Assembly (NCBI RefSeq): GCF_029919115.1
Contig: NZ_CP123990.1
Coordinates: 1,736,001 to 1,800,000, forward strand
DNA from: Variovorax paradoxus
Lineage (GTDB): Bacteria; Pseudomonadota; Gammaproteobacteria; Burkholderiales; Burkholderiaceae_C
Direction: 5' to 3'
DNA length: 64,000 nt
Of the stretch, positions 1 through 64,000 are shown in pieces. Position 1 is the first letter of the stretch. The number at the start of each line of letters is the position of its first letter. The translations under genes and the position numbers were made by a program. A model generated the notes under the pieces. The model had not been told where the DNA came from, did no database searches, and was given only the letters and a program-made list of their open reading frames with translations.

Positions 1-221
1 CCGAAGGCTTGGTGCTCAGCGTCGTCCAGGTGGTCTTGGCCGCGGAAGAACAGCACCTTGTGCTTCACGAGCGCGGCATTGACGTGCTCGATTTCTTCCT
101 GGGAGAGGCTGGCCGAGAGCTTCAGGTTCTGCACCTCGCCGCCGATGTGGCCCGCAACACGCCGGATGCGCAGATCGCCAAAGCTCGTGTCGATGGAAGA
201 AGGGGGCGCGCTGTCGCTCAT
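1..221 (-). CDS. TauD/TfdA-family 2-oxoglutarate dioxygenase, N-terminal part (cut by window edge)
   Basis: Only the first 73 codons lie in the window; the gene runs off the left edge. The reading frame starts at the ATG at 221-219 and gives a beta-rich N-terminus followed by VLFFRGQ (residues 56-62) and a downstream EHQAFG stretch, which is the typical start of the TauD/TfdA fold where an early strand leads into the core. The iron-binding HxD and distal His are outside the window, so activity cannot be judged. Family members oxidise taurine, aryloxyacetates, alkyl sulfates and similar acids using Fe(II) and 2-oxoglutarate. It is the last visible gene of the minus-strand catabolic cluster, 135 bases beyond the Bug gene. 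The substrate is unknown. Confidence 0.8.
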   Translation of the reverse strand, partial: MSDSAPPSSIDTSFGDLRIRRVAGHIGGEVQNLKLSASLSQEEIEHVNAALVKHKVLFFRGQDHLDDAEHQAF

Positions 222-356
222 CGGGGACTCCTGTTCGTTCGTGACGTGGCCCGGCACTGCCGGAAGCCGCAGATTCTGTGGTCACGTGCTGCAAGGGCAA
301 ACGAAGGAATCGTTGTTTCGACATGCGCGAATCTTCTTTGGCGCGCTGGACCTCGA

Positions 357-1331
357 TCAGTCTGCGTACACGCCGGCCGCCTTGATGATGGGCGTCCACT
401 TGGCGATTTCGTCCGCCACGAACTTCCTGTGGCCCTCGGGCTCGATGCGCCCGTCGGTGGCCACCACCGCGCCCAGCGCTTCTTCGCGCTTGATGAAGTC
501 CGCATCGCGCAATGCGGCCTTCATGGCCTCGTTGAGCTTTTTCAGCACCGGTGCCGGCGTGCCCTTGGGGGCATACAGGCCGTGCCAGATGGTGACCTGG
601 AAGTTCTTCAGGCCCGACTCGTCCAGCGTGGGCAGGTCTTTCAGCAGCGGCGTTGTCAGCCGCTTGGGCGTGGTGACCGCGTAGGCCTTGACCTTCTTCG
701 CCTCGATCTGCGGCGAAGTGTTGGTGGTCTGATCGCACAACAGATCGATCTGCCCGCCGATCAGGTCGGTGATGGCCGGTGCGGTGCCCTTGTAGGGCAC
801 GGGCGTCATGTCGGTCTTGGTGGCGCTTTGGTAGAGCAGGCCGCACAGGTGCGAGGCCGAGCCCACGCCCGCATTGCCGATGTTGATCTTGCCCTTGTTG
901 GCCGCAATCCACGCGGTCAGTTCCTTGTAGTTGGCGGCCTCGATGGAGGGCTTGGAGATGAGCGTCATCGGCACGTCGTTGACGATGCCCAGGTACTCGA
1001 AATCGCTCTCAACCTTGAACGGCAGGTTGCGCACCAGCGTCGGCACGGTGGCCATTGCGATGTGGTTCAGCAGCAGGGTGTAGCCGTCGGGCTTGGCGCG
1101 TGCCACCTTGGCCGCGCCGATGGAACTGCCGGCACCGGGCACGTTGTCGATGATCACGCTCACACCGCCCAAGGGCTTGCGCAGCGCTTCGGCCAGGTCG
1201 CGCGCCACGCGGTCGGTGGGGCCGCCGGCTGCAAATGGCACGACGATGGTGACCGGCTTTCCGGCGGGAAAGTCTTGCGCATGCGCGCCCATGGCCAGGG
1301 CCAGCGCCGCAAAGGCGAACAGTTTTTTCAT
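357..1331 (-). CDS. Bug/TctC-type tripartite tricarboxylate transporter substrate-binding protein
   Basis: Predicted periplasmic binding protein of the Bug family (324 aa), which captures carboxylates or aromatic acids for TctAB-type carriers. A Sec signal peptide (MKKLFAFAALALAMGAHA, cleavage near residue 18) is followed by the family signatures VPFAAGGPTD and GAGSSIGAAKVA and by the PDGYTLL motif. The ATG at 1331-1329 is preferred over an in-frame TTG 15 bases upstream, because GGAGA lies just before the ATG and would be inside the gene if TTG were used. No TctA/TctB membrane genes are adjacent, as is common for the very numerous Bug proteins of Burkholderiales. It lies 30 bases after the hydrolase gene, probably in one transcript. 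The ligand cannot be read from sequence. Confidence 0.92.
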   Translation of the reverse strand: MKKLFAFAALALAMGAHAQDFPAGKPVTIVVPFAAGGPTDRVARDLAEALRKPLGGVSVIIDNVPGAGSSIGAAKVARAKPDGYTLLLNHIAMATVPTLVRNLPFKVESDFEYLGIVNDVPMTLISKPSIEAANYKELTAWIAANKGKINIGNAGVGSASHLCGLLYQSATKTDMTPVPYKGTAPAITDLIGGQIDLLCDQTTNTSPQIEAKKVKAYAVTTPKRLTTPLLKDLPTLDESGLKNFQVTIWHGLYAPKGTPAPVLKKLNEAMKAALRDADFIKREEALGAVVATDGRIEPEGHRKFVADEIAKWTPIIKAAGVYAD

Positions 1332-1361
1332 GGAAGTCTCCGTCAAGTAAAGAAATGGAAA

Positions 1362-2723
1362 TCAGGGGGCTCGCGCCGGCACGCGGCTCTCGAGCGCGGG
1401 CGGCTGCCAGTCGGGCTTGATGTGGCAGCCGTTCTTGCCGTCGGTGTCGTAGCGCGGCGCCAGCGATGCGCAGCGCTGCGCAAGGCTTTGGGGCGTGGGC
1501 TTTTCGCCCTTGTCGATCCAGTCGAGCAGGGCGGTGAAGAGCGCGGGGTATTCCGAATCGCTCAGGTAGCTGTGCTCGCGCTCCGCGCTGAAGCTCTGTA
1601 CCAGCTGGCTGCCGGTGCCGGCCGCGTCGCGGATGCGGCGATAGGCGTTTTCGAGCTCGACGAAAGCCGTCGGGTCTTCGATGGCATGCAATGCCAGCGT
1701 GGGCAGCGCGGTGCGCCCCGTCGGTTGGCTGTCGGCGGCCAAGGCGCCCTTGGCCTGCGGGTCGGCGGCATAGCGCAGCACGCCTGCGTTGAGCGCCGCA
1801 TCGTCGGCCGAGCCCTGGTAGACGACGCCGATGTTGCCGAACGGATTGCGGCCGTCCAGGCGTTTTTGCACCAGGTCCTGGAACAGCCAGGTCGCCCAGT
1901 TCAGGTGGCCCAGCAGCGAGCGCTCCTCGATCTTCACGACCGAGAGAATGGTCTTGAGCCGCGCGGCCTGCTCCGGCGTGCGCTGCGCGGCGGGCATGCC
2001 GACCCCGGTGCAGTCCTTGACGCGCGCGGCCAGCTCGGCGCGCGTGAGTTTCGAATCGGCCGGCAGGCCCATCCACAGCGGGTACTGCGGCTCGTCGGCG
2101 CGCGGGTGGTTGCGGCACACGTGTTGATAGACCACGCGCAGGTCGAGCCGAAAGTCATAGGCGCTGTTGCCGCCGCCGAGCACGCCGCTGGTGAGCAGAA
2201 GTCCGTCGTACGGCGACTTTGCACCGCCCACAGGCGCATAGAGCTCGGCCGCCTTTGCCGCCACGCCCGCGCCGTAGCTCTGGCCGTGCAGCAGCGTGCG
2301 CTGCGGCTGGCCGAAATGGCGCACGAAGATCTGGCGCAGCCGCTCGGTGTCTTCGGCCGCCATCGTCACGCCGTAGCCGCCGCGGCGGTAGGTGGAGCCG
2401 GCCCACGCGTAGCCGGCCTTCACGGTGATGGCCCAGCGTTTCAGGTCTTCCTGGCTGCGCTCGAGCTTGGGCGGCCCCGTCTCCGGGCCGCCGTGCGCAT
2501 GCATCACGAGCACGCCGCGGTTCCAGTCTTTCGGAATCGCGATCCAGTAGAAAGAACCGTTGCCGTCTTCGCCTGTGTAGCAGCGTGCGGCCTCAGGCAC
2601 GGGTGCGGGGCAGGGCGTTGATGCAGGTGCCTGCTTGGATGCGGGCGAGGCTGCTTGCGCGGAGAGCGGCAACGCGGTGCCCAGCAGCGCGAAAGCGGCC
2701 AGCGTGGAAAGATGTCTTTTCAA
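1362..2723 (-). CDS. Exported alpha/beta hydrolase, TTG start coupled to the tannase gene
   Basis: A 453-aa predicted periplasmic or secreted serine hydrolase. It has a Sec signal peptide (about residues 1-24, ending LSAQA), an oxyanion-type HGG near residue 78, the nucleophile elbow GQSYG with Ser149, and a likely catalytic His384 in EREHSY. The start is a TTG at 2723-2721: its first bases overlap the TGA stop of the tannase gene (TTGA), and GGAG sits 7 bases upstream, so the two genes look translationally coupled. No upstream ATG gives a sensible signal peptide. It probably hydrolyses an ester or a product of the neighbouring tannase-family enzyme. Substrate class is inferred only from the neighbourhood. 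Confidence 0.82.
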   Translation of the reverse strand: MKRHLSTLAAFALLGTALPLSAQAASPASKQAPASTPCPAPVPEAARCYTGEDGNGSFYWIAIPKDWNRGVLVMHAHGGPETGPPKLERSQEDLKRWAITVKAGYAWAGSTYRRGGYGVTMAAEDTERLRQIFVRHFGQPQRTLLHGQSYGAGVAAKAAELYAPVGGAKSPYDGLLLTSGVLGGGNSAYDFRLDLRVVYQHVCRNHPRADEPQYPLWMGLPADSKLTRAELAARVKDCTGVGMPAAQRTPEQAARLKTILSVVKIEERSLLGHLNWATWLFQDLVQKRLDGRNPFGNIGVVYQGSADDAALNAGVLRYAADPQAKGALAADSQPTGRTALPTLALHAIEDPTAFVELENAYRRIRDAAGTGSQLVQSFSAEREHSYLSDSEYPALFTALLDWIDKGEKPTPQSLAQRCASLAPRYDTDGKNGCHIKPDWQPPALESRVPARAP

Positions 2724-5470
2724 TGTCGTACTCCGAGTTCCAGCGCCGCGTTCGTTCCTGCCGTGGAAACGAATCCGAGGACGCCGCTGTTGAAGATGAA
2801 ATTGCCCGGCCGGCCCGCGTCGGCCTGCGCCACGCCGAGCACAGGCGTGTCGTAGCTCAGCAATGCAGAGGTGCCGCCCAGGTTGAAGCTGCTGCCCGCC
2901 ACGGTGGCTTCGCGGTTCTGGCCCGTCACGGCGGCCATGGCGTAGCTGCCGTCCGCCGTGCCGGGCGTCAGCGTCTGCTGCAGGCCGAACAGGCGCAGGC
3001 CGGCGTTGGCCGCCGATTCGCGCACCAGGTGCAGCGGCACCGCGGCGCCGTTCACCAGGCCGATCACCATCGACCCCGTGAGCGTGCCGCCGGTGGTCAC
3101 GGCGCCGCCGGTCGGCGAGGTGGTGCGCAGGTCGAAGGCTCCGCGGGCGGTGTTGTAGGTGATGTAGCCCTTCTCCGTCTGCGTGCATGTGGCGTCGTAG
3201 GTCATGAACCCGCCGGTCACCGCGTCGCGGCAATACTGGAAAGTGCCCGCATTGCGCAGCCGCACCGATGAGGCATGCGCCGTCGCGCTGCCCGTGCCCT
3301 GCTGCACGCCCACCGCGTTGAAGATGTTGGCCACCGGGTTGAACACCGCCGGTGCGGCCGTGTTCTCGAAGGTGTTCTGGAACGCGATGAGCGGTGCGAA
3401 GCCGCCGCCGCTCGGCGCATTCACTCCGCCCAGCAGCACGCCGCCGGGCGCAAAGCTGAAGACCGCCGCGCTTTCGCCGCTCGCATAGCTGCAGCTGCCT
3501 TGCGCCACCAGGGAGCCGCTGCGCTGCGTGCCGGGTGCGCGCTGCAGGCTGGCGTCGATGGTCACGATGTAGGCCATGGTGGCGGGATCGATGTCGACGC
3601 GCAATTCTTCGCCGAAGCTGTTGCCGCCCTTGTAGCTGGCAGGGGCGGCCGGCAGGTTGGGGCAGGCCAGCGGATCGCCGACTTCGGTTACGCAGCTGTA
3701 GTTGACCGCCGCATCGAGGCTGCCGCTGCCGCGGTACTTGGGCCATGCCGGAAACTGGCACAGCGGGCGCGTGCGGCCATAGGTGCCGGCCACGGCGTCG
3801 ACCGCCACGCCGGTGGCAGGCGCAAGCCCGGCCTCCACCCAGCCCTCGAGCGCAGCGAGCGAGTCCCAGTTGGGAATGAAGCTGCCCGTGCCATGGCCCA
3901 TGCCGGGCACGGTGTAGAAGCGCACATGCTCATCCACGGCGGCCTGGCCCACGGTGGCGATGAGCTGCTTGTAGTAGTCGATGGTGGAGTTGGGGCTGAT
4001 CACTTCGTCGGCCAAGCCGTGCAGCATGATGACTCGGCCGCCGCGCGCGAAGAAAGGCGCGAGGTTCGGGTTGGTTGCATCGGTCAGCGCCGACACCTCG
4101 CTCATGCGCGGGGCGTAGCTGCCCGGGTCCAGCGGATCGAAGCCGAGCGAATCGAAGGTGTCGATGCGCGTGACGAAGTACTTCACCCACTGGTCGCCCG
4201 TGACGTACATGTTGGCGTCGGCCGATGTGGCGGGGTTGCCCGGCACCTTGCGCGTACCCAGGTCGCGCGTGGTGAAGGGCCCCGCCACCAGTGCGCCTTC
4301 GAGGATGTTGTAGCCGCCCGCGCGCCTTACTCCGTTGGCAAGCGAGTAGGTGCTGAACTCGAGCGGCGATTCGATGGTGCGCACGGTGGCAAGCTGAGCG
4401 TCCGAAAGGCAGGTGTCGCCGTTGTCGGTGCCGCCGCTGCAGCGCAGCGAGGCGAGGACTTGCGTGTTGAGTAGCCGGCAGCTTTCCACGTTGCTCACGA
4501 TGTTGTCGGCCGCGCCGTCGAGCTTGTCGCAGGCCTGCATTGCCGCCTTCTGCACCAGCAGCGTCTTGGCCACGTTCATCCAGCCGGCGCCGCCGTTGTT
4601 GTAGAGCGCCCGGCCCACGGCCACGTTCGACAGCCGCGTGCCGGTGTAGTTGAGTGCGGGTTCGTTGGCGACCACGCCGTCGTAGTCCTGCGGCCAGCGC
4701 TGGATGTAGCTGAGCGCATCGCGCCCGCCGGTCGATGTGCCCAGAAAGTAGGCGTAGGCGGGCTTCACACCATAGCGCGCGAGCACCAGCGCTTGCGCGA
4801 CGTCGCGCGTTTTCTTCAGCGAGTTGCCGCCGTAGTTGGCAAGCTGCTCGTCCTTGGCTGCAAAGCGCCCGTCGGTGATGCTGCTCGACTGGTGGCCCGA
4901 ATCGTCGCCGTAGGTTGCATACCCCAGCGCAAGCGGCGCGGGCTTGCCGGCGGGGCCGAAGCGGATGACCTCGGTGCCGTCGATCAGCACGCCGTCGAAG
5001 CCGCCGCCGCCGAAGTGAATGGTCTTGCGGTTCCACTTTTCGGGCAGGTTGACCGCGAAGCTGATGGCCTGCGAAGCGGGGTCCATCGGCTGGATGGTGC
5101 CGCGGATGCGGCAGTAGTCGCCGAGGCGGTTGCCGGCATCGCCCGCGGCCAACGGCACGGCGCTGGTAACGGTGGCACCTTGCGTCGGCAGGCTGATGAG
5201 CGAGGCCGGCAGGCTTTTGCCGGCGAGATCTGCGCAGGCGACCACCGGCTGAACGGGTGGTGGCGGCGGGTTGTCGGGCGGATCGGTATCGGGCGTGCCG
5301 CCACTGGACGGCGGCGGGGGCGATCCGATGGGAAAGAACCCGGCACCGGCGCCACCACCGCCGCCGCCGCCGCAGGCGGCAAGAACCAGTGAAATACCGA
5401 TCACGGCAACGAACGAACGGCAGGCGCGAAAGGGCGCGTCAGGCAATGCAGAAGGGCGCGAGTTGCGCAT
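2720..5470 (-). CDS. Tannase/feruloyl esterase-family lipoprotein with a long C-terminal extension
   Basis: A 916-aa protein. The N-terminus is a lipoprotein signal with Cys33 in LAAC followed by a run of glycines and a Pro-rich linker to about residue 75, so it is probably surface-anchored. Residues about 80-595 form a tannase/feruloyl esterase domain: nucleophile Ser246 in GTSTGG, Asp488 in HGLADE, His526 in GMGHG, and an Asp-rich loop (CDKLDGAADN, 314-323) like the calcium site of the family. This family includes MHETase. Residues about 600-916 are an extra Gly/Ser/Thr-rich, probably beta-structured region that the core family lacks. The ATG at 5470 has GGAG 8 bases upstream. It is divergent from the LysR gene and is the first gene of the minus-strand cluster. 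Confidence 0.87.
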   Translation of the reverse strand: MRNSRPSALPDAPFRACRSFVAVIGISLVLAACGGGGGGGAGAGFFPIGSPPPPSSGGTPDTDPPDNPPPPPVQPVVACADLAGKSLPASLISLPTQGATVTSAVPLAAGDAGNRLGDYCRIRGTIQPMDPASQAISFAVNLPEKWNRKTIHFGGGGFDGVLIDGTEVIRFGPAGKPAPLALGYATYGDDSGHQSSSITDGRFAAKDEQLANYGGNSLKKTRDVAQALVLARYGVKPAYAYFLGTSTGGRDALSYIQRWPQDYDGVVANEPALNYTGTRLSNVAVGRALYNNGGAGWMNVAKTLLVQKAAMQACDKLDGAADNIVSNVESCRLLNTQVLASLRCSGGTDNGDTCLSDAQLATVRTIESPLEFSTYSLANGVRRAGGYNILEGALVAGPFTTRDLGTRKVPGNPATSADANMYVTGDQWVKYFVTRIDTFDSLGFDPLDPGSYAPRMSEVSALTDATNPNLAPFFARGGRVIMLHGLADEVISPNSTIDYYKQLIATVGQAAVDEHVRFYTVPGMGHGTGSFIPNWDSLAALEGWVEAGLAPATGVAVDAVAGTYGRTRPLCQFPAWPKYRGSGSLDAAVNYSCVTEVGDPLACPNLPAAPASYKGGNSFGEELRVDIDPATMAYIVTIDASLQRAPGTQRSGSLVAQGSCSYASGESAAVFSFAPGGVLLGGVNAPSGGGFAPLIAFQNTFENTAAPAVFNPVANIFNAVGVQQGTGSATAHASSVRLRNAGTFQYCRDAVTGGFMTYDATCTQTEKGYITYNTARGAFDLRTTSPTGGAVTTGGTLTGSMVIGLVNGAAVPLHLVRESAANAGLRLFGLQQTLTPGTADGSYAMAAVTGQNREATVAGSSFNLGGTSALLSYDTPVLGVAQADAGRPGNFIFNSGVLGFVSTAGTNAALELGVRH

Positions 5471-5540
5471 GGACTTGTCTCCGGAATGCGGCCTCGATGG
5501 GCTGCTTTTTTGAATGAGCGGCCGGACGATAGGTGCACGG

Positions 5541-5553
5541 TGACCTAGGGTCA
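5541..5553. promoter_or_regulatory. Palindrome TGACC-TAG-GGTCA in the LysR/tannase divergent region
   Basis: A perfect 5-bp inverted repeat with a 3-base centre lies 37 bases before the LysR start and 70 bases before the tannase start. It is followed by an AT-rich run (AAATAAAATAAA) that is unusual in this GC-rich sequence. The position suits a LysR-type operator controlling both directions, but the spacing is shorter than the usual T-N11-A pattern. The role is inferred. Confidence 0.4.
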
Positions 5554-5589
5554 AATAAAATAAAGAGGCACTTCCGATATGAAAAAAAT

Positions 5590-6510
5590 ATGGAGATAAG
5601 ACCGCTTCGCTACTTTGTGGCCGTTGCTGAAACCGGCCACATGACGCGGGCCGCCGAGCAACTGGGCATCCAGCAGCCGCCGTTGAGCCAGGCCATCAAG
5701 GCGCTCGAACGCGAATTGGGGGTGCTGCTGTTCCGGCGGCATCCGCGCGGTGTGGCGCTTACCGATGCGGGCCGGCTGTTCCAGGTGGAGGCGCTGCGCA
5801 TGCTGCAGGACATGGCGGCCATGAAGCAGCGCATGGCGCGCGTGGCCAAAGGGCAGGCCGGCACGCTGGCGGTCGGCTTCACCAGCTCGGCCGCGGCGCA
5901 CCGCTTCGTGCCCGAAGCGTTGCGTGCTTTTCGCCGTGCGCACCCCGGCGTGGAGTTGCAGCTGCGCGAGGACAACGCAGCCGAACTCACCGAGGCGCTC
6001 GATGCCGGCCGGCTGCACTGCGGCCTGTTGCGCGTGCCGGTGGCACGGCCCGAAGGCCTGCGCTTCGAAACGCTGCTGCGCGAACCGGTGCTGGTGGCAA
6101 TGCCCAGCGACCACCGCTTTGCCCTCGCGCGCAGCAAGGCCTCGCGGCCGCTGCCGCTTGCGAAGCTGTGCGAGGAAGGCATCATCCTCGTGCGCCGTCC
6201 GGGCGCGCCGGGTCTTTACGCCGAGCTGCTTGCGCTTTGCCACGCCAAGGGCCTGCGGCCGCGCGTGGTGGCCGAGGTGGACCGCATGATGACCAACCTG
6301 AATCTCGTGGCCGCGGGTGTCGGCCTGTCGGTGGTGCCGGCGTCGATGACGGGTGTGCATGCGCATGCCATTGCCTACACCCGGCTCGCCGACGGCGGTC
6401 AGCTCGACGCACCGCTCACGCTGGTGTCGCGGGTGGAAGAAGACAACCTGCCTGCGCAGCACTTTGCCGCGCTGCTGCGCAGGCATGCGAGCGAGAACCC
6501 CGGGTCATGA
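5590..6510 (+). CDS. LysR-family transcriptional regulator of the tannase/Bug cluster
   Basis: A 306-aa LysR-type regulator. The N-terminal winged helix-turn-helix is clear (RYFVAVAETGHMTRAAEQLG, then QPPLSQAIKALERELG, about residues 8-46), and residues about 90-300 form the periplasmic-binding-protein-like effector domain. The ATG at 5590 is chosen over upstream in-frame codons because MEIRPLRYF is the canonical LysR start. It is divergent from the tannase operon and overlaps the next gene by four bases (ATGA at 6507-6510). It probably senses an aromatic or carboxylic acid released by the hydrolases and activates the divergent operon. The effector is unknown. Confidence 0.93.
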   Translation: MEIRPLRYFVAVAETGHMTRAAEQLGIQQPPLSQAIKALERELGVLLFRRHPRGVALTDAGRLFQVEALRMLQDMAAMKQRMARVAKGQAGTLAVGFTSSAAAHRFVPEALRAFRRAHPGVELQLREDNAAELTEALDAGRLHCGLLRVPVARPEGLRFETLLREPVLVAMPSDHRFALARSKASRPLPLAKLCEEGIILVRRPGAPGLYAELLALCHAKGLRPRVVAEVDRMMTNLNLVAAGVGLSVVPASMTGVHAHAIAYTRLADGGQLDAPLTLVSRVEEDNLPAQHFAALLRRHASENPGS

Positions 6511-7514
6511 TCTTTTCATTGCGCCGCCGCCAACTGGTGCGGGGCACCGGTGCTGCAATGGCCGCTGCCTGTGCCGCGCCGCGGTTGCTGCCGGCCGCGC
6601 CGTCGCCATCGATGCCATGGCCGAACCGTCCGGTGCGCTTGATCGTGGTGTATCCGCCGGGCGGCGTGAGCGACGGTATGGCGCGCATGCTGGCCGAGCC
6701 GCTTGCCCAACTGCTGGGCGTTCCGGTGCTCATAGAAAACCGCGCCGGCGCGGGCGGCAGCATTGGCATGGATGCGCTTGGGCGTGCCGTGCCGGACGGC
6801 TGCACGCTCGCGTTTTCAGCCATCAGCCCGATCACGCTGCATCCGCTGGTTGCGCATGTGGCCTACGACCCGTTGCGCGCCTTCGCGCCTGTGGCAAGCG
6901 TGATGCGCACGCCCGTGCTGGTGGTTGGCACGCCGGCTTTTGCGGGCCGCAATTTCGAGGAGCTGATTGCACTTGCGCGCAGCCAGCCCAGGGCGGTGCG
7001 GTGGGCCACTTCGGGCGTGGCCACCATCGGCCACATGGTGCTGGCGCAGGTACGCATGCAAAGCCGCACCGCCATCACGCACATTCCCTACGCGGGCGGC
7101 GGCCCGCAGCTCAACGATGCGCTCAGCGGGCAGTTCGAAGTGCTGTCGACCAACGTTGCGGCGCAGCAGCTGCAGTACATAGGGGAAGGGCGGCTGCAGG
7201 CACTGGCGGTCGGCTCCCCTTCGCGCATCGAAGCCCTGCCCAGGGTGCCGACGCTCGCCGAACTGGGCTACGAGCGGGCCAATCGCGATTCGCTCTTCGG
7301 CATCTTTGCGCCGGCTCGAACGCCTGCGCCTGTGCTGCAGCGGCTCAACGCGCTGATCAACCAGGTGCTGCGCAGCGCCACCGTGCAGGCGCGGCTGCGC
7401 AGCGCCTACAACCTTCCGGTGGGCGGAGGCATTGAAGACCTTGCGCACGAGGTTGCCGCCGACCGTCGGCGCAACCGTGCGCTGGTGTCCGGGGACCGTT
7501 CGCAATTCGATTAG
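6507..7514 (+). CDS. Second Bug/TctC-type substrate-binding protein, possible Tat signal
   Basis: A 335-aa Bug-family periplasmic binding protein. The N-terminus (FSLRRRQLVRG, then an Ala-rich stretch to about residue 30) has the arginine cluster of a twin-arginine signal, unlike the Sec signal of the first Bug protein at 357-1331. Family signatures are VVYPPGGVSDGMAR, GAGGSIGMDAL and the late PTLAELGY. The ATG overlaps the LysR stop (ATGA), which indicates translational coupling with the regulator. Two Bug proteins flanking one hydrolase cluster suggest uptake of more than one ligand, or of a substrate and a product. No membrane carrier genes are present. Confidence 0.9.
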   Translation: MIFSLRRRQLVRGTGAAMAAACAAPRLLPAAPSPSMPWPNRPVRLIVVYPPGGVSDGMARMLAEPLAQLLGVPVLIENRAGAGGSIGMDALGRAVPDGCTLAFSAISPITLHPLVAHVAYDPLRAFAPVASVMRTPVLVVGTPAFAGRNFEELIALARSQPRAVRWATSGVATIGHMVLAQVRMQSRTAITHIPYAGGGPQLNDALSGQFEVLSTNVAAQQLQYIGEGRLQALAVGSPSRIEALPRVPTLAELGYERANRDSLFGIFAPARTPAPVLQRLNALINQVLRSATVQARLRSAYNLPVGGGIEDLAHEVAADRRRNRALVSGDRSQFD

Positions 7515-7544
7515 AGGGCTGGGCCGCCGTGGTTGCGTCGGGCG

Positions 7545-7820
7545 TCACATCAGCCGGAACCCGCGAGTGAATTGCATCGACGTTTTCAGCAACGCGGGCA
7601 CCTCGCTCATCTTTGCAATCTCGGCAAGGCCGGCCTCCGTGATGCGAAGTACCGTGGCCAGGCGCGACGAAGCGTAGCGCCCGGTTGCATTGACAGGGCC
7701 GATGTCGGCCTCGATCAACCCCGTGGCTACCAGCACCGAAACATGCCTGAGCTCTTCCGGGCAGGCAACCCGGACCGGAAGTTCCACATGCTGAAGCCTC
7801 ATCAGAAACAAAAGCGGCAT
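7545..7820 (-). CDS. Small hypothetical protein, paralogue of the divergent 72-aa protein
   Basis: A 91-aa protein of unknown function. The ATG at 7820-7818 is preceded by GGAG at a 6-base spacing; a longer frame upstream has no such site. It is clearly related to the protein encoded divergently at 7990-8208: both begin MPxxFLxR, share a helix with LIEA, and share the segment LRIT-x-x-G-x-AE, which resembles the wing of a small winged-helix domain. This copy has an extra C-terminal tail of about 20 residues. No signal peptide or membrane segment is seen. Function is not known. Confidence 0.62.
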   Translation of the reverse strand: MPLLFLMRLQHVELPVRVACPEELRHVSVLVATGLIEADIGPVNATGRYASSRLATVLRITEAGLAEIAKMSEVPALLKTSMQFTRGFRLM

Positions 7821-7989
7821 ACGATTCTCCGGTTGCCTGACCAACGTGGATACGATTCGGTCAAAAGAATCACAAGTTAGCTGCCCGTTTTTGGACGCGC
7901 CATTACCGGAATGCCGTGCTGCAATGTAGGTCTTAAGCCCTACAATTTGCCTGCCACAATCCGGCCGCGTCGCGACCCGAGGAGAAGTT

Positions 7990-8208
7990 ATGCCGATGAA
8001 TTTCCTTCGCCGCATCGAGGAGGCCTCGTTCCCCCTGGCCATTCATGAAAAGGCCGATATCCAGTGCGCGGCTGTGCTGGCTGCGGCCGAGCTTATAGAG
8101 GCCAACCTCCCGGAAGCTGACGACCTTTCCGGCCGCCGGGGAGTGATCTTGCGAATAACGCCGCGAGGGCGGGCGGAGCTTAGCCGGTCGCGCGAAGCGC
8201 AACCTTGA
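7990..8208 (+). CDS. Small hypothetical protein, paralogue of the 91-aa neighbour
   Basis: A 72-aa protein of unknown function. GAGGAGAAG lies just before the ATG at 7990, which supports translation; a second in-frame ATG occurs two codons later. It shares the pattern MPxxFLxR, a central VLAAAELIEA helix and a terminal ILRITPRGRAEL with the divergent protein at 7545-7820. The last motif resembles the wing strand and following helix of winged-helix DNA-binding folds, but the protein is too short for a complete standard domain, and I do not assign a function. Confidence 0.62.
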   Translation: MPMNFLRRIEEASFPLAIHEKADIQCAAVLAAAELIEANLPEADDLSGRRGVILRITPRGRAELSRSREAQP

Positions 8209-8215
8209 GCACCGG

Positions 8216-8416
8216 TCACTTGGGCGCAGCAGCAGCCGGCCGCCCGTCCTGTTGTGCCGGCGCGCCGGTGGCAGGAAGGTTGCCTGGCCCTTCCGACGGG
8301 TCTTTGAGACCATAGAAGAAGAGCACGCCCACGACAACGACCGCGACGACGGCAAGCAGGGTCCACATCAATCGGCGGCCGATGTCGCCCTGTTTGTGAT
8401 GTTGCCTGGTTGTCAT
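8216..8416 (-). CDS. Small single-pass membrane protein
   Basis: A 66-aa protein with one strongly hydrophobic segment (about residues 17-37, LMWTLLAVVAVVVVGVLFF) preceded by a basic N-terminus and followed by a Pro/Ala/Gly-rich tail. This predicts an N-in, C-out inner-membrane protein with a short flexible periplasmic tail. The ATG at 8416 is the only start that gives a compact protein; the ribosome binding site is weak. It converges on the 72-aa gene with only 7 bases between them. No family is recognised. Confidence 0.5.
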   Translation of the reverse strand: MTTRQHHKQGDIGRRLMWTLLAVVAVVVVGVLFFYGLKDPSEGPGNLPATGAPAQQDGRPAAAAPK

Positions 8417-8609
8417 GACGCCGAGGTTTACGCGCGCGAAAGCGCGACGCCATGCCGCTTTGACGCGTCTTCTTGAAGGTTGCCCTCCTACGTGCGTGCC
8501 TTGGCAGAGGCGCCGGAAGAGGGCGCGTGAGAAACTACCGGCTCGATACAGCCGATGTCCACCCCGCAGGTGAAAGGACTGGCGCCGGCCGCGCGGCCCA
8601 CTCAAGTGT

Positions 8610-9605
8610 ATGAATGCCAAGTTGTTGAATTTAAAAGAAAAAATCGTCTCCGTCGCACCGATGATGGACTGGACCGACCGCCACTGCCGGTACTTCCATC
8701 GCCTGATGTCGCGCCACGCGCTGCTCTATACCGAAATGGTGACCACCGGCGCGTTGGTGCACGGCGACGTGCCCCGCCACCTGCGCTTCAATGCCGAAGA
8801 ACACCCGGTGGCCCTGCAGCTGGGCGGCAGCGAACCGGCCGACCTGGCGCATTGCGCGAAGCTGGGCGAAGAGTGGGGCTACGACGAGATCAACCTCAAC
8901 TGCGGCTGCCCCAGCGAGCGCGTGCAGCGCGGTGCTTTCGGGGCCTGCCTGATGGCAGAGCCGGCGCTGGTGGCCGACTGCGTAAAGGCGATGGTCGACG
9001 TGGTGAACGTGCCCGTCACGGTCAAGCACCGCATCGGCATCGACAAGATCGAGAGCTACGAGTTCGTGTGCGACTTTGTCGGCACCGTGAGCGAGGCCGG
9101 CTGCGGCACGTTCATCGTGCATGCGCGCAATGCGTGGCTGCAGGGGCTCAGCCCCAAGCAGAACCGCGAGATTCCGCCGCTGCGCTACGAGCTGGTGCAC
9201 CGGCTGAAGCACGATTTTCCGGCGCTGAGCTTTTCGATCAACGGAGGCATTTCAGCCAATGCCCAGGTGCACGAGCATTTGCGGCTGCTCGACGGCGTCA
9301 TGGTGGGGCGTGAGGCGTATCACAACCCCTGGTGGCTGGCCGAATGGGACGCCGAGTTCTTTGGCGCGGCGCCGCAGCCGCTCACGCGTGAAGAGGTGGA
9401 GTCGCTGATGTGCGACTACATGGTTCGCGAGGCGGCTGAGCACGGCACGCAGTGGTCGTCGATTGCGCGGCACATGCTGGGACTGCGCAACGGCCTGCCC
9501 GGTGCGCGCCGCTGGCGGCAGGTGTGGAGCGACCACCGGCTCAAGACCCTCCCGCCGCACGAAGTGATGGCGCTGGCACACGAACCCGCTGCCCAGGCAG
9601 CCTAG
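8610..9605 (+). CDS. dusA: tRNA-dihydrouridine(20/20a) synthase DusA
   Basis: FMN enzyme that reduces uridines 20 and 20a in the D-loop of tRNAs, in the cytoplasm, using NADPH. The 331-aa protein starts with the typical VAPMMDWTDRHCR and carries the DusA signature NLNCGCPSERVQ (residues 95-106) with the presumed catalytic Cys100 and the following GAFGACLM. The phosphate-binding INGGI and the GVMVGREAYHNPW segment near residues 210-240 are also DusA-like. Length fits the family. Two ATG codons occur four bases apart in different frames; only the one at 8610 is in the reading frame. It is transcribed alone, ahead of a short intergenic region. Confidence 0.96.
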   Translation: MNAKLLNLKEKIVSVAPMMDWTDRHCRYFHRLMSRHALLYTEMVTTGALVHGDVPRHLRFNAEEHPVALQLGGSEPADLAHCAKLGEEWGYDEINLNCGCPSERVQRGAFGACLMAEPALVADCVKAMVDVVNVPVTVKHRIGIDKIESYEFVCDFVGTVSEAGCGTFIVHARNAWLQGLSPKQNREIPPLRYELVHRLKHDFPALSFSINGGISANAQVHEHLRLLDGVMVGREAYHNPWWLAEWDAEFFGAAPQPLTREEVESLMCDYMVREAAEHGTQWSSIARHMLGLRNGLPGARRWRQVWSDHRLKTLPPHEVMALAHEPAAQAA

Positions 9606-9761
9606 CTCAAGGTGTAACAGGCCGCGGAGCCGCTTGCAGCGCGGGTTTCGCCGTACAGCAACACCGAGTGTTCCAAAATGATAATGATTGACTAGGGGCT
9701 GCGACTTTTCAACTTTTCTGCTGAAGAATCAATAAACGCTAATAAAAAGGGGTTTCGATTC

Positions 9762-10547
9762 ATGAATGAAGCGGCGGGGAGCAAAGAAGAAGTCAGCGCG
9801 CTTGGTCGAGGACTTGCCTTGCTCAAGGTCATCGGAATGGCGTCGGCGCCGATGAGCAATCGCCAGCTGGCCGACACCACGGGCCTGCCGAAGGCAACTG
9901 TCTCGCGCCTTACGGCAACGCTGGTGAGCGCGGGGTACCTGCGGCAGTCGCAAGACAGCGAGCGCTTCAGCCTCGGCCCGGCGCTGCTCGACATGAGCAG
10001 CCGCTACCTTCGCCATTTCGACCTGCGCACCGTGGCCCGGCCCCACCTCGCAGAGCTTTCGGAATTTGCCGGCGCCAGCGTTCATGTGGCGGTGCGCGAC
10101 GAGCTCGACATGCTTGTCATCGATTCGCTGCGCCCGCGTTCGGCGCTCATCAGCTCGCGGCTGGAGGTTGGCACGCGCATGAGCATCGTCACTTCGGCGG
10201 CGGGGCGCGCCTCCCTTGCGGCACTGCCCGCGGCCGAGCAGGCCGCGGTGCTCGAGAAGATCCAGCAGGAAAGCGGCGAAAGCTGGGCCTCCATCGAACC
10301 CCGCCTCATGGCCGGCCTCGATGAATATGCGCGCCTGGGCTATTGCAGCTCGTTCGGTGAATGGCATCCTCACATCCATGCCATCGGCTTTGCGCTGCAG
10401 GGGCCGCACGGCGAGCGCTACGGCGTGAGCTGTGGCGGGCCGGCTTACCTGCTGCCGAAGGACATGATGCTGTCGCGCGTGGTGCCGCGCTTGCTCGAAG
10501 TGGCCCAGCGCATTTCGGCCGAATCCGGAACCGCGAACCCGGACTAG
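9762..10547 (+). CDS. IclR-family transcriptional regulator
   Basis: A 261-aa regulator with the IclR layout: an N-terminal winged helix-turn-helix (about residues 12-75, including MSNRQLADTTGLPKATVSRL) and a C-terminal GAF-like effector domain (about 85-250) with the family SAAGRASLAALP and GYCSSFGEW segments. An AAGGGG ribosome binding site lies 9 bases before the ATG. No catabolic gene lies next to it in the same orientation; the next gene is a convergent GntR regulator, so the target is not evident from context. Confidence 0.92.
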   Translation: MNEAAGSKEEVSALGRGLALLKVIGMASAPMSNRQLADTTGLPKATVSRLTATLVSAGYLRQSQDSERFSLGPALLDMSSRYLRHFDLRTVARPHLAELSEFAGASVHVAVRDELDMLVIDSLRPRSALISSRLEVGTRMSIVTSAAGRASLAALPAAEQAAVLEKIQQESGESWASIEPRLMAGLDEYARLGYCSSFGEWHPHIHAIGFALQGPHGERYGVSCGGPAYLLPKDMMLSRVVPRLLEVAQRISAESGTANPD

Positions 10548-10577
10548 CTCCGGCCCGCCGCCCCCGCTCGAAGGGGC

Positions 10578-11225
10578 CTAGACGGCTGCCTCGAGGCCGT
10601 TCCTGAAGTGCTCGCGCATGCGCGCCATGGCGGCGGTGGCGTCGCGCGCCTCGATGGCCGCCATCATCGAGCGGTGCTCCGCCAGCGATTCGGCAATGCG
10701 GCCGTCCTTGAGCAGCGAGTTGTGGCGGTTGAGCTTCATCACCTTGCGCAGGTCGGCCACCATCTGGTCGCGCCACTTGTTGTTGGCAATGGCCAGCAGG
10801 CGCATGTGAAAGCGCTCGTTCAGCGCAAAGAAGTGCTCGCGGTTTTCCTTGCCCGGCGCGCCTGCGGCCTCCAGCTCGGCGTGCAGTGCCTTCAGCTCGG
10901 CGCGCTGTGCATCGGTGGCACGCTCGGCCACCACGCCGGCCGCGTCGCTTTCCAGCAGCGACAGCAGGTGGTACACATCTGCCAGGTCTTGCTCCGACAC
11001 CTCGGTGACGTAGGCGCCGCGCCGCACCTTCATGGTCACCAGGCCTTCGGCCGCGAGCACCTTCAGCGCTTCGCGCAGCGGCGTGCGGCTGATGCCGTAT
11101 TCCTCGGCCAGCTTGAGTTCGTCGATCCAGCTGCCGGGCTCGAGCTCGCGGCGGAAGATCCGCTGGCGCAGCAGCTCGGCCACCTCTTCATAGAGGGCGC
11201 GCGGGGTAAGGGTGACGGCGGACAT
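10578..11225 (-). CDS. GntR-family (FadR/FCD type) regulator, probable controller of propionate genes
   Basis: A 215-aa GntR regulator. Residues about 8-75 form the winged helix-turn-helix (LAEEYGISRTPLREALKVLAAEGLV), and residues about 80-210 form an all-helical FCD domain with metal/ligand His residues (HFFALNERFH, later EHRSMMAAI and MREHF). FCD proteins usually bind organic acids. It is divergent from methylmalonyl-CoA mutase with 127 bases between the two starts. That region holds an AT-rich dyad at 11254-11271 that recurs upstream of prpE (57589-57606), so I infer that this protein controls propionate activation and the methylmalonyl-CoA pathway. Confidence 0.93.
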   Translation of the reverse strand: MSAVTLTPRALYEEVAELLRQRIFRRELEPGSWIDELKLAEEYGISRTPLREALKVLAAEGLVTMKVRRGAYVTEVSEQDLADVYHLLSLLESDAAGVVAERATDAQRAELKALHAELEAAGAPGKENREHFFALNERFHMRLLAIANNKWRDQMVADLRKVMKLNRHNSLLKDGRIAESLAEHRSMMAAIEARDATAAMARMREHFRNGLEAAV

Positions 11226-11253
11226 GGGCCGGACTGTACCGCAAAAACGTGTT

Positions 11254-11271
11254 TGAATTAATAATTATGGA
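11254..11271 (+). promoter_or_regulatory. Candidate GntR operator TGAATTAATAATTATGGA, shared with prpE
   Basis: An 18-base AT-rich element between gntR (start 29 bases away) and methylmalonyl-CoA mutase. Its core AATTA-A-TAATT (11256-11266) is a perfect dyad. The reverse complement of 57589-57606, upstream of prpE, is identical at 17 of 18 positions. In a genome of this base composition such a match is very unlikely by chance, and both genes act in propionate use. The assignment to the neighbouring GntR protein is inferred. Confidence 0.65.
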
Positions 11272-11352
11272 TCGGTTAGACTCGCTGCGGCTTGCAAATC
11301 CCTTGCAGGCGAATTTGCGACTACCCAGCAAGACACTGCAAAACGGCCCCTC

Positions 11353-13515
<2,163 letters not shown>

Positions 13516-13529
13516 TCGGGACGCGAGAC

Positions 13530-14003
13530 GTGGGCGATCTTTTGTCGCGGCTGTCGCTGCAGCCCGTTGATTCCAGCGATTTCGAAGCCATGCTGGCCTT
13601 GCGCGTCGATGCGATGCGCCCCAGCCTGGAGCGCGTGGGCCGCTTCGACCCGGCGCGTTCACGCGAACGGCTCCAGGCCGGTTTCGTCGTGCCTTACATG
13701 CATCACATCGTGCTCGACGGCGACCTGCGCATCGGCTTTGTCACGCTCAAGCCCGAAGACCCCGATGCGCTGCGGCTCGACCATCTGTACCTGCGCACCG
13801 GCTTCCAGGGCCTGGGCATCGGTGAATGGGTGCTGCAATGGGCCAAGTCGCAGGCGCGCGAACAAGGGATGGACATCAAGCTCACGGCGCTGGTGCAAAG
13901 CGATGCCAACCGCTTCTATGTGCGGCACGGCTTTGTGCTCGAGGGCGAAGAGGGCGTCGACCTGCACTACCGCTGGCGCGTGGCCTCGGAGGATGCGTGC
14001 TGA
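13530..14003 (+). CDS. GNAT-family N-acetyltransferase between mutase and MeaB
   Basis: A 157-aa GNAT protein. The acetyl-CoA binding loop is seen as [14 protein letters not shown] (about residues 89-102, R-x-x-G-x-G/A pattern) and the C-terminal strand as [15 protein letters not shown]. The start used is a GTG at 13530, 14 bases after the mutase stop; an ATG at about codon 21 would remove the first strand. Its 3' end overlaps the meaB start by 7 bases, so it is part of the same transcript. The substrate is unknown. A role in acetylating a propionate enzyme or a small amine is possible but not shown by the sequence. Confidence 0.85.
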
Positions 14004-15046
14004 AGCAGGCCGAGGCACTCGAACGCGCCATTGCCGAGCCGGAGGGCATGGCACAGCGCCGCGCCATCGCCAAGGCCATCACGCTGCTCGAATCCACCCG
14101 TGCCGACCACCGCGCGCAAGCCGATGAATTGCTCACCGCATTGCTGCCGCGCACCGGCAATTCATTTCGCCTTGGCATCTCGGGCGTGCCGGGTGTCGGC
14201 AAGTCGACCTTCATCGAAACGCTGGGCCTGCTGCTGATCGGCAAGGGCCACCGCGTGGCGGTGCTCACCATTGATCCGTCTTCCACCGTGTCCGGTGGCT
14301 CCATTCTTGGCGACAAGACGCGCATGGAGCGCCTCTCGGTGCATGAACGCGCCTACATCCGGCCGAGCCCGTCGAGCGGCACGCTGGGCGGCGTGGCCGA
14401 GAAAACGCGCGAGGCCATGCTGGTGTGCGAAGCCGCGGGCTACGACATCGTCATTGTCGAAACGGTGGGAGTGGGCCAGAGCGAAACAGCCGTGGCCGGC
14501 ATGACCGACATGTTCGTGCTGATGCAGCTGCCCAACGCGGGCGACGACCTGCAGGCCATCAAGAAGGGCGTGATGGAGCTGGCCGACCTGGTCGTCATCA
14601 ACAAGGCCGACATAGACAAGGATGCCGCCACGCGTGCGCAGGCGCAGATCACTTCTGCCCTGCGCCTCTTCGGCCACCAGGGCAACCCTGACCATGCGCA
14701 TGCGGTGCATGACGCGCACAGCGGCGCCGAGGTTCGCTTCTGGCTGCCCAAGGTGCTGCAGCTGAGCGCGCTGGCGGGTACCGGCATCGACGCTTTCTGG
14801 GACGCTGTCACGCAGTTCAGGCAACTGCAAACCGCCAATGGCAAGCTCGCCAAGCGGCGTGAAAAGCAGGCCACGTCGTGGATGTGGGAGCGCATCGACG
14901 CGGGCCTCAAGCAGGCATTCAGGCAGCACACGCAGGTGCGCGAACTGCTGCCGCAACTCACTCGGCAGGTGGCAGAGGGCTCGCTGCCCGCATCGACGGC
15001 GGCGCGCCAGTTGCTTGCGGCGGCTGCCATCACCGCCAGGCCATGA
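13997..15046 (+). CDS. meaB: Methylmalonyl-CoA mutase-associated GTPase MeaB (ArgK family)
   Basis: G3E-family P-loop GTPase that guards methylmalonyl-CoA mutase and gates delivery of adenosylcobalamin. The 349-aa protein carries the P-loop GVPGVGKS (about 63-70), the switch region TIDPSS, the ETVGVGQSE motif and the base-recognition NKAD. The GTG start at 13997 overlaps the GNAT stop and has GGAGG just upstream; a longer frame would run far into the GNAT gene. It was once named ArgK, an arginine transport kinase, but the position between mutase and propionyl-CoA carboxylase genes makes the MeaB role clear. Confidence 0.95.
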
Positions 15047-15086
15047 CAACACACGACATTCAGGACCACAGCTTCGGAAGCACACC

Positions 15087-16631
15087 ATGCAAGAACTGAT
15101 CGAACAACTCGAAAAGCGCCGCGCTCAAGCGCGCCTTGGCGGCGGACAGAAGCGCATCGACGCGCAGCACGCCAAGGGCAAGCTCACCGCGCGGGAGCGC
15201 ATCGAACTCTTGCTGGACGACAACACCTTTGAAGAGTGGGACATGTTCGTCGAGCACCGCTCGGTCGATTTCGGCATGGCCGAGCAAAAGATTCCGGGCG
15301 ACGGCGTGGTGACGGGCTACGGCATGATCAACGGCCGCCTCGTCTTCGTGTACAGCCAGGACTTCACCGTCTTTGGCGGCGCGCTGAGCGAAGCGCACGC
15401 CGAAAAGATCTGCAAGGTGATGGACCAGGCCATGAAGGTCGGCGCACCCGTCATCGGCCTGAACGACTCCGGCGGTGCGCGCATCCAGGAAGGCGTGGCC
15501 TCGCTCGGCGGCTATGCGGACGTGTTCCAGCGCAACGTGATGGCATCGGGCGTGGTGCCGCAGATCAGCATGATCATGGGCCCATGCGCGGGCGGCGCGG
15601 TTTATTCACCCGCCATGACCGACTTCATCTTCATGGTGAAGGACTCGAGCTACATGTTCGTTACCGGCCCCGATGTGGTGAAGACCGTAACGCATGAAAC
15701 CGTGACGGCCGAGGAGCTGGGCGGCGCGGTTACGCACACCACGCGCAGCGGGGTGGCCGACATGGCGTTCGAGAACGACGTCGAAGCGCTCATGATGCTG
15801 CGCCGCCTGTACAACTACCTGCCGCTCAACAACCGCGAGAAGCCGCCGGTGCGCCTGGGCAACAACGGCCAGGGCGACCCGGCCGACCGGCCCGACTACT
15901 CGCTGGACACGCTGGTGCCGGACAACCCGAACAAGCCCTACGACATCAAGGAGCTGATCCTCAAGGTGGTGGACGACGGCGATTTCTTCGAGCTGCAGCC
16001 CGACTACGCGAAGAACATCGTGATCGGCTTTGCGCGCATGGAAGGGCAGACGGTCGGCATCGTGGCCAACCAGCCGCTGGTGCTCGCAGGCTGCCTCGAC
16101 ATCAAGAGCAGCATCAAGGCCGCGCGCTTCGTGCGCTTTTGCGATGCGTTCAACATTCCCGTGGTTACCTTCGTCGACGTGCCCGGCTTCATGCCCGGCA
16201 CGGGGCAGGAGTACGGCGGCATCATCAAGCACGGTGCCAAGCTGCTCTACGCGTATGCGGAATGCACGGTGCCGAAGATCACCGTCATCACGCGCAAGGC
16301 CTATGGCGGCGCGTACGACGTGATGGCTTCCAAGCACCTGCGCGGCGACGTCAACCTGGCCTGGCCGCGCGCCGAGATTGCGGTGATGGGCGCCAAGGGC
16401 GCAGTGGAAATCATCTTCCGCGAAGACAAGAACGACCCCGAGAAGCTCGCCGCACGCGAGGCCGAATACAAGGCGCGTTTCGCCAATCCGTACGTGGCGG
16501 GTGCGCGTGGCTACATCGACGACGTGATCCTGCCGCACGAAACGCGCAAGCGCATCTGCCGTTCGCTGGTGATGCTGCGCGAGAAGAAGCTCGAGAACCC
16601 GTGGCGTAAGCACGGCAACATTCCTCTCTGA
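15087..16631 (+). CDS. pccB: Propionyl-CoA carboxylase beta subunit (carboxyltransferase)
   Basis: Carboxyltransferase subunit that moves CO2 from carboxybiotin to propionyl-CoA, giving (S)-methylmalonyl-CoA. The 514-aa protein has the family start [13 protein letters not shown], the acyl-CoA oxyanion stretch [18 protein letters not shown], the [13 protein letters not shown] loop, the biotin-side oxyanion segment [23 protein letters not shown] and the C-terminal RKHGNIPL ending. Length matches the class. GGAAG precedes the ATG at 15087. It lies 40 bases after meaB and is separated from the alpha subunit only by a small YwqG-like gene. Confidence 0.97.
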
Positions 16632-16638
16632 TTTTCAT

Positions 16639-17325
16639 ATGCGCAGCTATTACCCCCAGTTCCGCGAGGGAGCGGAACCCGGGCTAGTTCCAAAGCTGGG
16701 CGGGTTGCCCTGGGGGCTCCCCGCGCGCCTTTGGCCTATCTGCCGCGAGTGCAATCGCCCCATGAGCCACCTTGCGCAGTTGCCGGCGGACGGGGAGGCG
16801 TTGCCACTCGCAAGCGGCGAGGTGCTGTTCCTGTTCAAGTGCGAGTGGGACAGCATCTGCAGCTTCTGGGAGCATGACGCGGGTACGAATGGCGCATTCG
16901 TGGTACAGGGCGCCGACTTGGGCGACGCGCCCGCACCGCTGCCTTCAGATGCTGCCGACGGACAGCCGGCACTTCTGCGCGAGATCGGCATTGCCGCATG
17001 GCGCGCGGATGACGACGGCGTACCTGCAGAGCTGGAGGAGGCGTTCTATGACTACCAAGCCCACTTCGATCTGCCCGACGAAGCAGCGCACCCTCGCGGC
17101 TGGGCCAGCCCCTGGTGTACCAAGAGCGGCGGCGCGCCGCACTGGACGGCGAACGGCGCGCAAAGACTGCCCGCGGGACGCTTGTTTTTGCAGATCGACA
17201 ACTGGGTCGATCTTCCCGATGGCAGCACGGCCGAAGTGGCGAACTTCTGTTCAGATGGCATCGCCTATGTGTTCGTCGATCGGTCGCAGGCGCAGCCGGT
17301 TTACTCGATGTTCATCAACCGCTGA
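16639..17325 (+). CDS. YwqG/DUF1963-like protein between pccB and pccA
   Basis: A 228-aa protein that starts 7 bases after pccB and ends 27 bases before pccA. The segment LVPKLGGLPWGLPARLWP followed by CRECNRPMSHLAQL (about residues 16-48) resembles the DUF1963/YwqG family pattern of a Gly-Gly-x-P-W motif followed by a Cys pair and a hydrophobic FLAQ strand. A later C-S-D-G-I-A-Y-V-F strand near the end also fits. No signal peptide or membrane helix is present. The two CxxC-like cysteines could bind metal. Family members have no firm function; the gene may simply have been captured by the operon. Confidence 0.72.
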   Translation: MRSYYPQFREGAEPGLVPKLGGLPWGLPARLWPICRECNRPMSHLAQLPADGEALPLASGEVLFLFKCEWDSICSFWEHDAGTNGAFVVQGADLGDAPAPLPSDAADGQPALLREIGIAAWRADDDGVPAELEEAFYDYQAHFDLPDEAAHPRGWASPWCTKSGGAPHWTANGAQRLPAGRLFLQIDNWVDLPDGSTAEVANFCSDGIAYVFVDRSQAQPVYSMFINR

Positions 17326-17352
17326 GGCGGTCAGCAAGAAAACGGATTCAGC

Positions 17353-19401
17353 ATGTTTAAAAAAATCCTTATCGCCAACCGCGGTGAAATCGCCTGCCGC
17401 GTGATCCAGACGGCCAAGAAGATGGGCATCCTCACCGTCGCCGTTTATTCCGAAGCCGACAAGGAAGCCCGCCACGTCGAATTGGCCGACGAGGCCGTGC
17501 ACATTGGTGCTGCGCCAAGCCGCGAGAGCTATCTGCAGGCCGACCGCATCATCGCGGCCTGCAAGCAGACCGGCGCCGAGGCGGTGCATCCGGGCTACGG
17601 TTTCCTGTCGGAGAACGAAGCCTTTGCGCGCAAGGTCGAGGAAGAGGGCATTGCCTTCATCGGACCGAAGCACTATTCGATTGCCGCCATGGGCGACAAG
17701 ATCGCATCGAAGAAGCTTGCGAACGAAGCGAAGGTCAACACCATTCCGGGCTGGAACGACGCCATCGAAACGGCCGAGCGCGCCGTCGAGATTGCCAAGG
17801 ACATTGGCTACCCGGTGATGATCAAGGCGTCGGCCGGCGGCGGGGGCAAGGGGCTGCGCGTGGCCTTCGACGACAAGGAGGCCTTCGAGGGCTTTACCTC
17901 GTGCCGCAACGAGGCGCTGAGCAGCTTTGGCGATGACCGCGTGTTCATCGAGAAGTTCGTCGAGGAGCCGCGCCACATCGAGATCCAGGTGCTGGGCGAT
18001 TCGCATGGCAACGTCATCTACCTGAACGAGCGCGAATGCTCGATCCAGCGCCGGCACCAGAAGGTGATCGAAGAGGCGCCTTCGCCCTTCATCAGCGATG
18101 CCACGCGCAAGGCGATGGGCGAGCAGGCGGTGCAGTTGGCCAAGGCGGTGAAGTACCAGAGCGCGGGCACGGTGGAGTTCGTGGTCGGCAAGGACCAGAG
18201 CTTCTATTTTCTTGAAATGAACACGCGGCTTCAGGTGGAGCATCCGGTGACCGAATGCATCACGGGGCTCGACCTGGTCGAACTGATGATCCGCGTTGCG
18301 GCAGGCGAGGCGTTGCCGCTGACGCAGGCCGAAGTGAAGCGCAACGGCTGGGCGATCGAATGCCGCATCAACGCCGAGGATCCTTTCCGCAACTTCCTGC
18401 CTTCGACGGGCCGCCTGGTGAAGTTCCAGCCGCCCGCGGAGACGATGTTTGCGAGCGACACCGAGCACCTGAACGGCGTGCGGGTGGACACCGGCGTGTA
18501 CGACGGCGGCGAGATTCCGATGTACTACGACTCGATGATCGCCAAGCTCATCGTGCACGGCAAGGATCGGAAGCATGCAATTGCACGCATGCGCGAGGCG
18601 CTCAATGGCTTCGTGATCCGTGGCATCAGCAGCAACATTCCTTTCCAGGCGGCGCTGCTCGCGCATCCGAAGTTTGTAGCGGGCGACTTCAACACCGGCT
18701 TCATTGCCGAGCACTACGGCAAGGGCTTTCACGCAGAAGACGTGCCGCACGCCGATCCGTCGTTTCTCGTTGCGCTTGCCGCCTATGTGCACCGCCGCTA
18801 CCGCGCGCGGGCCTCGGGCATCAGCGGCCAGCTCGAAGGCCACGGCGTGAAGGTGGGCGAGCAGTTCGTGGTGGTGGAGCTGGGGCCGGAAGGCAAGCAT
18901 GTCCACCACCCGGTGTCCGTGACCGACTTTCACGGCAAGACGGGCGCGAGCGCCGTTGCCGTGGGCGACAAGAGCTACAAGATCGACAGCGGCTTTGCGC
19001 TGGGCGCGATTCGCGTGCAAGGCATGGTGAACGACCGCCCCTTCACCGCGCAGGTCGAGCGCGGGGCAGGCAAGAGCCCGCTCGCGCTGCGGGTGTCGCA
19101 CGACGGCACGCAGATCGAGGCCATGGTGCTGTCGCCACTGGGCGCGCGGTTGCTCGAGTTGATGCCCTACAAGGCGCCGCCCGATCTGAGCAAGTTCCTG
19201 ATGTCGCCGATGCCGGGCTTGCTGGTCGAGGTGTCGGTGCAGCCGGGCCAGCAGGTGCGTGCGGGCGAGAAGCTGGCCGTGATCGAGGCCATGAAAATGG
19301 AAAACGTATTGTTTGCCACGCAAGACGGTGTGGTTGGCAAGATTTCGGCAAACAAGGGCGATTCGCTCGCGGTCGATCAAATCATTATGGAGTTTGAATA
19401 A
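17353..19401 (+). CDS. pccA: Propionyl-CoA carboxylase alpha subunit (biotin carboxylase plus BCCP)
   Basis: Biotin-carrying subunit: ATP-dependent carboxylation of biotin, which then passes to PccB. In the 682-aa chain, residues 1-450 are the biotin carboxylase ([27 protein letters not shown] loop [27 protein letters not shown]). Residues about 480-600 are a linking BT-type domain, and residues about 610-682 are the biotinyl carrier domain with Lys648 in EAMKMEN as the attachment site. The EAMKMEN context and the pairing with pccB and the mutase favour propionyl-CoA over acetyl-CoA or methylcrotonyl-CoA. The biotin synthase gene follows about 140 bases downstream. Confidence 0.96.
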
Positions 19402-19404
19402 AGC

Positions 19405-19500
19405 TCACCCCCAGGCTGCGCGCACTTCGTGTCGCTTCTCCAACCCCCTTCCGGGGGCAACACCTGCGGCCCGGCGAAGCCGGTTCCGCGGTGTTTCCCG
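19405..19500. repeat. Extragenic palindromic repeat of the Comamonadaceae type
   Basis: The gap between pccA and bioB holds a compound palindromic element. It contains CCCCC-TTCC-GGGGG (19444-19457) and CCGGC-GAA-GCCGG (19471-19483), the latter enclosed by outer arms AACACC (19459-19464) and GGTGTT (19490-19495). I recognise this arrangement from many intergenic sites in Variovorax and Acidovorax genomes, where near-identical copies are dispersed. Only one copy lies in this window, so repetitiveness rests on recollection, not on this sequence. It could stabilise the pccA mRNA 3' end or act as a terminator. Confidence 0.65.
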
Positions 19501-19541
19501 AACAGGCAATGCTTCGGGCACCTATGAAAGATTTCATTGAT

Positions 19542-20591
19542 ATGACGACCTCCGATATTTTTTTTGAAGCGCCCATCTCGGCGCCTGTCACGCTGCACCG
19601 GCCCCCAAAGCCGGTGACGCCGCAAGGCCCGTGGTCGGTCGAGGCGATCCAGGCGCTGCTCGACAAGCCGCTGATGGATCTGCTGTTCGAAGCACAGACC
19701 GTGCACCGCCAGCACTTCCCGGAAGGCGACATCGAGCTTGCGACGCTGCTTTCGGTCAAGACCGGCGGCTGTCCGGAAAACTGCGGCTACTGTCCGCAGT
19801 CGGCCGAGTTCGACACCGGCGTGAAGGCGCAGAAGCTCATGGAAGTCGACGAGGTGGTGCGCGCCGCACAGGCGGCCAAGGACGCCGGTGCCACGCGGTT
19901 CTGCATGGGCGCCGCATGGCGCGCGCCGAAGGACCGCGACGTGGAGAAGGTGGCGGTGCTGGTCGAAGCGGTGAAGAGCCTGGGCATGCAGACCTGCGCC
20001 ACGCTCGGCATGCTGGAGCCGCATCATGCGCACCAGCTCAAGGCCGCGGGCCTCGACTACTACAACCACAACCTCGACACCGCGCCTGAGTACTACACCG
20101 ACATCGTCGACACGCGCACCTACCAGGACCGGCTCGACACGCTGGCCCATGTGCGCAGCGCCGGCATCAGCGTGTGCTGCGGCGGCATCGTCGGCATGGG
20201 CGAGCAGCCGGTGCACCGGGCCGGGTTGATCGCGCAGTTGGCCAACCTGAATCCGTACCCTGAGTCGGTGCCGATCAACAGCCTGGTGCGCGTGCCGGGC
20301 ACGCCGCTGGCCGATTCGGAGCCGGTCGACCCCTTCGACTTCGTGCGCATGATCGCGGTCGCGCGCATCACGATGCCGACGGCGCGCGTGCGCCTTTCAG
20401 CCGGGCGCCAGCAGATGGGCGATGCGGTGCAGGCCTTGTGCTTCATGGCCGGCGCCAACTCCATCTTCTATGGCGACAAGCTGCTGGTCACCGGCAACCC
20501 CGACGTGGAGGCCGACGTGCAGCTGCTGCGCAAGCTGGGCCTGCAGTCGCGCCGCACCACGACCACTGAAAAGGTAGAGGTCTGCGCATGA
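19542..20591 (+). CDS. bioB: Biotin synthase
   Basis: Radical-SAM enzyme that inserts sulfur into dethiobiotin to make biotin. The [4Fe-4S] ligands are Cys77, Cys81 and Cys84 (CPENCGYC), and the auxiliary [2Fe-2S] ligands Cys121, Cys152 and Cys212 are all offset by +24 from E. coli BioB, with the matching Arg in RVRLSAGR. The 349-aa length assumes the ATG at 19542; an in-frame ATG at 19524 is an alternative and neither has a strong ribosome site. Placement directly after the biotin-dependent carboxylase gene pccA is functionally sensible. Its stop overlaps the next start (ATGA). Confidence 0.96.
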
Positions 20592-21082
20592 CGGCCACGG
20601 CCTCCGCGCGTCCCTTCAAGGTGCTGGGCATCCAGCAGATCGCCATCGGCGGGCCCGACAAGATGCGGCTGCAGAAGCTGTGGGTCGACATGCTGGGGCT
20701 CGAGGTCACCGGCACCTTCAAGAGCGAGCGCGAGAACGTCGACGAAGATATCTGCTCGATGGGCAGCGGGCCGTTCAAGGTCGAGGTCGACCTGATGCAG
20801 CCGCTCGACCCCGAGAAGAAGCCGGCGGTTCACACCACGCCGCTCAACCATGTGGGCCTCTGGATCGACGACCTTCCCAAGGCTGTCGAATGGCTCACCG
20901 CGCAGGGTGTGCGCTTTGCGCCCGGAGGCATTCGCCAGGGCGCGGCTGGCTTCGACATCTGCTTTCTGCATCCGAAGGCGAACGACGAGTTTCCGATTGC
21001 GGGCGAGGGCGTGCTGATAGAAATGGTGCAGGCGCCGCCCGAGGTGGTGACTGCGTTCAACGCGCTGGCCGCTACGCGTTGA
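20588..21082 (+). CDS. VOC-family protein, candidate methylmalonyl-CoA epimerase
   Basis: A 164-aa vicinal-oxygen-chelate (glyoxalase-fold) protein, coupled to bioB by an ATGA overlap. The second half ([17 protein letters not shown], then ICFLHPK and GVLIEMVQ) is very like methylmalonyl-CoA epimerase, including the metal-ligand positions His in NHVG and Glu in LIEM. In the first half the usual ligand His is Gln (GIQQIAIG) and the usual Gln position appears to be Asp, so metal binding may differ. The pathway encoded here needs an epimerase between PccAB and the mutase and no other candidate is in the window. A lactoylglutathione-lyase-like role is the alternative. Confidence 0.6.
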
Positions 21083-21569
21083 GCACCTTCTTGATCGGCG
21101 GCTTCACATCGGAGCGCTGAGGCGGCAGCATCGGCTGGTGCTCGCGTGCCGGGTTCAAGATGATCGAGGTGGCCGTCTCGGTGAGGATGCAGAACTTGGT
21201 GACCACCGCATCGAGGTGGCTCACGTCGATGACCGCAATTTCCAGGATCCAGCTGTCGTCTCCGGTCACGTTGTAGGCGTTGACGCACTCCGGCGTCTGC
21301 TGCACCAGCTCGACCACGCGCGCGTAGTCGGCCCGGCCCACGCGGATGACCGCGCGGATGCCATAGCCCAGCTTGCCGAGATTGACCGTGGCGCGATAGC
21401 CGCTGATCACGCCCGCGGCTTCGAGCTTTTTCACGCGCTCGGTCACGGCCGGCTGGCTCAGGTGCACGCGGCGGCCGAGCTCGGCCATGGTGAGCCGCGC
21501 GTCGCCCTGCAACTCGGCCAGGATGCGGGTGTCGTGAGCGTCCAGCGTGGGGTTGAAGGCGAAGTCCAT
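21072..21569 (-). CDS. Lrp/AsnC-family transcriptional regulator
   Basis: A 165-aa Lrp-type regulator with an N-terminal helix-turn-helix ([20 protein letters not shown], then [20 protein letters not shown], about residues 9-50) and a C-terminal RAM effector domain (about 70-150; [11 protein letters not shown], then [19 protein letters not shown]). It overlaps the VOC gene tail-to-tail by 11 bases. It is divergent from a DMT-family exporter, the usual arrangement of Lrp-type regulators that control amino-acid export. The effector is not known. Confidence 0.94.
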
Positions 21570-21684
21570 GCAACTCCTTTAAATCGACGGTGCAAAACGG
21601 TGAGAACCATGAGTTGTGCATGGCTGCAATGAGTTTGCCTTCATACCATGGATGGCGTTCCAATACCAACAATACAGATCTCGC

Positions 21685-22611
21685 ATGCCTACCCTCGCAT
21701 CTCCCGCCCAAGCCGCTTCCAGGTCGCCTGTACGTAGTTCGATGCCGCTGCTCCTCTGGCTTTGCCTCGCCGCCACGTGGGTGGTGTGGGGCTCGACCTA
21801 TCTCGCAATCAAGTACGCGCTGGTCAGCTTCGCGCCTTTTCTCCAGATGGGCTCTCGCTTCTTGTTTGCGGGCGTGCTGCTGGCTGCATGGATGCGCTGG
21901 CGCGGCGCCGCATGGCCGTCGGGCCTGCAATGGCGCAACGCGCTGGTGGTGGGCTCGCTGATGCTGGGCGGCGGCATGGGTGGTACGGCCCATGCCGAAG
22001 TGTCGATCGGCTCCGGGCTGGTGGTGGCGTTCATTGCGGTGGTGCCGCTTTTGATTGCATTGCTGAACCTGATCTGGGGCGTGAAGCCGACGCGGCTCGA
22101 AGCAGCGGGCATCGCGCTCGGGCTCGTCGGCGTGCTGATGCTGACGCAGGGAAGCGGCTTCCAGTCGTCGCCCGCAGGGCTGGTGGCAATTTCCATCGCA
22201 TGCATCTGCTGGTCGCTGGGCAGCGTGCTGAGCCAGCGCAGCCTGCCGCTTGCCCCCGGGGCCATGGGTTTTGCCAGCGAGATGATCTGCGGCGGCGTGG
22301 TGCTGCTGGTGCTTTCGGCAATCTCCGGCGAGCGGTTCGTGTGGCCGCCGCAGCCAGAGGCCGTGGCAGCCTGGCTTTACCTCGTGGTCTTCGGTTCGCT
22401 GATCGCGTTCAACGCCTACATGGTGCTGCTTGCCAGGGCCCCGGCGGCGCTCGCTTCGAGCTACACCTTCGTCAACCCCGTGATCGCAATGCTGCTGGGC
22501 GTGTGGGTTGCCAACGAGACCGTGACGCGCTTCGAGTGGTATGCGGTGGCCGTCATCCTGGCCGGCGTGTTGCTGCTGCTCTTCAAGCGCGCCCAGAAGG
22601 AGAAGGCCTGA
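21685..22611 (+). CDS. DMT-superfamily (EamA) exporter, YedA-like
   Basis: A 308-aa inner-membrane protein with about ten hydrophobic segments arranged as two EamA repeats. Characteristic parts are the first-helix WVVWGSTYLAIKYAL, the RFLFAGVLLAAW second helix, and in the second repeat SSYTFVNPVIAMLLGVWVANE near the end. YedA-like members export amino acids or other metabolites. The ATG at 21685 is chosen to give a short cytoplasmic N-terminus; in-frame ATGs upstream exist but lack ribosome sites. It is divergent from the Lrp regulator, which probably controls it. Confidence 0.9.
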   Translation: MPTLASPAQAASRSPVRSSMPLLLWLCLAATWVVWGSTYLAIKYALVSFAPFLQMGSRFLFAGVLLAAWMRWRGAAWPSGLQWRNALVVGSLMLGGGMGGTAHAEVSIGSGLVVAFIAVVPLLIALLNLIWGVKPTRLEAAGIALGLVGVLMLTQGSGFQSSPAGLVAISIACICWSLGSVLSQRSLPLAPGAMGFASEMICGGVVLLVLSAISGERFVWPPQPEAVAAWLYLVVFGSLIAFNAYMVLLARAPAALASSYTFVNPVIAMLLGVWVANETVTRFEWYAVAVILAGVLLLLFKRAQKEKA

Positions 22612-22624
22612 GCGCGCACGTCGT

Positions 22625-23263
22625 TCAGGTGCCCGGACGGCGCCAGAAGGCCAGCGTGGCCGCCAGCAGCCACATGCCGGCCGCGCAGCTGCGGTTCAGC
22701 ACCTTGAGGCCGCGCCGCGAGAGCCAGCGCACGGCCTGCGTGCCGGCGGCCGCGTAGGCCAGCATCACGCAGGTGTCGAGCGCGACGAAGATCGAACCCA
22801 GCAGCAGGTACTGCGTGCCTTGCGGCTTGGTGATGTCGATGAACTGCGGCAGAAAGGCCGCGAAGAACAACACGGTCTTGGGATTCGAAAGCGCAACCAG
22901 CAGGCTGCGCACAAGCGCAATGCGTCCGTGCGGACGAACCTCGATGGCGGACTTGGCCAGCGCCTCGCCCAGGTCGGTGGCGTCGCTGCGCCACAGCTTG
23001 ATGCCGAGCCACACCAGGTAGGCGACGCCCGCCACGCGAATCGCGTTGAAGAGCAGTTCCGATGCGGCCAGCAGCGAGCCGAGCCCGAGCGCGACCACCG
23101 TAATGAGCGTGACGCTGCCGAGCGATGCACCCGCAATGCCCCAGCTCGCGCGGCGCATGCCGCCATCGATGCCGTTGGACAGCGCCAGCAGCATCGTGGG
23201 GCCGGGAATCACGGCCAGTGCGAGCGAGGCAACCACATAGATGAGCAGGGTGTCGGGTGTCAT
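22625..23263 (-). CDS. LysE/RhtB-family amino-acid exporter
   Basis: A 212-aa inner-membrane exporter of the LysE superfamily. The family signature [20 protein letters not shown] is at residues about 18-37, followed by GASLGS and by [15 protein letters not shown] near the middle. Six hydrophobic segments fit the family. The ATG overlaps the stop of the rnfB-like gene (ATGA at 23263-23260), so it is translated as the third gene of a phaZ-rnfB-lysE operon. It converges with the DMT exporter, with 13 bases between the stops. The substrate is unknown. Confidence 0.92.
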
Positions 23264-23889
23264 GGCTTGGCGGTGGGTGGGCGTTGCTGGGCGGCGCGGG
23301 CTCGCGCCAGGGCTGCTTCGACGATGGAGCGCTTGCGCGTGTCGGCGGCTTGCGGCTCAGCGGCGGCGGGTTCAGGTTCTTCGATTCGCTTGGCGATGCG
23401 GCGATGCTCGCCATGCAGCTGGTAGCGCTTCAATGCCGCCTCTGCCTGCGCTTGCGACCATGCGGCCCAGCCTGTACGGCCCGGCGTTTCAACCTCGAGC
23501 GAGATGCAATCGACGGGGCAGACCGGAATGCAGAGCTCGCAGCCCGTGCAGTGCGCTTCGATGACCGTGTGCATGCGCTTGTTGATGCCCACGATGGCAT
23601 CGGTGGGGCAGGCATCGAGGCAGAGCGTGCAGCCGATGCACCAGGCCTCGTCGATCACCGCCATGGCGCGTGGGCCTTCGGTGCCGAACCGGGGATCGAG
23701 CGGCACCTGTTCGCGGCCCGTGAGCTGCGCGAGCCTGGCAATGCCTTCCGCGCCGCCGGGCGGGCACTGGTTGATGCCGGCTTCTCCGTCGGCCACGGCC
23801 TGCGCATAGCCCGCGCAATCGGGGTAGCCGCAACGCGTGCACTGCGTTTGCGGCAGTGCGTTGTGAATGCGCGCGGCCAGCCCGTTCAC
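23260..23889 (-). CDS. RnfB-like ferredoxin protein
   Basis: A 209-aa iron-sulfur protein like subunit B of Rnf electron-transport complexes, without the N-terminal membrane helix. The N-terminal four-cysteine cluster (CTRCGYPDC and a later CPPGG) is followed by two ferredoxin-type [4Fe-4S] motifs, [12 protein letters not shown] and [12 protein letters not shown]. The Ala/Glu-rich C-terminus looks flexible. The GTG at 23889 overlaps the phaZ stop (GTGA), and a start here gives the usual short leader before the first Cys motif. No other rnf genes are in the window, so it may serve as a stand-alone electron carrier. Confidence 0.87.
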
Positions 23890-25301
23890 TTCCTGCGTGC
23901 CGCGGGCTTCTTCACGGCTGCAACGGCCACCGCTTTCTTGGCTGCGACATTCTTCTTGGCGGCCACGGCAACCGTCTTTCGCCCGGGCTTGATGCGGTCT
24001 TCGGCCGGCAGGGCCTCGCGTGCGCCGGCGCGCCGCTGGGGCTGGTCGTGGGCGGCGATGAATTTCTGCACCTTGGGATAGACCAGTTCGCGCCAGCGGC
24101 GGCCGCTGAAGATGCCATAGTGGCCCGCGCCCTTGACTTCGTAGTGCTCGCGCTGCGCGTCGTCGATGCCGGTGCACAGGCTGTGCGCGGCCTCGGTCTG
24201 GCCCGAGCCCGAAATGTCGTCGAGCTCACCCTCGACGGTGAGCAGGGCGGTGGAATGAATGTCTTGCGGGCGCACGCGCTCGATCTGGCCCTTGGGGTTC
24301 TTCACGTCCCAGGTGCCGTTCACGAGCTCGAACTGCTGGAACACGGTGCGAATGGTGTCCAGGTAGTAATCGGCGTCCATGTCGAGCACCGCGTTGTACT
24401 CGTCGTAGAACTTGCGGTGGGCCTCGGCGCTCGCGTCATCGCCCTTGATCAGGTCCTTGAAGTAGTCGTAGTGGCTGCTGGCATGCCGGTCGGGGTTCAT
24501 CGCCACGAAACCCGTGTGCTGCAGGAAGCCCGGATACACGCGGCGGCCTTCACCCGGAAAGCCTTGCGGCACCCGGTAGATCACGTTGTTCTCGAACCAC
24601 TCGTAGCTCTTGTTCATTGCAAGGTTGTTCACCGCGGTGGGCGACTTGCGGGCGTCGATGGGGCCGCCCATCATGGTCATGGTGAGCGGCAGCGGCTCGC
24701 CGCGGCTTGCCATGAGCGACACGGCCGCCAGCACTGGCACGGTCGGCTGGCACACGCTCACCACGTGGCAGTTGCCGTATTCGGCCTGCAGCCGGCGGAT
24801 GAACTCCTGCACGTAGTTGATGTAGTCGTCCAGGTGGAACTCGCCCTGCGACAGCGGCACGAGGCGCGCGTTCTTCCAGTCGGTGATGTAGACCTTGTGG
24901 TCTTGCAGCATGGTGCGCACGGTGTCGCGCAGCAGCGTGGCGTAGTGGCCCGAGAGCGGCGCCACGATCAGCACCACGGGCTGGCTCTTGAGTGTCTTGA
25001 GAGTGTGCGGCTCGTCGGTAAAGCGCTTGAAGCGGCGCAACTCGCAGAAAGGCTTGTCGAGCTCGACGACTTCCTGGATCACGACGTCGTCGCCGTCGAC
25101 CTTCACCGACTTGATGTTGAACTCAGGCTTTTCGTAGTCCTTGCCCAGGCGATAGAGCAGGTCGTAGCCTGCGGCCATGCGCTGTGCCATGGGCAACTGG
25201 CCCCACACCGCGCCTTGGCCATAGAGCTTGGAGGCCGCTTGCGCGAAGTCCGAAAACGGTTCCATCAAGGAACGCTGGGCTTCGTAGAGTTGATAAAGCA
25301 T
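23886..25301 (-). CDS. phaZ: Intracellular polyhydroxyalkanoate depolymerase with Lys/Ala-rich tail
   Basis: Cytoplasmic enzyme that mobilises PHB granules. The 471-aa protein aligns with PhaZ1-type depolymerases: the nucleophile is Cys184 in VSVCQPTVP, with a likely Asp in ELDDISG and His in [10 protein letters not shown]. The catalytic part ends near residue 420. The remaining 50 residues are rich in Lys, Arg and Ala ([32 protein letters not shown]), like histone-H1-type tails of PhaF or PhaM, and are not part of the standard enzyme. A dyad and a TATATT box lie upstream of the ATG. It is the first gene of an overlapping operon. Confidence 0.94.
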
Positions 25302-25322
25302 CGCTGGTGTTGTAGTGAAATG

Positions 25323-25333
25323 TTGCAGTGCAA
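25323..25333. promoter_or_regulatory. Perfect dyad TTGCAGTGCAA upstream of phaZ, possible PhaR site
   Basis: TTGCA-G-TGCAA lies 22-32 bases before the phaZ start codon. On the minus strand it directly follows a TATATT sequence that could be the -10 box, so a bound repressor would cover the transcription start. TGC/GCA dyads of this kind are reported for the PHA-responsive repressor PhaR. No phaR gene is in the window. The link to PhaR is inferred. Confidence 0.45.
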
Positions 25334-25458
25334 TATATCAGCGCAATTGCGGCGATGCAGGAGGCCAAACCCTACATCGGCCACAGCGCGAGGGTCTTCC
25401 CGTCGTAGGAGCGTGAAGGAATCGTCCGAAAACGAATTCCCTCACACTTTGCTGTCAC

Positions 25459-26722
25459 CTAGATGACTTTGGCAATCGACGCGCAGACGTAGTCGATGTT
25501 CTTGCTGTTGAGCGCGGCCACGCACATGCGGCCGGTGTCGGTGCCGTACACGCCGAACTCGCTGCGCAGGCGCACCATCTGGTCCTTGCTGAGGCCCGAG
25601 TAGCTGAACATGCCGATCTGCTTGGTGATGAAGCTCATGTCTTCCTTCACGCCGGCAGCCTTGAGGCCATCGACCAGCTTCTGGCGCATGGCCTTGATGC
25701 GCACGCGCATTTCGCCGAGTTCCTTTTCCCACAGGGCGCGCAGTTCGGGGTTGCCGAGCACGGCTGCCACCACGGCGCCGCCGTGGATCGGCGGGTTGCT
25801 GTAGTTGGTGCGAATGGCGATCTTGAGCTGCGAGAGCACGCGGCCGGCTTCTTCCTTGTTTTCGCAGAGCACCGAGAGGGCGCCCACGCGCTCGCCGTAC
25901 AGGCTGAAGCTCTTGGAGAACGAGGTCGAGACGAAGAAGGTCAGGCCGGCGTCGACGAACTTGGCGACAGCGGCGCCGTCTTCCTTCAGGCCGTAGCCGA
26001 AGCCCTGGTAGGCCATGTCGAGGAAGGGCACGAGGCCCTTGGCCTTGACGGCCGCGACCACCTGGTCCCACTGCTCTGGCGTGATGTCGTAGCCGGTCGG
26101 GTTGTGGCAGCAGGCGTGCAGCACGACCACGGTACCGGCGGGCGCTGCACTCAGGGCAGCCAACATGCCGTCGAAGTTGACGCCGCGCTTGGCCGCGTCG
26201 TAGTAGGGGTAGCTTTCGACCACGAAGCCCGCGTTGGTGAACAGCGCGCGGTGGTTTTCCCAGCTCGGGTCGCTGATCAGCACCTTGGCATTGGGGTTGA
26301 GCTTCTTGAGAAAGTCGGCGCCGACCCCAGCTCGGGTCGCTGATCAGCACCTTGGCATTGGGGTTGAGCTTCTTGAGAAAGTCGGCGCCGACCTTCAGGC
26401 CGCCCGTGCCGCCGATGCCCTGCACCGTGGCCACGCGGCCGGACTGCACGGGTTCGCTGTCGGCGCCGAAGACCAGGCCCTTGACGGCGTTGTCGTATGC
26501 CACGATGCCGTCGATCGGCAGGTAGCCGCGCGCCGTGGGGGCTTTCATCATGTTCTGTTCGGCGGCCTGCACGCACTGGAGCAGGGGCAGCTTGCCGTTG
26601 TCGTCGTAATAGACGCCGACGCCGAGGTTGACCTTGTTGGGGTTGGTATCGGCTGCAAATTGCTCGTTGAGGCCGAGGATCGGGTCGCGCGGTGCCATTT
26701 CGACCGCGGTGAACATAGACAT
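25459..26722 (-). pseudogene. tyrB: Aromatic/aspartate aminotransferase, frameshifted by a 67-bp tandem duplication
   Basis: PLP-dependent class I aminotransferase of the TyrB/AspC type. The frame from the ATG at 26722 (AAAGGA upstream) gives a normal N-terminal half up to KVLISDPSW; the C-terminal half (from the same VLISDPSW through the PLP-lysine segment SFSKSFSLYGERVG to the stop at 25459) is in another frame. The cause is a tandem repeat with a 67-base period at 26259-26393. Removing one unit restores 398 codons, the family's usual length. As given, the shifted frame stays open to 25442 and would make a 426-aa chimera with no active site. It may be a true mutation, a mixed population or an assembly error. 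Confidence 0.88.
26259..26393. repeat. Tandem duplication, period 67, inside the aminotransferase gene
   Basis: Bases 26259-26326 are identical to 26326-26393, giving two head-to-tail copies with a period of 67 (67 = 3 x 22 + 1). The copies show no mismatch, so the event is recent or artefactual, and two C residues at the boundary offer microhomology for slippage or end joining. The duplication shifts the reading frame of the aminotransferase gene. Such a duplication could revert at high frequency by recombination between the copies. Confidence 0.97.
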
Positions 26723-26752
26723 GGAAAGGTCCTTTGGGATGAAAGCTTCGCT

Positions 26753-26786
26753 GGCAACCGGACTTGCGCTACGCTTTCCGGTTGCC
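26753..26786. promoter_or_regulatory. 10-bp perfect inverted repeat between aminotransferase gene and uvrB
   Basis: GGCAACCGGA (26753-26762) and TCCGGTTGCC (26777-26786) form perfect arms around a 14-base loop that itself holds GCG-CTA-CGC. The element lies in the 105-base divergent region, 31 bases from the aminotransferase start and 42 from uvrB. It has no T-run directly after it on either strand, so it is more likely an operator or an RNA leader hairpin than a terminator. It does not match a SOS box. No function is assigned. Confidence 0.5.
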
Positions 26787-26827
26787 TTGAATTTTACCGG
26801 CGCCATCGCCACCTGTCGGGAACAGCC

Positions 26828-28945
26828 ATGCCAGAGAACAACGAAGCCATAGCAGACCTGAAGAAACTGGACCCGATCGGTCCGGCCAAGCAGGGCGAAT
26901 TCATCAAGTATCCCGGTTCGCCATTCGAGCTTTTCCAGCCCTATCCGCCGGCCGGAGACCAGCCGAAGGCCATCGACGGGCTGGTGGAGGGCGTGCTCGA
27001 CGGCGAGGTGTTCCAGACGCTGCTGGGCGTGACGGGCTCGGGCAAGACCTTTACCATGGCCAACGTGATTGCGCGCCTGGGCCGCCCGGCCATCGTTTTT
27101 GCGCCCAACAAGACGCTGGCGGCGCAGCTCTACAGCGAGTTTCGCGAGTTCTTTCCCAAGAACGCAGTCGAGTACTTCGTGAGCTATTACGACTACTACC
27201 AGCCCGAGGCCTACGTGCCCCAGCGCGACCTGTTCATCGAGAAGGACTCGTCGATCAACGAGCACATCGAGCAGATGCGGCTTTCAGCCACCAAGAGCGT
27301 GCTGGAGCGGCGCGACACGGTCATCGTGGCCACGGTGAGCGCCATTTACGGCATCGGCACGCCCGAGGACTACACGCAGATGCGTTTCATCATGCGGGTG
27401 GGCGACAAGATCGGCCAGCGCGACGTGATCGGGCGGCTGATCCGCATGCAGTACACCCGCAACGAGCAGGACTTTTCGCGCGGCACCTTCCGCGTGCGCG
27501 GCGACACGATCGACGTGTTTCCGGCCGAGCACAGCGAGCTGGCGATCCGCATCGAGCTGTTCGACGACGAGATCGAGTCGCTGCAGCTCTTCGATCCGCT
27601 TACCGGGCGCATCCGGCAGAAGATTCCGCGCTTTACGGTGTATCCGTCGAGCCACTATGTGACCCCGCGCGACAAGGTGCTGGGCGCGGTGGAAACCATC
27701 AAGATCGAACTGGCCGAGCGGCTCAAGGAGTTCGTCAGCCAGGGCAAGCTGGTGGAGGCGCAGCGGCTGGAGCAGCGCACCCGCTTCGACCTGGAAATGC
27801 TGGCCGAAATCGGCCACTGCAAGGGCATCGAGAACTACACGCGCCACCTTTCGGGCGCGGCGCCGGGCCAGCCGCCGGCCACGCTGACCGACTACCTGCC
27901 GAAAGACGCCTTGATGTTCCTGGACGAGAGCCACCAGATGGTCGGCCAGCTCAGTGCCATGTACAACGGCGACCGGGCGCGCAAGACCACGCTGGTCGAA
28001 TACGGCTTCCGCTTGCCAAGCGCCTTGGACAACCGGCCGCTCAAGCTGGAGGAGTTCGAAACGCGCATGCGCCAGTGCATCTTCGTTTCGGCCACTCCGG
28101 CGCAGTACGAAAAGGACCATGCCGGCAACGTGGTCGAGCAGTTGGTTCGGCCGACCGGCCTGATCGACCCCGAAGTGGAGGTGCGCCCCGCCACGCACCA
28201 AGTGGACGACGTGCTGAGCGAGATCCGCATCCGGGTGGAAAAGAACGAGCGCGTGCTCATCACCACGCTGACCAAGCGCATGGCCGAGCAGCTGACCGAC
28301 TACCTGGGCGACAACGGCGTGAAGGTGCGCTATCTCCACAGCGACGTCGATACTGTGGAGCGGGTCGAAATATTGCGCGACCTGCGGCTGGGCACTTTCG
28401 ACGTGCTGGTGGGCATCAACCTGCTGCGGGAAGGCCTGGACATTCCGGAGGTGTCGCTCGTCGCCATCCTGGATGCCGACAAGGAAGGTTTTCTGCGCGC
28501 CGAGCGTTCGCTCATCCAGACCATCGGCCGCGCGGCCCGAAACCTGAACGGCAAGGCCATCCTGTATGCCGACCGGATGACCGACTCGATGAAAAAGGCG
28601 ATCGACGAGACCGAACGCCGCCGCGCCCGGCAGATTGCCTACAACGAGGCCAACGGCATCACGCCGCGCAGCATCGTCAAGCAGGTGCGGGACCTGATCG
28701 ACGGCGTCTACAGCGAGAAAACCGGCAAGGAAATGGCCAAGCTCGACCTGGAACGCGCCAAGGTCGAGGACATGAGCGAAAAGGACATCGCCCGGGAAAT
28801 CAAGCGGCTCGAAAAGCTCATGCTCGAGCACGCCCGCAACCTGGAATTCGAGAAGGCGGCCCGGGTGCGCGACCAGCTGGCGCTGCTGCGGGAGCAGGCT
28901 TTTGGCGCTTCGGGCGGGGACAACATCGCCGTGTTGCCGTCCTAG
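26828..28945 (+). CDS. uvrB: Excinuclease ABC subunit B
   Basis: DNA-damage-verification helicase of nucleotide excision repair; it receives damaged DNA from UvrA and hands it to UvrC. The 705-aa protein shows the P-loop GVTGSGKT (67-74), the beta-hairpin [12 protein letters not shown], helicase motifs [34 protein letters not shown] and QTIGRAARN, and a C-terminal UVR motif ([22 protein letters not shown]) that contacts UvrC. The ATG at 26828 fits the family's N-terminus; the open frame continues upstream over the aminotransferase gene without meaning. No clear SOS operator is found. Confidence 0.97.
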
Positions 28946-29010
28946 GACGGGGTTCCGGTTTCTTCAAGCGGCCGCCGCTGGGGTTTACCCGAGCAAACCT
29001 CAGGGCCTTC

Positions 29011-29039
29011 TGTTATACTTGACCGAAATACTCAACAAC
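29011..29039 (+). promoter_or_regulatory. iscR promoter with overlapping IscR type 1 site
   Basis: TGT-TATACT (29011-29019) is a good extended -10 box. Overlapping it, 29015-29039 matches 21 of 25 positions of the E. coli type 1 IscR consensus; its left half is ATACTTGAC and its right half CTCAAC. The [2Fe-2S] form of IscR should therefore block its own promoter here, as in E. coli. The leader to the iscR start is about 150 bases long. An A-rich run follows at 29036-29050. Confidence 0.75.
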
Positions 29040-29179
29040 AAAAAAAAGAACTTCGCGATGAAGAACCGATCCCATCGGCTGGGTTCACCAGCTTGAGGGG
29101 TCGGGCAGGGCGGAGACGAAGTCACCGCGGCCCCGGGCCACGGTGTCATTTCAACGGTAAGCACTTGAAGGAGCTTGCG

Positions 29180-29716
29180 ATGCGTCTCACTACCAAAGGC
29201 CGTTTTGCGGTCACAGCAATGATCGATCTGGCGCTGCGTCAGAACACCGGTCCGGTCACGCTGGCTGCGATCAGCCAGCGGCAGCAGATTTCGTTGTCGT
29301 ATCTCGAGCAGCTGTTCGGCAAACTGCGCCGTCACGAGCTGGTCGAGTCGACCCGCGGCCCCGGCGGCGGCTACAGCCTCGGCCGCAAGGCTGCGGATAT
29401 CACCGTCGCAGACATCATTGTTTCCGTCGATGAGCCGATCGATGCCACGCAGTGCGGCGGCAAGGAAAACTGCCTCGGCGAAGCCGGCCGCTGCATGACG
29501 CACGAGCTCTGGGCATCGCTGAACCAGCGCATGGTCGAGTTCCTCGATTCGGTCACGCTGCAAAAGCTGGTCGACGACCAGATCGCCAAGGGCGTTCAGA
29601 TCGAGAACAAGCCGGTCGTCAAGCGCGCCATTTCCGCGCAGCCGGTGGTCAAGCCGATTCGCGTGAACGCGCCGAATTCGGTCTTTGCCCTCGGCAACGT
29701 GTTCGCGAAGTCCTGA
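29180..29716 (+). CDS. iscR: Iron-sulfur cluster regulator IscR
   Basis: Rrf2-family regulator of the isc operon. The 178-aa protein has the winged helix ([19 protein letters not shown] to about residue 60, with [19 protein letters not shown]) and three cluster-binding cysteines with the following His (CGGKENC, then CMTH). The spacing is C-x5-C-x6-C, one residue longer in the second gap than in E. coli, so a local variant. The ATG at 29180 has AAGGAG at 6 bases; the open frame upstream is not used. The C-terminal 30 residues are extended relative to E. coli. It heads iscRSUA-hscBA-fdx. Confidence 0.96.
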
Positions 29717-29801
29717 TGTCCTGAGTGGTGGAGCGCCCGCGGGCGTTGCCACCGGAAGCGCAGATCAAAGAAAACAACCCCCACGCCAGCCCGAGCCAGC
29801 C

Positions 29802-31022
29802 ATGGACGTAACTCCTCATTTCCCGATCTATCTCGACTACGGCGCCACCACGCCGTGCGACCCGCGCGTGGTCGACGCCATGATTCCCTGGTTGCGCGAG
29901 CATTTCGGCAACCCGGCATCGCGCAGCCATGCCTGGGGCTGGGAAGCCGAAGAGGCAGTGGAAAAGGCGCGTGGCCAAGTGGCCGAGCTGATCAACGCCG
30001 ACCCGCGTGAAATCGTCTGGACGTCGGGCGCTACGGAGTCGATCAACCTTGCGCTCAAGGGTGCAGCCCACTTCTACAAGGGCAAGGGCAAGCACCTGAT
30101 CACCCTGAAGACCGAGCACAAGGCCGTGCTCGACACCATGCGCGAACTCGAGCGCCAGGGCTTTGAAGTGACCTACCTCGACGTCGAGGAAAACGGCCTG
30201 GTCGACCTCGACAAGTTCAAGGCCGCGATCCGCCCCGACACCATCCTGGCAAGCGTGCTGTTCGTGAACAACGAAATCGGCGTGATCCAGGACGTGGTCG
30301 CGCTGGGCAACGCCTGCCGCGAAAAAGGCGTGATCTTCCACGTCGATTCGGCCCAGGCCACCGGCAAGGTCGAGATCGACATCACGAAGCTGCCCATCGA
30401 CCTGATGAGCCTGGCTTCGCACAAGACCTATGGCCCGAAGGGCATCGGCGCGCTGTACGTGCGCCGCAAGCCGCGCATCCGGCTCGAAGCGCAAATGCAC
30501 GGCGGCGGCCACGAGCGCGGCATGCGCTCGGGCACGCTGCCCACGCACCAGATCGTGGGCATGGGCGAGGCCTACCGCATTGCCAAGCTCGAAATGAAGG
30601 ACGACATCGCCCATGCGCGCCGCCTGCAGAAGCGTCTGCTCGACGGCCTGAAAGACGTGGAGCAGGTGTTCATCAACGGCGACCTCGAGCAGCGTGTGCC
30701 GCACAACCTGAACATGAGCTTCAACTACGTCGAAGGCGAGTCGCTGATCATGGGCATCAAGGGCCTGGCGGTGTCGTCGGGTTCGGCCTGCACGTCGGCC
30801 AGCCTGGAGCCCAGCTATGTGTTGCGCGCCCTGGGCCGCAGCGACGAGCTGGCCCACAGCAGCCTGCGCATGACCATCGGCCGTTTCACGACCGAAGAAG
30901 AAATCGACTACGCCATCTCGACCATCAAGCACAACGTTGCAAAGCTGCGCGAGCTGAGCCCCCTGTGGGAGATGTTCCAGGACGGCGTCGACATCAGCAC
31001 GATCCAGTGGTCGGCCCACTGA
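29802..31022 (+). CDS. iscS: Cysteine desulfurase IscS
   Basis: PLP enzyme that removes sulfur from cysteine and passes it, via a persulfide, to IscU and other acceptors. The 406-aa protein has the PLP Lys208 ([14 protein letters not shown]), the ligand region TEHKAVLDT, and the mobile-loop catalytic Cys330 in [10 protein letters not shown], all offset by +2 from E. coli IscS. The C-terminus ends with the IscU-contacting helix and [13 protein letters not shown]. The ATG at 29802 is the canonical start; the frame is open further upstream but that part is not IscS-like. It is the second gene of the isc operon. Confidence 0.97.
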
Positions 31023-31072
31023 CGCCGGACCGCACCAGGCTCCACGATTGAACAAAGTTTGAGAGGTACACC

Positions 31073-31489
31073 ATGGCATATTCTTCCAAAGTCATCGACC
31101 ACTACGAAAATCCCCGCAACGTCGGCTCCTTCGAAAAGGGCGACGACTCGGTAGGCACCGGCATGGTCGGCGCACCGGCCTGCGGCGACGTCATGAAGCT
31201 GCAGATCAAGGTCAACCCCGAGACCGGCGTGATCGAAGACGCGCGCTTCAAGACCTACGGCTGCGGTTCGGCCATTGCCTCGTCGTCGCTCGTGACCGAA
31301 TGGGTCAAGGGCAAGACGCTCGACGAAGCCGCGGCGCTCAAGAACGCGCAAATTGCCGAAGAACTGGCCCTGCCGCCCGTCAAGATCCACTGCTCGATCC
31401 TGGCTGAAGATGCCATCAAGGCTGCCGTGAGCGACTACAAGGCCAAGCACGGCGTCAAGACGGCACAAGCCGAGCCGGCAGTCCACTGA
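31073..31489 (+). CDS. iscU: Iron-sulfur cluster scaffold IscU
   Basis: Scaffold on which IscS-derived sulfur and iron are assembled into [2Fe-2S] clusters. The 138-aa protein has the ligands Cys37, Asp39 (PACGDVM), Cys64 ([11 protein letters not shown]) and Cys107, and the HscA recognition motif LPPVK (100-104). The last 12 residues are a non-conserved tail. A GAGAGG ribosome site lies before the ATG. It is followed after one base by iscA. Confidence 0.97.
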
Positions 31490-31490
31490 C

Positions 31491-31814
31491 ATGGCCGTTA
31501 CCTTGACCGAAGCCGCTGCGCGCCACGTGACCCGCTACCTCGGCAAGCGGGGCAAGGGCGTGGGCGTGCGGCTGGGCGTGAAGACCACCGGTTGCTCGGG
31601 CCTGGCCTACAAGCTCGAGTACGTGGACGAGTTCACGCCCGAAGACGTGGTGTTCGAAGACCATGGCGTGAAGGTGCTGGTCGACCCAAAGAGCCTGGCC
31701 TACATCGACGGCACGCAACTCGACTTCGTGCGCGAGGGCTTGAACGAAGGCTTCAAGTTCATCAACCCGAACGAGCGCGACCGTTGCGGCTGCGGGGAAA
31801 GTTTTCGCATCTGA
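31491..31814 (+). CDS. iscA: A-type iron-sulfur carrier IscA
   Basis: A 107-aa A-type carrier that delivers clusters or iron to target apoproteins. The three ligands Cys35 (TTGCSGLAY), Cys99 and Cys101 (CGCGESF) are at the same positions as in E. coli IscA. The start codon follows the iscU stop after one base, which implies coupling. A terminator-like hairpin lies directly after this gene and before hscB. Confidence 0.97.
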
Positions 31815-31835
31815 TGCGTCGTCGCTGACTGCGAC

Positions 31836-31871
31836 AACAGCCGCCACCATGTCATGTGCTGGCGGTTTTTT
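31836..31871 (+). terminator. Hairpin plus T-run between iscA and hscB (attenuator-like)
   Basis: CCGCCA (31841-31846) and TGGCGG (31860-31865) form a GC-rich stem with a 13-base loop, followed at once by six T residues (31866-31871). It has the look of a rho-independent terminator inside the operon, ending 7 bases before the hscB ATG. It would let the assembly genes iscRSUA be made in excess over the chaperone genes hscBA-fdx. The loop is longer than ideal, so leakage is expected. Confidence 0.6.
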
Positions 31872-31877
31872 CATGCC

Positions 31878-32396
31878 ATGAATCTCAACGACACCGACTT
31901 TCAATTGTTCGCCGTCCCGGCCACGTTCGCGCAGGACCGCGCCGCGCTCGACGCGCGCTGGAAAGAGCTGCAGCGCGAAGCCCACCCCGACCGCTTTGCC
32001 GCGCAAGGCGCCGCGGCGCAGCGCGTGGCCATGCAGTGGTCGGTGCGCATCAACGAGGCTTATCAGCGGCTGAAAGACCCCATCCGCCGCGCGAGCTACA
32101 TCTGCGAACTGAACGGTGCGCCGCTCAACGCCGAGAACAACACGGCCATGCCGCCCGATTTTCTGATGCAGCAGATGGAATGGCGCGAGGCGCTCGACGA
32201 CGCGGACGATGTCGAAGCGGTTGAAAAGCTGCAGGCGGAGGTCGAAGCCGGCCGCGCGCGCGCGCTGTCGTCGCTCGACTGGCTGATCGACGAGAAGGGC
32301 GACTACCCCGCCGCCGCGCAGCAGGTGAGAGCCCTCATGTTCATTGAGCGTTTCGGCCAGGACGTCGAGGCCAAGTTCGATCAGTTGGGACAATAA
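31878..32396 (+). CDS. hscB: Co-chaperone HscB (J-type, Fe-S assembly)
   Basis: J-domain protein that brings IscU to HscA and stimulates its ATPase. The 172-aa protein begins with a divergent J-domain (FQLFAVPATFAQDRAALDARW) with the HPD motif in EAHPDRF near residue 34, and ends in the three-helix IscU-binding domain (about residues 80-172). The ATG at 31878 is preferred to one 24 bases upstream because that codon sits within the terminator hairpin loop and gives a non-conserved extension. It is followed by hscA after 9 bases. Confidence 0.95.
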   Translation: MNLNDTDFQLFAVPATFAQDRAALDARWKELQREAHPDRFAAQGAAAQRVAMQWSVRINEAYQRLKDPIRRASYICELNGAPLNAENNTAMPPDFLMQQMEWREALDDADDVEAVEKLQAEVEAGRARALSSLDWLIDEKGDYPAAAQQVRALMFIERFGQDVEAKFDQLGQ

Positions 32397-32405
32397 GCCC
32401 TATAT

Positions 32406-34265
32406 ATGGCTCTTCTACAGATTTCAGAACCCGGCCAGGCGCCCGATCCGCATCAGCGCCGCATTGCCGTGGGCATCGACCTGGGCACCACGCATTCGCT
32501 TGTGGCCGCGGTGCGCAACGGCGTGGCCGAATGCCTGCCGGACGACAAGGGCCGCGTGTTGCTGCCTTCGGTGGTGCGTTATCTCGACGGCGACCGCCGG
32601 CAGATCGGCTTCGATGCCGTGGCGGCGCGCGGGCAAGACCCCGCCAACACCATCACCTCGGTCAAGCGGCTCATGGGCCGGGGGCTTGCCGACATCTCGA
32701 ACCGCGAATCGATGTCGTACCGCATCGGCAGCAGCGACGGCGGCATGGTGAAGGTGCAGACGCTCGCAGGCGAAAAATCGCCAGTCGAAATCAGCGCGGA
32801 GATTCTCGCGACGCTGCGCTACCGCGCTGAAGACACCTTCGACGATGAACTCTATGGCGCGGTCATCACCGTGCCGGCCTATTTCGACGAAGGCCAGCGC
32901 CAAGCCACCAAGGATGCCGCGCAGTTGGCGGGGCTCAATGTGCTGCGCCTGATCAGCGAGCCAACCGCTGCAGCGATTGCGTATGGCTTGGACAACGCGA
33001 GCGAGGGCGTCTATGCAGTGTATGACCTGGGCGGCGGCACCTTCGACATCTCGATTCTCCGGCTGACGCAGGGTGTGTTCGAAGTCATCGCCACCGGTGG
33101 AGACTCGGCACTTGGCGGCGACGACTATGACCACGCGCTTGCCGGTTTCGTGCTCGCGCAGACCGGTGCCCACGCCGAGAGCGATGGCGACAAGGCTGCA
33201 TTGCTGGTTGCCGCGCGTGCCGCCAAAGAAGCGCTGACCGATTCCGAATCGACCACTTTCCGCGCAGAGGTTGCGGGCCAGGCGATTCAATTCGAAGTGA
33301 CCCGTGCGCAATTCGACGCGGCCACGAAGCCGCTCACCGACCGCACCATTGCCGCCGTGCGCAAGGCGCTGCGCGACGCGAAGCTCAAGCCGGACGAACT
33401 GCAAGGCATCGTGCTGGTGGGCGGTTCCACCCGCATGCCGCAGGTCCGCCGCGCCGTCGCCGAATTCTTCGGCCGCGAGCCGCTCGTCAACCTGAACCCC
33501 GACGAAGTCGTGGCGCTCGGCGCCGCCATCCAGGCCAATCAATTGGCCGGCAACAACGGCGCGGGCGATCTGCTGCTGCTCGACGTGATTCCGCTGTCGC
33601 TCGGCATCGAGACCATGGGCGGCCTGGTCGAGCGCATCGTGCCGCGCAACCAGACCATCCCCACCGCGATGGCGCAGGACTTCACCACCTATCAAGACGG
33701 CCAGACGGCCCTTGCGTTGCACGTTGTGCAGGGCGAGCGCGACCTCGTCGCCGATTGCCGGAGCCTCGCGCGCTTTACGCTGCGCGGCATTCCGCCGATG
33801 GCCGCGGGTGCAGCGCGCATCCGCGTGACCTTCACGGTCGATGCCGATGGCCTTCTGAGCGTCAGCGCCAAGGAGCAGGGCAGCGGCGTCGAGGCCAGCG
33901 TCACGGTCAAGCCGTCGTACGGGCTTTCGGACGACCAGATTGCGACCATGCTGCAGGAGAGTTTTTCCACGGCGCAGCAGGACATGCAGGCGCGTGCGCT
34001 GGTCGAGGCCCGCGTGGATGCCGAGCGCATGCTGCTCGCCACGCAGAGCGCACTCGATGCCGACGGCGATTTGCTGACCGAAGATGAACGTGCCGCCATC
34101 GACGCTTCGATGGCAAAGCTGCGCGAAGCCGCCACGGGCACAGACGCCGCCACGATAGAAGCCGCCACCAAGGCGCTGGCCAACGACACCGAAGCCTTCG
34201 CCGCCCAGCGCATGAACGCGGGCATTGCGCGTGCCTTGTCGGGCCGCAAGGTCGAATCCCTCTAA
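32406..34265 (+). CDS. hscA: Fe-S assembly chaperone HscA (Hsp70 family)
   Basis: Specialised Hsp70 that binds the LPPVK loop of IscU and promotes cluster release. The 619-aa protein has the nucleotide-binding domain ([17 protein letters not shown] near 23-39, [26 protein letters not shown]) and a substrate-binding domain from about 400 ([24 protein letters not shown]). The N-terminus has the extra segment before GIDLGTT usual for HscA. It sits between hscB and fdx in the conserved order. Confidence 0.96.
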
Positions 34266-34272
34266 GAACAGC

Positions 34273-34611
34273 ATGCCCACCATCAAGATTTTTCCGCATC
34301 CCGAATACTGCCCGCAGGGTGCAGAAATCACGGCGCCGGCCGGCACCTCCATATGCGAGGCGCTGCTCGACAATCACATCAATATCGAGCACGCGTGCGA
34401 GATGAGCTGCGCCTGCACCACCTGCCACGTCATCGTGCGCCAGGGGTTCAGTTCGCTGAACGAAGCCGAAGAGGGCGAGGAAGACCTGCTCGACCGCGCC
34501 TGGGGCCTGGAGCCACAATCGCGCCTCAGCTGCCAGGCCATCCTGGCGCAGGAAGACGTGACGGTCGAGATTCCGAAATACTCGATCAACCACGCCAAAG
34601 AGAACCATTGA
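34273..34611 (+). CDS. fdx: ISC-type [2Fe-2S] ferredoxin
   Basis: A 112-aa adrenodoxin-type ferredoxin that supplies electrons for cluster assembly. The ligands Cys42, Cys48, Cys51 and Cys87 (ACEMSCACTTC and RLSCQ) are exactly at the E. coli Fdx positions; Cys46 is also present. The ATG at 34273 gives the usual MPTIKIFPH start. It is the last isc gene; no iscX follows, and dnaQ begins 12 bases later, so the two may be co-transcribed. Confidence 0.96.
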   Translation: MPTIKIFPHPEYCPQGAEITAPAGTSICEALLDNHINIEHACEMSCACTTCHVIVRQGFSSLNEAEEGEEDLLDRAWGLEPQSRLSCQAILAQEDVTVEIPKYSINHAKENH

Positions 34612-34623
34612 GAGAGCCCCCGA

Positions 34624-35331
34624 ATGTCGCGCCAGATCGTCCTCGACACTGAAACCACCGGCCTTTCCGCCGAGAACGGCGACCGCATCATCGAGCTCGG
34701 CTGCGTGGAGCTGTTTGCGCGCAAGCTTACGGGCAACGACCTGCACATCTACTTCAACCCCGAGCGCGAGAGCCATGAAGACGCGCTCAAGGTGCACGGC
34801 CTCACGACCGACTTCTTGCGCGACAAGCCAAAGTTCGCCACGCTGGCCAACGACATCGTCGAGTACCTGCGCGGCGCCGAGCTGATCATTCACAACGCGG
34901 CCTTCGACGTCGGCTTTCTCAACAAGGAACTCGAGCTGGCCGGCCTGCCGCCGCTGCGCACCTTCGTCGGCGAAGTGACCGACACGCTGGCCATGGCCAA
35001 GCAGGTGTATCCGGGCAAGCGCAATTCGCTCGATGCGCTTTGCGACCGCTTTGGCGTCGACCGCTCGAACCGCACCTTTCACGGCGCCAAGCTCGACGCG
35101 CAGCTGCTGGCCGACGTGTACATCAATCTCACGCGCGGCCAGGACGCGCTCTTGATCGATGTGTCGTCGAACGAGCCGGCGCAGGGCACCACGGTGGTTG
35201 CCATCGACCTGAGCCAGTTCGACCTGCCGGTGATCATTGCGGGCGAGCAGGAGCTTGCGGCGCATGAGGCGGTGTTGTCGCAGCTCGACAAATCGAGCGG
35301 CGGGCGCACGCTGTTTCGGCAAAACGGCTGA
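34624..35331 (+). CDS. dnaQ: DNA polymerase III epsilon subunit (proofreading exonuclease)
   Basis: 3'-5' proofreading exonuclease of the replicative polymerase. The 235-aa protein shows ExoI LDTETTGL (Asp8, Glu10), ExoII HNAAFDVGFLN and ExoIII HGAKLDAQLLADVY with the catalytic His and Asp. The C-terminus with DLSQFDLPVI and the final helix would contact the alpha subunit. GAGAGAGCC precedes the ATG. It follows fdx by 12 bases, and no terminator is seen between them; the tRNA-Val gene comes 78 bases after it. Confidence 0.96.
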   Translation: MSRQIVLDTETTGLSAENGDRIIELGCVELFARKLTGNDLHIYFNPERESHEDALKVHGLTTDFLRDKPKFATLANDIVEYLRGAELIIHNAAFDVGFLNKELELAGLPPLRTFVGEVTDTLAMAKQVYPGKRNSLDALCDRFGVDRSNRTFHGAKLDAQLLADVYINLTRGQDALLIDVSSNEPAQGTTVVAIDLSQFDLPVIIAGEQELAAHEAVLSQLDKSSGGRTLFRQNG

Positions 35332-35409
35332 AATGCTGTGGCATAATCGAAGGCTTCGCGCAACGCGATTAATTCAACGGCACCGAAACACGGCGCCAGA
35401 GAATTGACA

Positions 35410-35484
35410 GGGCGGTTAGCTCAGGGGTAGAGCACAGCATTCACACTGCTGGGGTCGGAGGTTCGAAGCCTCCACCGCCCACCA
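35410..35484 (+). tRNA. tRNA-Val (anticodon CAC)
   Basis: Full cloverleaf with encoded CCA. Acceptor arms GGGCGGT (35410-35416) and ACCGCCC (35474-35480) pair completely; the D-arm is GCTC/GAGC; the anticodon stem CAGCA/TGCTG (35435-35439, 35447-35451) encloses the loop TTCACAC with anticodon CAC at 35442-35444; the T-arm is GGAGG/CCTCC with loop TTCGAAG. Discriminator A at 35481, CCA at 35482-35484. It reads GTG codons. Confidence 0.97.
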
Positions 35485-35503
35485 AATTCCCCCAAACGAA
35501 ATC

Positions 35504-35534
35504 AGCGACTTGGATTGTCCAAGTCGCTTTTTGT
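35504..35534 (+). terminator. Rho-independent terminator after tRNA-Val
   Basis: A perfect 10-bp stem AGCGACTTGG / CCAAGTCGCT (35504-35513 and 35519-35528) with a 5-base loop ATTGT, followed by TTTTTGTTTT. It starts 20 bases after the tRNA end and is a textbook intrinsic terminator for the tRNA transcript. Confidence 0.93.
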
Positions 35535-35655
35535 TTTGCGCGCCGCTTTTGGGCCCGCCGCACGCAACTGTCGACTCGTGCTGACGCCAGTTCCCGCTTC
35601 GCACCGGCCCAGTTTGCTGGCCGAACGCGTACACCCACCGGGAAGGAGACCGACC

Positions 35656-35766
35656 ATGGCCACTCACCCCGACATTCCGCCAGACCTGCCCGTGGAGCCC
35701 GACGAAGGGCCGAGCACGCCGCCCGACGATCCGACCGATCCCGAGCCTCCGCCCACCATCTCGTGA
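35656..35766 (+). CDS. Very small Pro/Asp/Glu-rich protein
   Basis: A 36-aa open frame, rich in Pro, Asp and Glu, starting MATHPDIPPDLPVEPD and ending PEPPPTIS. The ATG has AAGGAG at a 7-base spacing, one of the best ribosome sites in this part of the window, which is the main reason to accept it. It is acidic and probably disordered, with no signal or membrane segment. Similar short acidic Pro-rich proteins exist in other proteobacteria, but no function is known to me. Confidence 0.5.
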   Translation: MATHPDIPPDLPVEPDEGPSTPPDDPTDPEPPPTIS

Positions 35767-35798
35767 ATCCGGCGCGCGGGCCGCGATAAGCTCGCGCC

Positions 35799-36902
35799 AT
35801 GGATGAACTTGATTGCGCCGTCATCGGCGGGGGTGTGGTGGGCCTGGCAGTGGCGCGCGCGTTGGCGCTCGCGGGCCGGGAAGTGGTGGTGCTCGAGGCG
35901 GAAGGTGCCATTGGCACCGGAACCAGTTCCCGCAACAGCGAGGTAATTCACGCGGGCATCTACTATCCGCAGGGCTCGCTCAAGGCCCGGCTGTGCGTGG
36001 AGGGCAAGCAGGCGCTTTATGAATATGCCGCGGAGCGCAGCTTGCCGCACAAGCGCTGCGGCAAGCTGATCGTGGCGACCTCGCCCGAGCAGATGGCGCA
36101 GCTCGAAGTCATTCGCGCCAAGGCTGCGGCCAACGGCGTCCATGACCTAGTGCTGCTGACCGCGGACGAGGCCGTCGCGATGGAGCCGCAGTTGCATTGC
36201 GTGGCCGCATTGCACTCGCCGAGTACCGGCATCGTCGACAGCCATGCGCTGATGCTGAGCCTGCTGGGCGACCTGGAGAACGCAGGCGGAATGCTGGCGC
36301 TGAAATCGCCCATTGCACGCGCGGAATGTGGCGCGGACGCTATTGTGCTGGTAGCGGAAGACGGCACGGCGCTGCGCTGCAATACCGTCATCAATGCGGC
36401 GGGGCTCAACGCGCCTGAGCTGGCCAGGCGATTCGAAGGCCTGCCTGCGGCAGCCGTACCGACGGCGTACTTTGCAAAGGGCAACTACTTCACCCTGTCT
36501 GGACGTGCGCCTTTCACCCGGTTGATCTACCCGGTGCCCGAGGCCGGCGGCCTGGGGGTGCACCTGACGCTCGATCTGGGCGGCCAAGCCAAGTTCGGCC
36601 CCGATGTGCAATGGGTGGAGTCGGCCGACGACCTGGTGGTGGACCCGGCGCGCGGCGACGGCTTCTACGCCGAGGTGCGCAAGTATTGGCCCGCGCTGCC
36701 TGAAGGGGGATTGATACCGGGTTACGCCGGCATGCGCCCGAAGATTTCCGGACCGAACGAGCCCGCCCGCGACTTCATGATCGAAGGACCCGAGTCGCAC
36801 GGAGTGAGGGGGCTCGTCAATCTCTTCGGCATCGAATCGCCGGGGCTCACGAGCAGCCTTGCCATCGGAGGCTATGTGGCTCGCTTGCTTGAAAGCGCCT
36901 GA
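35799..36902 (+). CDS. FAD-dependent oxidoreductase, L-2-hydroxyglutarate oxidase (LhgO)-like
   Basis: A 367-aa DAO-fold flavoprotein. The N-terminal dinucleotide motif is [16 protein letters not shown], followed by VVVLEAE and [25 protein letters not shown], the segment typical of LhgO/YgaF and related 2-hydroxyacid oxidases. Near the end, [12 protein letters not shown] and [17 protein letters not shown] are also characteristic. It would oxidise L-2-hydroxyglutarate to 2-oxoglutarate, feeding electrons to quinone. Neighbours give no support, so another 2-hydroxyacid or amine substrate is possible. Confidence 0.82.
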
Positions 36903-36976
36903 CGGAGGCCGCGCAGCCCCTTTGTGTGCAGAAGTCTGAAGAACTGCCGCGCATGAGGGGCTTTTGTGCCTGTAAC

Positions 36977-37029
36977 ATGACACCACGCCATTTGCTGGCG
37001 TGAAGCCGCCGGCGCGGTGCCGGTGTCAT
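36977..37029 (+). promoter_or_regulatory. Three-way-junction-like folded leader before the YqjD-like gene
   Basis: Perfect outer arms ATGACACC (36977-36984) and GGTGTCAT (37022-37029) enclose two inner hairpins: CGCCA-TTTGC-TGGCG (36986-37000) and CCGC-CGGC-GCGG (37006-37017). The structure ends a few bases before the GGAGGA ribosome site of the next gene. It could be a regulatory RNA leader or a DNA cruciform. A TAACAT box at 36973-36978 could be a -10 element, in which case the 5' arm would be only partly transcribed. Confidence 0.5.
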
Positions 37030-37047
37030 CACGGAGGAAAGATTCCA

Positions 37048-37344
37048 ATGAGTGCATCCAACAACATCGAGGCAGCAGCCGAAGACATCGCGAGCGACGT
37101 GCGCGGCGTGCTGGCCAGCAAGGACCTGGATTCGGTTCCCCACATCAAGGCGCTGCGCCAGCGCATCGACACCAAGCTTGCCATTGCACGCGAGCTTGCG
37201 GCGGAGAAGAGCAAGATCGCAGCCCAAAAGGCTCGCGAGGCGGCCAACACCGCCAACGCCTATGCCCACGACGAACCATGGCAGATTGCCGGCGCAGCGC
37301 TGGCCGTCGGTGTGCTGGTGGGCTTGCTGCTTGGCCGCCGCTGA
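37048..37344 (+). CDS. DUF883/ElaB-YqjD-family membrane-anchored protein
   Basis: A 98-aa protein with a helical, charged cytoplasmic part (EDIASDVRGVLASKDLDS, then RQRIDTKLAIARELAAEKS) and a C-terminal membrane anchor ending in LAVGVLVGLLLGRR. This is the YqjD/ElaB/YgaM design, in which a tail-anchored protein binds ribosomes in stationary phase in E. coli. The ATG at 37048 has GGAGGAAAG upstream; the longer frame enters the folded leader. The next gene is a YqjE-like protein, the same order as yqjD-yqjE in E. coli. Confidence 0.88.
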   Translation: MSASNNIEAAAEDIASDVRGVLASKDLDSVPHIKALRQRIDTKLAIARELAAEKSKIAAQKAREAANTANAYAHDEPWQIAGAALAVGVLVGLLLGRR

Positions 37345-37392
37345 CCTGAGCGCACACCGCCGCGTGGTCCGTCGCCGAGCAGGAGCCGGCGC

Positions 37393-38112
37393 ATGAGGTT
37401 GCTGTCCCTGTTCGGGCTCAATGCCCGTTTGCGGCGGCTTCGCATTGCTGCGGCCGAAGGTGCGCTGGCCGCCGAAGACCGCGTGCAACTCCTGCGCATG
37501 GCGTGGGAGGACGAAAAGCAGCGCCTCAAGCTGATGCTCGTGCTCGTGGTGGCCGTGCTCGGGCTGACCACGGTGGCGGTTGCGTTGCTGTCGATGGCGG
37601 TGGTGGTGCACTTCTGGGACACGCCGCATCGCGTCGCTGCAGCGTGGTCGGTGGCTGGTGTGTGGATCGTGCTCTGGCTTGGCGCCGCAGTGGGATTGTT
37701 TCTGACGGTTCGCAACGCGTCGAACAGCTTTGCTCCTGCGCGCCATGAATTCGAACGGGACTGGACCTGGGTTCAGGACCGCTTCGGGCTTGGCATGGAC
37801 CCTGACCAAGATGAAGAGGCGCCGCGTCCACGGCGGCCCGCCACGCGCGAAGAACTGCTGGCCCGCATGGACCGCCAGCGCGAACGCATTGCCACCATGC
37901 AGGGCGATCCGCGCAAGCCGCAGCCCGCCGGTGCGGCGGCTCCGGAAGCACCGCCCGCGGACGAAACGGCCTCTGCCGCTGCGCTGCGCATTGCGCGGGA
38001 GCATCCGGTGGCCACGGGCGTCGTCGCTGCGGTGGCGCTGGTGGTGATTCGTCCCAAGCGGCTGTTGCGCTGGGCAGCGGTCGTTGCGCCGGTGCTCTGG
38101 CGCATGCGTTGA
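37393..38112 (+). CDS. YqjE-like membrane protein with YqjK-like C-terminus
   Basis: A 239-aa protein. The first part (about residues 1-130) has two hydrophobic segments (LMLVLVVAVLGLTTVAVALL and AAAWSVAGVWIVLWLGAAVGLFL) and fits the YqjE/phage-holin-3-6 family. A charged, Pro/Ala-rich middle (about 130-195) leads to a C-terminal segment (AREHPVATGVVAAVALVVI, then PKRLLRWAAVVAPVLW) that looks like YqjK, which is a separate gene in E. coli. AGGAG lies 7 bases before the ATG. It follows the YqjD-like gene and is probably co-transcribed. Its function is unknown. Confidence 0.78.
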   Translation: MRLLSLFGLNARLRRLRIAAAEGALAAEDRVQLLRMAWEDEKQRLKLMLVLVVAVLGLTTVAVALLSMAVVVHFWDTPHRVAAAWSVAGVWIVLWLGAAVGLFLTVRNASNSFAPARHEFERDWTWVQDRFGLGMDPDQDEEAPRPRRPATREELLARMDRQRERIATMQGDPRKPQPAGAAAPEAPPADETASAAALRIAREHPVATGVVAAVALVVIRPKRLLRWAAVVAPVLWRMR

Positions 38113-38152
38113 AAACCGGCGCTGAAAACCAGCGCTGAAAACGCGCGAACGC

Positions 38153-39232
38153 TCAGGCAGCGCTGCGAGCTTGCAGCAACGCCTGAGCCGCTTCGCGCAC
38201 GAGGGCCGGGCCGCGATAGATGAGCCCGGTGTAGATCTGCACCACGTCGGCACCCGCGGCTATCTTGGCCTTGGCATCGGCCCCACTCAGGATGCCGCCC
38301 ACCCCGACGATCGGAAAGCCTGCTCCCAGCGCCGCGCGCAACTGGGCGATCACGCGGTTGCTCGCCTCGCGCACGGGAGCACCGGAAAGCCCGCCGGCTT
38401 CATCGGCATGCGGCAGGCCCGCAACGGCGTCGCGCGCCAGGGTGGTGTTGGTGGCAATCACGCCATCCATGCCGTGGCGCTGCAGCGTGGCGGCGATGAC
38501 CGCGACTTGGCTTTCGTCGAGATCGGGCGCGATCTTCACGAACAGTGGAACGCGCTTGCCGCCGCGGTCGGCAAGCACCTGGCGCCGCTCGGCAATGGCA
38601 CCCAGCAACGCGTCGAGCGCTTCGTCGCTCTGCAGCGTACGCAAGTTGGCCGTGTTGGGGCTCGAGATATTGATGGTCACATAGTCGGCATGCGCATACA
38701 CGCCGTCCAGGCAGGCCACATAGTCGTCCACCGCCCGCTCGATGGGGGTGCTGGCGTTCTTGCCGATGTTGAGGCCGAGCAGCATCGGCTTCTTGCCCGC
38801 GCTGCTGCCGTTCTTGCGAAAGCGCGCCTTCTGCACGTTGGCCAGAAAGGCATCGAGTCCCTCGTTGTTGAACCCGAGCCGGTTGATCAGCGCATCGCGC
38901 TGCGGCAGGCGGAACATGCGCGGCTTGGGGTTGCCCGGCTGTGCTTTCGGCGTGACGGTGCCGACCTCGACAAATCCGAAACCCATGGCGGCAAAAGCGT
39001 CGATGCAGCGAGCGTTCTTGTCGAGTCCGGCCGCCAGGCCGACGCGATTCGGGAATTGCAGCCCCGCGAGGGTGACTGGGTCTTCGACGCGTGAAGCGGC
39101 GTACGCGCAGGCCAGCGGCGTGTTCTGGGTGCGGGCCAGGCCGTCGAGGGTGAGTTCGTGGGCATGTTCCGGGTCGAAGCCGAACAGAAAGGGCCGGGCC
39201 AGGCCGTAGAGCGAAGAGGGGAGCAGGGGCAT
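38153..39232 (-). CDS. pyrD: Dihydroorotate dehydrogenase, quinone-dependent (class 2)
   Basis: Membrane-associated FMN enzyme of pyrimidine synthesis, oxidising dihydroorotate with quinone. The 359-aa protein has the class 2 N-terminal amphipathic region ([21 protein letters not shown]), [19 protein letters not shown], the catalytic Ser region [21 protein letters not shown], and the phosphate-binding [12 protein letters not shown] and YTGLIYRGP. The ATG at 39232 gives [10 protein letters not shown]; a longer frame overlaps rpiA. The gene is divergent from rpiA with only about 40 bases between them. Confidence 0.97.
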
Positions 39233-39272
39233 CGGATAATTCTCGACTTCAATGAGCCAAGGATTCTCCGCG

Positions 39273-39992
39273 ATGACTGCACCCGTTTCTCCTTCTTCCG
39301 CTCCCGGCGCCGGCGCCATCTCCCAGGACGAGCTCAAGGCACAGGTCGGCCGCGCTGCGCTGGCCTACGTGGTGAAGGGCGAAATCGTCGGCGTGGGCAC
39401 CGGTTCGACCGTGAACAAGTTCATCGACGCCCTGGCCACCATCAAGGACCAGATCAAGGGCGCGGTGTCGAGCTCGGTCGCCTCGACGGAACGCCTGCGT
39501 GCCCTGGACATTCCGGTGTTCGACAGCAATGAGGTCGAGGAGCTCAGCGTTTATATCGACGGCGCGGACGAGATCGATCATCGCGGCTTCATGGTGAAGG
39601 GCGGCGGCGCGGCGCTCACGCGCGAAAAGATCGTGGCGGCGCAGTCGCGGCGCTTTGTGTGCATTGCCGACGCATCCAAGCTGGTCGACACGCTCGGCGC
39701 CTTTCCGCTGCCGGTGGAAGTGATTCCAATGGCGGCGCGCCGGGTCATGCGGCAGTTCGAAGCCATGGGCGGCATTGCGCAGGTGCGCGAAAAAGACGGC
39801 GTCGCGCTGGTGACCGACAACGGCCAGCACATCGTCGACGTCACCGGGCTGCGAATCAGCGATCCGCTTGCCTTCGAGTCCCAGGTGAGCCAATGGCCGG
39901 GCGTGGTCACCGTCGGTGTGTTCGCTCACCAGAAGGCCGACGTGTGCCTGCTGGGCACGCCTTCGGGCGTGCAAACGATGACGTTCGGGTGA
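39273..39992 (+). CDS. rpiA: Ribose-5-phosphate isomerase A
   Basis: Interconverts ribose-5-phosphate and ribulose-5-phosphate in the pentose phosphate pathway. Family motifs are [49 protein letters not shown] with the catalytic Asp/Glu residues, and [11 protein letters not shown]. The 239-aa length uses the ATG at 39273, which has AGGA at 9 bases; an in-frame ATG at 39252 is possible but would leave only about 20 bases to the divergent pyrD start. An extra Ala/Pro/Ser-rich leader of about 15 residues precedes the conserved part. Confidence 0.96.
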
Positions 39993-40040
39993 AGAGAAAA
40001 GCGGCTGCCGGTTTCCACCAGCGGCCCGCTCAGGAACCGC

Positions 40041-40685
40041 TCAGAACTTGATGCCCGCCGGGTTGCTGGGAGTCGGCCCGCTGGGCGCGGGCGCAGGCTG
40101 CTGTGGAGCAGGCGCGGCCGGCGCGGGTTCGCGCGCCACGGGTGCCGCCTGCACGGCAACCAGCGGTCGGGCCGGCGGGTTGCGGTAAGTCGCCGGCAGG
40201 CTGTTGCTCTTCGGATAGCCCGCGGCATCGAGGTACTGCGACCATTCGGTGTCGGAAAAGCCCTTCAGCTGCTGCGAACCGATCGTCAGCAACGGCAGCG
40301 AGGCCTGGCTGCTCATCCGCTGCAGTGCCTCGACGTCCTGGTTGCTCTTGATGGTGCGTTCTTCAAAAGGAATGCCGCGCGTGGTGAGCAGCGACCGGGC
40401 GGCGCCGCACGGCGCGCATTCTTCACCGGTGTACAGCGTGACTGGGTAGCGCTGTGCCACCTGGCGCAGTTCATACGGCAAGCCGGCATTGGCCGGCGGC
40501 GTGATGCCGGCTTGCGGGCCTGCGGCGGGCTCGGTGCTGGCGGTGGGGGCCCGGTCCGAGAAAGTGACCTTGCCGTTCTTGTCGACGTTGCGGTAGATCG
40601 GCTGGGCCATGGCGCCCGCCGCGACGAGCAGCAGGGCGAAGCCGGACAGGCGATGCAAGGAGGTTTTCTTTTGGATCGAATGCAT
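40041..40685 (-). CDS. Exported DUF4124-glutaredoxin-like fusion protein
   Basis: A 214-aa predicted periplasmic protein. A signal peptide (about 1-27, ending GAMAQ) is followed by a DUF4124 segment (IYRNVDKNGKVTFSDRAP, about 30-47), a glutaredoxin-like fold (about 80-155, VTLYTGEECAPC with Cys90-x-x-Cys93, then SLPLLTIGSQQLKGF) and a Pro/Ala-rich C-terminal tail. DUF4124 occurs at the start of many exported betaproteobacterial proteins. It may act as an envelope thiol oxidoreductase. It lies after prlC on the same strand. Confidence 0.85.
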   Translation of the reverse strand: MHSIQKKTSLHRLSGFALLLVAAGAMAQPIYRNVDKNGKVTFSDRAPTASTEPAAGPQAGITPPANAGLPYELRQVAQRYPVTLYTGEECAPCGAARSLLTTRGIPFEERTIKSNQDVEALQRMSSQASLPLLTIGSQQLKGFSDTEWSQYLDAAGYPKSNSLPATYRNPPARPLVAVQAAPVAREPAPAAPAPQQPAPAPSGPTPSNPAGIKF

Positions 40686-40715
40686 TGCCTGAGTATCGCA
40701 AGCTTCAGGCCCGCT

Positions 40716-42776
40716 TCAAACGGGCTGGGCCTGCGCCATGCCCTGGTGTCGCAGCAGCGCATCAAGCTGCGGCTCGCGGCCGCGGAAAGCCTTGAATGAA
40801 TCCATGGCGCTGCGGCTGCCGCCCGCTTCGAGGATGGCTTGGCGGTACCTGCGGCCGGTCTCGATGTTCGGCTGGCCGTCGGCGCCCACGCTCTCCTCGA
40901 AGGCGGCGTAGGCGTCGGCGCTCAGCACTTCGGCCCACTTGTAGCTGTAGTAGCCGGCCGCGTAGCCGCCCGAGAAGATGTGGCTGAAGGTGTTCGGCGT
41001 GCGGCTGAAAGGTGGCGCAGGCATCACGGCCACTTCAGCGCGCACCTTGCCCAGCAGCGCGAGCACGCCGCCCGGCTGCGCGTTGGCGGCCTGGTATTCG
41101 GTGTGCAGCAGCATGTCGAACAGCGAGAACTCGATCTGGCGCAAGGTCTGCAGGCCGCTCTGGAAGTTCTTGGCGGCCGTCATCTTGTCGAACAGCGCGC
41201 GGGGCAGCGGCTCGCCCGTATCGACATGGGCGGTCATGTGCCTGAGCACGTCCCATTCCCAGCAGAAGTTTTCCATGAACTGGCTCGGCAGTTCGACGGC
41301 GTCCCATTCGACACCGCTGATGCCCGAAACGTCGCGTTCGTTCACCTGCGTGAGCATGTGGTGCAAGCCGTGGCCGAATTCGTGGAAGAGGGTGGTCACG
41401 TCGTCGTGCGTGAGCAGCGGCGGCTTGCCGTCCACACCGCTCGCAAAGTTGCACACCAGCTGCGCCACCGGCGTTTGCAGGGTGCCGTCGTCGGGCCGCA
41501 GCCAGCGTGCGCGCACGTCGTCCATCCAGGCGCCGCCGCGCTTGGCGGCACGGGCCGAAGGATCGAGATAGAACTGGCCGACCTTCTGCACGCCGCCAGC
41601 CGTCTGCCGCTCGATGCGATAGAACTCCACGCTCGGGTGCCATGTAGGGGCGCTGTCGCGCCGAATGGAAACCTCGAACAGCGTCTCGACGATCTTGAAC
41701 AGGCCGGCCATCACCTTGGGAGCCGGGAAGTACTGCTTCACCTCCTGCTCGCTGAAGGCATAGCGCGCTTCCTTCAGCTTTTCGCCGATGTAGCTCCAGT
41801 CCCAGGCCTGCGGATCGGCAATGCCCAACTGCTCCGACGCGAAGACGCGCAGGTCGGCCAGGTCGCGCTCGCCATAGGGCTTGGCCTTGGCCGCGAGGTC
41901 GCGCAGGAACTTGATCACCTGCTCGGGCGATTCGGCCATCTTGGGCACGACCGAGAGTTCGCCGAAATTCCTGTAGCCGAGGAGCCTGGCTTCTTCTTCG
42001 CGTAGCGCGAGGATCTCGTTGATGAGCGCGGTGTTGTCGAAGGCCGGGTCGCCCAACTCGCTGGCGCGCGTGACATACGCGCGGTAGAGCGTTTCGCGCA
42101 GCGCGCTGCTCTTGGCAAACTGCATCACAGGCAGGTAGCAGGGCATCTTGAGCGTGAGCTTGTAGCCTTGCTTGCCCTCGGCTTCGGCGGCCGCGCGGGC
42201 GGCGCCGATCACGTCTTCAGGCACGCCCTCGAGCTCGCCGAGCGATGCGTAGTACGAGAAAGCGTCGGTGGCATCGAGCGCGTTCTCGCTGAATTTCTGG
42301 CTCAGCTCGGCCTGGCGTTCCTGGATGTCGGCAAAGCGCTTCTTCGCATCGCCCTGCAGTTCTGCGCCGCCGAGCACAAAGTTGCGCACGGCATTGCGAT
42401 GCGCCTGCCGCTGCTCGGGGTTGAGGGTGGCCACGTCGATGGCCTTGTACTTTGCGTACAGGCGCTCATCGGAACCCAGGCGGGTCCAGAACGCGGTGAC
42501 GCGGGGCATGGCGTCGTTGTAGGCGGCGCGCAGCTCCGGCGTATCGGCCACGGCGTTGAGATGGCCCACGGCGCCCCAGGCGCGGCTGAAGCGTTCGGAC
42601 GCTACGTCGAGCACCTTCGAAATCGCATTCCAGTCGGCCGGAAAGTCAGCCGCCGTGACGGTTTGCAGCGCCGCCTCGGCATCGGCCAGCAAGATGTCGA
42701 CCGCGGGCGCGACGTGCTCGGGCTTGATGCGGTCGAACAGCGGGAGATCGGCGAAGTCGAGGAGGGGGTTGGTCAT
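40716..42776 (-). CDS. prlC: Oligopeptidase A (M3 metallopeptidase)
   Basis: Cytoplasmic zinc oligopeptidase that degrades short peptides such as cleaved signal peptides. The 686-aa protein carries the zinc motif HEFGHGLHHM with the later Glu in SGVEWDAVELPSQFMENF, and the M3 C-terminal YYSYKWAEVLSADAY. The ATG at 42776 gives the usual MTNPLLDF start; a GTG at 42785 would overlap the folD stop (GTGA). In either case it directly follows folD and is likely in the same operon. Also known as opdA. Confidence 0.95.
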   Translation of the reverse strand: MTNPLLDFADLPLFDRIKPEHVAPAVDILLADAEAALQTVTAADFPADWNAISKVLDVASERFSRAWGAVGHLNAVADTPELRAAYNDAMPRVTAFWTRLGSDERLYAKYKAIDVATLNPEQRQAHRNAVRNFVLGGAELQGDAKKRFADIQERQAELSQKFSENALDATDAFSYYASLGELEGVPEDVIGAARAAAEAEGKQGYKLTLKMPCYLPVMQFAKSSALRETLYRAYVTRASELGDPAFDNTALINEILALREEEARLLGYRNFGELSVVPKMAESPEQVIKFLRDLAAKAKPYGERDLADLRVFASEQLGIADPQAWDWSYIGEKLKEARYAFSEQEVKQYFPAPKVMAGLFKIVETLFEVSIRRDSAPTWHPSVEFYRIERQTAGGVQKVGQFYLDPSARAAKRGGAWMDDVRARWLRPDDGTLQTPVAQLVCNFASGVDGKPPLLTHDDVTTLFHEFGHGLHHMLTQVNERDVSGISGVEWDAVELPSQFMENFCWEWDVLRHMTAHVDTGEPLPRALFDKMTAAKNFQSGLQTLRQIEFSLFDMLLHTEYQAANAQPGGVLALLGKVRAEVAVMPAPPFSRTPNTFSHIFSGGYAAGYYSYKWAEVLSADAYAAFEESVGADGQPNIETGRRYRQAILEAGGSRSAMDSFKAFRGREPQLDALLRHQGMAQAQPV

Positions 42777-42781
42777 GGAAA

Positions 42782-43633
42782 TCACTTTGCGGCGCGTTCC
42801 GCAGCTTCAAGGGTGTTGGCGAGCAGCATTGCGCGCGTCATGGGGCCGACGCCGCCGGGCACGGGGGTGATCCAGCTGGCCACTTCCTTGACGCCGTCGA
42901 AGTCCACGTCGCCCGCCAGCTTGCCGTCTTCCTTGCGGTTCATGCCCACGTCGATCACCACGGCGCCGGGCTTCACCATGTCGGCCGTCAGCAGGTTGCG
43001 CTTGCCCACGGCGGCAACGATCACGTCCGCTTGCCGGGTGATGGCGGCCAGGTCTTGCGTGGCGCTGTGGCAGATGGTGACGGTGGCGTTCTTGGCCAGC
43101 AGCATCATGGCCATCGGCTTGCCGACGATGTTGCTGCGGCCGATGACCACCGCGTGCTTGCCGCGCAGGTCGTAGCCGATGGATTCGAGCATCTTCATGC
43201 AGCCGTGCGGCGTGCAGGGCCAGAAGCCCGGCTGGCCGACCATCAGCGCGCCGGCGCTGGCCACGTGGAAGCCGTCGACGTCCTTGGCCGGAGAGATGGC
43301 TTCGATGACACGGTGACTGTCCATGTGCTTGGGCAGCGGCAGCTGCACAAGAATGCCGTGTACCTGCGGGTCGTCGTTGAGTGCCTCGATGCGGGCCAGC
43401 AGTTCTGGCTCGGTCATGCTGGCGGAATGGCGCTCGAGATGCGCGGTGAGCCCGGTCTGGCTACTGTCGTTGACCTTGTGCTTCACGTAGACCTGGCTCG
43501 CCGGATCTTCACCCACCAGGATGATGGTCAGCGTGGGTTCCACGCCGCGCGCCTTCAGCGCGGCAATACGTCCTGCAACATCGGCGCGGATCTTTTGGGC
43601 GAGCGCGTTGCCATCGATCAATTGAGCGGTCAT
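42782..43633 (-). CDS. folD: Bifunctional methylenetetrahydrofolate dehydrogenase/cyclohydrolase
   Basis: Converts 5,10-methylene-THF to 10-formyl-THF with NADP. The 283-aa protein has the substrate-site Lys region YVKHK, the VQLPLPKH motif, the [13 protein letters not shown] segment and the NADP-binding [18 protein letters not shown], and ends with [16 protein letters not shown]. Length fits the family. A terminator of the upstream two-component genes lies 20 bases before the ATG, so folD probably has its own promoter in or near that gap. It is followed directly by prlC. Confidence 0.97.
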
Positions 43634-43652
43634 CGGTTTCGATTTTCCAAGT

Positions 43653-43676
43653 AAAAACGCCCGCTTGCGCAGGCGT
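43653..43676 (-). terminator. Rho-independent terminator after the two-component operon
   Basis: On the minus strand ACGCC (43676-43672) pairs with GGCGT (43661-43657), with an inner GC-GCAA-GC helix, and is followed by five T residues (43657-43653). It ends the transcript of the histidine kinase/regulator pair and isolates folD. Confidence 0.75.
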
Positions 43677-43713
43677 GGGGAACATTCGTTGCTATCGGGG
43701 AGATAGCTGGTTT

Positions 43714-44346
43714 TCAGGCCTTGGCTGCGGGCGCCGCCTGCCCAAGCGCGATCTTGAGCAGATCGGCCACGGTGTTGGCGTTGAGCTTTTCCATGATGTT
43801 GGCGCGGTGCGCCTCGACCGTCTTGATGCTGATGCCCAGGTCGTCGGCAATCTGCTTGTTCAGGCGGCCGGCGACGATGCGCTCGAGCACCTGGGCTTCG
43901 CGGCCGGTGAGCTTGGACAGGAGCGCGTCGCGGCTTGCCGACTGCTGGTGCTGGGTGAAGGCGCCGCGCGCGTGCTCGAGCATGCGCTCGACCAGCGTGA
44001 CGAGTTCTTCGTCGTTGAAGGGCTTCTGGATGAAATCCATGGCGCCCTTCTTCATGCTGTCGACTGCCATCGGCACGTCGCCGTGGCCGGTGATCACCAC
44101 GATGGGCAGCGGGGAGCGCCGCTCGATCAGCCGGTCTTGCAGCTCGAGGCCGGTCATGCCGGCCATGCGGATGTCGACGATCAGACAGGCGACTTCGCGC
44201 GGGTCGTATCGGGAAAGAAAGGACTCGGCGGAATCGAAGCAGCGAACCCTGTAGTCCTTGCCCTCGAGCAGCCATTGCAGCGAATCTCGTACGGCCTCGT
44301 CGTCGTCGACGACATAGACAGTGCCCTTCTTCGGAATCAAACTCAT
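43714..44346 (-). CDS. FixJ/NarL-type response regulator
   Basis: A 210-aa two-component response regulator. The receiver domain (about 8-125) has the acidic pair at Asp14-Asp16, the phospho-acceptor Asp58 in LIVDIRM and the Lys in DFIQKPF. The C-terminal LuxR-type helix-turn-helix (about 145-205) contains [20 protein letters not shown] and [16 protein letters not shown]. Its ATG overlaps the stop of the kinase gene (ATGA). FixJ, DctR and TodT belong to this group. Targets are unknown; the divergent aceE gene is one candidate. Confidence 0.94.
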
Positions 44347-46883
44347 GCAGGTACCTTTGCCTCGTCGCTTGCTACGGAACTGGGAGCGTCCAACACCGGA
44401 ATCCAGAAGGAAAAACGGCATCCGATCACATCCGGGCCATTGTAGATGTTCTCCGCCTGCATCCGTCCGCGGTGCGACTCGACGATGGTGCGGCACAGAT
44501 TCAGCCCGATGCCCATGCCTTCGGGCTTGGTGGAGAAGAAGGCCTCGTAGAGGCGGTCCATCACTTCAGGGGCCAGGCCCTTGCCGGTGTCCTGCACCGA
44601 GAACTCGATGGCGTTGTGGCCCTCGATCACCTTGGGCAGCACGCGCAGCTCCACGCTACGGCGCGCGAGCGGGCGCTCGGCAATGTCGATGGCTTCGGCC
44701 GCATTCTTCAGCAGGTTGACCATCACCTGCTCGATCAGGATGGGGTCCACGCGCACCACCGGTAGCCGCGCCGCCACATAGTGGTTGAGCCGCACATTGC
44801 GCCGCCGCAGCTCGATGCCCGCCAGTTCGACTGCCTCGCTCACCATGGTGGCCACGTCGGCGGGCGTGCGATTGGGCTCGCTGCGCTTCACGAAGGAGCG
44901 GATGCGCTGGATGATCTGGCCCGCGCGCTGCGCCTGCTTGGAGGTTTTTTCCAGCGCCGCGAGCAGCGCCTCGGTGTCGATCGATTGCCCCTTGATACGG
45001 GACATCATTCCGTTGCAGTAGTTGGTGATGGCCGTCAGCGGCTGGTTGAGCTCGTGCGCCACGCTGGAGGCCATTTCGCCCATCGTGATCAGGCGGCTTG
45101 CGGCCTGGGCGCGGTCGGCCTGCGCGGCCGCCTGTTCCTCGGCGTCGCGCCGCGGTGTGATGTCCGTGGCAATCACGAGCTGGGCTAGCCGGCCGTCGAC
45201 CCAGGTGAGGTAGCGCGAACGCACTTCGAGCCACTTGCCCAGGTGCGGCACGAAGATCTCGTTGTTGGCGGTCTGGGCGGCGGTCAGCGTATCAATCGGC
45301 AGGCCCGCGTAGGGGTCGACGTCGTCCAGGCCCTCGTCGTGCGCATTGGAGGCCGGCACGCCGGCCTGCGCCACCATGCCCAGGTGGCCCACGGTGTCGG
45401 AACCGAACCAGAGCCGGTACAGCTTGTTTGCGAACAGCAGCTCTTCGCTGCCGATGGGCGCCACCGACACCGCGGCGTCGAGCGCCTCCAGCACGGTAGT
45501 GAAGCGCTCGTAAGAAGCAGACAGCTGCTCGCGGATGCGCGTGGGCTCGGTGATGTCGGTCATCGAGGTCATCCAGCCCGTCTGGTGGCCGCGCGCATCG
45601 ATCAGCGGCGACACATACAGCCGTGCATTGAACACGCTGCCGTTCTTGCGCTTCACGCGCACCTGGAAGCCGCCGGGCAGGGCGCGGCCGTGCAGTTCTT
45701 CCTCGAGCCGCTCGTTCATGACTTCGCGGTCCGATTCCAGCCAGTAGGGGAAGGGCGGCGTCTGGCCTACCAGTTCGGCTTCGCTCCAGCCCGTCATCGC
45801 GCAGAAGGCGGCGTTCACGTAGGTGATGCGCCCCTGCAGGTCGAGCACGCGCATGCCGGTGAGCATGGAGTTTTCCATGGCGCGGCGGAAATTGGTCTCG
45901 GCAACCAGCCGTTGCTGCGCCTGTTGGCGCCGGCGGGTGTGCCGCCAGGTGCCGATCAGCATCCAGCTCGTGAGCACGCTGAGTGCGCAGACCAGCCAGA
46001 ACAAGCCATTGCCGACCACCCCCTGCGAGGTGCGGTAGGCCTGCGCGCGCAGCACCAGCGCGTTGCCGACGGGCGACACCGGCACTTCGTATTCGTTGGT
46101 TCTTTCGGACCACGGCAGCAGGCGCGTGCCGCCTTCCCTCGGGCTCACGGTGTTGCCCGCAATCGGATTGCCCTTGGCATCGAGCAGCGACACCGCATAG
46201 CGCGCCTGCACTTCCGATGGCATGCCGTAGCGCAGCAGGCCGTCGATCGAAAACTCGCCCAGCACCACGCCCGCGAACAGGCCCTGGTCGAAAAGCGGAA
46301 TGTGCAGCTGCAGCATCGCCGTCGGGTCGCCGCCTGCCATGGGCTGGGAGAACACCGGCTGGCGCAGCTCGCGCGCCAATGCGTAGTTGCTCTCGATGTC
46401 GCCTGGCCGCAGCACGTCGCCGATCAGGTGTTGCTGCGCCGGGTGCACGCTCGGCGCGGAATAGCCGGCCTTGAAGCGGCGGCGATCGTCGATCCAGGTG
46501 ACCGTCTGAAGCTCGGGGAACTGGCTCACCAGCGATTCCGCGCGGCTTGCGAACTCGACCGGATCGATTTCGCGGTTCGACGCGTCGCGCGCAATGCGCA
46601 TCAGCTGTTCCTGTCGTTCCAGGAGGCGCAGGCGCATGCGTTGCTGCGCGTATTCGACGTCGCGCCGAACCGATTCCTGCTCTCGCTCGACTTCCTCGGT
46701 GCGCAGGTACCAGAACGCCGAAACGATGGCGGCAAGAAACAGCAGCACCGCCGCAATGGGCGCGAGCATGGCAACTGCGTCTTGCAGCACCGGCGTTTGC
46801 CGGCGCCACCAGCGGCGCCACCAGGACAGAGGGGACGCATTCACGGCGCTGCGGGCCACCGCCAGCGGAGAGGAAAGAGGCAT
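44343..46883 (-). CDS. PAS-domain sensor histidine kinase (DctS/FixL-like)
   Basis: An 846-aa inner-membrane kinase. A first membrane helix (about residues 38-58) and a second (about 290-312) flank a periplasmic sensor domain of about 230 residues that resembles the DctS/cache type. Two PAS domains follow (about 330-450 and 460-590), then a HisKA domain with phospho-acceptor His610 in [13 protein letters not shown], and an ATPase domain with [14 protein letters not shown] and GMGIGL motifs. HELNQPL is the FixL/DctS-group H-box. It pairs with the overlapping regulator gene, and the two likely sense an external carboxylate. It is divergent from aceE. Confidence 0.93.
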
Positions 46884-47013
46884 CTTCCGAGTTTAGGGGA
46901 TGCACCCTTGCGCAGCGCAGGAAAGAGGCGCGGGCATTGGTTCCGGTGCGGCTGCAGCCATGACAACCCTGATCATAAATATCACATTAAGAAATCAATG
47001 TGCGCCATTTGAA

Positions 47014-47029
47014 ATAGAAGCATTTCTAT
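47014..47029. promoter_or_regulatory. AT-rich dyad ATAGAA-GCAT-TTCTAT upstream of aceE
   Basis: A perfect 6-bp inverted repeat with a 4-base centre, in the 216-base divergent region between the sensor kinase and aceE, 70 bases before the aceE start. The surroundings are much richer in A and T than the genes, as expected of promoters. It could bind the neighbouring response regulator or a PdhR-like factor. No binding protein can be named. Confidence 0.4.
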
Positions 47030-47099
47030 GCGAAACTCGCCCGCGTTTATTGAAGACCGCACTTAAATTACAGCCACAGCCCTAATAGGAGAGACAAGC

Positions 47100-49814
47100 A
47101 TGTCGGCAAATCCCGAGAACCTGTTCGGCTCGGCCGCGAACGACGCGGACGCCCAGGAGACCCGTGAATGGATGGATGCACTGTCCTCCGTTATTCAGAG
47201 CGAGGGGCCTGAGCGGGCTCACTTCCTTCTAGAGCAGTTGCTGGAACATGCGCGGCAGCACAGCATCGACAAGCCGTTCTCGGCCAATACGGCCTACGTC
47301 AACACCCTGGAGCCCGACCAGGAAGAGCGCTGCCCCGGCAACCTCGAAATCGAAGAGCGGCTGCGCGCCTACATGCGCTGGAACGCCATGGCCATGGTGG
47401 TCAAGGCCAATCGCCACCATCCGCCCGAAGGCGGTGACCTGGGCGGCCACATCGGCTCCTTTGCCTCGTTGGCGAACATGTTCGGCGCGGGCTTCAACCA
47501 CTTCTGGCACGCCGAGAGCGAAAACCACGGCGGGGATTGCCTCTACATCCAAGGCCACGTGTCCCCCGGCATTTATGCCCGCGCCTACCTGGAAGGCCGC
47601 CTGACCGAAGAGCAGCTGCTCAATTTCCGGCAGGAAGTCGACGGCAAGGGCCTGTCGAGCTACCCGCATCCGAAACTGATGCCCGAGTTCTGGCAATTTC
47701 CCACGGTCTCGATGGGCCTTGGGCCGCTGATGGCCATCTACCAGGCCCGTTTCCTCAAATACCTGCACGCCCGCGGCATTGCCAACACCGAGAACCGCAA
47801 GGTCTGGGTGTTCTGCGGCGACGGCGAAATGGACGAAGTCGAGTCGATGGGCGCCATTGGCCTGGCGGCGCGCGAGAAGCTCGACAACCTGATCTTCGTG
47901 ATCAACTGCAACCTGCAGCGCCTGGACGGCCCAGTGCGCGGCAACGGCAAGATCATCCAGGAACTCGAGGGTGAATTCCGCGGTTCGGGCTGGAACGTCA
48001 TCAAGCTGATCTGGGGCAGCAACTGGGATCCGCTGCTGGCGCGCGACAAGGAAGGTGCGCTGCGCAAGATCATGATGGAAACCAACGACGGCGACTATCA
48101 GGCCTTCAAGGCCAACGACGGCGCCTACGTTCGCAAGCATTTCTTCGGCCGCGACCCGCGCACGCTCGAGATGGTTTCCAAGATGAGCGACGACGACATT
48201 TGGCAGCTGCGCCGCGGCGGGCACGATTCGCAGAAGGTCTACGCCGCTTTCCATGCGGCCGTGAAGCACGAAGGCCAGCCCACGGTGCTCCTGATCAAGA
48301 CGGTCAAGGGCTTTGGCATGGGCAAGATCGGCGAGGGCAAGAACAACGTCCACCAGACCAAGAAGCTCAGCGACGAGGACATCATGGCCTTCCGCGACCG
48401 CTTCAACATTCCGATTCCGGACAGCAAGATTGCCGATCTGCCGTTCTACAAGCCGGCCGACGACACGCCGGAAATGAAGTACCTGCACGAGCGCCGCAAG
48501 GCCCTCGGCGGCTACCTGCCGCACCGCCGCACCAAGGCCGACGAGAGCTTCACGGTGCCTTCGCTCGACACCTTCAAGTCGGTGATGGAACCCACGGCCG
48601 AAGGCCGCGAGATCTCGACCACGCAGGCCTATGTGCGCTTCTTGACGCAGCTCTTGCGCGACAAGGCGCTGGGCCCGCGCGTGGTGCCCATCCTGGTGGA
48701 CGAGGCCCGCACCTTCGGCATGGAAGGGTTGTTCCGCCAGATCGGCATCTACAACCCCGCAGGCCAGCAGTACACACCGGTCGACAAGGACCAGGTCATG
48801 TACTACAAGGAAGACAAGGCCGGCCAGATCCTGCAGGAAGGCATCAACGAAGCCGGCGGCATGTCCAGCTGGATTGCCGCGGCCACGTCGTACAGCACCA
48901 ACAACCGCATCATGGTGCCGTTCTACGTGTACTACTCGATGTTCGGCTTCCAGCGTATCGGCGACCTGGCCTGGGCGGCCGGAGACATGCAGGCGCGCGG
49001 CTTCCTGCTGGGCGGTACGTCGGGGCGCACCACGCTCAACGGCGAAGGCCTGCAGCACGAAGATGGCCACAGCCACATCCTGGCCAACACCATTCCCAAC
49101 TGCGTGAGCTACGACCCGACCTTCGCGCACGAAGTGGGCGTGATCCTGCACCATGGCCTGAAGCGCATGGTCGAGAAGCAGGACAACGTCTATTACTACC
49201 TGACGCTGCTCAACGAGAACTACCCGATGCCCGGCCTGCAACCCGGCACTGAAGAGCAGATCATCAAGGGCATGTACCTGTCGAAGCAGGGCCCCGCGCT
49301 CAAGGCCAAGGCACCCACGGTGCAGCTGCTGGGCAGCGGCACCATCCTGCGCGAAAGCTTTGCCGCGCAGGAACTGCTCGAGAAGGACTGGGGCGTGTCG
49401 GCTTCCGTGTGGAGCTGCCCGAGCTTCAACGAGCTGACGCGCGACGGCCAGGACGCCGACCGCTGGAACCTGCTGCACCCCGACCAGACGCCGCGCGTGC
49501 CTTTCGTGGCCGAGCAGCTCTCGCCGACCACCGGCCCGGTGATCGCGTCGACCGACTACATGAAGGCGTACGCGGAGCAGATCCGCCCCTTCATTCCGAA
49601 GGGCCGCAACTACAAGGTGCTGGGCACCGATGGCTTCGGCCGCAGCGACTTCCGCAACAAGCTGCGCGAGCACTTCGAAATCAACCGCCACTACATCGTG
49701 GTGGCCGCGCTCAAGGCGCTGAGCGAAGATGGCACAGTGCCCGTGGCCAAGGTGGTTGAAGCGATCAAGAAGTACGGCATCAATGTCGACAAGGTCAATC
49801 CGCTTTACGCCTGA
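47100..49814 (+). CDS. aceE: Pyruvate dehydrogenase E1 component, homodimeric
   Basis: ThDP-dependent E1 of the pyruvate dehydrogenase complex; it decarboxylates pyruvate and acetylates the lipoyl groups of E2. The 904-aa protein is of the single-chain Gram-negative type: [18 protein letters not shown], the ThDP motif region [30 protein letters not shown] and, in the second half, [19 protein letters not shown] with the catalytic-site His residues. AGGAGAG precedes the ATG by about 7 bases. It is the first gene of an aceE-aceF-BPH-lpd operon. Confidence 0.98.
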
Positions 49815-49863
49815 ACATCAACAACCAACGAACGAACGGCGCCTCACGGCGGGAGACAACGAT

Positions 49864-51549
49864 ATGGCAGCAGTGGAAGTGAAGGTGCCGGACATCGGCG
49901 ATTTCGATGAAGTCGCGGTGATCGAGGTGCTTGTGAAGGTGGGCGACACGGTCAAGGCCGAGCAGTCGCTCATCACCGTGGAATCGGACAAGGCGTCGAT
50001 GGAGATTCCGTCGTCGACCGCCGGTGTGGTGAAAGAAATCAAGGTCGAGGTCGGCGGCAAGGTGAAAGAGGGCTCCGTGGTCCTCGTGCTCGAGGCCGAA
50101 GGGGCTGCGGCGGCACCGGCTTCGGCGCCTGCAGCCGCTGCGGCTCCTGCGGCTGCCGCACCGGCGCCCGCAGCCGCGGCGCCTGCTCCGGCTGCCGCGC
50201 CTGCGGCTTCGGGCCCCATCGAAATCAAGGTGCCCGACATCGGCGATTTCAAGGATGTCGCGGTCATCGAGTTGCTGGTGAAACCCGGCGACACCATCGC
50301 GGCCGACCAGTCGCTCATCACCGTCGAATCGGACAAGGCCTCGATGGAAATTCCGTCGTCGGCTGCAGGCGTGCTCAAGGAGCTCAAGGTCAAGGTGGGC
50401 GACACGGTCAATATCGGTGACCTGATTGCCGTGCTGGAAGGCGCCGCAGGTGGTGCGGCCCCTGCGCCTGCGCCCGCGCAGGCTGCTGCAGCCGCTGCGC
50501 CGGCAACGGCGACCGCCAGTGTGCCAACTCCGGTTGCCGCTCCATCGGCGGCCGCTGCAACTCCGCCAGCTGCTGCCGCACCGCACGAACCCACTGTGGC
50601 GCCCACCGGCAAGCTGCCGCACGCTTCTCCCTCGGTGCGCAAGTTCGCCCGCGAACTCGGCGTGCCGCTCGAAGAGGTCAAGGGCTCCGGTCCCAAGGGC
50701 CGCATCACCCAGGAAGACGTCCAGGGCTTCACCAAGGCCGTGATGAGCGGCCAGGCCAGCACCAAGGCATCCGCAGCCAAGGCGCCAGCCGGTGGCGGCA
50801 GCGCGGACGGCGCGGCATTGGGCCTCATTCCGTGGCCGAAGGTCGACTTTGCGAAGTTCGGCGCTGTCGAGCGCAAGGACCTGTCGCGCATCAAGAAGCT
50901 CAGCGGTGCCAACCTGCACCGCAACTGGGTGATGATTCCGCACGTCACCAACAACGACGAAGCCGACATCACCGAGCTCGAAGCCTTCCGCGTTTCCACC
51001 AACAAGGAAAACGAAAAGTCGGGCATCAAGGTCACGATGCTCGCCTTCGTGATCAAGGCGGTGGTTGCCGCGCTCAAGAAGTTTCCTGACTTCAACGCCA
51101 GCCTCGACGGCGACCAGCTCGTCTACAAGCAGTACTACAACATCGGCTTTGCGGCCGACACGCCCAACGGGCTCGTGGTGCCGGTGCTGAAGGACGCGGA
51201 CAAGAAGGGCATCCTGCAGATCAGCGCGGAGATGGGTGAACTCGCCAAGAAGGCGCGGGACGGCAAGCTCGGCTCGGCCGACATGCAGGGCGGCTGCTTC
51301 TCGATCAGCTCGCTCGGCGGCATCGGCGGCACGCATTTCACGCCCATCATCAATGCCCCCGAAGTGGCCATCCTCGGCCTCTCCAAGGGCCAGATGAAGC
51401 CGGTGTGGGACGGCAAGCAGTTTGTGCCGCGCCTGACGCTGCCGCTGTCGCTGTCCTACGACCACCGCGTGATCGATGGTGCCCTGGCTGCGCGCTTCAA
51501 CGCCTACCTGGGGCAAGTGCTCGCGGACTATCGCCGAATCCTGCTATGA
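49864..51549 (+). CDS. aceF: Pyruvate dehydrogenase E2 component, dihydrolipoyl acetyltransferase
   Basis: Core of the pyruvate dehydrogenase complex. The 561-aa chain has two lipoyl domains (about 1-80 and 117-195) with lipoyl Lys43 and Lys158 in ESDKAS, each followed by an Ala/Pro-rich flexible linker. Next come a peripheral-subunit-binding domain ([20 protein letters not shown], about 260-295) and a catalytic domain ending in [15 protein letters not shown] with the active-site His. The ATG at 49864 follows a GGGAGA ribosome site. Its stop overlaps the start of the next gene (ATGA at 51546-51549). Confidence 0.97.
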
Positions 51550-52139
51550 CCACCGTAGCGGCCGTCCGCAAAGGCGGCCAGGTCACGATGGCGGCGGATT
51601 CGCTGGTGACCTTCGGCGACACGCGGCTTTCGCACCGCGCCGAGGCAAACCAGAAGATCTTCACCATCGACGATGCGGCGGGGCAGAGCCTGTTTGCCGT
51701 GGCCGGGGCTGCTGCGCACTTCCTGGTGCTGCAGCATGCGCTGGCCGCGCAGCCGCGCGAGGCGCTGCTGTTCGGCAGCAAGCACGAGATCTTCCGCACC
51801 TTCACGCTGCTGCACCCGGTGCTGAAAGACTCGTTCTTCATGCAGACCAAGGAAGACGAGCATGAGCCCTACGAGTCGAGCCAGTTCACGATGCTGATGG
51901 CCAACCAGAGCGGCATCTACGGCATCTACAGCTACCGCGAGGTGTTCGAGTTCAAGCAGTTCTGGGCCATTGGCTCGGGGCGCAGCTTTGCACTTGGCGC
52001 CATGCACGCGGCCTACGACATGAAGTCGCGCACCTCGCGCGACGTGGCGGAAGCAGGGATTGCCGCCGCCTGCGAATTCGATCGCAATTCGGCCCCACCG
52101 GTCGACGTTCTCACACTCAAACTGAAAGTGTCCAAATGA
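51546..52139 (+). CDS. Proteasome/HslV-like N-terminal-Thr peptidase (BPH family)
   Basis: A 197-aa Ntn-hydrolase of the proteasome-beta/HslV superfamily. It starts MTT, so removal of Met exposes the nucleophile Thr1. Asp17 (AADSLV) is at the canonical position and Lys36 (NQKIF) takes the place of Lys33. IGSG with Ser143 (mature numbering) matches the conserved SGG site, and a long C-terminal helix with [16 protein letters not shown] fits. It is not HslV, which lies beside hslU; it best fits the betaproteobacterial proteasome homologue, BPH. It overlaps aceF and lpd by ATGA on both sides, so it is translated with the pyruvate dehydrogenase genes. No ATPase partner is in the window. Substrate unknown. 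Confidence 0.8.
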
Positions 52140-53959
52140 GCGAACAACAAATCAAGGTGCCGGACATCGGCGACTTCGACGAAGTCGCGGTCATCGAGGT
52201 GCTCGTCAATGTCGGCGACACGGTCAAGGCCGAGCAGTCGCTGATCACGGTCGAGTCGGACAAGGCCTCGATGGAAATTCCATCGTCGGCCGCCGGCGTG
52301 GTGAAGTCGCTCGCCGTCAAAGTGGGCGACAAGGTCAAGGAAGGCTCCGTGGTGCTGACGCTGGAGGTGGACGGTGCCGCAGCGCCCGCGCCCGCAGCAG
52401 CCGCTCCTGCGCCAGCCGCCGCGGCGCCCGCCCCCAAGGCGGCTCTCGCACCGGCTCCGGCTGCAGCGCCCGTCGCGTCCACCTATGGCGGCAAGGTCGA
52501 TGTCGAGTGCGACGTCGTCGTGCTCGGCGCCGGCCCTGGCGGCTATTCGGCCGCATTCCGCGCTGCCGACCTCGGCCTGAAGGTCGTGCTCATCGAACGC
52601 TATGCCACGCTGGGCGGCGTGTGCCTGAACGTGGGCTGCATCCCATCGAAAGCGCTGCTGCACGTGGCCTCGGTCATGGACGAGGTCAAGCACTTCGCCG
52701 ACCTTGGCGTGAGCTTTGCGGCGCCCACGGTCGACCGCGCCAAGCTGCTCGGCCACAAGAACAAGGTGGTGGGCAAGCTCACCGGCGGCCTCACGGCCAT
52801 GGCCAAGATGCGCAAGGTGACGGTGCTGCGCGGCGTCGGCAACTTCATCGACCCCTACCACCTGGAAGTGGACGAGACGTCCGGCACCAGCTGGGACACC
52901 ACCGGCAAGAAGCAGACCGTCAAGTTCCGCAACGCCATCATCGCGGCCGGTTCGCAGGCCGTGAGCCTGCCGTTCATGCCGAAGAACGATCCGCGCGTGG
53001 TCGACTCCACCGGCGCGCTCGAGATGGGCACCGATCCCAAGCGCATGCTGATCCTGGGCGGCGGCATCATCGGCCTGGAGATGGGCACGGTGTATTCCAC
53101 CCTCGGCGCTCGGCTCGACGTGGTCGAAATGCTCGACGGCCTGATGCAGGGCGCCGACCGCGACCTGGTCAAGGTGTGGCAGAAGATGAATGCGCCGCGC
53201 TTCGACAACATCATGCTCAAGACCAAGACGGTCGGCGCCGAAGCCACGAAAGAGGGCATCAAGGTCACCTTCGAGGGCGAGAACGCACCCAAGGAACCGC
53301 AGGTGTACGACCTGGTGCTGCAGGCCGTGGGCCGCAGCCCCAACGGCAAGAAGATCGGCGCCGAGAAGGCCGGCGTGACGGTGAGCGACCGCGGCTTCAT
53401 TCCGGTCGACATCCAGATGCGCACCAACGTGCCCCACATCTTCGCCATCGGCGACATCGTGGGCCAGCCCATGCTGGCGCACAAGGCGGTGCACGAGGCG
53501 CATGTGGCGGCCGAGGTGATTGCCGGCGAGCAGAAGGGCGACAAGGAGCTTTCGAGCGCCGCCTTCAACGCCCGCGTGATCCCGAGCGTTGCCTATACCG
53601 ACCCCGAGGTGGCGTGGGTCGGCCTCACGGAAGACCAGGCCAAGGCAGAAGGCATCAAGATCAAGAAGGGCCACTTCCCGTGGAACGCCTCGGGCCGGGC
53701 CATTGCCAACGGCCGGGACGAGGGCTTCACCAAGCTGCTGTTCGACGCCGAGACGCATCGCATTCTTGGGGGCGGCATCGTGGGCACGCACGCCGGCGAC
53801 ATGCTCGGCGAAATCGCGCTGGCCATTGAAATGGGCGCCGACGAAATCGACATCGGCAAGACCATTCACCCGCATCCGACCCTGGGCGAAAGCATCGGCA
53901 TGGCGGCCGAGGTGGCGCACGGTACCTGTACCGACTTGCCGCCAGTAAAGAAGGCCTGA
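52136..53959 (+). CDS. lpdA: Dihydrolipoamide dehydrogenase (E3) with N-terminal lipoyl domain
   Basis: Reoxidises the dihydrolipoyl groups of the pyruvate dehydrogenase complex with NAD. The 607-aa chain begins with a lipoyl domain (about 1-80, Lys43 in ESDKAS) almost identical to the first lipoyl domain of aceF, then an Ala/Pro linker, then the flavoprotein from about 120: FAD motif [17 protein letters not shown], redox pair Cys163/Cys168 ([13 protein letters not shown]), NAD motif [11 protein letters not shown] and interface His-Glu near HPHPTLGE. E3 with its own lipoyl domain is known in betaproteobacteria and Neisseria. Its ATG overlaps the peptidase stop. Confidence 0.97.
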
Positions 53960-53998
53960 CCGGCTGGTTGCGCCGCTCCAGGCAACTGGAGCGGCCAT

Positions 53999-54027
53999 AA
54001 AAAAATCCCGCCGCGGCGGGATTTTTT
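53999..54027. terminator. Bidirectional rho-independent terminator
   Basis: The arms AATCCCGCC (54004-54012) and GGCGGGATT (54015-54023) are a perfect stem around a GC loop, with A-run on the left and T-run on the right. It can stop both the plus-strand pyruvate dehydrogenase operon and the converging minus-strand NlpC/P60 gene. Confidence 0.93.
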
Positions 54028-54045
54028 GCGTTGAAAGAGGGCGGT

Positions 54046-54630
54046 TTAGTCGCCGGTGCGGGTTGCGGCTGTTGCCGCGGCCTTGACCTCGTCGTTGGGG
54101 GCGCCGCCAAGCACGCGGCGGGCTCCGTCGAAGCGGCGGCTCCAGTAGCTGCCGTTCATGTCTTCCACCCGCACCTGGGCGCCCGTGCGCGGCGAATGAA
54201 TGAACTTGCCTTCGCCGACATAGATGCCGACATGGCTGAAGGCACGGCGCATGGTGTTGAAGAAAACGAGATCGCCGGGCTTGAGTTGGCTGCGGTCGAT
54301 CTTTTCGGTGGCTGCGGCTTGTTCTTCGGCGCGGCGGGGCAGCAGGTGGCCAACGGTCTGGTTGTACATGGCGCGAACGAAGCCGCTGCAATCGAAGCCG
54401 GACTCGGCCGAGTTGCCACCGCGGCGATATGGAACGCCAAGGAAGCCGATGGCGGTAACGACCAAATCGGAAGTTCGTTCGGTGACGGTTTGGCGAACCT
54501 GCTGGAGTTGTCCGATCAAGCCCTTGTCGACAAGCAAGCGGGCAAGTTCGTCATCGGTTCGGTCCTGTTGAGGAGCGGCCTGGACGGCGACGGCAAACAG
54601 GAGGGAAGCGGGTAGGACGAAAAAACGCAT
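54046..54630 (-). CDS. NlpC/P60-family (C40) cell-wall peptidase, exported
   Basis: A 194-aa predicted periplasmic endopeptidase acting on murein peptides. A signal peptide (about 1-19, ending AVQAA) is followed by an N-terminal helical part and the NlpC/P60 domain (about 52-165): catalytic Cys81 in FDCSGFV, His133 in FSHVGIYVG and a third polar residue, His145, in FIHSP. GVPYRRGG is the usual entry strand. The C-terminal 25 residues are not conserved. The upstream 241 bases are AT-richer and probably hold its promoter and that of the divergent sugar dehydrogenase gene. Confidence 0.93.
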   Translation of the reverse strand: MRFFVLPASLLFAVAVQAAPQQDRTDDELARLLVDKGLIGQLQQVRQTVTERTSDLVVTAIGFLGVPYRRGGNSAESGFDCSGFVRAMYNQTVGHLLPRRAEEQAAATEKIDRSQLKPGDLVFFNTMRRAFSHVGIYVGEGKFIHSPRTGAQVRVEDMNGSYWSRRFDGARRVLGGAPNDEVKAAATAATRTGD

Positions 54631-54871
54631 GGCGCGTAGGATATTGATGACGCGCGGTTATGTCAACCTCATCTGAATTGGCGAATGTATCTCCAAATGA
54701 TTGATTTGCTTGAAATTTTTCGATTCGGCTGAAGAAAAAATGTAACGGCGGACCTTTATGAACCATAAGCGATTGCCCGCAAATGAACCTCCGCCTGTAA
54801 GGTGAATCACTCGCGGGAGCGCGTTTGATCGACAAAATCCCGCAACATCGCTTCAACTTCCCGCAAAATTC

Positions 54872-56002
54872 GTGAATCTGCAAATTACATCGAACTTTCG
54901 GCCTATGGGTCGCGCAGCTGTCCTGGCGGGGTTGGCGTTCGCGGGCACCGTTGTAGCGCAGCTACGCCCTGAGACCATTTCGTCCGGTCTCGAGAATCCA
55001 TGGGGCGTCGCCTTCCTGCCGAACGGCCGTTTCGCGGTGACCGAACGCGCCGGGCGTTTGCGGGTGATTGCTGCGGACGGAAAAATCAGCCCGCCAGTGA
55101 CCGGGTTACCTGCGATTGCGGCGGGCGGCCAGGGTGGCCTGCTCGACGTGCTGGCGGATTCAGGCTTCGAAAAGAACCGCACGCTGTACTTCTGTTTTTC
55201 CGAACCCCAGGCAGGGGGCTCGGCCAACGGCACTGCGCTGGCCCGCGCACAGCTTTCGGAAGAGGGCGCGAAGCTGGAGAACCTGCGCATCATCTTCAGC
55301 CAGCAACCCAAGGTGGCCAGCCGCAATCATTTCGGCTGCCGCATTGTCGAAGCGAGAGACGGCACGCTGTTTCTTACGCTGGGCGACCGGTACAGCCGCA
55401 AGGACGATGCGCAGAAGCTCGACAGCCACCTGGGCAAAGTCGTGCGCATTGCCAAAGACGGAACCGTGCCAAAGGACAACCCGTTTGTCGGCCGGAGTGG
55501 GGCGCTGCCTGAAATCTGGAGCTACGGCCACCGCAATGGCCAGGGCGCGACGCTCGCGCCGGACGGCCGCCTGTGGATGACGGAGCACGGCCCCCAAGGC
55601 GGCGACGAGCTCAATGTTCCGCAAGCTGGCCGCAACTACGGCTGGCCGGTGATCACCTACGGTGAAAACTACGGCGGCGGCAAGATTGGCGACGGCCTCA
55701 CCGCGAGCGAAGGGATGGAGCAGCCGTTGCACTACTGGGTGCCGTCGATTGCGCCATCGGGCATGGCCTTCCTGACCAGCGACCGGTATGGCACGGGGTG
55801 GAGGGGCAATCTCTTCGTCGGATCGCTCAAGTTCGGCTATCTCGACCGCATCGAGCTGAAAGACGGCAAGGTGGTGGCCGAGCACAGGCTGCTGGCCGAC
55901 GGAAGGGCGCGTATCCGCGACGTGAAGCAGGGGCCGGACGGATTGCTTTATGTACTGACCGACGAATCCGACGGCAAGCTGCTGCGGTTAAGGCCGAACT
56001 GA
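54872..56002 (+). CDS. PQQ-dependent soluble aldose (YliI/Gdh-B-like) dehydrogenase
   Basis: A 376-aa predicted periplasmic beta-propeller enzyme of the sorbosone/glucose dehydrogenase type that uses pyrroloquinoline quinone. Family motifs are LENPWGVAFLPNGRFAVTERAGRLR, GGQGGLLDV, NHFGCRI, GHRNGQGATLAPDGRLWMTEHGPQGGDELN and YGWPVITYG. The GTG at 54872 is taken; an in-frame ATG at 54905 would give a cleaner signal peptide (MGRAAVLAGLAFAGTVVA). No PQQ synthesis genes are in the window. The sugar substrate is not known. Confidence 0.9.
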   Translation: MNLQITSNFRPMGRAAVLAGLAFAGTVVAQLRPETISSGLENPWGVAFLPNGRFAVTERAGRLRVIAADGKISPPVTGLPAIAAGGQGGLLDVLADSGFEKNRTLYFCFSEPQAGGSANGTALARAQLSEEGAKLENLRIIFSQQPKVASRNHFGCRIVEARDGTLFLTLGDRYSRKDDAQKLDSHLGKVVRIAKDGTVPKDNPFVGRSGALPEIWSYGHRNGQGATLAPDGRLWMTEHGPQGGDELNVPQAGRNYGWPVITYGENYGGGKIGDGLTASEGMEQPLHYWVPSIAPSGMAFLTSDRYGTGWRGNLFVGSLKFGYLDRIELKDGKVVAEHRLLADGRARIRDVKQGPDGLLYVLTDESDGKLLRLRPN

Positions 56003-56012
56003 CCCCAGGGCT

Positions 56013-56819
56013 TCAGCCTGAGCAGCCCGGCAGAGGCAGCGTGGGCAGCATGCTGCGCCAGAGGCGCATCCACTCGGGCCAGTCATGGCCGCCCTCGGTC
56101 GTGAACACGCGGCCCTCCGGCAGCGCAGCGGCCAGGAGCCGGTGGCTGAAGGCAAAGCGGTCGTCGATGCCGTAGCCCAGGTAAAGCGGCGGGCGCGCGC
56201 CGAAGGTGGCGCTATGGCCGACGTGGCCGCGCAGCCATTGCCAAAGCTGCGTTTCGTTCGGCGTTCGCGGGTCGCTGCCCGGTGGGGCGTCCAGCGGCCC
56301 GGTCCAGTGGGCCACGCCGCCCGCATTGGCGATGTCCAGGCTGAGCGCGCGTTCCCCCAGATAAGGCGCGATGGTCACGAGGCCGGCCAGTTCGCCGGGG
56401 TGGGTTTGCGCGTAGAGAAGCCCGCCGAATCCGCCGACCGAAATGCCGACGATCCAGATCGACTTGTAGCCCTTGCTGCGTGCCGGTGCCATCACGTCCT
56501 TGCTCAACCGGTCGAGGATGGTCTTGTTGTTGTAGTAGCCGAGGTGCGCATCGACCAGCATCGCGTCCACCGCGAGCCTGTTGTCGCCTAGCGCCTTGAC
56601 GAAACCCTCGCGCGTGAAATCGTCCGGGTGCGAATAGGCGCCGGGCAGGAGCAAAAGCAGCGTGTCCGCGTTCGGGGTGCAGCTGCTCTTTTCGAGCGTG
56701 CTCTCCAGCGGCGTGTTGGCCGTTCGCATGCCGCCGCAGCCGGAGACCAGGAGCACGGCGCAAAGGCTCAGCAGCAGGAGAGGGCGCCGCGCTGAGAGGC
56801 GCCAGTAAAAGATCCGCAT
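56013..56819 (-). CDS. Alpha/beta-hydrolase-fold lipoprotein
   Basis: A 268-aa predicted lipoprotein with a basic N-terminus, a hydrophobic stretch and lipobox VSGC (Cys28). The hydrolase core has the nucleophile elbow GISVGG (Ser127), a preceding IWIVG strand, a YGIDDRFA strand with the likely Asp and a GGHDWPEW with the likely His near residue 247. The fold resembles esterase-D-like and dienelactone-hydrolase-like proteins. It converges with the sugar dehydrogenase gene, 10 bases apart. Function is unassigned. Confidence 0.82.
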   Translation of the reverse strand: MRIFYWRLSARRPLLLLSLCAVLLVSGCGGMRTANTPLESTLEKSSCTPNADTLLLLLPGAYSHPDDFTREGFVKALGDNRLAVDAMLVDAHLGYYNNKTILDRLSKDVMAPARSKGYKSIWIVGISVGGFGGLLYAQTHPGELAGLVTIAPYLGERALSLDIANAGGVAHWTGPLDAPPGSDPRTPNETQLWQWLRGHVGHSATFGARPPLYLGYGIDDRFAFSHRLLAAALPEGRVFTTEGGHDWPEWMRLWRSMLPTLPLPGCSG

Positions 56820-56894
56820 CCAGCGGAGTCTAGGTGCACGGCTTTTCGGTGGTACGGTCTAGCCCAATCAATTTTCATCTGAAAGAATCAGTTC

Positions 56895-57497
56895 ATGCTG
56901 CTCGACGCCTCGCAATCCCAACTCGTGCTGATCGACTACCAGGCGCAACTGATGCCTGCGATCTTCGAGGCCGATGCCGTGGCGCAGAACGCCGTGCGCC
57001 TGGGCAAGATGGCGCGCCTGTTCGAGGTGCCGGTCTGGGGCACCGAGCACAACCCCTCGAAGCTCGGCGAAACCCTGCCCAGCATTCGCGCGCTGTACCA
57101 GCGAACCTTGCCCAAGATGCATTTCAGCGGCATGGAGGAGGGCCTTGGCGAATGGCTGCGCGTGCCGCCCAAGGCGCCGCAGGGCAACGCCCGCAGCCTG
57201 CCGAAGCACCTGCAGAAGCCTGCGGCCGCAGCCGAAGAGCGCAACACCATCGTGATTGCCGGCTGCGAGGCGCATGTGTGCCTGCTGCAGACCGCACTCG
57301 ATCTTCTTGAAGACGAGTTTGAAGTTTGGGTGGTGACCGACGCCTGCAGCTCTCGCACCGAGCGCAATCGCGACGCGGCCTTCGACCGGTTGGCCGGCGC
57401 GGGCGCCGAGTTGGTGACCACCGAGATGGTCGGCTTCGAGTGGCTGCGCACGGCCGAGCACCCGGCATTCCCCGAGCTGCTGAAGATCATTCGATAA
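56895..57497 (+). CDS. Isochorismatase-family cysteine hydrolase
   Basis: A 200-aa cytoplasmic hydrolase. The catalytic triad of the family is visible as Asp14 (LVLIDYQ), Lys74 (LPKMHFSG) and Cys129 (GCEAHVCLLQ), and the chain has the expected length. The YcaC-like subset acts on unknown amides, whereas nicotinamidases and isochorismatases have other signatures, so no substrate is proposed. GAAAGAATCAG lies just before the ATG. It stands alone between the lipoprotein gene and prpE. Confidence 0.92.
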   Translation: MLLDASQSQLVLIDYQAQLMPAIFEADAVAQNAVRLGKMARLFEVPVWGTEHNPSKLGETLPSIRALYQRTLPKMHFSGMEEGLGEWLRVPPKAPQGNARSLPKHLQKPAAAAEERNTIVIAGCEAHVCLLQTALDLLEDEFEVWVVTDACSSRTERNRDAAFDRLAGAGAELVTTEMVGFEWLRTAEHPAFPELLKIIR

Positions 57498-57588
57498 CGG
57501 CCTTGCGTTCAGCCCCCACCCGGCCGGGGCCGGAGCGACGCGGGCGACACCTGATTGTCGGGCGCGTCAGCTTCCTGCAAGATCGATC

Positions 57589-57606
57589 TCCATAATTATG
57601 AATTCA
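57589..57606 (-). promoter_or_regulatory. Candidate GntR operator upstream of prpE, shared with the mutase region
   Basis: Read on the minus strand this is TGAATTCATAATTATGGA, which differs from 11254-11271 at one position of 18. It includes the perfect palindrome CATAATTATG (57591-57600). It lies 56 bases before the prpE start, in a position to overlap the promoter. The sharing with the gntR/mutase region is seen directly; control by the GntR protein at 10578-11225 is inferred. Confidence 0.65.
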
Positions 57607-57661
57607 GTTTTAGGCGACGCTGATCGCCGGAGCTGATTTCCATAACCAGGAGACATCGCAG

Positions 57662-59575
57662 ATGAGCCGCTACGAAGAGTTCTATCGCCGGTCGGTGGAT
57701 GCGCCCGAGGCGTTCTGGGCCGAGCAGGCCCGGCTGATCGACTGGAAGACGCCGCCGACCCAGGTTCTGGACGCCAGCCAGCCGCCATTTGCCCGCTGGT
57801 TCGTGGGTGGAAGCACCAATCTGTGCCACAACGCCGTCGACCGGCATGTAGCCGAATGCGGCGATCAACCTGCGTTGATCTTCGTATCGACTGAAACCGG
57901 AACCGAAAGAACCTACAGCTTTCGCGAACTGCATGCCGAGGTGCAGCGCACCGCGGCCAGCCTGGTCGAGCTCGGGGTGGGCAAAGGCGACCGCGTGCTC
58001 ATCTATATGCCGATGATTCCGGAAGCGGCGTTCGCCATGCTGGCCTGCGCGCGGATCGGCGCCATCCATTGCGTGGTTTTCGGCGGCTTCGCCAGTGGCT
58101 CGCTGGCGGCGCGCATCGAAGACGCCGAGCCCAAGGTGGTGGTGAGCGCCGACGCCGGTTCTCGCGGCGGCAAGGTCATTGCGTACAAGCCGCTGCTCGA
58201 CGAGGCCATCAGGATTTCAAAGCACAAGCCACCGGCCGTGCTCCTGACCGATCGCGGCCTTGCGCCCATGGCATTGACCGCCGGGCGCGACCACCTGGCT
58301 GCCGAGTTGAGCCTGAAGCATCGCGCCACCGAAGTGCCATGCACCTGGCTGGCCGCCACCGACATCAGTTACACCATCTACACGAGCGGCACCACCGGCA
58401 AGCCGAAGGGCGTGCAGCGCGATGTCGGCGGCTATGCGGTGGCGCTGGCCGCCAGCATGAAGCACATCTTCGACGGGCGGGCGGGCGAAACCTATTTTTC
58501 GACCAGCGACATCGGCTGGGTGGTGGGCCACAGCTACATCGTCTATGGGCCGCTGATCGCCGGCATGGCCACCCTGATGTACGAGGGCCTGCCCACCCAG
58601 GGCATCGACAAGCAGCCTGACGGCGGCATCTGGTGGCGCCTGGTCGAGAAATACAAGGTCACGGTGAAGTTCAGCGCGCCCACCGCGGTGCGCGTGCTCA
58701 GGAAGCAAGACCCGGCGCTGCTCAGAAAATACGACCTGTCGAGCCTGCGCGCGCTCTTCCTGGCGGGCGAACCGCTCGACGAGCCCACAGCGCGGTGGAT
58801 TGCCGACGGCTTGGGCGTGCCGATCATCGACAACTATTGGCAGACCGAATCGGGCTGGCCGATCATCACCATTGCCAATGGCGTGGAGAAAAAGCCCAGC
58901 AAATTCGGCAGCCCGGGCGTGCCGATGTACGGCTACCGCGTGAAGATCCTGCACGAATCCACAGGTGAGGAACTGACGGGCGCCAACGAAAAGGGCGTGG
59001 TCGTGATCGAAGGGCCCACGCCGCCGGGCTTCATGCAAACGGTGTGGAAGGACGACCGGCGGTTCGTCGACACCTATTGGAAAACCGTACCCGGCAAGAT
59101 GGTCTATTCGACCTTCGACTGGGGGATTCGCGACGAAGACGGTTACTTCTACATCCTCGGGCGCACCGACGACGTGATCAACGTGGCCGGGCACCGCCTC
59201 GGCACGCGCGAGATCGAGGAGAGCATTTCGGGGCACGCCGGCGTGGCCGAGGTGGCGGTGGTCGGCGTGGCCGATGCGCTCAAGGGGCAGGTGGCCATGG
59301 CTTTCGTCGTACCGCGGGACGGCCAGGCAGTTACCGACCCCGACGTGGCGCTGAAGCTGGAGGGCGAAATCATGAAAGTGGTGGCCGACCAGCTCGGCGC
59401 GCTGGCGCGGCCGGCCCGCGTGCGCTTTGTGAACGGGCTGCCCAAGACCCGCAGCGGCAAGCTGCTGCGGCGGGCGATCCAGGCCGTGTGCGAGCAGCGC
59501 GATCCGGGCGACCTGACCACCATGGACGACCCCGCCACGCTGCAACAGATCAAACAACTACTTTCTTCTGCCTGA
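57662..59575 (+). CDS. prpE: Propionyl-CoA synthetase
   Basis: ATP-dependent acyl-CoA ligase that makes propionyl-CoA from propionate via an acyl-adenylate. The 637-aa protein has the ANL motifs YTSGTTGKPKGVQRD, NYWQTESGWPI, STFDWGIRDEDGYFYILGRTDDVIN and the C-terminal Lys in LPKTRSGKLLRR. The start MSRYEEFYRRSVDAPEAFWAEQA and the overall length agree with PrpE more than with acetyl-CoA synthetase. AGGAG lies 9 bases before the ATG. Together with PccAB, MeaB and the mutase it makes a full route to succinyl-CoA. Confidence 0.94.
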   Translation: MSRYEEFYRRSVDAPEAFWAEQARLIDWKTPPTQVLDASQPPFARWFVGGSTNLCHNAVDRHVAECGDQPALIFVSTETGTERTYSFRELHAEVQRTAASLVELGVGKGDRVLIYMPMIPEAAFAMLACARIGAIHCVVFGGFASGSLAARIEDAEPKVVVSADAGSRGGKVIAYKPLLDEAIRISKHKPPAVLLTDRGLAPMALTAGRDHLAAELSLKHRATEVPCTWLAATDISYTIYTSGTTGKPKGVQRDVGGYAVALAASMKHIFDGRAGETYFSTSDIGWVVGHSYIVYGPLIAGMATLMYEGLPTQGIDKQPDGGIWWRLVEKYKVTVKFSAPTAVRVLRKQDPALLRKYDLSSLRALFLAGEPLDEPTARWIADGLGVPIIDNYWQTESGWPIITIANGVEKKPSKFGSPGVPMYGYRVKILHESTGEELTGANEKGVVVIEGPTPPGFMQTVWKDDRRFVDTYWKTVPGKMVYSTFDWGIRDEDGYFYILGRTDDVINVAGHRLGTREIEESISGHAGVAEVAVVGVADALKGQVAMAFVVPRDGQAVTDPDVALKLEGEIMKVVADQLGALARPARVRFVNGLPKTRSGKLLRRAIQAVCEQRDPGDLTTMDDPATLQQIKQLLSSA

Positions 59576-59753
59576 ATGAGCAAGGGTAATCTTGCGAAGT
59601 TGCGCCGAGCCGTCATATGTCTGACGTGGCACAATGCCAAGGTACTCAGGCCCTTCCCCAGCCACAGTCGCATCCGCCAACCGGTTCAGCCGTGTCGCGG
59701 AAGGTTTCTTAACCAGCTAGTGCTTCCTTCAGGGAAGCGAAGGTCAGCGGAAT

Positions 59754-62630
59754 ATGAGCGATTCTTCTACGCCATCGGCGTACACCGCCTATCAAGGCAA
59801 CACATACCTCTTCGGCGGCAATGCGCCCTACGTCGAAGAGATGTACGAAAACTACCTTGCCAACCCTGGCAGCGTGCCTGACAACTGGCGCTCGTATTTC
59901 GATGCGCTGCAGAATGTTCCCGCCGTAGACGGCTCCAATACCCGCGATGTGCCGCACCAGCCGGTCATCAACGCCTTTGCAGAACGTGCCAAGCAGGGCA
60001 CGACCCGCGTGGTCCAGGCCAGCGGCGCAGACTCCGAACTGGGCCGCAAGCGCACCGCCGTCCAGCAGCTGATTGCCGCCTACCGCAACGTCGGAGCCCG
60101 CTGGGCCGACCTCGACCCCCTCAAGCGCGCCGAGCGCCCGGCCATTCCGGAACTCGAGCCCTCGTTCTACGGCTTTACCGACGCCGACCTCGAGACGGTG
60201 TTCAACACGAGCAACACCTTCTTCGGCAAAGAGACCATGTCGCTGCGCGACCTGCTCAATGCCTTGCGTGAAACGTATTGCGGCACGATGGGCGCCGAGT
60301 ACATGTACACCACCGACCAGAACCACAAGCGCTGGTGGCAGCAGAAGCTCGAAAGCGCCCGGACCAACCCCAAGCTGACGGCCGAGCAGAAGAAGCACGT
60401 GCTGAACCGCCTTACGGCGGCCGAGGGCCTCGAGCGCTTCCTGCATACCAAGTACGTGGGCCAGAAGCGCTTCTCGCTCGAAGGCGGCGAGAGCTTCATC
60501 GTCTCGATGGACGAGCTCATCAACCAGGCCGGCGTCAAGGGCGTGCAGGAAATCGTGATCGGCATGGCCCACCGCGGCCGCCTGAACGTGCTGGTCAATT
60601 CGCTGGGCAAGCTGCCCGCCGACCTGTTCGCCGAGTTCGACCACACCGCACCTGAAGACCTGCCAAGCGGCGACGTGAAGTACCACCAGGGCTTCAGCTC
60701 GGACGTGACCACCCCTGGCGGCCCGGTGCACCTGAGCCTTGCGTTCAACCCCTCGCACCTCGAAATCGTGAACCCCGTGGTCGAAGGCTCCGTGCGTTCG
60801 CGCATGGACCGCCGCGCCGACCCGCAGGGCAAGCAGGTGCTGCCCGTGCTGGTGCACGGCGACGCCGCCTTCGCGGGCCAGGGCGTCGTGATGGAAACGC
60901 TGGCACTGGCAGAAACGCGCGGCTACTTCACCGGCGGCACGGTGCATATCGTCATCAACAACCAGATCGGCTTCACCACCAGCGACCCGCGCGACAGCCG
61001 CTCGACGCTGTACTGCTCGGACATCGTCAAGATGATCGAGGCGCCGGTGCTGCACGTGAACGGCGACGATCCCGAAGCCGTGGTGCTGGCTACCCAGCTC
61101 GCCCTCGAATTCCGCATGGAGTTCCAGAAGGACGTGGTTGTGGACATCGTCTGCTTCCGCAAGCTCGGCCACAACGAGCAGGACACGCCTTCGCTCACGC
61201 AGCCGCTCATGTACAAGAAGATCGCCCAGCATCCCGGCACGCGCAAGCTGTACGCCGACAAGCTGGCCGCTCAAGGCCTGGGCGACACGCTCGGCGACGA
61301 CATGGTCAAGGCGCAACGCGCGGCCTTCGACGAAGGCAAGAACACCATCGACCCGGTGCTCACCAACTTCAAGAGCAAGTACGCGGTCGACTGGAGCCCC
61401 TACCTCAACAAGAAGTGGACCGATGCCGGCGACACGGCCATTCCGTCCAGCGAGTGGAAGCGCCTGGCCGAGAAGATCACCACGGTGCCGGCCGGCTTCA
61501 CGGTGCACCCGCTCGTGAAGAAGGTGCTGGACGACCGCGCCGCCATGGGCCGCGGCGACGTGAACGTCGACTGGGGCATGGGCGAGCACATGGCTTTCGC
61601 CTCTCTGGTGGCCAGCGGCTACCCGGTTCGCCTCTCGGGCGAGGACTCGGGCCGTGGCACCTTCACGCACCGCCACGCCGTGCTGCACGACCAGAACCGC
61701 GAGAAGTTCGACGTCGGCACCTACACTCCGCTGCAGAACGTGGCTGAAAACCAGGCGCCGTTCGTCGTCATCGACTCCATCCTCTCGGAAGAAGCCGTCC
61801 TCGCGTTCGAATACGGCTACGCATCGAACGACCCGAACACGCTCGTGATCTGGGAAGCCCAGTTCGGCGACTTCGTGAACGGCGCGCAAGTGGTGATCGA
61901 CCAGTTCATCGCTTCGGGCGAAGTGAAGTGGGGCCGCGTCAACGGCCTGACCATGATGCTGCCGCACGGCTACGAAGGCCAGGGCCCCGAGCACAGCTCG
62001 GCACGCCTGGAGCGCTTCATGCAGCTGAGCGCGGACACCAACATGCAAGTGGTGCAGCCGACCACGGCCAGCCAGATCTTCCACGTGCTGCGCCGCCAGA
62101 TGGTGCGCAACCTGCGCAAGCCGCTCATCATCCTTACGCCCAAGTCGCTGCTGCGCAACAAGGATGCAACGTCGCCGCTGTCCGAGTTCACCAAGGGCAG
62201 CTTCCAGACGGTCATTCCGGACAGCAAGGGCCTGAAGGCAGAGAAGGTCAAGCGCCTGATCGCCTGCTCGGGCAAGGTCTACTACGACCTGTTCAAGAAG
62301 CGCGAAGAGCAGGGCAACGAGGACGTGGCGATCATCCGCGTCGAGCAGCTCTACCCGTTCCCGCACAAGGCCTTTGCCGCCGAGATCAAGAAGTACCCGA
62401 ATCTCGTCGACGTGGTCTGGTGCCAGGACGAGCCGCAGAACCAGGGCGCCTGGTTCTTCGTGCAGCACTACATCCACGAAAACATGCAGGAAGGCCAGAA
62501 GCTCGGCTACTCCGGCCGTGCCGCTTCGGCATCGCCGGCGGTGGGCTACTCGCACCTGCACCAGGAACAGCAGAAGGCGCTCGTCGATGGCGCATTTGGC
62601 AAGCTCAAGGGCTTCGTGCTGACCAAGTAA
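59754..62630 (+). CDS. sucA: 2-Oxoglutarate dehydrogenase E1 component
   Basis: ThDP-dependent E1 of the 2-oxoglutarate dehydrogenase complex. The 958-aa protein has the N-terminal E2-binding segment ([20 protein letters not shown]), the SucA motif [17 protein letters not shown], the ThDP Mg region [36 protein letters not shown], and [20 protein letters not shown] in the second half. It begins a sucA-sucB-lpd operon. A small hairpin GCTTCC/GGAAGC (59722-59738) lies just upstream of the ribosome site. Confidence 0.98.
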
Positions 62631-62685
62631 TCAAGAGCCTTTTTTCACACGAACACCCTCAAGAACAAAACGGAGCTCACTCCAA

Positions 62686-63969
62686 ATGTCTATCGTAGAA
62701 GTCAAAGTCCCCCAGCTTTCCGAATCCGTGGCCGAAGCCACCATGCTCACCTGGAAGAAGAAGGCCGGCGAAGCCGTCGCCGTCGATGAAATCCTGATCG
62801 AGATCGAGACCGACAAGGTCGTGCTCGAAGTGCCCGCACCCTCGGCCGGCGTGCTGGCCGAAATCGTCCAGCCCGATGGCGCCACCGTGGTGGCCGACCA
62901 GCTCATCGCCAGGATCGACACCGAAGGCAAGGGCGCGGCCGCCGCACCGGCGGCAGCACCCGCCGCCGCAGCCCCGGCGCCCGCCGCAGCCCCGGCGCCC
63001 GCCGCTGCACCGGCCCCCGCAGCCGCTGCCGCAGCCGCCGGCGGCTCGAAGGCCGACGTTGCCATGCCCGCCGCTGCCAAGCTGCTGGCCGACAACAACC
63101 TGAAGACCAGCGACGTGGCCGGTACCGGCAAGGACGGCCGCGTCACCAAGGGCGACGTGCTCGGCGCCGTGGCTTCGGGCGCCAAGCCTGCCGCCACCGT
63201 GGCGGCACCGGCCGCCAAGCCTGCGCTGCCGCAAGTCTCGGCACCCTCTGGCACCGCAGACCTGGGCGAACGCCCCGAGCAGCGCGTGCCGATGAGCCGC
63301 CTGCGCGCCCGCATTGCCGAGCGCCTGCTGCAATCGCAAGCCACCAACGCCATCCTGACGACCTTCAACGAGGTCAACATGGCACCGGTGATGGAACTGC
63401 GCAAGCGCTTCCAGGACAGCTTCACCAAGGAACACGGCGTGAAGCTCGGCTTCATGAGCTTCTTCGTGAAGGCCGCGGTGCATGCGCTGAAGAAGTACCC
63501 GGTGATCAACGCCTCGGTCGACGGCAACGACATCCTGTACCACGGCTACTTCGACATCGGTATTGCTGTCGGTTCGCCGCGCGGCCTGGTGGTGCCCATC
63601 CTGCGCAATGCCGACCAGATGAGCTTTGCCGACATCGAGAAGAAGATTGCCGAATACGGCAAGAAGGCGCAGGACGGCAAGCTCGGCATCGAAGAGATGA
63701 CTGGCGGCACGTTCTCCATCTCGAACGGCGGCACCTTCGGCTCGATGCTATCGACCCCGATCATCAACCCGCCCCAGTCGGCCATCCTCGGCGTGCACGC
63801 CACCAAGGACCGCGCCGTCGTCGAGAACGGCCAGATCGTCATCCGCCCGATGAACTACCTTGCCATGAGCTATGACCACCGCATCATCGACGGCCGCGAA
63901 GCCGTGCTGGGCCTGGTCGCCATGAAGGAGGCGCTGGAAGATCCGTCGCGCCTGCTGTTCGACATCTGA
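62686..63969 (+). CDS. sucB: 2-Oxoglutarate dehydrogenase E2 component, dihydrolipoyl succinyltransferase
   Basis: Core of the 2-oxoglutarate dehydrogenase complex. The 427-aa chain has one lipoyl domain (about 1-80, Lys44 in [10 protein letters not shown]), an Ala/Pro linker made of repeated Ala-Pro units (62930-63045 in DNA), a subunit-binding domain ([21 protein letters not shown], about 125-165) and a catalytic domain from about 195 that ends in [16 protein letters not shown] with the active-site His. Only one lipoyl domain separates it from the two-domain aceF. It is 55 bases after sucA and 13 bases before the next start. Confidence 0.97.
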
Positions 63970-63982
63970 GGAGACTGATCAG

Positions 63983-64000
63983 ATGGCAAACAAACAATTC
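63983..64000 (+). CDS. Start of a second dihydrolipoamide dehydrogenase gene (cut by window edge)
   Basis: Only six codons, MANKQF, lie in the window. GAGGAGAC precedes the ATG and the position after sucA-sucB is the place of the 2-oxoglutarate dehydrogenase E3 gene in Burkholderiales, whose product starts with a very similar sequence. Unlike the lpd at 52136-53959 it appears to have no N-terminal lipoyl domain, though the visible part is too short to prove it. Confidence 0.6.

Follow-up and report, generated by a model that had tools for sequence, protein, structure and literature searches.

Bacterial (or betaproteobacterial) proteasome homologs (BPHs) are N-terminal-Thr hydrolases of the proteasome fold, and the closest described relative of the gene considered here was placed by Fuchs et al. 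(2017) in the pyruvate dehydrogenase (PDC) operon of Cupriavidus metallidurans (PMC5777263). The sections of that paper covered here give three prevailing contexts for BPH genes: argG, three PDC genes (as in C. metallidurans), and hsp33. They describe a tetradecameric double ring with active sites facing inward, and removal of the initiator Met as demonstrated by mass spectrometry. The active site reacts covalently with epoxomicin and MG132, and an epoxomicin adduct of the Thiobacillus denitrificans BPH supports the assignment of Thr1 as the catalytic residue; the two BPHs assayed were inert on casein and standard peptides. In pull-downs from C. metallidurans neither PDC subunits nor HslU co-purified with BPH, and carbonylation patterns were unaltered with BPH. 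According to the parts of a 2021 survey covered here, BPH has no known unfoldase partner, and connectase, another protein with the proteasome fold, is a ligase (PMC8665760). A search of the open-licence literature returned no further papers that treat BPH together with PDC.

The window analysed here, a 64,000-nucleotide stretch of the Variovorax paradoxus genome, contains a compact run of four genes, all on the + strand. The first is aceE (47100..49814), encoding pyruvate dehydrogenase E1 of the homodimeric type (NCBIfam TIGR00759, scoring 1427.6 bits where the cut-off is 859.9). It is followed by aceF (49864..51549), encoding the E2 dihydrolipoyllysine acetyltransferase (TIGR01348, 759.2 vs. 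552.1 bits) with two lipoyl domains, seen as two stretches matching Pfam Biotin_lipoyl; family calls were made on 49861-51549 and the start was taken as 49864. A gene for a 197-residue protein comes next (51546..52139), and lpd (52136..53959) completes the run, encoding the E3 dihydrolipoyl dehydrogenase (TIGR01350, 477.2 vs. 408.8 bits) with an N-terminal lipoyl domain (Biotin_lipoyl at residues 5-76). The third gene overlaps both neighbors in an ATGA: its start ATG and the aceF stop TGA share positions 51546..51549, and its stop TGA and the lpd start ATG share 52136..52139, both on the + strand. Gene spacing suggests that the operon is co-transcribed. No sigma-70-type promoter was returned between 46880 and 54100 by a promoter scan, and the promoter/terminator scan gave no more than would arise by chance. 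Divergent from and upstream of aceE lies a gene for a PAS/HisKA/HATPase sensor kinase (44343-46883, - strand), which might act as a regulator of the operon.

The 197-residue protein begins MTT. There is no propeptide: the Thr stands directly behind the initiator Met, whose ATG overlaps the aceF stop, and its codon occupies 51549..51551 (+ strand). Besides an IGSG motif the protein has, when numbered without the Met, Thr at position 1, Asp at 17 and Lys at 36. A sequence-only reading of this DNA had proposed a BPH-type N-terminal-Thr hydrolase between aceF and lpd, with these residues and with ATGA overlaps on both sides; translation, the PF00227 and PDB 5ovu matches, the TIGR calls for the neighboring genes and the nucleotide sequence confirm each of these points.

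By sequence and predicted fold the protein is a BPH, and not HslV or a 20S beta subunit, because its closest sequence and fold matches are solved BPHs and it misses the curated HslV and 20S cut-offs. It passes the Pfam Proteasome model PF00227 with 41.6 bits (cut-off 22.4). In a PDB sequence search, which was also run in a profile version, it matched C. metallidurans 5ovu at E 2.2e-58 and T. denitrificans 5ovs at E 1.8e-31, with HslV first appearing behind both BPHs at 2.4e-05. Structure prediction, proposed earlier as a check on the fold, gave an AlphaFold2 model (monomer only) with a mean pLDDT of 88.5 and a pTM of 0.85, for which Foldseek ranks 1-6 were all BPH chains, with 5ovu, 5ovt and 5ovs at the top. 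Identification as HslV was rejected, as scores of 37.4 vs. 157.75 and 39.4 vs. 137 bits lie far under the NCBIfam cut-offs, and the same applies to 20S or archaeal beta subunits (14.9 vs. 191.9 and 36.9 vs. 224 bits). Among named relatives the nearest are Variovorax proteins, from Variovorax sp. H27-G14 (95% identity) and V. beijingensis (97%), and the organism's own genome (5.81 Mb, single contig) contains one match to the 197-residue protein. Several orthologues that match PF00227 (P0002, P0008, P0009, P0024, P0041 and others) carry the name "MFS transporter" in NCBI and UniRef, a label that is apparently a propagated misannotation.

Cm-BPH (Rmet_1198; 5ovu) belongs to the same family and also resides in a PDC operon (PMC5777263, in the sections covered). 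It ranked first in the Foldseek search with 49% identity over 192 columns, and the two proteins have in common Thr1, Asp17, an aligned Lys at 36 and a long acidic pore loop. The loop, between H2 and S7, reads TKEDEHEPY in the window protein, a net three acidic residues by hand count, whereas five successive acidic residues are described for Cm-BPH. Its residues 101-110 have a mean pLDDT of 52 in the AlphaFold2 model, and mean loop acidity across the loci surveyed below was 3.1 when PDC-linked and 4.6 in the others. The gene junctions also differ: both are ATGA in the window, whereas at L010 and L012, the loci nearest Cm-BPH as judged by eye, gaps of 168 and 72 nt separate BPH from aceF and gaps of 39 and 33 nt separate it from lpd. 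The T. denitrificans BPH (5ovs, 5ovt) agrees with the window protein in fold and in its catalytic residues (over 192 columns the identity is 35%; TM-score 0.85 on the query), but according to the covered sections of PMC5777263 it is encoded in an argG operon and has Lys-37, compared with the PDC operon and Lys-36 of the window protein.

More distant relatives include HslV (ClpQ), which has the same proteasome beta-like fold and Thr1; Foldseek TM-scores on the query were ∼0.5-0.7 for the HslV chains listed, and in contrast to HslV no hslU adjoins the window BPH. Anbu and the 20S beta subunits fall in the common superfamily (PF00227). Three proteasome-family genes were seen in the V. paradoxus genome: BPH and two loci outside the window, L246 and L248, at C1:4744871 and C1:3800503. 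We take one to be HslV-like, a separate gene with a stronger proteasome-family match and an apparently HslU-like ORF beside it, both named by eye from the translation; L248 is presumably an Anbu-like ORF, judged from its sequence. Compensation by BPH for a lost HslV was considered and found unsupported. Presumed HslV matches, taken as proteasome-family matches with E below 1e-15 and counted by eye, occurred in 23/27 genomes of the family that have BPH and in 22/26 that lack it, giving no sign that BPH substitutes for HslV.

The catalytic residues are nearly invariant. Across the 216 loci described below, Thr1 is found in 213 (Ser in 3) and Asp17 in 212 (Glu in 4), Lys36 and Gly53 are present in all 216, and the Ser of IGSG is kept in 198. 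In ten hand-chosen pairs, dN/dS values (Nei-Gojobori) of 0.03-0.34 were obtained in every case, indicating purifying selection. Together with the conserved catalytic residues and the matches in many genomes of the order and family (see below), this argues that the BPH gene is real, constrained and apparently functional. The offset of the Lys from its classical proteasome position, noted earlier, is real; its interpretation as an inserted turn special to this protein was rejected, since the residue aligns there in 216/216 loci, and in T. denitrificans BPH Lys-37 is listed as the counterpart of proteasomal Lys-33 (PMC5777263, in the sections covered).

Near-invariance of the catalytic residues would also be expected if BPH were an N-terminal-nucleophile enzyme other than a protease, for instance a transpeptidase or amidase comparable to the connectase ligase, acting on one substrate common to BPH-bearing bacteria. 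The published assays described above are consistent with such an activity, as neither casein nor standard peptides were cleaved by BPH though its Thr1 reacts with epoxomicin (PMC5777263, sections covered), and connectase offers a precedent for ligation by a proteasome fold (PMC8665760, parts covered). The published ring, however, with its inward-facing active sites, points to a protease-like chamber, and BPH has no known substrate or partner. We regard this explanation as unlikely. The term "peptidase" is itself not proven for BPH, given that the published assays of two BPHs found no proteolysis (PMC5777263, sections covered).

Genomic context was surveyed in two sets of 399 genomes, one from the order and one from the family, each drawn evenly from larger groups, with matches accepted at E 1e-5 or better. 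BPH matches were found in 151/399 order genomes and 99/399 family genomes, or 246 genomes after subtraction of 4 shared between the draws, and 216 loci were fetched (126 of the 151 from the order draw and 94 of the 99 from the family draw, 4 being common to both). From the order draw, 25/151 loci were left out because they ranked low, lay at a contig end or were incompletely listed; from the family draw, 5/99 were left out because the match was split or lay at a contig end. When the flanks were searched by tblastn, 106 of the 216 loci proved to be PDC-linked, 105 of them with aceF upstream and lpd downstream; at L112 aceF only was found, the contig ending there, and at L109 lpd lies downstream with its start codon unplaced. 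All 94 fetched loci from the family of the window organism were PDC-linked. In the order draw this was true for 16/126, and outside the window's family for 12/122 loci, spread over six other family groups. A further set of named relatives, the best 80 of 515 matches, included 79 loci with both aceF and lpd and one cut at the contig start; these are close relatives (Variovorax, Xenophilus, Polaromonas, Ramlibacter, Caenimonas, Curvibacter, and Comamonadaceae or Burkholderiales bins). A survey of Burkholderiales for aceF-BPH-lpd adjacency had been suggested as a check on the sequence-only reading, with unrelated neighbors in most relatives counting against that reading. The adjacency holds throughout the fetched loci of the family, but in the order draw 110/126 fetched loci are not beside aceF or lpd, which goes against the reading by its own test.

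Of these 110 non-PDC loci, 99 lie near hslO, argG or hslR. The hslO gene is downstream in 55 (within 120 bases in 49, at 509-603 bases in 6), argG is upstream in 31, and hslR is downstream in 13, in each case within 48 bases. Two of the remaining loci have gluQ only, and nine have none of hslO, argG, hslR or gluQ. Representatives of the context genes were confirmed by NCBIfam, except that the Hsp15 representative scored 110.8 bits against a cut-off of 148. Two details of these contexts are recorded here as side observations. The hslR (Hsp15) context, seen at L178, L169 and 11 more loci (13/216), is unnamed in the sections of PMC5777263 covered here; hslO and hslR together make two heat-shock neighbors of BPH. 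In the argG context, yajQ (cyclic di-GMP-binding family) follows BPH in L187 and 28 more loci (29/216, among the 31 with argG), while the published description of that context, in the sections covered, names argG, argD and argF only.

The ATGA overlaps had been read as a double coupling that ties BPH to E2 and E3. Among the 106 PDC-linked loci, a 4-base overlap was found at the aceF/BPH junction in 27, at the BPH/lpd junction in 27 (the lpd start having been placed in 104), and at both together in 11; elsewhere the gap to aceF can be as long as 258 bases and that to lpd as long as 166. Variovorax commonly has the double overlap (29/32 named loci, taken from the set of the best 80 of 515 matches), but the idea that PDC-linked BPH genes keep it as a general rule was rejected. 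By the same kind of estimate, 4-base overlaps were also found at 13/55 hslO, 1/13 hslR and 6/29 yajQ junctions, so tight junctions mark no special tie to PDC.

AceF was searched for in 30 genomes without BPH, 27 from the family and 3 from other families; 29 matched and one of those was without downstream sequence, leaving 28. In 25/28, the lpd start, placed by the lipoyl domain, lies -4 to 96 bases past the aceF stop with nothing BPH-like (E<1) in between; in a BPH-lacking genome of the same genus the gap is 13 bases. The aceF-lpd pair is intact in these genomes, indicating that the operon does not need BPH. In 2/28 (L230 and L240) ORFs that do not resemble BPH, with open frames 309 and 265 aa long, lie in the junction, which has thus taken in other genes. 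In the last genome no lpd was found within 1497 bases downstream of aceF.

These results bear on the proposal that BPH acts on the PDC itself, removing lipoyl-linker fragments or E2/E3 subunits that are oxidised or have lost their partners, with the shared operon keeping enzyme and protease matched. The single slot occupied in all 106 PDC-linked loci, with no row of the corresponding tree group placed elsewhere, would fit such a role, as would the paired overlaps of the Variovorax loci. Set against this are the persistence of aceF-lpd without BPH, the 110 order-draw BPHs outside PDC operons, the other ORFs at L230 and L240, and the C. metallidurans experiments, in which pull-downs contained no PDC subunits and carbonylation was unaltered (PMC5777263, in the sections covered). 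A PDC-directed role is possible but is not favored: the experiments in one relative speak directly against it, and we found no positive biochemical evidence. We consider its probability low. Involvement of BPH in processing or turnover of the complex, as suggested in the sequence-only reading, is not supported, in view of the absence of BPH from intact aceF-lpd operons, its inertness on the substrates tested and the pull-down results. Both the operon location and a test of PDC binding, which detected none, are in print (PMC5777263, in the sections covered). The aceF-BPH-lpd arrangement is already known, and a novel system was rejected on the same grounds.

The history of the PDC slot was examined on a tree of 96 of the 216 proteins, a sample spread over families, by a quick search with no bootstrap; the length filter removed 0/216. 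A single branch separates all 30 PDC-linked rows from the rest (SH-aLRT 94, just under the starred level), corresponding to 1 change. The argG rows likewise form one group (SH-aLRT 99, 1 change). HslO labels required 3 changes, HslR labels 2 and "other" labels 3, and all five labels together required 7 changes (least possible 4). No row of the PDC group is placed elsewhere, while BPH has moved to some extent in the hslO and hslR groups; these two slots are less firm than those at PDC and argG. The pattern of PDC linkage is as one move would give, in a count that cannot tell gain from loss. The slot is not clearly special, as other BPH clades are also slow to change neighbors, and its fixity is therefore weak evidence for a role in the PDC.

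A single change on the tree, and the slow turnover of neighbors in other clades, would also fit a neutral slot, that is, a single landing between aceF and lpd that was kept since operons rarely rearrange, with expression level irrelevant. Clean empty junctions, and the lack of a match in 300/399 family genomes at the threshold used, agree with this account; purifying selection indicates that the protein is important but says nothing of that kind about its position. We judge a neutral slot to be very unlikely. Also very unlikely, in our estimation, is that in the PDC-slot lineage BPH turned into a dedicated PDC quality-control or processing enzyme acting transiently or under oxidative stress. 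If true, this would explain why pull-downs missed the interaction, the lack of any other BPH site seen in the clade and the ATGA tightening in Variovorax.

We favor, as the probable explanation, an ordinary intact BPH, an ATP-independent peptidase ring of narrow specificity, that came to occupy the PDC slot by one ancestral move and there obtains high housekeeping expression. The presence of BPH in the PDC operon would result from a single transfer of the gene into the aceF-lpd junction in a Burkholderiales lineage, and high expression from this operon may be the reason for its location. In Variovorax, the tight ATGA junctions could make translation of BPH follow that of aceF. By analogy with the published relatives, the initiator Met of the window protein would be lost to expose a reactive Thr1, and the most likely assembly is a homo-tetradecamer, a double ring of 14 subunits that has no partner ATPase. 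Small or unfolded substrates entering past the acidic loop would then be hydrolysed at Thr1 without ATP, and the role of the ring in the cell may be housekeeping or stress proteostasis.

BPH combines a proteasome-like ring and a reactive Thr1 with no known substrate or partner ATPase in the parts of the literature covered. Our survey adds scale to a known arrangement and flags the "MFS transporter" error in databases. It also limits what gene context says about this family: BPH clades (PDC, Hsp33, ArgG-YajQ and Hsp15) rarely switch neighbors, and, given the many BPH-less genomes in which aceF-lpd is intact, the PDC slot alone does not establish a functional link. Taken together, these data suggest shared expression rather than a job inside the PDC complex.
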